From Bacillus cereus (lineage in GTDB: Bacteria > Bacillota > Bacilli > Bacillales > Bacillaceae_G), in contig NZ_NUOT01000004.1 in the NCBI RefSeq assembly GCF_002584535.1, forward strand, positions 1 through 34,789: DNA of 34,789 bases, in the 5' to 3' direction. The first letter of the stretch is position 1. Each line of letters begins with the position of its first letter. The notes under the pieces were generated by a model. The model did not search any database, was not told the origin of the DNA, and was given only the letters and a program-made list of their open reading frames with translations. Below, in pieces: positions 1 through 34,789 of this stretch. The translations under genes were made by a program, and so were the position numbers.

Positions 1-22
1 TAATAAAATAGTTATTTTAATT

Positions 23-50
23 AAAAAAGCAGCTAGCTTTTGCTAGCTGC
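23..50 (-). terminator. Rho-independent terminator of the small membrane gene
   Basis: A 9-bp perfect stem with a TTTT loop (positions 29-50) is followed, reading the minus strand, by a run of T (AAAAAA on the plus strand at 23-28). It lies just downstream of the minus-strand gene at 82-246. The stem core GCAGCTAGC is the same as in the hairpins at 1500, 1870 and 2374, so it belongs to the same repeat family. Confidence 0.7.
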
Positions 51-81
51 TTCGCTCCCTGAAGAGTTCTCGTTATGTAAT

Positions 82-246
82 TTAGATGAAGATATTAGCT
101 ATTAAAAATATAGCTCCTATCAAAATTAGAGATTCAAATAAAATCGAAAATTGGTTTTTCTTTGGCTTTTGAAATTCCTTCATTAAGCCAAATACTGCAC
201 TTATACCAAAGATAATATATAGGCAGATTATTAGGGTTTCTAACAT
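82..246 (-). CDS. Small two-segment membrane protein, function unknown
   Basis: This 54-residue protein has two hydrophobic segments (about residues 3-20 and 35-53) separated by a short basic, polar loop (KEFQKPKKNQ), so it is probably a hairpin-shaped inner-membrane protein with the loop in the cytoplasm. The start at 246 was chosen because AGGAGTG lies about 6 bases upstream; the upstream in-frame ATG at 288 has no ribosome binding site. It stands alone on the minus strand next to the phage early region and ends in a terminator that shares the phage hairpin core. No family is recognised. Small phage-borne membrane proteins often act in superinfection exclusion or lysis, but nothing in this sequence shows that. 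Confidence 0.55.
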   Translation of the reverse strand: MLETLIICLYIIFGISAVFGLMKEFQKPKKNQFSILFESLILIGAIFLIANIFI

Positions 247-340
247 TTTAAACACTCCTAATATATAGATATTTTTATTATATATCAAAATTGAAATTGA
301 TGTGAGATTATAACAAAATCCTTATTTGAATAGAGAAAAA

Positions 341-1180
341 AGACAACAAACGGAGGGCTTGTTGTCTCAAAAAAGTGGAATGTTACTAAAATATTAGTTG
401 AAGACATAACAGGTGATTTAAAGTATATGAATTGCGTATAAAAAAGAAATTAAAGAGTGCTTTCCAAGGCGCTCTTCTACCCAAACTTACATTGAAAAAG
501 AATACACGACATTGTATGCGTACTCCTTTCGTTTTGTGTAGTTTTAAAACAAAATCGTTATTTTATTTTAAACAATCTAAGAGCACACATATAAGCGTGC
601 TCTTAGATTGGAAAGGTGGTCTTTTAGGAGTGGCGAGTCCCCATACAATAATATATGCTTGTCCAGTTTAAATGTGAAAAGTTTTTAATAAAAACGCTAT
701 TTGATATCTAAATTGTATATGTAGAAAGGAGCATCTAATTAAAGTGCTCCTTAGGAGATTAATTATAAATGGCTGTTCATTAACTATTATTATGTTTATT
801 TTATCAAATGGTGAAAAACTTGGACAAAAACTTCATTTTGCACAACAAAGCAGCTAGCTCAATTAGCTAACTACTTGTTGTGCAAAAGAAACGCCACGCT
901 TACAGCAATAAATTGTAACCTAAAGTTACAGCTATAGTTTAAACGGAATTTGAAATATTATACGGAATTGAAAGAACCTAATAAAACTTAACTTGAGAAC
1001 AGAACTTTGTCCCACTAAATAGAGGAGAACAGCTTTTAAAGCTATTCTCCTAAACAGAAGTGGGAGAAACAAGAGAGCCTTTCAGATGACAATTAATCAA
1101 GCCCTACAAAGGTAGTATGTACTTACATTGAAAATCTATGCAACAAAGCAGCTGGCTCAATAAACCAACTGCTCGGTTGT
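341..1180. repeat. Series of seven spaced hairpins in a region without clear genes
   Basis: Between 289 and 1330 no convincing gene is visible, but strong inverted repeats recur every 100-250 bases: 341-367 (AGACAACAA stem), 453-476 (AAGAGTGC), 573-610 (14-bp perfect stem containing AAGAGCAC), 726-752 (AAGGAGCA), 838-885 (long stem with an inner GCAGCTAGC), 1023-1051 (AGGAGAACAGC) and 1140-1180 (GCAGCTGG). Several carry a variant of the AAGAGCAG-type stem seen beside the real genes downstream. After some of them only vestigial reading frames of 4-5 codons follow. This looks like the decayed or non-coding part of the same gene-cassette array. Confidence 0.6.
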
Positions 1181-1330
1181 CACAAATGTCTCTTAAGGAG
1201 TTAGAGTTTAACGCAATTTCACGGGAATAGAATTATGGCTGGTGGCCTATCTATAATTTGCACGATATTTGAACAAGTATTCATGAATGTTAGAGAAATT
1301 AATAAAAATTTCACTTTATCACAAATAAAA

Positions 1331-1430
1331 GAGCAGTTAGCCCAGTCTAACTGCTCCATACAAAGATAATGATCTAGATGCATAGATATTATATGCCGAG
1401 TTATTGATTTTATTCAAGGAGGAATAAAGA
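1331..1430 (+). repeat. Hairpin plus leader unit 1
   Basis: A 10-bp perfect hairpin GAGCAGTTAG/CTAACTGCTC (1331-1356) is followed by about 35 variable bases. Then comes a leader reading ATATGCCGAGTTATTGAT then TTTATTCAAGGAGG, which supplies the ribosome binding site of the 17-codon ORF at 1431. The same order (hairpin, spacer, ATATGC...TTTATTCA-GGAGG, ATG) recurs at 1500, 1870 and 2374. Confidence 0.65.
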
Positions 1431-1484
1431 ATGTGTGCTTATTGGGAAAACGTAATTAAAGAATTCTTTAAAAAACAGGAGTAG
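1431..1484 (+). CDS. 17-residue mini-ORF with a perfect ribosome binding site
   Basis: ATG at 1431 lies 7 bases after AAGGAGG and opens a 17-codon frame (MCAYWENVIKEFFKKQE) that stops before the next hairpin. The conserved leader and perfect spacing argue that it is translated; the peptide is aromatic and amphipathic. It may be the remnant of a longer cassette gene, a leader peptide, or a true micro-protein. No homologue is recognised. Confidence 0.4.
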   Translation: MCAYWENVIKEFFKKQE

Positions 1485-1499
1485 GAACGAAGTAAAAAA

Positions 1500-1595
1500 G
1501 CAGCTAGCAAAAGCTAACTGCTCTCTCCAAAAATGATGATTCGATGCATAGATATTATATGCCAAGATATTGGATTTATTCAAGGGGTGATGGAT
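1500..1595 (+). repeat. Hairpin plus leader unit 2
   Basis: The hairpin GCAGCTAGC-AAAA-GCTAACTGC (1500-1521, one mismatch) is preceded by AAAAAA and followed by the shared leader (GATGCATAGATATTATATGC, then TTGGATTTATTCAAGGGG). It places AAGGGGTG upstream of the ATG at 1596. The stretch GATGCATAGATATTATATGC is identical to one in unit 1, so the units are true duplicates rather than chance terminators. Confidence 0.65.
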
Positions 1596-1766
1596 ATGAA
1601 AAGATATCGTGTGGAATTCACGGAAACAAAATCTTATGAAGCATTTGTGGAAGCTAATAATCATGATGAAGCAATAGCAAAGGTAAGAGATGGGCAAATA
1701 GAAGATGAGGAATTGATTGAAAAAGATGTAATCATAGATGGGATGTATTTACAAAGTAAAAGCTAA
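1596..1766 (+). CDS. Small phage protein, DpnD/PcfM-like
   Basis: The 56-residue protein opens with a strand KRYRVEFTETKSYEAFVEAN and continues with NNHDEAIAKV. This is the pattern of the small DpnD/PcfM-like phage and plasmid proteins, in which a beta strand of the type F.V.ITE.....VEA is followed by a D/E-EA...V helix. Their biochemical role is not established. The start at 1596 follows AAGGGGTG with 7-8 bases of spacing; the upstream in-frame ATG at 1533 lies inside the repeated leader and is unlikely. The 3' end (AGTAAAAGCTAACTGCTC) contains half of the repeat hairpin, so the gene end has been shaped by recombination between repeat units. Confidence 0.6.
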   Translation: MKRYRVEFTETKSYEAFVEANNHDEAIAKVRDGQIEDEELIEKDVIIDGMYLQSKS

Positions 1767-1869
1767 CTGCTCGCCTTTGGGGAAAGGGGAAAAGCCTAAT
1801 ATCGCAGATGAGAATCTGGATGTAAGTATATTATGACCGAGGTTTTGAATTTTATTCAAACAACCAAAA
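1767..1869 (+). repeat. Degenerate leader unit without a gene
   Basis: After a half-hairpin at the end of the preceding gene, this stretch carries a recognisable leader (TTATGACCGAGGTTTTGAAT, then TTTATTCAAA) but no GGAGG, no start codon and no ORF before the next hairpin. It appears to be a cassette that has lost its gene. Confidence 0.4.
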
Positions 1870-2004
1870 GAGCAGCTAGCAAAAGCTAACTGCTCTCTCG
1901 GGATGGGAACTCAGATTGCTAGAGGTTAATTTAAATGAGTTATGGCTATCGCCTATAAAAATTATATGCGGAGTATTGAGTTTTATTCAGGGAGGAAGAT
2001 GGAA
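1870..2004 (+). repeat. Hairpin plus leader unit 3
   Basis: The 11-bp hairpin GAGCAGCTAGC-AAAA-GCTAACTGCTC (1870-1895, one mismatch) is followed by a longer spacer and the leader ATATGCGGAGTATTGAGT, then TTTATTCAGGGAGG, directly upstream of the gene at 2005. Confidence 0.65.
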
Positions 2005-2373
2005 ATGAGTAAATATGAACTTAAAATTATTGATAATAAATTGGTTATTGATTTAAACAAAATGACAGATGATTACATGGAATCTTACGGATATGATGGG
2101 ATGCCTAGTAAATACGATATTGGAGAGTTAGCTTGTACGGAATCAATTGGAAGTGTAGAGCTTTCAGAACATCAAGTGAATAAAATCATGGCAGAGTATG
2201 AAAATGGCGGGGAATGTAATTGGTGTGGTGAAATCAGAAAAGAATTAAGAGGACCTCATTTACTAGACTTTGTTCTTGGCAAAAAGATGTGCCGGAATTG
2301 TTGGGAAATGGATCATAAGAATTATTTAGGTGCTATTGGTGAGGATATAGGTCCATTCGATAAACAAGAATAA
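2005..2373 (+). CDS. Phage early protein with a C-terminal zinc ribbon
   Basis: This 122-residue acidic protein has no recognised name. Its C-terminal third holds two Cys pairs, C-N-W-C and C-R-N-C, about 28 residues apart, which is a typical treble-clef or zinc-ribbon spacing. The N-terminal half (KYELKIIDNKLVIDLNK and so on) looks like beta strands followed by an acidic helix. The start at 2005 is preferred because GGGAGGA is 8-9 bases upstream; ATG at 1999 would be too close. It sits between two hairpin-leader units and so is one cassette of the early array. A nucleic-acid-binding or protein-interaction role is possible but only inferred from the zinc ribbon. Confidence 0.6.
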   Translation: MSKYELKIIDNKLVIDLNKMTDDYMESYGYDGMPSKYDIGELACTESIGSVELSEHQVNKIMAEYENGGECNWCGEIRKELRGPHLLDFVLGKKMCRNCWEMDHKNYLGAIGEDIGPFDKQE

Positions 2374-2479
2374 GAGCAGCTAGCAAAAGCTAACTGCTCG
2401 GCTCCAATGGGGAACTGGAGAAAGATTGTATCTATAGTATTGACGGAATGTTGAGTTTTATACAGGGAGGTAGAGGGAA
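2374..2479 (+). repeat. Hairpin plus leader unit 4
   Basis: The hairpin GAGCAGCTAGC-AAAA-GCTAACTGCTC (2374-2399) begins at the last bases of the preceding gene. The leader GTATTGACGGAATGTTGAGT, then TTTATACAGGGAGG, leads to the ATG at 2480. It is the last clear copy in the array. Confidence 0.65.
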
Positions 2480-2896
2480 ATGAGAGAAATTAAATTCAGA
2501 GCATGGACAAACGGTTGGATGGGAAGAGGACCAAGTTCAAAAATGATTTATAGTGGGGATTTGGCTGATCATTATGATTCGGAAAGCGCGATTGATTTCT
2601 ATCCGATTAAAGAAGGCGATACTCTTATGCAGTATATCAATCAAAAGGATTCAGAAGGAACAAAAATATATGAAGGTGATGTAGTTACCTGGTACAACCC
2701 GATGATTGAAACAGGAGAAAGAATGACAGGGGTTGTTGTTTACGATACGAAACAGGCTACATATAAGAAATGTCCTATCAATCTGTACAAAGCAAATGCA
2801 GGGAATGGAGGATACACCGGATACGAATTTAGATGGTATGACAATGTAAAAGTCTTAGGTAATATCCATGAAAATCCGGAGTTGTTACAAAACTAA
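2480..2896 (+). CDS. YopX-like phage protein
   Basis: The 138-residue protein starts MREIKFRAW, has the mid-region signature Q-Y-(I/T)-x-x-K-D-x-x-G-x-(K/E)-I-Y-E-G-D-V-V, and ends with V-x-G-N-I-H-E-N-P-E-L-L. These are the hallmarks of the YopX family of Bacillus SPbeta and many Firmicutes phages. The family folds as a small beta barrel and its function is unknown. AGGGAGG lies about 9 bases before the ATG. It belongs to the phage early array and uses the same leader as the genes before it. The length is normal for the family and no damage is visible. Confidence 0.85.
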   Translation: MREIKFRAWTNGWMGRGPSSKMIYSGDLADHYDSESAIDFYPIKEGDTLMQYINQKDSEGTKIYEGDVVTWYNPMIETGERMTGVVVYDTKQATYKKCPINLYKANAGNGGYTGYEFRWYDNVKVLGNIHENPELLQN

Positions 2897-2933
2897 ACAA
2901 AATAATCCTTTTAATAGAAAAGAGGAGATTGAA

Positions 2934-3329
2934 TTGAAAACATTCGATACGGGACTAAAAAGTAACTGGAGAGCATTTAAAGAGTTTGTGGAGAATAAAC
3001 AAAAAGATTATTTAACTAAGTATTACTTTGTGTTCGAAGAATGCGACTGTGGTGATACATCATATGTTTTCGTACAACACAATGAGTTGGATGATTGGTT
3101 AGAAAAAATGTTTTGGACATGGGGACGTTATGATACTGACGATCTAAGAAATTCAATGGGTGATGTGAAAGTTTGGAAACTAATATCTGAGGCTGACTTT
3201 AAAAAATGGAATCCGATTTATAAAGGGGCAAGAAAAACATCTATTGTTATCAATGATGAAGTGTATTATAGAAAACTAATGAAAATCAATGTAGAGCCAT
3301 CTGTAATTGTTTCAACTGATATTTATTAA
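2934..3329 (+). CDS. Hypothetical phage protein
   Basis: A 131-residue, Trp- and Asp-rich protein that I do not recognise. The start is taken as TTG 2934, preceded by AGAGGAG at about 7 bases; the in-frame ATG at 2868 lies inside the YopX gene and has no ribosome binding site. The protein is soluble, with an F-E-E-C-D-C-G-D segment near residue 40 and no membrane segment. It follows the YopX gene by 37 bases and lacks the hairpin leader, so it is probably co-transcribed with it. Confidence 0.6.
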   Translation: MKTFDTGLKSNWRAFKEFVENKQKDYLTKYYFVFEECDCGDTSYVFVQHNELDDWLEKMFWTWGRYDTDDLRNSMGDVKVWKLISEADFKKWNPIYKGARKTSIVINDEVYYRKLMKINVEPSVIVSTDIY

Positions 3330-3359
3330 AATAATCTTTATTAAAGAGAGGTTGGGAGA

Positions 3360-3482
3360 ATGAAAGGCTTGAAGAAAAGAAAGTTAAGAAAAGCAATTGC
3401 TCGCCGCGCAAAGGCAGTAGAGAAACATCAAGTCGATAACGCTTGGAGAAATATATTTGTACAAGCTGGTATTTTAAAGTGA
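3360..3482 (+). CDS. 40-residue basic phage protein
   Basis: ATG 3360 follows GAGAGGTTGGGAGA and opens a 40-codon frame beginning MKGLKKRKLRKAIARRAK, very rich in Lys and Arg in its first half. The second half (VDNAWRNIFVQAGILK) is amphipathic. It is followed directly by a strong terminator at 3517. Small basic proteins like this are common in phage early regions and may bind nucleic acid, but the function is unknown. Confidence 0.5.
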   Translation: MKGLKKRKLRKAIARRAKAVEKHQVDNAWRNIFVQAGILK

Positions 3483-3516
3483 AAGCGAACAGAATACAGT
3501 CCGGCTAGAAAACTAG

Positions 3517-3575
3517 AGGACACCAATTCATTAAGGCAGCAATTAAAGCTGTTTTATGAATAGGTGTCCTTTTTA
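3517..3575 (+). terminator. Long rho-independent terminator
   Basis: The arms AGGACACC and GGTGTCCT enclose further pairing (ATTCAT/ATGAAT and GGCAGC/GCTGTT), giving a long interrupted stem followed by TTTTTATTTT. It separates the early array from the genes leading to arpU. Confidence 0.75.
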
Positions 3576-3597
3576 TTTTGAAAAAGGAGATGGGGAA

Positions 3598-3768
3598 ATG
3601 AAGGCGTTAAAGGATCAGTTACGTGAATGGAAAAAGCAATCCAAGCAAGGAAAGAAGAAAAATAAGAAAAAACAAAAAGAGAAATTAAGTACTCGTGAAA
3701 TTGAGGATTTAATGGGGATGCATAGACCTTGTTATGAACGTAGACGCGGAGCTTTAAGACAAAAGTAA
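3598..3768 (+). CDS. Small Lys-rich phage protein
   Basis: The 56-residue protein starts MKALKDQLREWKKQ, passes through a KKKNKKKQKEK stretch, then has STREIEDLMGMHRPCYERRRGALRQK. Start 3598 has AAGGAGA 7 bases upstream; the in-frame ATG at 3556 falls inside the terminator. The C-terminal half (S-T-R-E-I-E-D-L-M-G) looks like a short DNA-binding helix-turn-helix and is similar to small proteins that precede arpU in Bacillus cereus phages. The function is unknown. Confidence 0.6.
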   Translation: MKALKDQLREWKKQSKQGKKKNKKKQKEKLSTREIEDLMGMHRPCYERRRGALRQK

Positions 3769-3795
3769 TTTAAAAATAAAAAGGAGTGGTCTTAC

Positions 3796-4278
3796 ATGAC
3801 TAAACAATTATCTTTCTTACCGAAAATCGATAGAGCAGCAACGCAGAAAAAATTAGAAGGTGTTCTGGAAAGTGTACGTTTATATAGACAGTTTGGAATG
3901 ATGCGTGAAGAAATGAAAGTCACTCCTTCTTATGAAATTAGATATCACGGACCTACAAATGATGTAGGGAAGCCATTAGAAGATGTAGCGATGGCTAATA
4001 TACAACAAAGTAAACGAGAAGAGTGGATTAAGCAAACATCATTTCGTATTGACCAGTTTCTTAGTCGTTTGGGTAATGGGCGTGCAGGAAAGGATCAAAG
4101 AAACATCATCATTAAGCGTTATTTAGAAGATGAAGATGTATGTGATTATATGGTATATAACGAAATCGGCATGAGCGAGCGTACTTATCGACGTGTTAAG
4201 GCTAGAGTATTTTATAAACTTGCTTTTGCTCTTAGATTAGAAGTTTATGAAACTGAAGAAACTGGAGGTAATGAATAA
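3796..4278 (+). CDS. ArpU family phage transcriptional regulator
   Basis: This 160-residue protein matches the ArpU family: an N-terminal L-x-x-V-x-x-x-L-x-x-Y-R segment, a central acidic helix, and a C-terminal sigma-70-region-4-like helix-turn-helix (about residues 105-150, with D-Y-M-V-Y-N-E-I-G-M-S-E-R-T-Y-R-R). ArpU-type proteins act as late-gene regulators in Gram-positive phages; the name comes from control of muramidase export in Enterococcus. AAGGAGTGG lies about 9 bases before the ATG. Its stop overlaps the start of the integrase gene (TAATG), so the two are translationally coupled. The protein looks complete, which is notable because its presumed late-gene targets have been deleted. 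Confidence 0.85.
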   Translation: MTKQLSFLPKIDRAATQKKLEGVLESVRLYRQFGMMREEMKVTPSYEIRYHGPTNDVGKPLEDVAMANIQQSKREEWIKQTSFRIDQFLSRLGNGRAGKDQRNIIIKRYLEDEDVCDYMVYNEIGMSERTYRRVKARVFYKLAFALRLEVYETEETGGNE

Positions 4279-4820
4279 TGAATTTTGTTCAGCCAATACG
4301 TGATCCAGAGCAAATACAACAAATAAAGGAGCACCTAAAAGAAAAGAGTGACAGGAATTATATATTGTTTGTAATGAGAATCAATACAGGCCTACGTATT
4401 AGTGATATTTTGAAGTTAAAGGTTGGTGACTTGAAAGGGAGTCACATCTCAATGCGTGAAATGAAAACAGGTAAGCAGAAGCGTATTCAAATTACTGCAG
4501 CGTTAAGAAGAGAATTGAAATGGTTCATTAAAGAAAGAGAGGACCATGAGTATTTAATTAAGAGCAGACAAGGTAGTAACAGGCCTATTGGTCGTAGCAT
4601 GGCATACAAAATACTTAGAAGTACAGCGGCAGAGTTTGGCTTAGATGAGATTGGTACACATACATTACGGAAGACATTTGGATACCATATGTACATGCAG
4701 ACAAAGAATATAGCGTTGCTAATGGAGATATTCAATCATTCATCGGAAAGGGTCACGTTAAGATATATAGGTGTAAACCAAGATGCAATGGATAGAGCGA
4801 TGAATAAGTTTAAGATTTAG
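4278..4820 (+). CDS. Short tyrosine site-specific integrase (phage)
   Basis: The 180-residue protein is the catalytic domain of a tyrosine recombinase with almost no N-terminal arm- or core-binding domain. The catalytic set is visible: Arg in T-G-L-R-I-S-D (about residue 40), Lys in the M-K-T-G-K-Q hairpin, H-T-L-R-K (about 130), His in F-N-H-S-S (about 155) and the nucleophile Tyr in L-R-Y-I-G (about 166). Paired with arpU in an overlapping arrangement, this is the standard small XerC/D-like integrase of Bacillus cereus group prophages. It is usually distinct from the large integrase that does lysogenic integration, so its DNA target is uncertain. No mutation is seen. Confidence 0.85.
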   Translation: MNFVQPIRDPEQIQQIKEHLKEKSDRNYILFVMRINTGLRISDILKLKVGDLKGSHISMREMKTGKQKRIQITAALRRELKWFIKEREDHEYLIKSRQGSNRPIGRSMAYKILRSTAAEFGLDEIGTHTLRKTFGYHMYMQTKNIALLMEIFNHSSERVTLRYIGVNQDAMDRAMNKFKI

Positions 4821-4985
4821 TAATTCGCTTTTTTTTATGTAGATGGGCAGGTACAACATAAAAAGTATCGAATAAATACATTCAATAGTATTGTTTGCTT
4901 TTGATATGAATATTAGTTAAAGATACGTTAATTACATTCCAGTTAGTAACCAAAAAGGCGATTAAATAACAGAGGAGCAACTTAC

Positions 4986-5261
4986 ATGGAAAATATATTA
5001 AAAGTATCATCAAAATCAAATCCCAATTCAGTTGCAGGCGCAATTGCAGGCGTATTAAGAGAAAGCGGTAATGCAGAAATTCAAGCGATTGGAGCTGGCG
5101 CTATAAATCAAGCGATTAAAGCCATTGCTATTGCAAGAGGATTCGTAGCTCCTAGTGGTATTGACTTGGTTCTTATTCCAGCGTTTCAAGAGGTTTCAAT
5201 CGATAATCAAGAAAGAACAGCAATCAAACTAATTGTAGGTCCTAGAAAATCTAGGTCTTAG
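4986..5261 (+). CDS. SpoVS-like protein encoded in a prophage region
   Basis: The 91-residue protein is a close relative of stage V sporulation protein S, which is usually about 86 residues. Diagnostic blocks are present: L-K-V-S-S-K-S-x-P-N-S-V-A-G-A-I-A-G-V-L-R-E, A-E-I-Q-A-I-G-A-G-A, A-I-A-R-G-F-V-A-P-S-G-I-D and E-R-T-A-I-K-L-I-V. SpoVS is an Alba-like, probably nucleic-acid-binding protein needed for late sporulation and coat assembly in B. subtilis. This copy differs by an extra N-terminal residue, a divergent 180-200-base stretch (QEVSIDNQ) and a short basic C-terminal extension (KSRS). AGAGGAG is 9 bases upstream and a terminator follows at 5292. Its place between the integrase and the late region suggests a phage-carried paralogue rather than the core spoVS gene. 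Confidence 0.85.
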   Translation: MENILKVSSKSNPNSVAGAIAGVLRESGNAEIQAIGAGAINQAIKAIAIARGFVAPSGIDLVLIPAFQEVSIDNQERTAIKLIVGPRKSRS

Positions 5262-5291
5262 AAGAGACCAACAATATAAGAATATTTGAAA

Positions 5292-5321
5292 AGACCGATA
5301 GAAGTCGGTCTTTTTCTTTTT
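5292..5321 (+). terminator. Rho-independent terminator of the spoVS-like gene
   Basis: The stem AGACCGA/TCGGTCT (5292-5311) is followed by TTTTTCTTTTTTT. Confidence 0.8.
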
Positions 5322-5589
5322 TTACTTATAGTTAACCATTTTTATTGTGTTGTGTAACTCAAAATAGAAAGTCTTATAAAGTTACTGATAGCAAGTGGTT
5401 CAGCGGTTGGCTTAGTTACACAAAATATAAGATAGGGGTAAGTGAAGCAACGGCATAAAAAAGAAGCGTAGTTCGTCAAATGGACGTACCGCTCCATTAT
5501 TACCATCAAGTTAAGAAATTCATTGTTTCCGATTAATGGTATCCGATTAATGGTATCCGTTTTTATATAATTATTATAGATTTTGAAAA
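5322..5589. other. Gene-free stretch with an inverted repeat and a tandem repeat
   Basis: No gene is supported here. A 10-bp perfect inverted repeat TTGTGTAACT/AGTTACACAA lies at 5350-5359 and 5414-5423. A 14-bp unit TCCGATTAATGGTA occurs twice in tandem at 5528-5555 and continues for 4 more bases. One frame between two stops (5459-5536) reads like the tail of a protein (VVRQMDVPLHYYHQVKKF), so the stretch may hold the 3' scar of a lost gene. Confidence 0.4.
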
Positions 5590-5618
5590 AATAAAAAATC
5601 GCCTTATAAAAGGCGATT
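5590..5618 (-). terminator. Rho-independent terminator downstream of the WGxxGxxG gene
   Basis: The 9-bp stem AATCGCCTT-ATAA-AAGGCGATT is followed on the minus strand by a T run (AAAAA on the plus strand). It lies about 70 bases beyond the minus-strand stop at 5687. Confidence 0.75.
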
Positions 5619-5686
5619 CATAGTTTATTCGTTTTGAATTCTTTTGATAAATAAGTATCTTTTAAAGTTAAATGCGATGTTCTATA

Positions 5687-5992
5687 TTAACGTCTTTCAG
5701 GTTCTTTTTCTTTTTTTCTAAGACCGAATAAACCTAATAGTCCTAATAAACCAAGCCACGCCCAATTATTATTATCATCACGATCATTATTTAAATCATT
5801 TGTTGTATTCACATTTCGAGTTCTAGTATCATAATTAACTCTATTCATGTTATTGTCATTAACTCGAGTTGTAATATCATTATTGTTAACTCTATTCATA
5901 TTATTCCCATCGTATTCAGCGTGGACACTTGTACCAAAAAACATAATAGTTAGTAATAGAGCACTTAAAATAGATGACAATTTTTTCTTCAT
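5687..5992 (-). CDS. Secreted Asn-rich protein with a WGxxGxxG-type C-terminal anchor
   Basis: The 101-residue protein has a classic signal peptide (MKKK, hydrophobic core to about residue 25, VHA-E cleavage site) and a low-complexity middle made of repeats of N-N-M-N-R-V-N and R-V-N-D-N-N. It ends in W-A-W-L-G-L-L-G-L-L-G-L-F-G-L followed by RKKEKEPERR. This C-terminal layout (Trp-Gly-rich hydrophobic stretch, then a basic cluster) is that of the WGxxGxxG-CTERM proteins of Bacillus, thought to be a membrane-sorting tail. The mature protein would be surface exposed. AGGAGGG stands 6 bases before the ATG. It is a single-gene unit on the minus strand. The function of the family is unknown. Confidence 0.75.
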   Translation of the reverse strand: MKKKLSSILSALLLTIMFFGTSVHAEYDGNNMNRVNNNDITTRVNDNNMNRVNYDTRTRNVNTTNDLNNDRDDNNNWAWLGLLGLLGLFGLRKKEKEPERR

Positions 5993-6338
5993 AGTTTTCC
6001 CTCCTTTCGTGTTTAGTAATATCTCCAGTTCCTTTAGGTAATATTCGTTTAAGAATATATAAGTCCATTTGAGTTGAAATTATGATGACCATCTTTAAAT
6101 TCTAATTATTAAAAGTACTGATAATAATGGATTATGTTAATAAAAATATATGTGCTATTTATCAGAATAAATTTTTTGAAACAGTACATTCTATAAGGTG
6201 TAATTACTATATTTGGGTAAGGTGTTCCTTATGAGTTATAAGAACTTATTTTCTTTAATCTGGAACATGGTTGGGAAAATTTTTTCTATAGTAAGCATTG
6301 TTGTTAAAAGATTAATTTCTTTAAGGAGGAATATTTTA

Positions 6339-6854
6339 ATGGGTGTTTTAGGTGGAAATCCACAAAATGAACCAATGCACTACGGTGAAGTCTTTGGGAT
6401 TTGGAGTTATCTTGCAGCGGCACAAGGTGCAATTGCTGGATATCAAGTTCTTATTAACCACACAGGAGACGAGGATTTAAAGAAATTTTTAGAAAATCTC
6501 GTAGAGAATGATATCCAATCAGAAGTTGAAGAATTAAAAAATTTATTAAAATTAAATGGTGTTGCATTACCGCCAGCACCTCCAGAAAGACCAGTTGCAT
6601 CTATTGAAACTATTCCACCTGGCGCTCGTATAAATGACGCAGAAATTGCGGCAACGGTTTCTGCAGGTCTTGCAGCAGGTTTGGTAGCATGTAGCCAAGC
6701 TATGGGACAATCACTTCGAGAAGATGTAGGAATGATGTTTGGTCAATTCCATATGAAAAAAGCACAAGCTGGAGCTATATTGCTTCGTCTGAATAAGAAA
6801 AAAGGTTGGATTATTCCGCCTCCATTACATGTTCAACAATCAGATCAAGCGTAA
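6339..6854 (+). CDS. DUF3231 family protein, single-domain form
   Basis: The 171-residue protein shows DUF3231 signatures: N-E-P-M-H-Y-G-E-V-F near the start, A-G-Y-Q-V-L-I-N-H-T-G-D-E-D-L-K, an alpha-helical acidic stretch, L-P-P-A-P-P-E-R-P, and C-S-Q-A-M-G-Q-S-x-R-E-D-V-G-M-M-F near the end. The fold is a ferritin-like four-helix bundle related to spore coat protein CotF; many family members are two-domain proteins of about 330 residues, so this is the one-repeat form. Start 6339 is chosen because AAGGAGG is 9 bases upstream; the longer frame from 6213 would add a hydrophobic leader without a ribosome binding site. It sits alone between the secreted protein gene and a structured non-coding stretch. 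The function is unknown. Confidence 0.8.
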   Translation: MGVLGGNPQNEPMHYGEVFGIWSYLAAAQGAIAGYQVLINHTGDEDLKKFLENLVENDIQSEVEELKNLLKLNGVALPPAPPERPVASIETIPPGARINDAEIAATVSAGLAAGLVACSQAMGQSLREDVGMMFGQFHMKKAQAGAILLRLNKKKGWIIPPPLHVQQSDQA

Positions 6855-7406
6855 TGCCTTAATAGAAATCTAATTTATTCTTTATGGCTGTTGCAGTGGG
6901 CTTGTCTAGGGAAATAAAGGTTATTAGCGAATTAAAATAAAATGGCAGAGTCGTGACAGATTTTTGGCCGGAAATGTGCCGCTCATTTTGGAAATAAGGT
7001 GATATATTTGTATTGTGGGCGTGGCGGAAAACACGACTCACGCCTACCTTTATAATAGATCGTCATGACAAATGGTGATGGTTGGTGGATTGAATGGATT
7101 GCCGGTTCATGATATTCACAATAGTTTGCATGACATACGTTGAAAGTGAAGAAGAGCTTTTGCTCTCTTTCAGCTAACAACATTCTAGGTAGATGGAGTG
7201 AGGACGGTCTGATAAGTCGACCAAGAGTGTCTGTCGCGGTTGTTAGATGAAAGAGGAGTGAAAACATCTTAACCAAACTAAATGAAATATGCGATATACA
7301 AACACGACTTGTTTATTTTTGGAAACTGTTATTCTAGTGAATGGCAGATTTCTACTTTTTAAAAGTAAAACTTCATTTACCGTATTTATAGTAATAACAT
7401 AAGATT
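6855..7406. other. Gene-free, relatively GC-rich stretch with strong secondary structure
   Basis: No coding frame with a ribosome binding site is convincing across 550 bases; the two minus-strand ORFs here have odd compositions and no start signals. The stretch 6940-7260 is visibly richer in G and C than its flanks. The arms CTCTTTCAGCTAACAAC (7165-7181) and GTTGTTAGATGAAAGAG (7239-7255) form a 17-bp stem with one mismatch around a 57-base loop. That loop contains the further pairing GGTC...GACC. An additional GGCGTG/CACGCC pair (7018-7043) and an AGAGC-TTTT-GCTCT hairpin (7153-7166) lie upstream. A structured RNA or a non-autonomous repeat element is possible. Confidence 0.4.
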
Positions 7407-7595
7407 TTGACGAAAGGGCAACTGGTGCATGGTTGCTCTTATATTAGTTACGATAAGTTACTTCGAGAAGTTGAATTTACACAAATCATGGAGAATCTTC
7501 TTTCAGTACTGACATTCACGGATTCGATAAAAAAACAATATCAAAATACAATTAATCAGTTTGAAACAGAACTAACTAAATATGAAAACTTATAA
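7407..7595 (+). CDS. Doubtful short ORF, possibly a gene fragment
   Basis: The 62-codon frame starts with TTG 7407 without a good ribosome binding site. Its C-terminal part (SIKKQYQNTINQFETELTKY) is a plausible amphipathic helix, and a terminator follows immediately. An internal ATG at 7488 would give a 35-residue protein. The first codons overlap a possible hairpin (GGGCAAC...GTTGCTC). It may be the tail of a lost gene. No family is recognised. Confidence 0.3.
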   Translation: MTKGQLVHGCSYISYDKLLREVEFTQIMENLLSVLTFTDSIKKQYQNTINQFETELTKYENL

Positions 7596-7596
7596 T

Positions 7597-7625
7597 AAAA
7601 AGCATTCCTTATGGAGTGCTTTTTA
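7597..7625. terminator. Bidirectional rho-independent terminator
   Basis: The 9-bp stem AAGCATTCC/GGAGTGCTT (7600-7621, one G-T pair) is flanked by A-rich and T-rich runs on either side. Confidence 0.75.
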
Positions 7626-7673
7626 TTATGTAGGATATTCTTCTTTTCTGTCGAATAGATAGGGGGAAAGGGG

Positions 7674-7901
7674 ATGATCGTATTTTTTAGGAATAAATCT
7701 GGAGAAATGATTCTTGATGCGAAGAATGAGAATGTAGCTAGTTTAATGGCTGTTTTGAAAGAAACTAAAAGTATTAAGATTGGCCTCTTTAATTATGATG
7801 TAAAGAAATATAAATTAGAGTATTATCGACATCCAAAAAATGAGGAACCAGAAAGAGAATTAAACATTATATTGGAACGTAACTATAATGATAATAATTG
7901 A
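7674..7901 (+). CDS. Hypothetical phage protein
   Basis: A 75-residue protein that I do not recognise. It begins with a strand MIVFFRNKSGEMILDA, then a short helix and further strands (SIKIGLFNYDVKKYKLEYYRH), and ends in a charged tail, so a small alpha/beta fold is likely. AGGGGG is about 7 bases before the ATG, and terminators bound it at 7597 and 7904, making it a single-gene unit. It lies among the small genes of the phage middle region. Confidence 0.55.
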   Translation: MIVFFRNKSGEMILDAKNENVASLMAVLKETKSIKIGLFNYDVKKYKLEYYRHPKNEEPERELNIILERNYNDNN

Positions 7902-7903
7902 CA

Positions 7904-7930
7904 GCATCCAAAACGGATGCTTTCTTCTTT
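7904..7930 (+). terminator. Rho-independent terminator
   Basis: The stem GCATCC-AAAAC-GGATGC is followed by TTTCTTCTTT, 3 bases after the preceding stop codon. Confidence 0.75.
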
Positions 7931-8146
7931 GTTATATAGAAATTATATAATAATGAGGAATGTGAACAAGTATATAACTATACAATGTATAGAAAGGTTT
8001 CTGACATGTTACCCCATGTCTGTGGAGGGCACTTACTTAAGGAAGGGAAGTGCTCTCTTTCACATTTTGAGAAGGACAAGCATATATTATAGTGTAGGAC
8101 AAGCTCAATCGCTTATCCTATCCTATTGACTCCTTTCACAAATTTT
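7931..8146. other. Gene-free stretch with several hairpins
   Basis: No gene is supported; a 70-codon frame here runs through hairpins and lacks a ribosome binding site. The stem GAGGGCACTT/AAGTGCTCTC lies at 8025-8057 and TAGGACAAGC/GCTTATCCTA (one mismatch) at about 8093-8118. A short ACATG...CATGT pair lies near 8004-8018. The density of hairpins resembles that of the first 1.3 kb. Confidence 0.4.
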
Positions 8147-8176
8147 AGCATCTGCTAACGCGGATGCTCTTTTTAT
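8147..8176 (+). terminator. Rho-independent terminator
   Basis: The stem AGCATC/GATGCT (8147-8168) is followed by CTTTTTATT. Confidence 0.6.
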
Positions 8177-8299
8177 TGAACAAAATTGACATTTGAATAG
8201 GAGTGCAAAAATATTTTATATTCAAATAAAAGGATATTTATGTTAAAAAATAGAATTTTTACCTTTAGTGGGTAATTTAAACTAAGGGGTATAAATTCG

Positions 8300-8491
8300 A
8301 TGCGAAAAGAAAAGGTTTTGTTAAAGCGATGGAAGGCGGATTTACAAGCTGTTCAAGAAGAGAAGCGGTTGAAGAAGAAGACTAAGAAAAAGAATAAGAA
8401 ATATAGCATTACTGGCAATACAGCTGACTTTATGAATGGTAAGAACACTTATCGTAAAGAGAATGGGGTATGGAAACAGAGAAATAAATAA
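8300..8491 (+). CDS. Small Lys-rich phage protein
   Basis: The 63-residue protein is strongly basic in its first half (RLKKKTKKKNKKY) and ends NTYRKENGVWKQRNK. ATG 8300 has AAGGGGT about 9 bases upstream. It is followed closely by a chain of tiny genes (8503, 8591, 8703, 8839) that together form the operon-like run normally found upstream of the packaging genes in B. cereus phages. A nucleic-acid-binding role is possible from the charge but is not shown. Confidence 0.5.
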   Translation: MRKEKVLLKRWKADLQAVQEEKRLKKKTKKKNKKYSITGNTADFMNGKNTYRKENGVWKQRNK

Positions 8492-8502
8492 TGTGAGGAT
8501 AA

Positions 8503-8586
8503 ATGAATTTGATTAAGTTTATAGCAATTATCCTAGGCGCTACCTTTATAGGTTTAGCGTCTTATTTTATTTTGCGAAGGAAGTGA
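8503..8586 (+). CDS. 27-residue membrane micro-protein
   Basis: ATG 8503 follows GTGAGGAT and encodes MNLIKFIAIILGATFIGLAS followed by YFILRRK: one transmembrane helix with a positively charged end. It is only four bases from the next tiny membrane gene and shares its strand and spacing, which supports translation. No function can be assigned. Confidence 0.45.
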   Translation: MNLIKFIAIILGATFIGLASYFILRRK

Positions 8587-8590
8587 TGGA

Positions 8591-8686
8591 ATGGAGCAAT
8601 GTGGATGGTTTATTGCTGGGTTCATACTTTGCTTAGTGATTATAATTCAATTCATTAAAGCAAAGGAAGTAAAGGAATTAGATTAA
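8591..8686 (+). CDS. 31-residue membrane micro-protein
   Basis: ATG 8591 is preceded by GAAGGAAGTGATGG, which overlaps the end of the preceding tiny gene. The product is one hydrophobic helix (GWFIAGFILCLVIIIQFI) followed by a charged tail KAKEVKELD. Two consecutive single-pass micro-proteins just before the packaging region are typical of Gram-positive phages. The role is unknown. Confidence 0.45.
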   Translation: MEQCGWFIAGFILCLVIIIQFIKAKEVKELD

Positions 8687-8702
8687 TAAGGGAGTGAGAG
8701 TA

Positions 8703-8849
8703 ATGTGTGAGCATAAGTATCAAATGTTAGATAGTGAGACTACTGCTTTTAATGCTAACAATAAACAATTCGGTATGGATGTCTCTGCTATTTTCTTGAT
8801 ATCCAATATCGTGAAAAGAGGATTGAGGGTGAGGATAGATGGAATGTAA
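8703..8849 (+). CDS. 48-residue phage protein
   Basis: ATG 8703 lies 5 bases after GGGAGTGAG. The protein starts MCEHKYQMLDSETTAF and ends VKRGLRVRIDGM, overlapping the next gene by 11 bases, an arrangement that favours translational coupling. It has C-x-x-H near the N-terminus but no complete metal site. Not recognised. Confidence 0.45.
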   Translation: MCEHKYQMLDSETTAFNANNKQFGMDVSAIFLISNIVKRGLRVRIDGM

Positions 8850-9270
8850 CGGTAAGTTGTTAACAGAAGAACAAATAGATCGGTTGCAATTCATGCTTAA
8901 TAACTATTATAAGAAGAGCACGGACATTTGTTCCTGTGATGTGGAACGAGTGTTGAACAAAAAAGAAATGGAACTAACTAAAGTTGAGAAGGCAATTGTT
9001 ATTGCTACAATTCTTCATGCTATTGATGAGGAAGAACTTGAAGAATATGTGGAGTTAGAAAAGTTACTACCATTAATTAAAGTGCTTGATGGATTATATG
9101 AGAACAAAACACCGAAAGTGAAGAAAGAAACTACAGTTAGTTTAATTAATAAACTGATTGATGATTTCTTAAAAGGAAACAAAGCGGTGGATACCAATGA
9201 AACAAAACAAAACAACAGAAGCGTAAGTTCTATGACAGCGGTGAGTGGAAGAGTATACGTGAACAAGTAA
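8839..9270 (+). CDS. Hypothetical phage protein, C-terminus altered by a frame change
   Basis: This 143-codon frame encodes a helical, acidic protein (EELEEYVELEKLLPLIKVL) with no recognised family; its place directly before an HNH endonuclease start is common in B. cereus group phages. A ribosome binding site GGGTGAGGAT is present. The last 25 or so codons (after K-G-N-K-A-V) overlap the start of the HNH frame at 9197 and look unlike the rest. The natural end may have been nearer 9200, with the present tail created by the small insertion noted in the A-rich run at 9209-9212. Confidence 0.55.
   Translation: MECNGKLLTEEQIDRLQFMLNNYYKKSTDICSCDVERVLNKKEMELTKVEKAIVIATILHAIDEEELEEYVELEKLLPLIKVLDGLYENKTPKVKKETTVSLINKLIDDFLKGNKAVDTNETKQNNRSVSSMTAVSGRVYVNK
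9197..9269 (+). pseudogene. 5' remnant of a phage HNH endonuclease gene, frameshifted
   Basis: GGTGG, then ATG at 9197, starts MKQNK in one frame. The sequence continues in the +1 frame as QQKRKFYDSGEWKSIREQV. K-R-K-F-Y-D-S-x-E-W-K-x-I-R-E is the usual N-terminus of the small HNH endonucleases that sit beside the terminase in Gram-positive phages. One extra A in the AAAA run at 9209-9212 would explain the shift. The frame then runs directly into endolysin sequence near 9270, so the Cys/HNH catalytic part is gone. Confidence 0.5.
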
Positions 9271-10049
9271 ATGCTGATACAAAATACATTGCTTATGGTG
9301 CAGGTCCAGGTACAAATAAACGTTTTGTACATGTAGAACTATGCGAAACAAAAGACTATGAGAAATTTAAACGCAGCTATGATAAATACATGAAGTTACT
9401 TGCTAAAATTTTGAAAGATAATAAACTTTCAGTCGAAAAAGGATTATGGACTCACTATGATGTAACGAAGTATCTTGGCGGTACAGACCATGAAGATCCG
9501 CTTGATTATTGTGTATCAGAGGCACAATTCCGTGCTGATGTGAAACGTGCATACAATGATTCTAATATTGAAGTATCTGTACCAGAAAAACCATCAAAAC
9601 CAGAAGAAGTACCAACAGCAGTAACAGATGGAGTTGCATACATTAATGGTTACAACGTGAATTTACGTAAAGGACCAGTTGCAAGCTACTCTAAAATTCG
9701 TCAGTTAAACAAACCAGAATCATATGTTGTGTGGGCTGAAAAAGACGGATGGTTAAACCTTGGTGGAGAGCAATGGATTAAATACGATTCTTCTTATGTG
9801 AAATTCGATAAGAAAAGCACAGTTGATTCATCGGTAGGTAAACGTGTTGTGTCCAAGGTGGACAACCTACGTTTCTATGATTCTCCATCTTGGCAGGATA
9901 AAGATGTAGCTGGCACAGTTGATGCAGGATTAGGATTTACTATCGATGCAAAAGTAACTGTCAATGGCTCACCACAATACAAAGTTCATAATAGTAGAGG
10001 GAAAACTTTCTATATTACAGCTAATAATGCATTGGTATATGTGAAGTAA
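9270..10049 (+). pseudogene. 5'-truncated phage endolysin (amidase, SH3b tail)
   Basis: The frame (open from 9201) encodes the C-terminal half of an N-acetylmuramoyl-L-alanine amidase of the PGRP/Amidase_2 type. Visible are Y-I-A-Y-G-A-G-P-G-T-N-K-R-F-V-H-V-E-L-C, Y-D-K-Y-M-K-L-L-A, and the second catalytic part W-T-H-Y-D-V-T-K-Y-L-G-G-T-D-H-E-D-P. The N-terminal metal-binding His region is missing. Two C-terminal SH3b-like cell-wall-binding repeats follow (about 9640-9815 with N-V-N-L-R-K-G-P, and 9835-10045). No ribosome binding site precedes the first internal ATG (9390), so the gene is probably not expressed as an active lysin. Phage endolysins cut the amide bond between muramic acid and the stem peptide. 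Confidence 0.75.
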
Positions 10050-10051
10050 CA

Positions 10052-10084
10052 AATAAGACCGCTCTCAATAGAGGCGGTCTTATT
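10052..10084. terminator. Bidirectional terminator between endolysin and immunity gene
   Basis: The 11-bp perfect stem AATAAGACCGC/GCGGTCTTATT sits between two convergent genes. Confidence 0.8.
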
Positions 10085-10096
10085 TACTTTCGTACT

Positions 10097-10597
10097 TTAA
10101 ACTATTGCTATTCCCCACATACTGAACTCGTTATGATATTCAGTTCTTTCAATACATACCCCAAATTCTAAATCATCACCTACTAATATAAAATCTGCAG
10201 ACCCAGTTAGAAATCTTGATATAGTTGATAGCGCTTCTAAATTATCAAATACTTCAGTAATGTTCAGCTTAACTGCTTCAAGTTTGCCTCCTCTAGAGAA
10301 AAATAGTCTTCCTTGATTAACTGGAAATTTAATAGTTTTAATTGTTTCTTTTAACAGCGCTATTGATAATTTTCTATTTTCTTTATAATCTGTGTCACCA
10401 AAAATTTTTATGTCTGAATTTTTTTCTAGCTTACTATATAATTCTTTACAAAATAAATCATTAGATTCTGCATCCATAAATGATTCCATAGAAATCGTAA
10501 CAATACTAGAAAGTTCGTTTATAAGTTCTTTTCTATTAGCGTTTCTTTTAGCTTTTCTTTTAAGAATCTCCATTCGACTTTTATCCACATTACTCAA
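10097..10597 (-). CDS. Putative immunity protein of a polymorphic toxin
   Basis: The 166-residue soluble protein begins with a basic helix (RMEILKRKAKRNANRKEL) and ends in a beta-rich domain (GSADFILVGDDLEFGVCIER, then SMWGIAIV). I do not recognise a named family. It is called immunity because it lies immediately downstream, on the same strand and only 19 bases away, of a toxin C-terminal domain. This is the fixed gene order of polymorphic toxin systems. The start is TTG 10597, with AAGGTGTG 7 bases upstream. Unlike the toxin piece it keeps its own translation signals, so it may still be expressed as a defence against sibling toxins. Confidence 0.6.
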   Translation of the reverse strand: MSNVDKSRMEILKRKAKRNANRKELINELSSIVTISMESFMDAESNDLFCKELYSKLEKNSDIKIFGDTDYKENRKLSIALLKETIKTIKFPVNQGRLFFSRGGKLEAVKLNITEVFDNLEALSTISRFLTGSADFILVGDDLEFGVCIERTEYHNEFSMWGIAIV

Positions 10598-10616
10598 AAT
10601 TTTTCACACCTTTTTT

Positions 10617-11117
10617 TTATTTTTTACCTGTTTTCTTGTAACCCTCAAAATCCTCAGGATAATGTCCATCTTCCTGACCGTATCTCCCTTTCTTCCAAGG
10701 ATTTCCACTTGTATTATCTGCAGTATGGAAATGGGGCCCTCTTCCCATTTTATCTTCTTTATGTTCGATAATATACTTTGTTTCACCTTTAAAATTAGTG
10801 TACTCCTCTACCCATCTATGTTCAGTAGTCCCATCAAATACTTGAACAGGGTTTTTACGCGGAGTAGAGTTAGGAATTCCAGCGGTTCGTCTTGCTTTCC
10901 GATATGCACCATTATTAGTTAATAATTTACCTTGTCTCTCAAGATGATCCTTATAATTTTCAGTGGCTTTAGCAGCTTGGGCTGCATCTGCAGTCATTTT
11001 CACACCTTTCACCATTTTAGCAAGCTTCCCAACGGGTGTAACACACAGAACCATCATTCCACCAGCTGACACTCGATCCAACCATGAAAGTTTATCGCCT
11101 GTTGATGGATCTATACC
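10617..11117 (-). pseudogene. Orphan polymorphic-toxin C-terminus (pre-toxin TG segment plus nuclease-like toxin)
   Basis: The frame opens right after a stop (TAA at 11118-11120) and reads GIDPSTGDKLSWLDR, then V-S-A-G-G-M-M and P-V-G-K-L-A-K. This is the pre-toxin TG linker that joins LXG/WapA-type carrier proteins to their variable toxins. The toxin part has K-A-R-R-T-A-G-I-P, a Y-T-N-F-K-G-E-T strand, an H-K-E-D-K-M-G-R-G-P-H-F-H block and H-Y-P-E-D-F-E. The R..AGIP...H..D...GPHF pattern is shared with several predicted nuclease toxins of Bacillus. There is no start codon with a ribosome binding site and no secretion domain, so this is a displaced toxin cassette lacking its carrier. The exact toxin family is uncertain. 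Confidence 0.65.
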
Positions 11118-11142
11118 TTATAGTTAATAGGAGATGTAAGCG

Positions 11143-11508
11143 ATGGAAATGCAAATTTTCGATGTTAACGAATCTGTTTCATGTATCATCAAAGTACCAG
11201 CAGAACCAAAAGAATACACATTTTTATTCCGCAAGGATTCAATTTTGGGTGAGCCGGTATTTTTATTAGAAGATGAGAGGCAGTATAGTTTGATGAATGA
11301 AGAGATAGTTACTAAAATAGGTGCAATTACATCGGAGCAACTCAAGAGGGATTTTTTTTGGGATTTAAAGGGTTGGGTATGGATTGAGGTTGATGACATT
11401 GGTTTATACAGAAGAAAGGCAACAAATCAAGAGGTAGAAATGTATAAGTATGTAAAAGGAAATATAAAAGAGAATTTAGCTGATAAAGTGAAAGTCCCTC
11501 TCGAGTGA
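11143..11508 (+). CDS. Hypothetical protein
   Basis: The 121-residue soluble protein has an alternating strand pattern (SCIIKVPAEPKEYTFLFRK, then GWVWIEVDDIGLYRRK) and a charged C-terminal helix. I recognise no family. AGGAGA is 7-8 bases upstream of ATG 11143. The gene begins about 25 bases from the broken start of the toxin cassette on the other strand and ends inside its own terminator. It could be a second immunity-type or phage accessory gene, but this is only inferred from its neighbours. Confidence 0.5.
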   Translation: MEMQIFDVNESVSCIIKVPAEPKEYTFLFRKDSILGEPVFLLEDERQYSLMNEEIVTKIGAITSEQLKRDFFWDLKGWVWIEVDDIGLYRRKATNQEVEMYKYVKGNIKENLADKVKVPLE

Positions 11509-11521
11509 GACGGGCTTTTTC
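11493..11521 (+). terminator. Rho-independent terminator overlapping a stop codon
   Basis: The stem AGTCCCTCTC/GAGACGGGCT (11493-11516, one mismatch) is followed by TTTTT; the stop codon of the preceding gene lies inside the stem. Confidence 0.75.
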
Positions 11522-11844
11522 GTTAATTTAGGGTAGGAGCAGACCAATTGGACTTGAAAATCATTTTAACTCCAGATCTTTCAAGGTTTGCTTTTGCTAT
11601 ATTATTACATTCTTGATGTTATGGGGTTTCCTGGAAGATCATTAATTCTTCTACATGCTAATCATTTCTTTTGTAGTTTTACATCAAAAGAAAGGTGAAG
11701 TAAGGCAATATAATCATCTGGGATATCATTTCCGAAATACTCGTCTACTTCAATTTTTTGCTCACATTTTGCTCACAAATGATATAAAAACGCGTGAAAA
11801 AATATGAAATTCATTTTAATATATAAAATATAATATAACAAATA
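11522..11844. other. Gene-free stretch, possible integrase tail and prophage edge
   Basis: No intact gene. On the minus strand one frame contains C-E-Q-N-V-S-K-K-L-K and another A-K-C-E-Q-K-I-E-V-D-E-Y-F, both resembling C-terminal tails of phage integrases. An 11-bp unit TTTTGCTCACA is repeated in tandem at 11756-11777. This would suit the outer edge of a decayed prophage, but the match is short and recalled, not searched. Confidence 0.3.
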
Positions 11845-11889
11845 AAAAGAGCTATAAATGCTTGTTTAATAGGCATTCACGGCTCTTTT
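11845..11889. terminator. Bidirectional terminator
   Basis: The arms AAAAGAGC...AAATGC and GCATT...GGCTCTTTT form an interrupted stem with A and T runs at either side. It separates the phage remnant from the host gene at 11921. Confidence 0.65.
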
Positions 11890-11920
11890 GTATTTTTTAT
11901 ATTATACAAAATGAACAATC

Positions 11921-12574
11921 TTAAAACTGTTCATTTTTCTCCCAAGATTCAACGATATAATGAGCAATTGTCGGATTGAATCCTTTTCCAACCAAGAACA
12001 TAATCGCAGCAACTTCTGTCATAGCATGTTCTGCGGATGTGTGTTTTGCCTCATTCATTCCGTACTCTACCCATGGTTTTACGAAGTCCAACACAGGTTT
12101 CTTTAATGATAAAAATTGTGTACCAACAACTTGTTGAATTTGTTGTTGTGTAGGTTCAGCTGGAATTGAAGGTGTAGGCGGCCCCGGTGGTAAGATTTGT
12201 ATTTGTGCTGGGTCTAATGATGGTGTTGGTGGTGAAACACGTGGATCCTGGTATGATTGATACATTTGTGGTTGCTGATATAGAGGTTGTTGAGCTACAT
12301 ATGGATTCTGCTGGTATTGAGTTTCATGAGGTTGCTGAGTTACGTATGGATTTTGCTGGTACTGAGTTTCATGAGGTTGTTGAGTTACGTATGAATTTTG
12401 CTGGTACTGAGTTTCATAAGGTTGTTGAGTTAAGTATGAATTCTGTTGATATTGAAATTCTTGTTCTTGTACTTCTTGCTCCCGGGTTTCAAACTGCTGC
12501 TCTTGAGATTGTTGTTCTTGATCTTGAGGATAGTATGGTTGCCCTGGATAAGGTTGTTGATTATTATAGAACAT
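11921..12574 (-). CDS. Gln/Pro/Tyr-rich protein with tandem repeats, possibly spore-associated
   Basis: The 217-residue protein starts MFYNNQQPYPGQPYYPQ and is low complexity (Q, P, Y) for two thirds of its length. Inside it about four 15-residue repeats of Y-Q-Q-N-(S/P)-Y-V-T-Q-Q-P-H-E-T-Q follow one another. A Pro-rich linker leads to a conserved-looking helical end (about residues 155-217) with K-P-W-V-E-Y-G-M-N-E-A-K-H-T-S-A-E-H-A-M. The start at 12574 has AAGGAGG 8-9 bases upstream; the longer frame start at 12592 overlaps that site. Gln/Tyr/Pro-rich repeat proteins of this sort are common in Bacillus spore coats and exosporium, but that role is inferred from composition only. Confidence 0.6.
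   Translation of the reverse strand: MFYNNQQPYPGQPYYPQDQEQQSQEQQFETREQEVQEQEFQYQQNSYLTQQPYETQYQQNSYVTQQPHETQYQQNPYVTQQPHETQYQQNPYVAQQPLYQQPQMYQSYQDPRVSPPTPSLDPAQIQILPPGPPTPSIPAEPTQQQIQQVVGTQFLSLKKPVLDFVKPWVEYGMNEAKHTSAEHAMTEVAAIMFLVGKGFNPTIAHYIVESWEKNEQF
12285..12453 (-). repeat. In-gene tandem repeat, 45-base unit
   Basis: Within the preceding gene a 45-base unit (15 codons) is repeated almost four times, with differences such as Ser/Pro and His/Tyr between copies. Such a repeat can change copy number by slippage without breaking the frame. Confidence 0.75.
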
Positions 12575-12654
12575 TTTTATTTCCTCCTTCATGATCGTAC
12601 GTACAAAACAGTCTATGGGCGGACAAGAAAATATGTGATGAAAAAATGAGAGCG

Positions 12655-12663
12655 TGTTACAAT
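12655..12663 (+). promoter_or_regulatory. Extended -10 promoter element of ypgQ
   Basis: TGTTACAAT (TGn plus TACAAT) lies 20 bases before the ATG of the HD-domain gene. The -35 region is poor, as expected for an extended -10 promoter. The same TGTTACAAT occurs upstream of ypgR at 26599. Confidence 0.45.
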
Positions 12664-12683
12664 AAGAAATTGGGTGAAGATAA

Positions 12684-13331
12684 ATGAAAAAACAAGAACA
12701 AATACAAAAAACAGTTGCTTTTGTAAAGAATATTTTAGAAACAGATGCCAGTGGGCATGATTGGTATCACATTGAGCGTGTACATAAATTAGCGATTTCT
12801 TTGTCTGAAAAAGAAGGTGGAGATCGTTTTGTAATTGAGATGGCAGCTTTACTTCACGATGTAGCAGATGAGAAGTTAAATGAAAGTGAAGAAGCTGGTA
12901 TGAAAAAAGTTTCTGATTGGCTAGAAGGATTGGATGTTACTGAAGAAGAAAAGAAGCAGATCATTCATATTATTGCGAATATGTCATATAAAGGCGGACA
13001 TGGCGGTAATGTAGAAACATTGGAAGGAAAGGTTGTTCAAGATGCAGACCGACTAGATGCACTTGGTGCAATTGGTATTGCACGTACGTTTGCTTATGGC
13101 GGTGCGAAAGGTCGTTTAATGTATGACCCAAATATTCCACCCCGTGAAGGAATGACGAAAGAAGAGTATCGAAAAAATAATGATCCATCGTTAAATCATT
13201 TCTATGAAAAGCTTTTGAAGTTGAAAGATTTAATGAATACAGAAGCTGCAAAAAAAGAGGCTGAAGTTCGTCATCGCTATATGGAAGAGTTTATCGAACA
13301 ATTTATGAAAGAGTGGAATGCACAAATATGA
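12684..13331 (+). CDS. ypgQ: HD-domain phosphohydrolase, YpgQ family
   Basis: The 215-residue protein carries the metal-binding set of the HD superfamily: His29 and His34 in Y-H-I-E-R-V-H, the H-D pair in A-A-L-L-H-D-V-A-D (about residues 57-60) and the distal Asp in Q-D-A-D-R-L-D-A-L-G-A (about 131). The region Y-K-G-G-H-G and the end H-R-Y-M-E-E-F also match B. subtilis YpgQ, a manganese-dependent pyrophosphohydrolase acting on (d)NTPs. It would act in the cytoplasm in nucleotide metabolism. Its last codons overlap the start of the ABC-F gene in an ATGA arrangement, so the two form a coupled operon. Confidence 0.8.
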   Translation: MKKQEQIQKTVAFVKNILETDASGHDWYHIERVHKLAISLSEKEGGDRFVIEMAALLHDVADEKLNESEEAGMKKVSDWLEGLDVTEEEKKQIIHIIANMSYKGGHGGNVETLEGKVVQDADRLDALGAIGIARTFAYGGAKGRLMYDPNIPPREGMTKEEYRKNNDPSLNHFYEKLLKLKDLMNTEAAKKEAEVRHRYMEEFIEQFMKEWNAQI

Positions 13332-15220
13332 AAATGCTAACAGTAGAAAACGTATCAAAATCATATGGGGATAAACCATTATTTGATGGATTATCATTTA
13401 GTATTGCAGAGGGACAACGTGCAGGGATTATTGGTGTAAACGGTACAGGGAAATCTACATTATTAAAAATTATTGCAGGCATAGAGATTCCTGATACAGG
13501 TGATATGACGCATACACGTGGTTATACAATTAGCTATTTATCACAGCAACCGGATTTTAATGAGAATTTAACAGTGCTTGAACAAGTGTTCCACGGTGAT
13601 ACACCGTTAATTCGCCTTCTTCGTGAATACGAACAAGCCTTATTAAACATAGAAAAAGACCCAAGTAATGAAAAAGTGCAAGAACAATTATTTGCAGTGC
13701 AGCAACGTATGGATGCGATGAATGCATGGGAAGCAAATGCGAATGCAAAATCACTTTTAACGAAGCTAGGCATTACAGATTTCACAGCAACTGTGGGGAA
13801 CTTATCTGGTGGGCAAAAGAAACGCATTGCAATGGCGCAGTGCTTTATTGAAACACCGGATTTGTTAATATTAGATGAGCCAACCAACCATCTTGATCAT
13901 GAAACGGTAGAATGGCTAGAAGAGTACTTAGCACGTTATACAGGAGCAGTTTTACTTGTAACACATGATCGTTATTTCTTAGATCGTGTTACCAATCGTA
14001 TTTTTGAACTAGATGGCGGCAAGCTGTATAGCTATGAAGGAAACTACAGTACATTTTTAGAAGCAAAGGCACTTCGTGAAGAGCAAGAATTAGCGCAAGA
14101 ATCAAAGCGTCAAAACTTATATCGCCGCGAACTTGCTTGGATTCGTCGTGGTGCGAAAGCTCGTTCTACAAAACAAAAAGCACGTATTCAGCGCTTCGAA
14201 GAATTGAAAGAACAAGAAGGTCCAGCAGCGAAGCAATCTGTGGATATTTCACTCAGCGGGAGCCGATTAGGAAAGAAAGTGCTCGAATTAAAAGATGTGA
14301 CGAAAAAGTTTGGTGATAAAACGGTCCTTCATAACTTTAATCATATTGTGAAACCAGGCGATCGAATTGGTATTATTGGGGCTAATGGTAGCGGGAAATC
14401 ATCTTTATTAAATATGCTTGCAGGCAAATTATCACCTGACAGTGGTGAAATTGAAGTTGGACAAACTGTGAAAGTTGCTTATTATACGCAAGAAAATGAA
14501 GAGATGAATTTAAATCAACGGATGATTGAATATATTAAAGAAATTGCAGAAGTCATTCATACAACGGATGGTAAAGTCATTGGAGTATCCCAAATGCTTG
14601 AGCGTTTCTTATTCCCACCGCATTCACATGGAACACCACTTGGTAAACTATCAGGTGGTGAAAGAAGACGTCTATATTTATTACGTCTTTTAATGGGAGA
14701 GCCAAATGTACTTCTATTAGATGAGCCGACCAACGATCTAGATACACAAACGTTAACAGTACTAGAAGACTATTTAGAAGATTTCCCAGGTGTCGTTCTT
14801 ACTGTATCGCATGATCGCTATTTCTTAGATAAAGTAGTAGATGAATTATTTATCTTTACTGGTGGCGGAGAAGTTCGTGAATTCCTAGGAAGCTATAGTG
14901 ATTACCTGGATATACAAAAGGCGCAAGAACTATTAGAAAAAGTAGAAGTACAGAAAGAAAAGAAAGTGGAAGAGGCTCCAAAGCAACAACGTAAGCGTAA
15001 ACTTTCATATCACGAACAACGTGAATGGGAAACGATTGAAGATACGATTGCGGGGCTTGAAGAGAAGCTTGAAACGATTGGAGAAGAACTTGCAAATGTG
15101 GGTTCTGATTTCACAAAGGCACAAGAGCTTTCTGAAGCGCAGCAGCAAACAGAAGAAGAGCTAGAAAAAGCGATGGAACGTTGGAGCGAACTATCTGACA
15201 TCGTTGAAGGTTTAAAATAA
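13328..15220 (+). CDS. yfmR: ABC-F ATPase, Uup/YfmR type
   Basis: The 630-residue soluble protein has two ABC ATPase cassettes and no membrane segments. Cassette 1 has G-V-N-G-T-G-K-S-T, L-S-G-G-Q and L-D-E-P-T-N-H-L-D; cassette 2 has G-A-N-G-S-G-K-S-S, L-S-G-G-E and L-D-E-P-T-N-D-L-D. A charged linker (P-tIM-like, R-R-G-A-K-A-R-S-T-K-Q-K-A-R-I) joins them. A C-terminal coiled coil (about residues 540-630) is typical of Uup/YfmR rather than EttA. ABC-F proteins of this class bind the ribosomal E site; B. subtilis YfmR helps resolve stalled, polyproline-type peptides together with EF-P. The start at ATG 13328 overlaps the ypgQ stop; translation is probably coupled because the ribosome binding site is weak. 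Confidence 0.85.
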   Translation: MKMLTVENVSKSYGDKPLFDGLSFSIAEGQRAGIIGVNGTGKSTLLKIIAGIEIPDTGDMTHTRGYTISYLSQQPDFNENLTVLEQVFHGDTPLIRLLREYEQALLNIEKDPSNEKVQEQLFAVQQRMDAMNAWEANANAKSLLTKLGITDFTATVGNLSGGQKKRIAMAQCFIETPDLLILDEPTNHLDHETVEWLEEYLARYTGAVLLVTHDRYFLDRVTNRIFELDGGKLYSYEGNYSTFLEAKALREEQELAQESKRQNLYRRELAWIRRGAKARSTKQKARIQRFEELKEQEGPAAKQSVDISLSGSRLGKKVLELKDVTKKFGDKTVLHNFNHIVKPGDRIGIIGANGSGKSSLLNMLAGKLSPDSGEIEVGQTVKVAYYTQENEEMNLNQRMIEYIKEIAEVIHTTDGKVIGVSQMLERFLFPPHSHGTPLGKLSGGERRRLYLLRLLMGEPNVLLLDEPTNDLDTQTLTVLEDYLEDFPGVVLTVSHDRYFLDKVVDELFIFTGGGEVREFLGSYSDYLDIQKAQELLEKVEVQKEKKVEEAPKQQRKRKLSYHEQREWETIEDTIAGLEEKLETIGEELANVGSDFTKAQELSEAQQQTEEELEKAMERWSELSDIVEGLK

Positions 15221-15295
15221 AAACAAGCTGCATATATTGAAATGTAAAGAGAAAAACTTTACACTATGAGTAGAACTTATTTTAGGAGGGAAAAA

Positions 15296-16027
15296 ATGAG
15301 AACATCTAATCCAATGTTGAAAAAAGAAGCCTTTCGTAAACAAGGAGCAAATGCGTCTGCGATGACAATTGGTGGAGCTGTAGGCAAAACATTTATTATG
15401 CTTGTTTTGCTTCTTGCAACGTCTGTCTATTCATACATACAGATGTATACTGGGAAAATGCAAATGCCTGTTTTAATTGGAGCATTAATTGTGGCTGCAA
15501 TTATCGCATTTGCGGCTATCTTCTTCCCAAAAATGGCGCCTATTACGGCACCTATTTATGCAGCTGTTGAAGGGATTGTCCTAGGGAGTATTTCAGCGGT
15601 ATATGCGATTCGTTTTGACAATTCTATTATCTTAAATGCTGTATTACTAACAATTTCAATTTTATTTGCAATGTTAGTTTTATACGCAACTCGTGTTGTA
15701 AAGGTAACGGATAAGTTCCGTACTGGCATAATGGCCGCAACACTTGGGATTTTGGTTATGTACTTGATCGTTTTTCTATTAAACATGTTTGGTGTTACTG
15801 TTCCGTATATTCACCAAGGTGGAACAATTGGCATCATCATTAGTGCAGTTGTGATCATCGTTGCTGCATTAAATCTATTACTAGACTTCGATTTAATCGA
15901 AAATGGCGCACGTAGTGGAGCTCCAAAATATATGGAGTGGTACAGTGCGATGGGTCTAATGATGACATTAGTATGGTTGTACTTAGAAATTCTTCGTTTC
16001 GTTTCTTACTTTGCGAAAAATGACTAA
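15296..16027 (+). CDS. Bax inhibitor-1/YccA-like membrane protein
   Basis: The 243-residue protein starts MRTSNPMLKKEAFRKQ, the typical entry of the YccA/BI-1-like family often annotated in Gram-positives, and then has seven hydrophobic segments. Loops such as Y-T-G-K-M-Q-M-P and F-F-P-K-M-A-P-I-T-A-P-I-Y-A form conserved turns, and D-F-D-L-I-E-N-G-A matches the family's acidic motif near the sixth segment. BI-1 relatives are pH-sensitive calcium-leak channels; YccA in E. coli interacts with FtsH. AGGAGGG lies 5 bases before ATG 15296, and the in-frame ATG at 15266 has no such signal. A strong terminator follows. Confidence 0.85.
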   Translation: MRTSNPMLKKEAFRKQGANASAMTIGGAVGKTFIMLVLLLATSVYSYIQMYTGKMQMPVLIGALIVAAIIAFAAIFFPKMAPITAPIYAAVEGIVLGSISAVYAIRFDNSIILNAVLLTISILFAMLVLYATRVVKVTDKFRTGIMAATLGILVMYLIVFLLNMFGVTVPYIHQGGTIGIIISAVVIIVAALNLLLDFDLIENGARSGAPKYMEWYSAMGLMMTLVWLYLEILRFVSYFAKND

Positions 16028-16030
16028 TTG

Positions 16031-16070
16031 AAAGAAACCCTGTATGTTTCAAACATGCAGGGTTTCTTTT
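16031..16070 (+). terminator. Rho-independent terminator of the Bax-inhibitor-like gene
   Basis: The arms AAGAAACCCTG and CAGGGTTTCTT with inner GCATG pairing are followed by TTTTTGTG. A similar hairpin recurs 400 bases downstream at 16431, on the other side of the pseudogene. Confidence 0.8.
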
Positions 16071-16134
16071 TGTGTTTCTTAAACTCAAAATTGATATTTT
16101 TAAATCAAGAAGAATTTGTTTTATATGGTGTAAT

Positions 16135-16407
16135 ATGGATGGCGAGAGTGCTAAGAAGTATTCATTTATCGCAGAGGGAAGAGATGATGATGAAAGAAAA
16201 GAAAGGACTATTAATAAACTACTAGGAAAGAGCTTTTTTATTGAATGAGATGACGCTTTGACTTATCTATCTGCTGCATCTAAGAAAAAACTTAAATGTG
16301 AAAGTAAAGTTAAACCGAATATTTTTTATCTGGAAAAAATACTGTATCAAGTGACATACGGATGGCTCAAGGAGGAAATTACATATCTTGTAGCGAGGTA
16401 TAAGTGA
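16135..16407 (+). pseudogene. Unknown gene interrupted by an in-frame TGA
   Basis: ATG 16135 opens MDGESAKKYSFIAEGRDDD, continuing to K-L-L-G-K-S-F-F-I-E, and meets TGA at 16246. The same frame then stays open for 52 more codons with protein-like sequence (DDALTYLSAASKKKLKC, then VTYGWLKEEITYLVARYK) to TGA at 16405. A single base change would restore a 90-residue protein. The ribosome binding site is weak. I recognise no family. It lies between two similar terminators, which may mark a small inserted unit. Confidence 0.5.
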
Positions 16408-16430
16408 AAAAATTAAGTGTTAAACATTTT

Positions 16431-16473
16431 AAGAAATTTTGCATGATTGAAACATGCAGAATTTCTTTTTTTT
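16431..16473 (+). terminator. Rho-independent terminator
   Basis: The arms AAGAAATT..GCATG and CATGC..AATTTCTT are followed by eight Ts. It resembles the terminator at 16031 in its loop and arm sequence. Confidence 0.75.
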
Positions 16474-16585
16474 ATTTTATTAGATTCAAAGTGGGCTTTT
16501 CCTTTTAGAAATATATCATTTTACATTTTTTACCTAACTTCTATTTTTTTCTACAATAAAGAAAAAAATGTGAGGTGGTATCAAT

Positions 16586-16924
16586 ATGATGAATCGAGTT
16601 GTATTAATTGGAAGATTGACAAAAGATCCAGAACTATACTACACAAAGCAAGGGATTGCTTATGCACGTATATGCGTTGCGGTAAATAGAGGGTTTCGAA
16701 ATAGCCTAGGAGAGCAGCAAGCAGATTACATTTACTGCGTTGTCTGGAGAAAATCGGCTGAAAATGTATCAGAGTATTGCCAAAAAGGTTCGCTAGTTGG
16801 GATTACAGGGCGGATTCATACGAGTAACTATGATAATGAGCAGGGAAAGAGGCTGTATAAAACAGAAGTTGTGATTGAAAGGATTACATTTTTGGAGCGG
16901 AAGAGAGAGGGCGCATCACAGTAA
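16586..16924 (+). CDS. ssbB: Short single-stranded DNA-binding protein (SsbB type)
   Basis: The 112-residue protein is an OB-fold SSB without the long acidic tail: N-R-V-V-L-I-G-R-L-T-K-D-P-E at the start, V-A-V-N-R, D-Y-I-Y-C-V-V-W-R-K-S-A-E-N in the middle and G-I-T-G-R-I-H-T-S-N-Y. The length equals B. subtilis SsbB (about 113), which protects incoming DNA during competence, whereas the replication protein SsbA is longer and ends in an acidic tip. AGGTGG lies 7 bases before the first of two adjacent ATGs. It stands alone with its own terminator. A partial second copy lies at 17343. Confidence 0.85.
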   Translation: MMNRVVLIGRLTKDPELYYTKQGIAYARICVAVNRGFRNSLGEQQADYIYCVVWRKSAENVSEYCQKGSLVGITGRIHTSNYDNEQGKRLYKTEVVIERITFLERKREGASQ

Positions 16925-16934
16925 AACAAGAAAA

Positions 16935-16980
16935 TATAAGTAAAAAGAACTGCATTTATAATACAGTTCTTCTTACTTAT
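16935..16980. terminator. Bidirectional terminator after ssbB
   Basis: The long stem ATAAGTA..AAGAACTG/CAGTTCTT..TACTTAT encloses an 11-base loop. It would serve ssbB and the convergent TetR fragment. Confidence 0.75.
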
Positions 16981-17039
16981 GCTGATCATTTAGAACATAA
17001 ATGTAAATTTTATATCAGGGTAAAATCACCAGATATATA

Positions 17040-17282
17040 TTATTTTTTATTAATTCCTTCCCATACGACATCCAATTGCTTGTTAAGCATATCTTTAATA
17101 TCAGTTTCCTTCGGATGTAATAACGATTGAGACATGAGTGTATAAAAATAGACACTCATAATTGTGGAAGTAATGGTACTTGTATTCCAGTTGCTTTTTA
17201 GTTTCTCCGTCTGCTTTGCTTGCTCGATAATAGAATGCAAACTTTCTTGTAGTTTTTGAATACTTTTCAGTTCATTTACTGT
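17040..17282 (-). pseudogene. C-terminal fragment of a TetR-type regulator
   Basis: The minus-strand frame reads N-E-L-K-S-I-Q-K-L-Q-E-S-L-H-S-I-I-E-Q-A and ends in L-L-H-P-K-E-T-D-I-K-D-M-L-N-K-Q-L-D-V-V-W-E-G-I. This is the style of the ligand-binding C-terminal helices of TetR-family repressors, with 60-80 residues retained. The helix-turn-helix is missing and the frame is blocked by a stop just upstream. It is wedged between ssbB and a partial ssb copy, so it is debris from a rearrangement. Confidence 0.5.
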
Positions 17283-17342
17283 AGGTCAAAAGATATTGGT
17301 TCAAAAAATCTACTGAAACGTGTCCCAGTATTGTTCGAGTGT

Positions 17343-17471
17343 TCAGTTGTTGGAATTACAGGTCGTATTCATACGAGTAATTATGAGAATGAACAGGGAA
17401 AGAGAGTGTATAACACAGAAGTTGTGATTGAAAGAATTAAGTTTTTGAAGAGGAAGAGCGCCCTACAGTAA
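17343..17471 (+). pseudogene. Partial second copy of ssb (C-terminal 42 codons)
   Basis: The frame S-V-V-G-I-T-G-R-I-H-T-S-N-Y-E-N-E-Q-G-K-R-V-Y-N-T-E to the stop is nearly the same as residues 70-112 of the ssbB product at 16586, with a shorter end. The first two thirds of the gene are missing, and the joint with unrelated sequence is near 17345. DNA identity to ssbB is high across the segment. Confidence 0.75.
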
Positions 17472-17997
17472 ATCTGGTTTTGTGTACCAAAAAGAAAAAA
17501 TATTTTATCCTGTTATTTGTAGAGATTTCAGTTTGTGGGAATAAAAAATGTTACTAATAAGAGTTTTTATTTTATTAAAAATAGGCGAGAGCACTCCATC
17601 TTCAAGGAATCTTAGTAGAATAGAGTGTTCTCATCTTCAGATAAGGAAAGTCTTAGTTGCCGTTTTGAATGTCTGACTGTTTCAGAGACTATATAGTCAC
17701 AGAAAGTAAATTAACATGGGGCTGAACGATAAGAGATATATCACTAAATGGTTTTTCGTTTCTTATAACTAAAGTTTTGCTGTTTAAAGCCAGTTTTTTT
17801 GCTTATTAATAAAATAGAACTTGTAATTAGAGCTTTGAATTGAAGAAGTATGGCCACAGACATGACTTATACAGAAATAAGTATTACAGGCATAATCAAT
17901 AATTCTTATATATATCAATTTGAAAAATAATAGATTTTATATAGTTTGGAAACTGTTTTTATTAATTTTAAGATGAGGAAATAGTTATTCTTCTTAT
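17472..17997. other. AT-rich intergenic stretch with one large hairpin
   Basis: No gene is seen across 525 bases. A 10-bp inverted repeat GAGAGCACTC/GAGTGTTCTC (17587-17632, one G-T pair) with a 26-base loop resembles the phage-region hairpins (GAGCAC core). The rest shows no motif I can support. Confidence 0.4.
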
Positions 17998-18978
17998 TTA
18001 TCTAGAATTAATAGTATAATTTTCATCATTAGATATTGCAAGATCACTTTCTGTTTCTGCAGGTTTTTTACTGAGTACAATGACGACTACAATAATACAT
18101 ATTGCTCCAATTATTTGAAAAAATAAGAAAGGAATATGCAAAATTATTACAGATGAAAGAATAGAGGCAAGAGGTTCTGTACATCCCAGTAAAGTAGTTT
18201 CCTTAGGAGAAATGTATCTTATACTATCTAAAAATAGATAGAACGAGATTAATGTTCCGAATATTACTACAAATGCGATTAACAATAATGTATAAACATC
18301 TAAATTTGGGATGTTTGCTAAAAAAACTACCTCTCTTTTTGTAGCAAACTGTAATATAGTTACTCCCAATCCCCCAATAATCATCCCCCAACCGACTAAT
18401 ACTGCAGAGGACCAATTTTCCAATAGCCCCTTTGAATAAAGGGTATAGAATGCTAAAGATAGCCCAGATAATACACCCCATATAATAGCTGGGATAGATA
18501 CAGTTAAGTTATTAATTGATCCATTGGTTAGTAATAAAAAAGTACCAAGGATAGCTAAAGTTATGGCTAAGACCTCGCCTTTAGTAGGCAACGATTTATA
18601 CTTCATAATGAGATAGATAGTAATAAAAAGAGGTGCTAAATACTGCAAAATGGTTGCTACAGCAGCATTCCCTTCATTTATAGATGCAAAGTATGTGTAT
18701 TGTACACCTAACATGCCTATTGTTCCAAAAATCACCAGTTTTATTGCTTCAGTTTTGTTTTTCCAAATACCTAGAATTTCTTTTTTATTTTGACCAAATA
18801 TTGAAATGGTTATAAGGGTTATTCCTGATAGCAGAAGACGAATTGTAACCAACCATTCAGTTGAAATTCCTTCTTTTTGAAAAAGTTGTTGTGCAACAGT
18901 TCCTGATAGCCCCCATAGACTAGCACCAATCACAACCATAATCATCCCTTTAATTCGATTCTTTTTATTAATGTTCAA
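17998..18978 (-). CDS. EamA-family (DMT) transporter
   Basis: The product of about 326 residues has ten hydrophobic segments in two EamA halves; the first begins G-M-I-M-V-V-I-G-A-S-L-W-G-L-S-G-T-V, the second P-A-I-I-W-G-V-L-S-G-L-S-L-A-F-Y. Such drug/metabolite transporters export amino acids and related small molecules. The start is taken as TTG 18978, 5-6 bases after GAGGTG; GTG 18987 is the alternative. It is transcribed in the same direction as the GntR gene 300 bases upstream and away from the diaminopropionate genes. Its position at the edge of the island makes it a candidate exporter of the island's product, but this is inference. It looks intact. Confidence 0.8.
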   Translation of the reverse strand: MNINKKNRIKGMIMVVIGASLWGLSGTVAQQLFQKEGISTEWLVTIRLLLSGITLITISIFGQNKKEILGIWKNKTEAIKLVIFGTIGMLGVQYTYFASINEGNAAVATILQYLAPLFITIYLIMKYKSLPTKGEVLAITLAILGTFLLLTNGSINNLTVSIPAIIWGVLSGLSLAFYTLYSKGLLENWSSAVLVGWGMIIGGLGVTILQFATKREVVFLANIPNLDVYTLLLIAFVVIFGTLISFYLFLDSIRYISPKETTLLGCTEPLASILSSVIILHIPFLFFQIIGAICIIVVVIVLSKKPAETESDLAISNDENYTINSR

Positions 18979-19102
18979 ACGAAGCACCTCACATTATTTT
19001 TAGAATATTACAGTCATTGGAATATATTATGCAATATATCACGAATGACAAAAAAGTTGAATTGAAATATTTTGAATTTTTTATATAAAGGGTACTAAGA
19101 TT

Positions 19103-19152
19103 AACTACTAAAATAACCTCATATTATTTATGGTGATGTTATTTTAGTAGTT
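19103..19152 (-). terminator. Inverted repeat downstream of the GntR gene
   Basis: The 15-bp perfect stem AACTACTAAAATAAC/GTTATTTTAGTAGTT with a 20-base loop lies between the GntR stop (19284) and the transporter start. It probably terminates the regulator transcript, although the T-run is weak. The remaining 100-150 bases of this gap are AT-rich and hold the transporter's promoter region. Confidence 0.5.
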
Positions 19153-19283
19153 TTAATTAATATGTATAATGCTAGTATTTTTAGATATAAAATTTTTTTT
19201 GTAGCATCATAGTTGAAAAGGATTTTACAAATGTGTATTTCTGAAAAATCACACTTAGATTAAAATGTTTAATAAACTTTAAA

Positions 19284-19955
19284 TCACATAACAGAAAGAA
19301 TTCTTTGGATATCCCTCATTGGTCTTAACCAATTTATTGACATAGCGTGTTCTAGTAACATAGGATCACCACTTTCTAATGCCGTAATAATGTCTATATG
19401 CTCATTAATGGAATGTTCAGCAGGAACAAAGTTTTGGAAGAAAAGGTATTCAAGGCGTAATGCATGGAGGTGTAAATTGTCTAATAAAGGCTCTATATAT
19501 TTATTATTAGCTAGCGAAATTATCATATTGTGAAATTCAAAATCTAAGCTCATTGCCTTTTCTGAATCTTTCATAGTAATTGCGTGTTTAAAGTTTTCAT
19601 TTATTCGTTTAAGTCGTTTTATGTCTTTTTGTTTAATATTGTTAATTGCTTGTTTACCTACAATGACGTGCATACCGGCTATTGTTTCATAAATTACAGG
19701 TACATCTTCCAATTTCACAGGAGAAATTTTTGTTTTCTGTCCCCTAACCATTTCTACAAGACCAGAAAGTTCAAGAACTTGAAGTGCTTCTCTTACTGGA
19801 GTTCTACTAACACCTAAAGCATCGGCAAGATCATTATCATTAATTTTTTCATCAGGCTTCAAAACACCTTTAATAATCCAATCTTGCAACTGATTAAGAA
19901 CAATTGTTTTTGCAGAAAATCGTTCTTGTTTAGTATAGTTTTCAGGAATTGGCAT
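19284..19955 (-). CDS. GntR-family (FadR/FCD) transcriptional regulator
   Basis: The 223-residue protein has an N-terminal winged helix (about residues 12-75) with D-N-D-L-A-D-A-L-G-V-S-R-T-P-V-R-E-A-L-Q-V-L, the GntR signature. An all-helical FCD ligand domain follows (about 90-220) with D-F-E-F-H-N-M-I-I and a late E-H-A. FCD regulators bind small carboxylates or amino acids, often through a metal, and usually repress neighbouring catabolic or transport genes. AGGGAG lies 9 bases before the ATG. It faces away from the serine-kinase/sbnA/sbnB genes across a 940-base gap and is a likely controller of them or of the transporter. No damage is seen. Confidence 0.85.
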   Translation of the reverse strand: MPIPENYTKQERFSAKTIVLNQLQDWIIKGVLKPDEKINDNDLADALGVSRTPVREALQVLELSGLVEMVRGQKTKISPVKLEDVPVIYETIAGMHVIVGKQAINNIKQKDIKRLKRINENFKHAITMKDSEKAMSLDFEFHNMIISLANNKYIEPLLDNLHLHALRLEYLFFQNFVPAEHSINEHIDIITALESGDPMLLEHAMSINWLRPMRDIQRILSVM

Positions 19956-20899
19956 GATTTAATACTCCCTTTCATTCACTTTTCTATAGGTAATATATTA
20001 TATACAGAATAACAAAGCTATAACGATAAAGTAAAGAAGATTTTTAAAATTTAAATTTATCACAAAAAACGACTGTTTGTTCTGCAATCGGCACATATTT
20101 TTTAGAAAATTTAAAAAACTATTTCTAAAGTGATATTAATTTCAAAGTATTGTAAAAAATTGAAGTATCCGTTAGCATCTAGGCATGGAGGTGAATGGAG
20201 AAAAAAGATTTTTTTGGTAATTCATATTTTTGAGGAGTTGAAAAATAAAAGTATTAAATTTTATTACTTATTTCTTTTTTATTTTAGAATAGTATCCGCT
20301 CTATAAATGTTGCTGGAGGTATCAAAAAAAGGATGAACATTAATTATTCATTTTTATAATAAATTATAATAGTTATATTAAAATTTATTTATATATTAGT
20401 ATATTTTTGTTAAAGAAGCTTACTCTTATTAATTCGAATTTGAGAAATCCCCAAAAGTGTTTAGTGTTGTTACTAAAAATGCTTTCCTGTATTCAAGATG
20501 AAAGTGATGGCAGATTTTTGTGCCTTATTTAGATCGACAGGTGGGAGAAAACATTAGGTGGCTTATGAGACATAGCGGGGATTTTTTATTGCTAATTATT
20601 TTTTCTATGTAATCCGATGAAAAAAAGATAAAAAATAAGGGTATTTATCGTATATATTTTGGAAATATTTCATTTCTTAATTTCAGTTATCTTTATGTGC
20701 TCGAATAAAAAATAAATATTTTTTAAAGTATGGAAGATGTATTTAGAACGATCGTTTAAAGTTCCAAATATAAGTATCATTCTCTTGAATGTGTATTTTA
20801 TTTTTAAAAATATGTAGGTATTAATATGTGTTGCATTCAGAATATAATGTTATGCAAAATATAAAACTTATGTTATTCAAATTTTAGGGAGGAAGACGC
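19956..20899. other. Long AT-rich non-coding stretch upstream of the diaminopropionate genes
   Basis: No gene is supported in 944 bases, although short vestigial frames occur near 20500 (one reads MADFCALFRSTGGRKH before a stop). A 10-bp palindrome AACGATCGTT lies near 20748-20758. The stretch near 20480-20600 is less AT-rich than its surroundings and could be a gene scar. The promoter for the gene at 20900 must lie in the last 100 bases, but no clear hexamer pair stands out. Confidence 0.35.
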
Positions 20900-21661
20900 A
20901 TGTTATCTGAATTAAGAGTGGTGCCAACAGATCAAGTATTTTTACACGAAGAATATGAAATAGAAAGGTTATACAAGCTAAGTCATAAAATTAAGAGTGA
21001 ACAAAAATTAAAAAACCCTCCTATTGCTTTGCAACTTGATAACAATAAATATTTAATTCTGGATGGTGCTCATCGTACTTTATCTTTACGAAAATTGAAC
21101 TGTAAAAGAATGGTGGTTCAGGTGGTTACGGCAGAGTATTTATCAATTAATGCTTGGGCACATCACATTCTAAATGGAAAAAAACTAATAGAAGAATTGA
21201 AAGTTAACCAGAAGATATGCTTGAGTGATGAGCGACAAAATGATATACCAATGGCAACATTATATTATGAGGGAAAGGAGCAATATTTATATATTGTACC
21301 GGAGCATCAACTAACTTTAGAAAACAAAGTTAATGTTTGGAAGGAAGTTGTTAATTCCTATACAAACAAATATGAATTTAATAGAATTATGAGCAATCAA
21401 ACAATACAAGATGCTGGATTAGTGTTTAACTATACAACTCTAGATTTATATCAAATAAAACAAATAGTAGATTCAAATTTATTACTTCCAGCGGGTGTGA
21501 CGAAATTCACCTTGAATTGTGGCCGCATATTAAATTTAAATATTCCATTGAGTTTTCTAATTAGAGAGGATTTTGTGCAAGAAGATTGGGAAGAATTATT
21601 AGAATTGTGGGAATCTTCAATTAGATTGTATACTGATCCAGTCCTATTATGCGAAATATAG
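20900..21661 (+). CDS. SbnI/SerK-like free L-serine kinase (ParB/Srx fold)
   Basis: The 253-residue protein starts with the ParB/sulfiredoxin-like domain: V-V-P-T-D-Q-V-F-L-H-E-E-Y-E (E17 is the likely counterpart of the catalytic Glu of S. aureus SbnI) and L-I-L-D-G-A-H-R-T-L-S-L at residues 52-63, the nucleotide- and phosphate-binding motif. The C-terminal half (W-K-E-V-V-N-S-Y, L-P-A-G-V-T-K-F-T-L-N-C-G-R, L-N-I-P-L) also resembles SbnI, which is about 254 residues. SbnI phosphorylates free serine to O-phospho-L-serine, the substrate of SbnA. SbnI is also reported to act as a heme-responsive regulator, so a regulatory role is an alternative. GGGAGG is 9 bases before the ATG. It is the first of three co-directional genes, followed by sbnA- and sbnB-like genes. 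Confidence 0.75.
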   Translation: MLSELRVVPTDQVFLHEEYEIERLYKLSHKIKSEQKLKNPPIALQLDNNKYLILDGAHRTLSLRKLNCKRMVVQVVTAEYLSINAWAHHILNGKKLIEELKVNQKICLSDERQNDIPMATLYYEGKEQYLYIVPEHQLTLENKVNVWKEVVNSYTNKYEFNRIMSNQTIQDAGLVFNYTTLDLYQIKQIVDSNLLLPAGVTKFTLNCGRILNLNIPLSFLIREDFVQEDWEELLELWESSIRLYTDPVLLCEI

Positions 21662-21752
21662 TGTTTGAGGAGACAATAGCTACTTATTAAAAAATGAACT
21701 TACTAATGAGTAATGTGCACCTTTCTTATATTACGGTTTCACAATTAAATTG

Positions 21753-21762
21753 CTAGTACTAG
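21753..21762. promoter_or_regulatory. Palindrome upstream of the sbnA-like gene
   Basis: CTAGTACTAG is a perfect 10-bp palindrome 32 bases before the start of the sbnA-like gene. It could be an operator for the island's GntR regulator, or an overlap with a promoter; this is a guess from position. Confidence 0.25.
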
Positions 21763-21794
21763 TATATTAACTCTAATTGAAAAGGAGAAAGACT

Positions 21795-22778
21795 ATGATA
21801 CATGATAGCGTTCTTTCACTAATAGGTAATACCCCAGTAGTTAAAATTAATAATTTAGTACAAAATGATGATGCTGAACTATATGTGAAATTAGAAGGTT
21901 TCAATCCTGGTGGAAGTTCAAAAGATAGAGTAGCAAAACGAGTGATAGAATATGCTGAAAAACATGGGAAATTAAAACCAGGGGGAACAATTGTAGAATC
22001 ATCTTCTGGAAATCTTGCTATAGGTCTTTCAATTGTAGCGCAAATGAAGGGATACAAGATGATCTGTGTAGTAGATCCTAAAATAAGTAAGGTAAATTTA
22101 AACATTATTAAAGCATTTGGTGCACAGATTCATATGGTAGATGAGGCTGATGAATATGGAAATTATTTAAAAACAAGGTTAGCTACAGCACAAAACTTAG
22201 CAAAATCTATTAAAGGTGCCTACTGGCCGAATCAGTATAATAATCCTGAAAATCCTGAGGCTTACATCCGGTCTTTAGTTCGTGAAATTTATGAGGATTT
22301 TGGTGATGCCTTAGATTGGATTGTATGCCCAGTCGGAACAGCAGGTCTGATAACGGGAGTCGCAAAAGAAATGAAAATATTAAATCCAGCTGTGAAAATT
22401 ATGGCTGTTGATGCTGTAGGTTCCGTTATATTTGGAGGAGCACCAGGGACACGCAGACTACTTGGAATCGGAAATGCAATTGTTCCAGGAAATTTAAATA
22501 CTAGTTTATATGATGATTTGAGCTATGTAAATGATGCAGATGGATTTTTTATAACGAGACAGCTTGCTTTAAAAGAAGGGCTCTTAGTAGGAGGCTCTTC
22601 TGGGGCAACAGTTTGTGCAGCTTTAAGATTATTAGAAAAATTACCAAAAGACAAAAAAGTATTAGCTGTATTACCAGATAGAGGCGATCGATATTATAGT
22701 ACAATTTTTTCAGACGATTGGCTGAATCAGAATGAAATTCAGTTGCCTGAGGGTAATAATGAATCTGTTTTAATTTAA
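21795..22778 (+). CDS. sbnA: SbnA-like N-(2-amino-2-carboxyethyl)-L-glutamate synthase
   Basis: The 327-residue PLP enzyme has the cysteine-synthase fold: the PLP lysine K43 in P-G-G-S-S-K-D-R, S-S-G-N-L at residues 70-74, P-V-G-T-A-G-L for the phosphate cup and G-G-S-S-G-A-T near the end. Blocks specific for SbnA rather than CysK are present: C-V-V-D-P-K-I-S, Y-W-P-N-Q-Y-N-N, V-D-A-V-G-S-V-I-F-G and L-P-D-R-G-D-R-Y. SbnA joins O-phospho-L-serine and L-glutamate to give ACEGA, releasing phosphate. The start at 21795 has AAGGAGA 7 bases upstream; the longer frame from 21777 runs over that site. It follows the serine-kinase gene by 130 bases and precedes sbnB by 36, so kinase, synthase and dehydrogenase form one pathway unit. 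Confidence 0.9.
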   Translation: MIHDSVLSLIGNTPVVKINNLVQNDDAELYVKLEGFNPGGSSKDRVAKRVIEYAEKHGKLKPGGTIVESSSGNLAIGLSIVAQMKGYKMICVVDPKISKVNLNIIKAFGAQIHMVDEADEYGNYLKTRLATAQNLAKSIKGAYWPNQYNNPENPEAYIRSLVREIYEDFGDALDWIVCPVGTAGLITGVAKEMKILNPAVKIMAVDAVGSVIFGGAPGTRRLLGIGNAIVPGNLNTSLYDDLSYVNDADGFFITRQLALKEGLLVGGSSGATVCAALRLLEKLPKDKKVLAVLPDRGDRYYSTIFSDDWLNQNEIQLPEGNNESVLI

Positions 22779-22814
22779 TTAAAAATTAACTTTCAATTAA
22801 AAGGAGTGCTATTT

Positions 22815-23834
22815 ATGTTATTAGAAACTAAACCAGAATTAATTTACCTTAGCAAACAGGATATTATTAACCTAGGTGGTTATGAATCAGAAATCTATGT
22901 GAAAGCTATAAAACAAGCTTTGACTATACATTCTAAAAAGAATTTTAGTCAACCTTTAAAACCATATTTAAAGACAAATAAAGAAGGAGAGCATATTGCT
23001 GATAGAATTATTGCTATGCCAGCATACTTGGGTGAACCTAATATTTCTGGGATTAAATGGATAGGTAGTAAGTTTGATAATCCTATAAAAAAGAATATGG
23101 AAAGAGCAAGTGCATTAATTATTTTAAATGATCCTGAAACTAATTTTCCAATTGCTATTTTAGAAGGTAGTGTTATTAGTTCAATGAGAACTGCGGCGGT
23201 GACAGTAGTAGCAACTGAATATCTAGCTAAGAATGGATTTGAAAGAGTTTCTATCATGGGTTGTGGATTGATTTCTAGAATGCATATAAATTCTTTATTA
23301 GAACAGTTTAATAGTATCAAACAAATTAATTTGTTTGATTTAGATAATGAAAAAGCACAAGTATTGGCTCAGGATATGAAGAAACGTTTTAATAATGTAG
23401 AGTTTCAAATTCATAGTTCAGCTCAAAGAGCAGTGGAAGTAGCTGAAGTACTTGTAACATGCACGGTAGCAGATAAACCTTATATTAAGTCAGAATGGAT
23501 TCAAAAGGGAACTTTTGTAAGTAACATCTCAATTATGGATATAGAAAAAGATGCATTTTTAAAAGCAGATAAAGTGATTGTTGATGATTGGGATCAAGCA
23601 AACAGAGAAAAGAAAATAATAAATCAACTCGTATTAGAAGGGAAATTTTCAAAAGATATGCTACATGCAGAACTGGGAGATATTATTACTGGTAAGTGTG
23701 CAGGAAGAACAACAGATGAAGAAATTATAATATTAAATCCTATGGGAATGGCAATAGAGGATATCTCATGTGCACATGAAATATATGAGAAAGCCCGAGA
23801 GAATGGAGCTGGAACGGTATTAAGTTTATATTAA
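22815..23834 (+). CDS. sbnB: SbnB-like ACEGA dehydrogenase, L-2,3-diaminopropionate forming
   Basis: The 339-residue protein belongs to the ornithine cyclodeaminase/mu-crystallin fold and closely follows S. aureus SbnB: P-L-K-P-Y-L, H-I-A-D-R-I-I-A-M-P, G-I-K-W-I-G-S-K, I-L-N-D-P-E-T-N, S-S-M-R-T-A-A-V, the NAD-binding I-M-G-C-G-L-I, V-V/I-D-D-W-D-Q, N-R-E-K-K-I-I-N-Q-L-V-L-E-G-K-F-S-K and N-P-M-G-M-A-I-E-D-I-S. SbnB oxidatively splits ACEGA with NAD+ to L-2,3-diaminopropionate and 2-oxoglutarate. Start 22815 follows AAGGAGTG; the frame from 22806 would ignore it. A very strong terminator closes the unit. The remaining staphyloferrin B genes are absent from the window. Confidence 0.9.
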   Translation: MLLETKPELIYLSKQDIINLGGYESEIYVKAIKQALTIHSKKNFSQPLKPYLKTNKEGEHIADRIIAMPAYLGEPNISGIKWIGSKFDNPIKKNMERASALIILNDPETNFPIAILEGSVISSMRTAAVTVVATEYLAKNGFERVSIMGCGLISRMHINSLLEQFNSIKQINLFDLDNEKAQVLAQDMKKRFNNVEFQIHSSAQRAVEVAEVLVTCTVADKPYIKSEWIQKGTFVSNISIMDIEKDAFLKADKVIVDDWDQANREKKIINQLVLEGKFSKDMLHAELGDIITGKCAGRTTDEEIIILNPMGMAIEDISCAHEIYEKARENGAGTVLSLY

Positions 23835-23845
23835 TGAATAATTGA

Positions 23846-23888
23846 TTTAAACAAAGAAACTGTATAATTTACAGTTTCTTTGTTTAAA
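23846..23888. terminator. Strong terminator after the sbnB-like gene
   Basis: A 19-bp perfect stem (TTTAAACAAAGAAACTGTA and its complement) with a 5-base loop. It separates sbnB from the broken second kinase gene. Confidence 0.85.
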
Positions 23889-24083
23889 AAAGGACATTCT
23901 TATTAAAATATTTAAAAATATCCTTTTTTATTTAATGAAATAGTAGAAAAGATTTTAATAATTGATTTGCATACTGTAATGTATTTGACTGGTATTTACA
24001 CTTATCATTAACTATACTTCTTGAAGGGAAATGGATAAATTATAAAAAGTTATTAGTGAAGTTAAAAGAGAAGGAATACAGAT

Positions 24084-24792
24084 ATGATAGAGAATGTCCA
24101 ATTGATTCCCTTTAATCAAGTGATTTTTTATGAACAATATGATAAAGAAAGAGTAACTATGATTGAAAATAGTATTGCAGATGAGAAAATTCTTATAGAT
24201 TTACCAGCTGCACTGAAAACCAGTTCAAATCAATATCTTATATTGGATGGTACACATCGTACCTTAGCTTTAAGGAATGAATATTCCAACTCAAATAGTG
24301 GATGAAAATAGCCTGCAGGTTAGTTCTTGGATTCATCAAATTTCTAAGAGTGGGGATTTACTAAAGAGAATTTTCGATAATTCTCATATTTACTGTTCAG
24401 AAAAAATCTTAGACGGAAACAGGTATGTAACTAATATGTGTATGGATGATAAAATGTATTATTTATATAGCAGTAATACGTGTAATAACCCAATAGAATA
24501 TGTTACTAATATGTTAAATTCGGTCATAACAATGTATACAAATAATTCTAGCTTTAAAAGGTTAAAAAAAGAAGAATATAACCCAACTTTTTCTAGTATT
24601 ACATTTGAGTTTCCGATATTTTCAATACAAGAAATATTAAAGATTATTAGTAATAAAGATTTATTTCTACAAAATGTAGTAAGATTTGTTATTGCATGTG
24701 GAAAGTTAAGGGATTTGAAGATTCCAATCAATATTATACGAAGCCCTGAAGTATTTGAATTTGATTGGAAAGAGCTTCTAAAAATAAACTAA
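24084..24792 (+). pseudogene. Second SbnI/SerK-like gene, frameshifted
   Basis: The first 66 or so residues align without a gap to the intact homologue at 20900: E17 is kept, and L-I-L-D-G-T-H-R-T-L-A-L falls at residues 52-63. The frame then stops at 24303 and the remaining protein (I-P-T-Q-I-V-D-E-N to W-K-E-L-L-K) continues in the +1 frame from about 24280. Compared with the intact copy about four residues are missing at the joint, so a deletion near 24285 (about 11 bases) fits better than a single-base slip. AGAGAAGGAATACAG supplies a weak ribosome binding site. The gene is diverged from its paralogue, so it is an old duplicate or came with the racemase gene behind it. Confidence 0.7.
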
Positions 24793-24907
24793 AAATCTTA
24801 TTCTAGCAAGAGTATAGGATAAGATTGGAGGATACGGATTTTTGAAGTAATCTAACGTATATGTGATCATTTCAAATGATTAATGGTTAAAATTCACTTA
24901 AGTTAAG

Positions 24908-24940
24908 ACAGCTTATTCTGTTAAAAAAGCTGTTTTTTTA
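24908..24940 (+). terminator. Rho-independent terminator before the racemase gene
   Basis: The stem ACAGCTT/AAGCTGT (24908-24933) is followed by TTTTTTT. It isolates the racemase gene from the broken kinase gene. Confidence 0.7.
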
Positions 24941-24996
24941 TGGTATGCGAGGATTATATCTCGGTAATAACGTGATTTATTTAAGGAGGAGCTAAA

Positions 24997-26139
24997 TTGA
25001 GTGATACTACATATGCAACATGGGCAGAAATACATTTAGATTCACTGGCGCATAATTATCAATGGTTTCGTAAAAATATTTCGTCTAACACAAAAATTTT
25101 TGCGGTGGTAAAAGCAAATGCATATGGACATGGTCTAGTTCCTATTGCAAATTGCTTAATGAAAGAGGGAGTTGATGGTTTTACTGTTGTTTTCCCATAT
25201 GAAGGAATTGAATTAAGAAGAAAGGGAATTGATTTGCCTATTATTATTTTGTCACCTTTTTTTTCGGAGCAAGCTAAAGAAATTGTAAGATGGAATTTAA
25301 CACCTAGTATAACACATAAAAAACAATTGCTTGATTTAGCTAAGTGGACAAAACTATTTAACGTAAATATTAAAGTCCATATAAAAGTAGATACAGGTCT
25401 TGCACGTAGTGGATCTCGTAATCGAAATGAACTTTTAGAATTGTTAAAAATGGCGAATGAATTACCGGGTATAGAGATAGAGGGAGTATTCACTCATTTT
25501 GCATCAGCAGATCATCCCAATGCTTTATATTTAAAAGAAGAAAATGAGCGGTTTCTAAAAATGATATACAATATTACAGATCATTACGATATCCCATTAG
25601 TTCATGCTGCAGCTACAGCAGCGACAATCAGATCTATAGATACGCATTTTGATATGGTTAGGATAGGGCTAGGGTTGTATGGATATGACCCATTGCCGGA
25701 TTATTTAGAACGAAATTGCCCACTTAGGCCAGTAATGACCCTGAATACCAGGATTGCATATCTAAAATGGATTGAGGAGGGTGAAAGTATTGGATACAAT
25801 CGGAAATATACAGCAGATAAACCTATGCATATTGCAACTGTTCCAATTGGATATGCAGATGGAATGAATCGAAGAATAGCTAATCGTTATTCTTTTCATG
25901 TAGATGACCAGTGTTGTAAAATACGTGGGAATTTATGTATGGATCAAATTATGATTGATGTTACCAAAGTCGAAAATGTTGGTATAGGACAAAAAGTTAC
26001 CGTTATGGGAAGGGATCAACTTACAGCTAGATCATTGGCAGAATGTTTAGGTACAGCAATTGATGAGGTTTTATGTTCAATATCTACAAGAGTTCCTCGT
26101 TTATACCTAAAACAAGAGGAATTCTTATTAACACTATAA
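24997..26139 (+). CDS. Alanine-racemase-family PLP racemase in the diaminopropionate island
   Basis: The 380-residue protein has the Alr layout: the PLP lysine K39 in V-V-K-A-N-A-Y-G-H-G, V-D-T-G-L-A-R-S-G (usually DTGM.R.G, here Met to Leu), E-G-V-F-T-H-F-A, the second catalytic Tyr in S-I-G-Y-N-R-K-Y (about residue 265), and C-M-D-Q near 311. All catalytic residues are present and the length is normal. The start is TTG 24997 after AAGGAGG. Bacillus genomes already carry other alanine racemases. Together with the place beside the L-Dap genes this suggests an accessory racemase, perhaps acting on alanine, serine or diaminopropionate; the sequence alone does not decide. Confidence 0.85.
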   Translation: MSDTTYATWAEIHLDSLAHNYQWFRKNISSNTKIFAVVKANAYGHGLVPIANCLMKEGVDGFTVVFPYEGIELRRKGIDLPIIILSPFFSEQAKEIVRWNLTPSITHKKQLLDLAKWTKLFNVNIKVHIKVDTGLARSGSRNRNELLELLKMANELPGIEIEGVFTHFASADHPNALYLKEENERFLKMIYNITDHYDIPLVHAAATAATIRSIDTHFDMVRIGLGLYGYDPLPDYLERNCPLRPVMTLNTRIAYLKWIEEGESIGYNRKYTADKPMHIATVPIGYADGMNRRIANRYSFHVDDQCCKIRGNLCMDQIMIDVTKVENVGIGQKVTVMGRDQLTARSLAECLGTAIDEVLCSISTRVPRLYLKQEEFLLTL

Positions 26140-26598
26140 AAAAGGAAAAACGTCGTTTTTTATGCTTGTCTAATTTTAAGATGTCATTTTGAAAGAGTAA
26201 AATAAATAAGGTTTCTTATGTGATAGTAAGAGAATAGGAACTGTAAAAGGAAAGTGTTTTAATAGAGTTAATATGGTGAAGATGATGAACTTGAAATATT
26301 GGAGAAACAATAAAGTGAAAATTCCATCAATGAGTCTTCATTCCCACTGATGGAAAGCCCTCACCAACCAAGCTTTTATTGCATGCGAATAGCTGGATAA
26401 AAAACATAATAGTGTAAGGTTTAAAAAGGAGTTTTTAAAAAGCAGAAAAAAGATTGAGAAGTTAAAGAATATAATTTAAGTAAATTCTATATTAAGCATA
26501 TCAGCAATGAATAGTAATTTACATCTTTTAAGGGGGACATAGAATACAATTGAGATTTATAAAAGCAAGCGTCTCAGTAGGAGTATAGCGATAGAACA
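26140..26598. other. Intergenic stretch with an inverted repeat
   Basis: About 500 bases without a supported gene. An 8-bp perfect inverted repeat TTCCATCA/TGATGGAA (26322-26355, 18-base loop) lies in a less AT-rich patch (about 26315-26400) that looks like part of a repeat element or a lost gene. Nothing else is recognised. Confidence 0.35.
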
Positions 26599-26607
26599 TG
26601 TTACAAT
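26599..26607 (+). promoter_or_regulatory. Extended -10 promoter element of ypgR/cvfC
   Basis: TGTTACAAT within GAACATGTTACAATAC lies 37 bases before the GTG start. It is the same extended -10 as upstream of ypgQ (12655); a close relative, GAACATGTTAAAAT, precedes the gene at 32037. Confidence 0.45.
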
Positions 26608-26644
26608 ACAGCTAAGAACAAGCAATAAAGGAGAGTTTATTTAC

Positions 26645-27772
26645 GTGAAGATTAAAGCAATAGAACCGACGCCAAGTCCGAATACGATGAAAGTCATCTT
26701 AAATGAAGTGTTACCATCAGGAGCACGTAATAATTACACAAATGAGAATGTAGAACAAGCACCAGAGCAAGTACAGCAAATTTTAAAAATTGAAGGTATT
26801 AAAGGTGTATACCATGTTGCTGACTTTTTAGCAGTAGAGAGAAATGCGAAGTATGACTGGAAAGTACTTTTACAACAAGTTCGTGCTATGTTTGGAGAAG
26901 AAGTAACTGAAGAAGATGAGAGGGAGCAACTTTCGCATTTTGGCGAAGTGAAAGTATTCATTCAAATGTTCTTTACAATTCCGATGCAAGTGAAATTAAC
27001 AGATGGAACAACGGAAGAACGAGTGGGTTTACCAGATCGTTTTAAAGAAGCGATTATGAAAGTACAAATGTCTGCACCTAATGTTGTCAAAGAGCGTAAA
27101 TGGGTGGAACAAAGTACACGTTATGGCAATTTTGAAGAAATCGGAAAGGAAGTTGTGGAAGAAATTATAGCTGCTTATCCAGAGGGGCGCGTTGGAAAAA
27201 CTGTAAAAGAATTATTAGATCAAGCAGGTGCTAAAGAAGTAACGATTGCAAAGCGTGAACCATATAAAGTTACAGAGGAAATGATGGCGGATCTTGATTG
27301 GAAAAGTCGTTATGCAGCGCTTGAACAAATGGATCCTACAGAAGAAGATATTCCTGTATTGAAGAAAGCACTAGAAGATGAGAAAGTATCTATCCGCCGC
27401 CTAGCAACAGCGTACTTAGGTATGGTAAAAGGTGATGAAGTCTTGCCATTATTGTATAAGGCTTTACTAGATCGCTCTGTAAGTGTACGCCGTACTGCGG
27501 GCGATTGCTTATCAGATGTAGGAGATCCAGCAGCGATGTTTGTTATGATTAAAGCACTTAAAGATCCAAGTAAATTGGTGCGCTGGCGCGCGGCAATGTT
27601 CTTATTTGAACTTGGTGATGAAAGTGCAATTCCAGCGCTACGTATAGCGCAAGATGATCCAGAGTTCGAAGTAGCAATGCAAGCTCGTTTAGCATTAGAA
27701 CGTATTGAAGGCGGAGAAGAAGCGAAAGGATCGGTTTGGAAACAAATGACGGAGTCTCGCAAAGGAGAATAA
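26645..27772 (+). CDS. ypgR: CvfC/YpgR family: Nfu N-terminal domain plus HEAT repeats
   Basis: The 375-residue protein opens with an Nfu-N type domain (about residues 1-85): P-T-P-S-P-N-T-M-K, G-I-K-G-V-Y-H-V-A-D-F-L-A-V-E-R. The C-terminal third has HEAT/PBS-lyase-like repeats (R-Y-A-A-L-E-Q-M, R-R-L-A-T-A-Y-L-G, R-R-T-A-G-D-C-L-S-D-V-G-D-P, R-W-R-A-A-M-F-L-F-E-L-G-D). This is the layout of B. subtilis YpgR and S. aureus conserved virulence factor C. A scaffold role, perhaps in iron-sulfur or redox biology, is suggested by the Nfu-like domain, but the biochemical function is not known. The start is GTG 26645, about 10 bases after AGGAGAG. The next gene follows after 4 bases. Confidence 0.8.
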   Translation: MKIKAIEPTPSPNTMKVILNEVLPSGARNNYTNENVEQAPEQVQQILKIEGIKGVYHVADFLAVERNAKYDWKVLLQQVRAMFGEEVTEEDEREQLSHFGEVKVFIQMFFTIPMQVKLTDGTTEERVGLPDRFKEAIMKVQMSAPNVVKERKWVEQSTRYGNFEEIGKEVVEEIIAAYPEGRVGKTVKELLDQAGAKEVTIAKREPYKVTEEMMADLDWKSRYAALEQMDPTEEDIPVLKKALEDEKVSIRRLATAYLGMVKGDEVLPLLYKALLDRSVSVRRTAGDCLSDVGDPAAMFVMIKALKDPSKLVRWRAAMFLFELGDESAIPALRIAQDDPEFEVAMQARLALERIEGGEEAKGSVWKQMTESRKGE

Positions 27773-27776
27773 TCAT

Positions 27777-28160
27777 ATGCTCGTTTTCTACGATAGTTGG
27801 TGTCCGATGTGCAGGGCAGTGGCAGAGCGTACGAAGAAGCTTGATAAAAAAGGCGCAGTGAAGTTTGTTTCTTTTCGTGATAAAGATGTAGTGGAACAGT
27901 ATCAGCTTTCTTTAGCATTACAAAGTAAGATGGGACAAAGACTTTACATTTTAAAAAATAATAAATGGTATGAAGGTATCGGTAGTGTATATGTATTAGC
28001 CAAGGCTGTGCCATCATACTGGTTTGCAGTACCATTTATTAAGTTATCTATTTTACTTGGATTTGGAAATAAAGTGTATGATTATATTGCCAATAATAGA
28101 AAGCTTGTTCCAATTGGCCATTGCCGCGTGGGGGTTTGTGAAATTCCCTCAAAAAAATGA
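27777..28160 (+). CDS. DCC-family (DUF393/YuxK-like) thiol-disulfide oxidoreductase
   Basis: The 127-residue protein begins with the DCC signature: V-F-Y-D-S-W-C-P-M-C (Cys9 and Cys12), then F-V-S-F-R-D, and has a W-Y-E-G-I-G-S-V-Y-V-L central region with a hydrophobic segment near residues 80-95. DCC proteins are thioredoxin-like and probably act in disulfide or metal-related chemistry. It begins 4 bases after the ypgR stop, so the two are an operon with a possible shared redox theme. The length is normal and no damage is seen. Confidence 0.8.
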   Translation: MLVFYDSWCPMCRAVAERTKKLDKKGAVKFVSFRDKDVVEQYQLSLALQSKMGQRLYILKNNKWYEGIGSVYVLAKAVPSYWFAVPFIKLSILLGFGNKVYDYIANNRKLVPIGHCRVGVCEIPSKK

Positions 28161-28243
28161 AAGCATTACTATCTTTCTTTTGCACCTATTATAAGAGCGT
28201 GATATGATGAATTTGGAATGAAAGTTGAAGGAGAGATTACAAG

Positions 28244-28678
28244 ATGTCAAATGCATACGAAGAATACATGCGTCAAATGGTAATTCCGATGCGCCAAGAG
28301 TTAGTGCGTGCGGGATTCGAAGAATTAACTACTGAAGAAACTGTAAGAGAATATATGGAAAATGCGACAGGTACAACATTAGTTGTCGTAAACTCTGTTT
28401 GTGGATGTGCAGCTGGTTTAGCTCGTCCATCAGCTGGGCAAGCGGTTGTACGTTCTGAAAAACAACCAGACCACCTTGTAACTGTATTTGCAGGGCAAGA
28501 TAAAGACGCAACAGCTACAATGCGTGAATACTTCGGAGATATTCCACCGTCTTCACCATCTATGGCGTTATTAAAAGGAAAAGAAGTTGTTCACTTCATT
28601 CATCGTCATGAAATTGAAGGAGCAACAATGGAAGAAATCATTAATAATTTAGAACAGGCTTTTGAAAAGCATTGCTAA
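28244..28678 (+). CDS. brxA: Bacilliredoxin BrxA
   Basis: The 144-residue protein is nearly colinear with B. subtilis BrxA (YphP): M-S-x-A-Y-E-E-Y-M-R-Q, the active site V-N-S-V-C-G-C-A-A-G-L-A-R-P (Cys53 and Cys55), V-T-V-F-A-G-Q-D-K, S-S-P-S-M-A-L-L-K-G-K-E-V-V-H-F-I and the C-terminal H-C. Bacilliredoxins remove bacillithiol from S-bacillithiolated proteins after oxidative stress. AAGGAGAG is about 10 bases upstream. The CGC motif and the length are fully conserved. Confidence 0.92.
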   Translation: MSNAYEEYMRQMVIPMRQELVRAGFEELTTEETVREYMENATGTTLVVVNSVCGCAAGLARPSAGQAVVRSEKQPDHLVTVFAGQDKDATATMREYFGDIPPSSPSMALLKGKEVVHFIHRHEIEGATMEEIINNLEQAFEKHC

Positions 28679-28680
28679 AA

Positions 28681-28706
28681 AGGGGGAGAATGATTCTCCC
28701 TTTTTT
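28681..28706 (+). terminator. Terminator of brxA
   Basis: The perfect stem GGGGGAGAA-TGA-TTCTCCC-type is followed by TTTTTTCTTT, just after the stop codon. Confidence 0.85.
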
Positions 28707-28727
28707 CTTTATATATGAGGTGAAAAG

Positions 28728-29504
28728 ATGATTGTAACAACAGCAGGACGAACGAATAAGGAAATGACAACTTATGCAAAAGAGGTAGCGGAAGAATTAC
28801 AAAGCTCTTTTGTCATGCGGAATGATATATCTGTATCCAAGCTACATGAGCAGTTTAAGCAAGATATACTGGTTGTAGGAAAAAATCGATTAGCGATTTA
28901 TCCAAAAGGTACCGAAGAATCGTTCTTTTTCCATCCTAACTCTGCAATGTTTCGTGTGAAAAGATTAATGCGGGGAGAACATGATCCATTTGTACAGGCT
29001 GCAAAATTAGAAAAAGGAATGACGGTGTTAGATTGTACGCTCGGTATGGCATCAGATAGTATTGTTGCAAGCTATGTTGTAGGAGAAGAAGGGGCTATAA
29101 CGGGACTTGAGGGGAATCGTTACATGGCTTATATAATGAATAAAGGTTTAAAGCAGTGGTGTGCAGGTATTTCAGAAATCGATAAAGCAATGCGTAGAAT
29201 TAGAGTGAAGAAAAACGAGCATTTTGATTTCTTAAAGCGCTGCGAAGACAACAGTTATGATGTTATTTATCTGGATCCAATGTTTGAAGAAACTGTAATT
29301 GAATCAGATGGGATTCGTGGCTTAAAACACTTTGCTTTGTATAACGATGTCACAGATGAAACGATTGCAGAGGCAAAGCGTGTTGCTAGGAAACGTGTTG
29401 TCTTAAAAGATCATTTCCGTAGTACACGATTTGAGAGACATAACTTTTTAGTATATAAGCGGAAAAGCGCGAAATTTCATTTTGGTGTAATTGAACCTTG
29501 CTAA
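28728..29504 (+). CDS. RsmJ-like class I SAM-dependent methyltransferase (YpiP family)
   Basis: The 258-residue protein has a Rossmann methyltransferase core: motif I in V-L-D-C-T-L-G-M-A-S-D-S, an acidic motif II G-L-E-G-N-R, and the catalytic-type motif D-V-I-Y-L-D-P-M-F, which is characteristic of RsmJ (the 16S rRNA m2G1516 enzyme in E. coli) and of B. subtilis YpiP. A role in base N-methylation of RNA is therefore likely; the exact target is not known. The ribosome binding site TGAGGTG lies 7 bases before the ATG. Transcription runs toward the argS leader. Confidence 0.75.
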   Translation: MIVTTAGRTNKEMTTYAKEVAEELQSSFVMRNDISVSKLHEQFKQDILVVGKNRLAIYPKGTEESFFFHPNSAMFRVKRLMRGEHDPFVQAAKLEKGMTVLDCTLGMASDSIVASYVVGEEGAITGLEGNRYMAYIMNKGLKQWCAGISEIDKAMRRIRVKKNEHFDFLKRCEDNSYDVIYLDPMFEETVIESDGIRGLKHFALYNDVTDETIAEAKRVARKRVVLKDHFRSTRFERHNFLVYKRKSAKFHFGVIEPC

Positions 29505-29525
29505 TTATTTGAAAAGATGTATAAT
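29498..29525 (+). promoter_or_regulatory. Promoter of the argS leader
   Basis: TTGCTA and TATAAT, separated by 16 bases, sit about 30 bases before the first T-box stem I pairing. Transcription would begin near 29532. Confidence 0.55.
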
Positions 29526-29549
29526 AAGCAATAATCAATTATATATTAT

Positions 29550-29776
29550 GTCGTAGATGAAGAGAGTAGTCTGGTTCAGAAGTAAAGCGAGCTAGGGATG
29601 GTGAGAGCCTAGTACGGAGAAACGGATGAAGCGCACTTCGGAGACGCTGCTTGAAATGAATAGTAGAGTAAGCCGGGGCCCCCTGTCCTCGTTATAAACG
29701 GGAAAGTGGTTCGTAGTGGACAACAAGGGTGGTACCACGGGTGATAACTCGTCTCTTTTTTAGAGACGAGTTTTTT
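29550..29776 (+). promoter_or_regulatory. T-box riboswitch for arginyl-tRNA, specifier CGC
   Basis: The leader carries a full T-box: stem I with the distal-loop sequence GCTAGGGATGGTGAGAGCC, the specifier-loop region GAAGCGCACTTCGGAG, in which CGC (29632-29634) followed by AC fits an arginine codon, then the conserved T-box AGGGTGGTACCACG (29726-29739). A terminator follows, whose 5' arm is shared with the antiterminator. Uncharged tRNA-Arg would pair with the specifier and with the UGGN bulge to stabilise the antiterminator and allow argS expression. The arginine reading is supported by the gene downstream. Confidence 0.9.
29746..29776 (+). terminator. T-box attenuator terminator
   Basis: The stem AACTCGTCTC/GAGACGAGTT is followed by TTTTTT; it is the off-state structure of the riboswitch. 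Confidence 0.9.
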
Positions 29777-29803
29777 GTGTTTAAAAAATAAGGAGGGAGC
29801 AAC

Positions 29804-31492
29804 ATGGAATATAAAATTAAATTTGCAAAAAGTTTATTTGAAGTAATTGAATCAGAATTATCATTGGAACAGATTACAGATCTAATTGAAACGCCGAAGC
29901 AAGATGAATTCGGAGACGCAGCATTCCCTTGCTTCATGCTCGCCAAACAATATAAAAAAGCACCAGCAATTATCGCGAAAGAAATCGCTGAGAACTTAAA
30001 TGATTCATTTTTTACAAAAGTGGAGGCAGTTGGACCATATGTGAACGTGTTTTTCAACCGTCATATAGTAAGTGGTGATGTATTAAAAACGATTTTAGTT
30101 GAAAAAGAAGAATATGGACAGGGGTATTTTGGGCGAGAAAAAATAATAGTAATCGATTACTCTTCACCAAATATCGCGAAACCGTTCTCCATGGGACATT
30201 TACGTTCAACGATGATTGGGAATTCTTTAAAACATATCGCTGAAAAGTGTGGATATGAGGTTGTAGGAATTAATTATATTGGCGATTGGGGAACACAGTT
30301 CGGGAAATTAATTACCGCATATAAAAAATGGGGAAGTGAAGAACTTGTAAAAGAAGATCCAATTCGTGAATTATTCAAATTATATGTTCAATTCCACGAA
30401 GAAGTCAAAGAGAAGCCAGAGCTAGAAGAAGAAGGGCGTGCATGGTTTAAGAAATTAGAAGATGGTGATGAAGAAGCAGTCTTTCTATGGAACTGGTTCC
30501 GTCATGAATCTTTAAAAGAGTTCTCCCGTATTTATGAATTGCTTGGTGTTGAATTTACGAACTTCCAAGGAGAAGCTTTTTATAATGATAAAATGGATGA
30601 TTTTGTTGAGATTTTAGAAGAAAAAGGGCTATTAGAAGAATCTGATGGAGCGCAAGTTGTCAATTTAGAAAAAGAAAATATGCCACCATGTTTAATTAAA
30701 AAATCAGATGGAGCGACACTTTATGCAACGCGCGATTTAACAGCAGCACTATATCGTCAAAACACATATGCATTTGATAAAGCACTGTATGTAGTAGGAG
30801 CAGAACAAAGTTTGCACTTTACACAATTTTTCACGGTATTAAAGAAATTAGATTATAACTGGGTAGATGGGATGGCTCATGTACCATTTGGACTCATTTT
30901 AAAAGATGGTAAAAAGATGTCCACACGTAAGGGGAAAGTAGTATTACTAGAGGAAGTATTAGAAGAAGCGATTACGCTTGCAGAGCAAAATATTGAAGAG
31001 AAAAATCCAAACCTAAAGCAAAAAGAGGAGGTTGCTAAGCAAGTTGGTGTCGGAGCAGTCATTTTCCATGATTTGAAAAATGAACGTATGCACAATATTG
31101 AGTTCTCCTTAGAAAAAATGCTGAAATTCGAAGGAGAAACAGGACCGTATGTTCAATATACACATGCACGTGCTTGCTCTATTTTAAGAAAAGAAAATGC
31201 TGAATTTGAAATAGAGTCGTTTGAGTTAAGCGATGATTATAGTTGGAGTACGATAAAATTATTAAATAGATTTCCTGAGGTCATTGAAACAGCTTTTTCT
31301 AAAAATGAACCTTCGCATATTGCGAAATATTTGTTAGATGTAGCGCAGGCATTTAATAAATACTATGGAAATGTTCGAATTTTAGAAGATAATGAAGAGA
31401 AAGAAAGTAGACTTGCACTTGCTTATACTGTAACGATTGTATTAAAAGAAGGATTACGTTTACTTGGCATGGGCGCTCCAGAAGAGATGTAG
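29804..31492 (+). CDS. argS: Arginyl-tRNA synthetase
   Basis: The 562-residue class I synthetase has the ArgS N-terminal additional domain (about residues 1-110, with D-E-F-G-D-A-A-F-P-C), the HIGH-like motif S-P-N-I-A-K-P-F-S-M-G-H-L-R-S-T, I-G-D-W-G-T-Q-F-G, the KMSK-like K-K-M-S-T-R-K-G-K (about 370) and an all-helical anticodon-binding domain ending L-L-G-M-G-A-P-E-E-M. It attaches arginine to tRNA-Arg. AGGAGGGAG is 7 bases upstream of the ATG. It is controlled by the T-box in front. Bacillus cereus group genomes commonly have two argS genes, and this T-box-controlled type is likely the inducible one. Confidence 0.95.
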   Translation: MEYKIKFAKSLFEVIESELSLEQITDLIETPKQDEFGDAAFPCFMLAKQYKKAPAIIAKEIAENLNDSFFTKVEAVGPYVNVFFNRHIVSGDVLKTILVEKEEYGQGYFGREKIIVIDYSSPNIAKPFSMGHLRSTMIGNSLKHIAEKCGYEVVGINYIGDWGTQFGKLITAYKKWGSEELVKEDPIRELFKLYVQFHEEVKEKPELEEEGRAWFKKLEDGDEEAVFLWNWFRHESLKEFSRIYELLGVEFTNFQGEAFYNDKMDDFVEILEEKGLLEESDGAQVVNLEKENMPPCLIKKSDGATLYATRDLTAALYRQNTYAFDKALYVVGAEQSLHFTQFFTVLKKLDYNWVDGMAHVPFGLILKDGKKMSTRKGKVVLLEEVLEEAITLAEQNIEEKNPNLKQKEEVAKQVGVGAVIFHDLKNERMHNIEFSLEKMLKFEGETGPYVQYTHARACSILRKENAEFEIESFELSDDYSWSTIKLLNRFPEVIETAFSKNEPSHIAKYLLDVAQAFNKYYGNVRILEDNEEKESRLALAYTVTIVLKEGLRLLGMGAPEEM

Positions 31493-31573
31493 GTAAAGCA
31501 ATTTTATGATTCAAAATATCTCCGCACATTAATACAATATAAGTATTGAATTTTTATTAGGGAAATACTGTGG

Positions 31574-31602
31574 AGCTGCCTGTAAGCACAGGCAGCTTTT
31601 TT
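31574..31602 (+). terminator. Terminator of argS
   Basis: The 10-bp perfect stem AGCTGCCTGT-AAGC-ACAGGCAGCT is followed by TTTTTTAT. Confidence 0.9.
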
Positions 31603-31706
31603 ATATATAAGTAAGCGTTAAATATTTCCCACCTACTATTTGTAAATAACTCATGAGAGAATCTCCTTACATACTACATGTGGAGGTTTTTTTATAAAAA
31701 AACTGG

Positions 31707-31940
31707 ATGCTCTCAAATACACCGCGAAGTGCTAGAGAAAGTGTCATCATGTATAGTGTGGTTGAAACTGCAAAAGAGAACAATTTAAGTCTTTATCATC
31801 ATCTTAGTTATTTGTTTGAAACGCACCCCATATCAATTTAAACAACAAAGGGGAAATTGATATAGTCTTGCCGTGGTCAATTGATTTACAGTCTAGTTGC
31901 AGAGTGCCGAAAAAAAAGCGAAGGAAACAAAAAATAACTC
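31707..31940 (+). pseudogene. IS66-family transposase, 3' scar
   Basis: The frame at 31707 reads S-N-T-P-R-S-A-R-E-S-V-I-M-Y-S-V-V-E-T-A-K-E-N-N-L, then Y-H-H-L-S-Y-L-F-E. This is the C-terminal signature of IS66 transposases (N-T-P-R-G-A...I-Y-S-I-V-E-T-A-K-E-N-G-L). It stops at 31839 and the remaining tail L-P-W-S-I-D-L-Q-S-S-C-R-V-P continues in another frame from about 31865. The rest of the element is absent, so it is a dead remnant. Confidence 0.8.
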
Positions 31941-31988
31941 CAAAATCAACTTGTATTGTATATTTTAGAGTTACTTTAGTTTAGAACA

Positions 31989-31997
31989 TGTTAAAAT
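31989..31997 (+). promoter_or_regulatory. Probable extended -10 element
   Basis: TGTTAAAAT within AGAACATGTTAAAATAACC lies 39 bases upstream of the next gene; it matches the GAACATGTTACAAT at 26594. The GAACATGTT half-palindrome could also attract LexA, but the flanking CG/CG bases of a LexA box are missing. Confidence 0.35.
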
Positions 31998-32036
31998 AAC
32001 CATGTATGCAAACTATAGAAAGAGAATAAGGGAGTC

Positions 32037-33101
32037 ATGAGTTTGAAGAAGGCAGTGAAAGGTTTATTATGGGGTACAGGATCGATATTTGGTGCTGTCG
32101 CGGCATTTATTACGTATGTGGCAATTACGGATGTGAAGCATAAGGATATTGAGAAGTTGAAGGTGGCAAATAATAACGAGCGCGTTCTTAAAGTCGGGGA
32201 AGAGTTTAAGGCGACAACGTTTAATATTGGCTACGGCGGTTTAGATAAGGATCAAGATTTCTTCTTAGACGGAGGAACGGGTTCGCGCTCTAGTAGTAAA
32301 GAGCAAACAAAAAAGAATGTCAGCAATATGCTGTCTTTCTTACAAAATGAAGATTCTGATTTTATTTTAGTGCAAGAGATGGATGAGAAGTCACTTCGTT
32401 CATTTGATGTGAATCAGTATAAGGCGTTTCAAGATGGATTGAAAGATCATGCGTCTACGTTTGGTTATAACTTTAATGCGCAGTGGGTGCCGGTGCCAAT
32501 TAAGAAGCCGCACGGATATACGAACAGTGGCCTTGGTTCGTTCTCAAAATATAAAGTAGAAGAAGTGACGAGATATCAGCTTCCTGGAAGAGAAATGTGG
32601 CTTCGTCAATTATTCGAATTAGATCGAGCGATTGTTGAGCATAAGGTTCCAGTTGATAACGGGAAATATTTACGAATGGTGAACGTTCATTTATCTGCAT
32701 ATGACAAGGGCGGAAACATTCGAAAGCAACAAGTTGAGTTTTTGAAAGAGTATATGAATAAGCATTACAAAAATGGCGATTATATTGTGCTTGGCGGAGA
32801 CTGGAATCAGCTATTATCTGATGTGCAGTTAAAAGATCCGAAGTTTAAAGAAGAATGGCCAGAGTGGTTAGTACAGCTGCCAGAAGATTTCACTGATGGT
32901 GGGTTCCAGTGGGCTGTTGATGATACTGTTTGGACAGTTCGTGATAATGCGAAGAGCTATGTCCAAGATGAGAACTTCGTTACGATTATCGATGGATTTT
33001 TAGTGTCTCCAAATGTGGAGATTGTGAGCGTACAAGGGCATGATTTGAAGTTTGAAAACAGTGATCATAACCCGGTTAGCGCAGTGTTGAAGTTAAAATA
33101 G
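32037..33101 (+). CDS. Membrane-anchored endonuclease/exonuclease/phosphatase-family protein
   Basis: The 354-residue protein has one N-terminal membrane anchor (about residues 8-30) and an EEP fold with its catalytic motifs in order: T-F-N-I-G-Y-G, V-Q-E-M-D-E (metal-binding Glu), V-N-V-H-L-S-A, L-G-G-D-W-N-Q (Asp and Asn), D-G-F-L-V-S-P and N-S-D-H-N-P-V (catalytic His). Family members cut phosphodiesters in nucleic acids, phospholipids or inositol phosphates; here the anchor puts the domain probably outside the membrane. The substrate is unknown. Start ATG 32037 is only two bases from GGGAG; TTG 32043 at 8 bases is an equally plausible start. Confidence 0.8.
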   Translation: MSLKKAVKGLLWGTGSIFGAVAAFITYVAITDVKHKDIEKLKVANNNERVLKVGEEFKATTFNIGYGGLDKDQDFFLDGGTGSRSSSKEQTKKNVSNMLSFLQNEDSDFILVQEMDEKSLRSFDVNQYKAFQDGLKDHASTFGYNFNAQWVPVPIKKPHGYTNSGLGSFSKYKVEEVTRYQLPGREMWLRQLFELDRAIVEHKVPVDNGKYLRMVNVHLSAYDKGGNIRKQQVEFLKEYMNKHYKNGDYIVLGGDWNQLLSDVQLKDPKFKEEWPEWLVQLPEDFTDGGFQWAVDDTVWTVRDNAKSYVQDENFVTIIDGFLVSPNVEIVSVQGHDLKFENSDHNPVSAVLKLK

Positions 33102-33172
33102 TAGGGGAATGGCTCTATTGAAACGTTTGATACTTCAAGCAGTTAGAGGGAATTTTATGAAAGTAAAAGTGA

Positions 33173-33208
33173 AATGCTATCCTTTAAAAAAGGTAGCATT
33201 TTTTTTGT
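33173..33208. terminator. Bidirectional terminator
   Basis: The arms AATGCTATCCTT/AAGGTAGCATT with a 5-base loop are followed by TTTTTTTT; it lies between convergent genes. Confidence 0.8.
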
Positions 33209-33252
33209 GTTTTTGACTTTTAAAGTTCCGTTCCATCTTTTCTAGTATGTTG

Positions 33253-33717
33253 CTAGAAATGTACTCGACTATTTTTCACAGGTTCATACGTCCTATCTAG
33301 TAGTAAATTATAAGTAAGTCCAAGTAATACTAAAAAACCACCAATAACTTTACCAATAGACACATCTCCCGAGTTGAAAAAATCAATCAAAACTCCCATA
33401 AACAATTGCCCTACAAAAATCAATAACGTTAAATAGAAAGAAGATATCTTAGGAGTAATATAGTTTGATAATACAATTACAATAACACCTACTAACCCAC
33501 CTAAATACACTACAAATGGTATAGATTGCAATGTTGGAGTTGATACCTGAAGAGATTCATTGCTAAAGATTAAAAATAAAAATGAAAAAAACAGTCCCGT
33601 AATATAATTAACAAATGTCCCTTGGAAAATTCCAATTTTTGTTGCTAAGTTAGCATTAATAATTCTTGCAACTACAATGGAAATTCCAGCTAAAATGGCA
33701 ATACAGACATATAACAT
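33253..33717 (-). CDS. YdcZ-type DMT membrane protein, subunit 2 of a pair
   Basis: The 154-residue protein has five hydrophobic segments and the DUF606/YdcZ layout (M-L-Y-V-C-I-A-I-L-A-G, G-I-F-Q-G-T-F-V-N-Y-I-T-G-L near the first third). Its start at 33717 follows GGAGGGTGG by 4 bases; the frame from 33732 overlaps the neighbour's stop. Such proteins are half-size drug/metabolite-type transporters, often encoded as heterologous pairs. It is downstream of a similar gene and separated from it by only 14 bases, so the two probably form one transporter. The substrate is unknown. Confidence 0.8.
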   Translation of the reverse strand: MLYVCIAILAGISIVVARIINANLATKIGIFQGTFVNYITGLFFSFLFLIFSNESLQVSTPTLQSIPFVVYLGGLVGVIVIVLSNYITPKISSFYLTLLIFVGQLFMGVLIDFFNSGDVSIGKVIGGFLVLLGLTYNLLLDRTYEPVKNSRVHF

Positions 33718-33731
33718 GGTTCCACCCTCCA

Positions 33732-34154
33732 TTAAAAAATAGTCATTACAACGATTCCCGAAGAAATCAGTAGTAATCCAAACATTTTTTTCTTTTCAAA
33801 TTTCACAATCCTCATACCCAATAAGCCGAAATGATCGATAATAATAGATGAAACAGATTGCCCAAGTAGACTTAAAGCGATAGTAATAGAGACACCAAGT
33901 GCTGAGAAGCTAATATTACTAAACAATACAGTAAATACACCGATAGCTCCCGCGCTATAGAGGTAAAGCGGTATCCCTTTTTGCATGTGAAATTTGGACT
34001 TGCTAACAAGCAAAACAATGACAATGGCAACTAATCCAACGATATGAATTATCACACTAGACGTATAGTTACCTGTCATTTCAGATAAGATTCCATTTAA
34101 AGGAATCATAATGGCGATGAAAGCACCTATAATAATTGAGAGTAAATTATACAA
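33732..34154 (-). CDS. YdcZ-type DMT membrane protein, subunit 1 of a pair
   Basis: The 140-residue protein has five hydrophobic segments, starting M-Y-N-L-L-S-I-I-I-G-A-F-I-A-I-M-I-P-L-N-G. The conserved pattern I-x-x-P-x-N-G-x-L in segment 1 is typical of the YdcZ family. The start codon is TTG 34154 with AAGGGGGA 8 bases upstream. It is divergently arranged with a Crp/Fnr regulator gene and separated from it by 128 bases that contain two palindromes, so that regulator very likely controls this pair. Confidence 0.8.
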   Translation of the reverse strand: MYNLLSIIIGAFIAIMIPLNGILSEMTGNYTSSVIIHIVGLVAIVIVLLVSKSKFHMQKGIPLYLYSAGAIGVFTVLFSNISFSALGVSITIALSLLGQSVSSIIIDHFGLLGMRIVKFEKKKMFGLLLISSGIVVMTIF

Positions 34155-34189
34155 TGATGTTCCCCCTTTATAAATTTACATGTAATGTA

Positions 34190-34206
34190 TCACGATTAAA
34201 TCGTGA
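34190..34206. promoter_or_regulatory. Palindromic operator 1
   Basis: TCACGATTAAATCGTGA is a perfect inverted repeat around one central base, 35 bases upstream of the TTG start of the transporter pair. TCACG...CGTGA resembles half-sites bound by Crp/Fnr-type regulators. Confidence 0.5.
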
Positions 34207-34209
34207 GCT

Positions 34210-34229
34210 ACTATGACATATGTCATAGT
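34210..34229. promoter_or_regulatory. Palindromic operator 2
   Basis: ACTATGACATATGTCATAGT is a perfect 20-base palindrome. Its centre (between 34219 and 34220) is about 41.5 bases upstream of the start expected from the TATAAT at 34249-34254, the classical position of a class II Crp/Fnr activator site. Confidence 0.55.
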
Positions 34230-34282
34230 GAAAGAAAGAAATTTTCTTTATAATTATAATGAGTTACAAAGGTGGGGGATGT

Positions 34283-34789
34283 ATGAAGAAAATATGTAAT
34301 TCTCATAAGTTAGACGATTATGTGAAAAAGAATAAAATTGCATCATTTTTCAGCAATGACATGAAATCATATATGGAACTATTACTCTTTAAAAAGAATG
34401 AGTATATTTGTAAGGAGAATGAAGATATTCACTATCTGTATTTCTTTGTTGAAGGAAAAGCAAAGGCCTATAACACATTAAGTAATGGTAAATCTGTATT
34501 ATTATGTTTTTATGATACCTTACAAATGTTAGGGGATATTGAATTAATCCACTCTCAAAAAATTACTTCTAATGTACAAGTGATAGCGGATTCATATTGT
34601 ATTGGTCTACCTTTAGAAAAAGTTAGAGAACAATTGCTGAGTGATGCAACTTTTTTAAGGTGTATCTGCGGTTCTTTAGCTCATAAGTTAAATAGACTTT
34701 CAAAAAATAGTACAATTAATTTACTGTATCCTCTTGAAAATAGATTAGCGAGTTACATTCTTGCGACAGGAGAATGTACTACACATACT
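34283..34789 (+). CDS. Crp/Fnr-family regulator, YeiL-like, cut by the window end
   Basis: The visible 169 codons start M-K-K-I-C-N-S-H-K-L and form a cyclic-nucleotide-binding-type beta roll (about residues 35-120, with L-Y-F-F-V-E-G-K-A-K-A-Y and L-G-D-I-E-L-I) and the long dimer helix. The helix-turn-helix lies beyond the window. The pattern resembles YeiL and related Crp/Fnr proteins. AGGTGGGGG precedes the ATG. It is divergent from the YdcZ pair and its own promoter region carries a palindrome at -41.5, so self-regulation is likely. Cysteines at residues 5 and others could allow metal or redox sensing, but no cluster motif is clear. Confidence 0.75.
   Translation, partial: MKKICNSHKLDDYVKKNKIASFFSNDMKSYMELLLFKKNEYICKENEDIHYLYFFVEGKAKAYNTLSNGKSVLLCFYDTLQMLGDIELIHSQKITSNVQVIADSYCIGLPLEKVREQLLSDATFLRCICGSLAHKLNRLSKNSTINLLYPLENRLASYILATGECTTHT

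Follow-up and report, generated by a model that had tools for sequence, protein, structure and literature searches.

The window (the whole stretch of DNA analysed, 34.8 kb) includes three consecutive genes for an SbnI-like kinase, an SbnA-like synthase and an SbnB-like dehydrogenase. Protein families were assigned with Pfam and NCBIfam profiles, and 30 window ORFs were scanned with Pfam. The features are:

17998..18987, minus strand: EamA/DMT-family transporter (PF00892, E 2.1e-38), divergent from the kinase
19021..19049, no strand: conserved non-coding element upstream of EamA, AATATATTATGCAATATATCACGAATGAC (alignment with three Brevibacillus-family EamA–kinase intergenic regions)
19284..19955, minus strand: GntR/FCD transcriptional regulator (PF07729 and PF00392)
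20900..21661, plus strand: SbnI-like ParB/SerK-fold protein, probable free L-serine kinase (NF033589, 171.7 bits)
21795..22778, plus strand: SbnA-like PLP beta-replacement synthase of a remodelled clade (TIGR03945)
22815..23834, plus strand: SbnB-like NAD-dependent dehydrogenase (TIGR03944)
23846..23888, plus strand: terminator-like hairpin, probable operon end (-23 kcal/mol, z -8.6)
24084..24792, plus strand: second SbnI-like gene, divergent, broken and probably decaying (two pieces in different frames)
24997..26139, plus strand: alanine racemase, a neighbour (TIGR00492, 341.9 bits)

All genes named in the original prediction are intact ORFs lying at or near the positions it gave. The kinase, SbnA-like and SbnB-like genes do stand in series, with SbnA and SbnB profile scores above the cut-offs, and the GntR/FCD and racemase genes said to frame them are present. 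The EamA transporter, proposed there as an exporter, is likewise present and is a partner of the set, but its gene lies outside the interval 19284..26139 to which the cassette had been assigned. ATG codons at 21795 (SbnA) and 22815 (SbnB) are likelier starts than those of the longer TTG/GTG ORFs because of Shine-Dalgarno sequences.

Against NF033589 (SbnI) the kinase has an E value of 1.8e-50, and its score is under the equivalog cut-off of 350, as are those of the three Brevibacillus-family kinases (174–176 bits). Its alignment with SbnI chains of S. aureus has an E value of 8e-38. Glu17, predicted to be a catalytic-type residue, and Asp55 correspond to Glu20 and Asp58 in the SbnI chain of 6nr6 (numbered by counting along the alignment), and both are kept in 50/50 aligned SbnI-like rows, some rows being one genome twice. 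According to a portion of PMC9641203, Glu20 and Asp58 are required for the kinase activity of SbnI, and EdeB, an SbnI relative, is a DNA-binding activator. The window protein is a probable free L-serine kinase making O-phospho-L-serine. Since it misses the SbnI cut-off and EdeB provides a precedent, a regulatory role is conceivable, and it could be a regulator instead of, or besides, being a kinase. The cassette kinases form one clade in the tree. A protein search with the kinase in a collection of genome contigs gave 31 pattern matches, none of them confirmed.

The SbnB-like protein (401.1 bits; TIGR03944 cut-off 326.9) matches structure 4m54 with E 2.5e-126. Cassette SbnBs differ uniformly at 2 of 111 invariant columns, as compared with 0–4 in control clades, and form one clade within a 31-row group (100/98) of mostly Bacillota staphyloferrin-B SbnBs. 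The reaction expected of SbnB, as given in part of PMC7139808, is oxidative hydrolysis of ACEGA to L-2,3-diaminopropionate (L-Dap) and 2-oxoglutarate. A near-unchanged SbnB is expected if the substrate is still ACEGA.

The SbnA-like protein is also above its equivalog cut-off (391.9 bits; TIGR03945 cut-off 349.95), and its best solved relatives are SbnA 5d87/5d84. Its clade is altered at 16/91 invariant columns, as compared with 0–2 in five control clades. Arg132, Tyr152 and Ser185 of S. aureus SbnA are presumably the O-phosphoserine residues. The equivalents of Arg132 and Tyr152 are retained, the place of Ser185 is Gly in 4/4 cassette rows and Ser in 82/82 other SbnA-type rows, and Ile is found where all 80 other rows have Arg. 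The cassette rows form one clade, which a long branch sets apart from the main staphyloferrin-B group, in a tree for which the tool warns about long branches. Because of the loss of Ser185 and the 16 altered columns, the donor or nucleophile of the cassette SbnA may differ from the standard one.

A search of other genomes for conserved partners of the three genes found EamA recurring with them in 3/39 genomes of one family, one of which is named Brevibacillus laterosporus (genomes G001, G337 and G338; loci L005/L130, L128 and L129, 18–19 kb each). In these, EamA adjoins a kinase–formyltransferase–SbnA–SbnB series. EamA, kinase, SbnA and SbnB are 62–81% identical to those of the window (EamA, in the same place, 64–66%), their order is identical, and the stretch upstream of EamA is in common. 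Unlike the window, the Brevibacillus cassettes include the formyltransferase gene between kinase and SbnA, have other flanks, and show no match to the FCD family or the racemase (L128–L130). Among the three copies, dN/dS is 0.03–0.16 for all five genes, indicating purifying selection, and since the set has been kept in this way in 3/39 genomes of the family, the window set is not a fragment. Cassette DNA gave no match to plasmids, and the CvfC-like, racemase and formyltransferase proteins gave none to viral contigs. Locus L085, a "virus" match that has its genes in common with L005, was set aside as apparently the margin of Brevibacillus host DNA. An argS DNA search of 299 genomes of one order gave 72% identity at best. 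Synteny of the window with MW302330.1, together with a short stretch matching a Bacillus paramobilis plasmid, points to a Bacillus in or near the cereus group.

A 19-pair hairpin (0/200 shuffles as good) lies directly 3' of SbnB and probably ends the operon. It is absent from the list of a simple terminator scan. The racemase, whose best PDB matches are 4y2w (262 bits) and 4lus (238), is probably a separate unit and a mere neighbour, since this hairpin separates it from the set and the Brevibacillus loci contain no match to it. The predicted partnership of the racemase with the cassette was not supported, and therefore a D-Dap product and a wall or spore role, to which nothing found points, were rejected. 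The second SbnI-like gene had been overlooked. Its first piece (24084–24305) contains DGTHR and ends with a stop at 24305, and its second piece (24277–24792) scores 47.7 bits against NF033589. Because the two pieces lie in different frames, the gene is broken, unless there is a sequence error, and is probably decaying.

The best 29-base match of the region upstream of EamA to the Brevibacillus EamA–kinase regions is 24/29. For G001 it is the element 19021..19049 (1/300 shuffles as good). For G338 no shuffle of 300 was as good, the best-scoring stretch being a neighbouring one and not 19021..19049 itself. A second copy before the kinase (20844) was not relied upon because it has 5/21 mismatches and an equal match occurs elsewhere in the window. 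Borderline matches to the same Brevibacillus region were given by the kinase–SbnA gap (21/29; 10 and 6 of 300 shuffles) and by the FCD–kinase gap (23/29 for G338, 9/300 shuffles; 22 for G001, 55/300). The GntR/FCD protein is a candidate local regulator of the set. A promoter scan gave no more matches than in shuffles, and an Rfam scan of the window gave the argS T-box only. Weak PerR-like matches with 2 mismatches occur in three Brevibacillus regions (5–9/100 shuffles as good) and the window (27/100), and a weak CcpA-like match with 1 mismatch in the window (6/100). With a limit of 3 mismatches and staphyloferrin-B operons as the positive control, a Fur box was detected in 40/46 Bacillota staphyloferrin-B operons tested and 44/79 over all loci. 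None was found upstream of the cassette, where the best candidates have 4–5 mismatches, as in shuffles. No Zur box was found in the cassette loci.

The best-known use of Dap is in the assembly of siderophores and peptide antibiotics. Profile, motif and tblastn scans of the window found no NIS synthetase, NRPS or PKS, including no NIS trace by tblastn at E 1e-4 and no adenylation or KS Pfam family among the 30 ORFs scanned. No IucA/IucC-type NIS (SbnC/E/F) was found in the window, L005 or L128–L130. An adenylation/KS motif scan, which can overlook domains (the edeine-like L173 also had 0), gave 0 matches in the window and L128–L130, and the longest ORF of the Brevibacillus loci encodes 591 aa. 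The prediction of a set with no siderophore or NRPS synthetase beside it is supported, none having been found in the window or in the three Brevibacillus-family loci. The nearest IucA/IucC genes are ~39 kb from the cassette in G337 and G338 and on a separate contig in G001, and their neighbours in G337 look petrobactin-like. The cassette resembles the staphyloferrin B L-Dap module of the S. aureus sbn cluster in its three enzyme families, its SbnB group and the kinase Glu/Asp pair. It differs in that no NIS or Fur box was found, SbnA is remodelled and EamA adjoins. Among the titles and abstract openings listed from the open-licence literature searched, none refers to a Dap cassette standing alone in Bacillus or Brevibacillus.

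The reading tentatively favoured is that of a self-contained operon by which a Dap-type amino acid would be made and then exported, either unchanged or with a single modification. With the same reservation, the set would not be part of a siderophore or assembly-line antibiotic pathway. Using serine and a nucleotide, the kinase would form O-phospho-L-serine. The SbnA-like enzyme would exchange the phosphate for an amine donor, most likely glutamate, to give ACEGA, and the SbnB-like enzyme would oxidise and hydrolyse ACEGA to L-Dap and 2-oxoglutarate. The divergent EamA, a putative carrier of this substrate, would then take the amino acid out of the cell. In Brevibacillus, the 10-formyl-THF-type formyltransferase would perhaps formylate an amino group before export. 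The window version lacks this enzyme, which is counted against the explanation. Release of a small unusual amino acid is probable because the set stands alone with a likely exporter and is kept in related bacteria. That the product is plain L-Dap is uncertain because the SbnA clade has lost common features and a formyltransferase is present in Brevibacillus. Outside the cell, Dap or N-formyl-Dap may inhibit neighbours as an antimetabolite, a role proposed a little more hesitantly than the operon itself. FMDP acts as a glutamine analogue. This N3-acylated Dap inhibits GlcN-6-P synthase, as recorded in part of PMC5673977.

The substitutions in SbnA would also be accounted for if the remodelled enzyme used a different nucleophile, which it would join to phosphoserine or some other serine ester. 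The product, after oxidation by SbnB, would then be another beta-substituted alanine and not plain Dap. The long branch of SbnA outside the main staphyloferrin-B group, with SbnB inside it, agrees with this, as does the sister of the cassette kinases at L138, which adjoins an SbnA-like gene in a locus with no SbnB match. However, the near-canonical SbnB fits ACEGA, and SbnA keeps its equivalog score and the Arg132 and Tyr152 equivalents, and this alternative is considered rather unlikely.

Slightly less likely still is a role in which the operon feeds Dap in trans to an NRPS or another ligase whose gene lies elsewhere in the genome. Most of the SbnB loci compared adjoin such enzymes (NIS in 77/80, others being NRPS/PKS-linked), and a table of PMC3179956 is in line with this. 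The NRPS/PKS-linked modules for edeine, zwittermicin and viomycin share the SbnA/SbnB pair, and that for edeine also has an SbnI-like ParB gene, edeB. Unlike these, the window yielded neither an adenylation nor a ketosynthase domain, and the Brevibacillus loci neither the motif nor a large ORF. In the trees, the cassette SbnA and SbnB are placed apart from the NRPS/PKS-linked rows. The set stands free in two genera, where its flanks differ, and its own transporter would be needless for an intracellular precursor.

An exported metal chelator, namely an opine- or EDDS-like aminopolycarboxylate such as ACEGA, which has that shape, is improbable. EDDS, a zincophore of Amycolatopsis japonicum, is a precedent for a Dap-type module that yields a small released molecule without an NRPS, and locus L181 joins kinase, SbnA and SbnB with a nicotianamine-synthase-like gene, a staphylopine dehydrogenase and EamA. 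Unlike L181, the window has no member of the nicotianamine-synthase or opine-dehydrogenase families among the 30 ORFs scanned. The cassette loci also differ from the EDDS genes in that neither a Zur box nor a fumarase/lyase signature motif was found in them, the controlled Fur scan was negative, and SbnB should destroy ACEGA. That the set is what is left of a staphyloferrin-B cluster in decay, its synthetases lost, is suggested by the group of SbnB and the adjoining broken SbnI-like gene. This is rejected as highly improbable, given that the same set is under purifying selection in three other genomes, SbnA is not of that lineage, and neither an NIS trace (tblastn of the window at E 1e-4) nor a Fur box was found.

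As a conserved set that could make Dap and has a transporter, with no assembly enzyme found next to it, the cassette points to free or singly modified Dap as a released metabolite in its own right. The locus further offers a natural experiment in which a phosphoserine-dependent synthase has been rebuilt next to an unchanged partner enzyme, and the set (three to five genes) is simple enough for complete in vitro work. It may represent a class, not described before, of minimal and transferable operons for amino-acid antimetabolites, consisting of kinase, remodelled SbnA, SbnB, EamA and optional tailoring enzymes (the formyltransferase in Brevibacillus) and making and exporting a Dap-derived or other beta-substituted alanine. 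In such a class, put forward with the same hesitation as the antimetabolite role, SbnA would have been adapted to a new partner, with SbnB still canonical.

Arrangement of the genes and other elements in the window
10617-11081, minus strand: ORF encoding a nuclease toxin domain of the HNH/EHHH type (PF15657)
17998-18987, minus strand: EamA transporter
19284-19955, minus strand: GntR/FCD regulator
19956-20899: gap between the regulator and the kinase (944 bp, 24% G+C, without an ORF of at least 100 aa)
Following, plus strand, in this order: SbnI-like kinase, SbnA-like synthase and SbnB-like dehydrogenase (profile matches)
23846-23888: 19-pair hairpin directly 3' of SbnB (-23 kcal/mol; mean of the shuffles -4.2)
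3' of SbnB: broken second SbnI-like gene, then alanine racemase
29545-29759: T-box leader (Rfam RF00230) before the arginyl-tRNA synthetase gene

The kinase, SbnA-like and SbnB-like genes are present in series on the plus strand, as the original prediction held, and SbnA and SbnB score above the NCBI curated cut-offs. The kinase matches the SbnI profile strongly, yet below the cut-off. Folding of the 133-base kinase-SbnA gap showed no special structure. The hairpin after SbnB has a U-rich 3' arm, and is named only terminator-like because a simple terminator scan did not include it in its output. The racemase lies behind this hairpin with its own Shine-Dalgarno sequence, and the broken SbnI-like gene sits between the two. 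Elsewhere in the window, the YopX-family and integrase genes at 2480-4820 are perhaps a prophage end or remnant.

The closest solved relatives by sequence are S. aureus-type SbnI chains for the kinase, SbnA chains for the synthase, and 4m54, given as SbnB in a review table (PMC7139808), for the dehydrogenase. In the alignment, the kinase retains both residues matching SbnI Glu20 and Asp58, which are required for kinase activity (PMC9641203). SbnA forms ACEGA from O-phosphoserine and glutamate, and SbnB converts ACEGA and NAD to L-2,3-diaminopropionate (L-Dap) and 2-oxoglutarate (PMC7139808). Caution is due on the first step, as relatives of SbnI can act as DNA-binding regulators too; EdeB does so (PMC9641203), and so does SbnI itself (PMC7139808).

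An SbnB search of a species-level genome collection gave 167 confirmed loci, 80 of which were examined; the top relative among those 80 belongs to Brevibacillus laterosporus (81%). An IucA/IucC match (E 1e-4) was found in 77 of the 80, the three loci without one being L005 (B. laterosporus) and the short metagenome contigs L034 and L036. L036, a Crocosphaera MAG contig with SbnA, SbnB and no siderophore synthetase (NIS) match in 14.6 kb, touches the debate on Dap and BMAA in cyanobacteria. Among the 39 genomes of the B. laterosporus family, 18 have an SbnI-like kinase and three a kinase of the window type (62-64%); the remaining kinases are at 33-38%, one being split in two with a short piece at 52%. 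The original prediction looked to other genomes for conserved partners, and EamA recurs with kinase-SbnA-SbnB in these three of the 39, in the order EamA (minus strand), kinase, formyltransferase, SbnA, SbnB. Their flanks include a SpoVR-family gene or insertions. For all five genes, dN/dS within this trio of genomes is 0.03-0.16; between the window and these genomes, synonymous sites are saturated or nearly so.

The formyltransferase matches PF00551 (E 6.8e-11), and its middle part only, residues 114-224 of 293, aligns with phosphoribosylglycinamide formyltransferase 3p9x (E 2.6e-10). It contains NAHSA and DxGxDTG stretches, the Asn, His and Asp of which we take to be functional residues. No record in the plasmid collection covers 80% of it.

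Each of the three genomes, G001 (B. laterosporus), G337 and G338, has two IucA/IucC genes, located about 39 kb downstream of the cassette in G337 and G338 and on another contig in G001. Those of G337 adjoin an acyl-CoA synthetase gene and a sugar-isomerase-like gene and are read as a petrobactin-type cluster, a type that is not known to use Dap. In 58 kb of G338 (L128, L136 and L137), starting about 10 kb before the cassette, there is no ORF longer than 860 aa.

In wider draws, which overlap and include the centre genomes, genomes with a match to the kinase protein number 3 of 299 in one order, 0 of 19 in one family, 50 of 398 in the class and 2 of 398 in the phylum. From 37 of the 50 class genomes 38 regions were fetched; the rest comprise the three cassette genomes and ten from the B. 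laterosporus family that were left out. NIS matches occur in 23 of the 38 regions, and 10 of the 15 NIS-free regions carry an adenylation/KS motif or resemble the edeine type (L159, L160, L163, L164, L165, L173, L178, L181, L185 and L190), the motif match in L181 being probably an acyl-CoA ligase as judged from the ORF list. L154, L156, L161, L168 and L183 have no NIS match and no adenylation/KS motif, and none has both SbnA and SbnB. L181 aside, no stand-alone kinase-SbnA-SbnB set was found among the 38 regions; the adenylation/KS motif scan is incomplete and missed the edeine-like L173.

L181 (9388-19174, genome G522) carries in series kinase, FAD/NAD protein, SbnA, SbnB, lactate-permease-like, nicotianamine-synthase-like, staphylopine dehydrogenase and EamA genes, possibly for a Dap-based opine metallophore. 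In L154, L156 and L161, a kinase without SbnA or SbnB match adjoins short-chain-dehydrogenase-like and acyl-CoA-ligase-like ORFs; L168 (8136-11167) has a kinase, an SbnA-like gene and a transporter-like ORF, with no SbnB match.

Columns at least 95% invariant in other rows were compared, a change being one different residue common to all four cassette rows. In SbnA (compared with 80 other rows after exclusion of five that are odd or not SbnA) 16 of 91 such columns are changed, and in SbnB (82 other rows, three excluded) 2 of 111; in five control clades, each with two to four rows, the changed columns number 0-2 and 0-4, respectively. The Ser185 equivalent is Gly in all four cassette rows, against Ser in each of the 82 other SbnA-type rows; the Arg132 and Tyr152 equivalents are retained. 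Gly also occurs in three cysteine-synthase rows, in which the Arg and Tyr are absent. The Tyr152 and Ser185 positions reportedly recognise O-phosphoserine; in PDB alignments, the 5d87 chain, unlike 5d84, carries Phe and Gly there. From these residues we conclude that the pocket of the cassette SbnA differs from that of usual SbnA, with phosphoserine likely still the donor.

In midpoint-rooted trees (46, 47 and 31 rows from 48 selected loci), the cassette rows form a single clade for SbnB (100/100), SbnA (100/100) and kinase (98/90). SbnB falls within a group of 31 rows (100/98), most of them from Bacillota staphyloferrin-B loci. The SbnA branch is very long (3.46) and lies apart from the main staphyloferrin-B group, in a tree for which the tool warns of long branches. 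These positions suggest separate histories: the cassette pieces seem not to have one common history, and SbnA seems to have been replaced or rebuilt. The closest kinase outside the cassette (57%) is encoded by a plasmid (CP045534.1) from Bacillaceae bacterium C02. There (L138, 9259-20655) it accompanies an HpaB-type hydroxylase, a Nudix-like gene, an M24 peptidase and an SbnA-like synthase, with no SbnB match beside them, near dihydropyrimidine-dehydrogenase-like genes and an ORF resembling orotate phosphoribosyltransferase by eye; a pathway to another beta-substituted alanine is possible.

Upstream regions of the cassette gave a best Fur box match of 4-5 mismatches, equal to shuffles, and no Zur box (best 5-6 mismatches); PerR-like and CcpA-like operator matches were weak. 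A Fur box with at most 3 mismatches is present in 40 of 46 Bacillota staphyloferrin-B loci tested (L040 was untestable) and in 44 of 79 of all loci tested; the positive control L001 has one with 1 mismatch. Upstream of EamA, 24 of 29 bases match the Brevibacillus EamA/kinase region (shuffles as good, 0 of 300 for G338 and 1 of 300 for G001). The kinase-SbnA and FCD-kinase gaps match it at a borderline level, and the stretches that precede the broken gene and the racemase show no match (63 to 235 of 300 shuffles as good). Since only the EamA upstream region matches clearly, EamA, not the racemase, is favoured as a member of the set. Of the genes originally thought to frame the cassette, EamA, which also recurs in three genomes, is kept, and the racemase, behind the hairpin and with no upstream match, is probably only a neighbour.

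MW302330.1, labelled Stenotrophomonas phage TS-12 in GenBank, is collinear with the window on the SSB side up to about 17280 (HD-domain, ABC-ATPase, Bax-inhibitor-like and SSB genes; 72-80% DNA identity) and on the CvfC-like side from 26560 (84%). Between these flanks lie about 1.8 kb in this record, which include an FAD monooxygenase, against 9.3 kb in the window, and the window cassette and racemase proteins have no tblastn match in its 31-kb stretch. With both flanks shared but not the 9.3 kb between, the cassette, broken gene and racemase are all placed in a variable part of a Bacillus-type chromosome. The 31 kb read of this 80-kb record include SSB, CvfC-like, YphP-like and annotated sporulation-protein genes, and the phage record looks mislabelled or contaminated. 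Window 17305-17452 and the end of the window SSB gene match the same stretch of it (26343-26492, at the SSB gene); the former may be a second copy of the SSB end, at the border of the variable region.

L-Dap is probably the direct product of the cassette, and on balance EamA is expected to export it. That the product is an antimetabolite is a more tentative suggestion, made by analogy because an N3-acyl-Dap compound is active (PMC5673977) and the cassette design is free-standing. Pairs of sbnA/sbnB with unknown product were catalogued already in 2011 (PMC3179956), and therefore a pair of this kind is no novelty on its own. As far as the searches show, what is new is a conserved cassette with a transporter, a formyltransferase variant and a remodelled SbnA, best explained as a self-contained operon that would make and export L-Dap or a close beta-amino-alanine.
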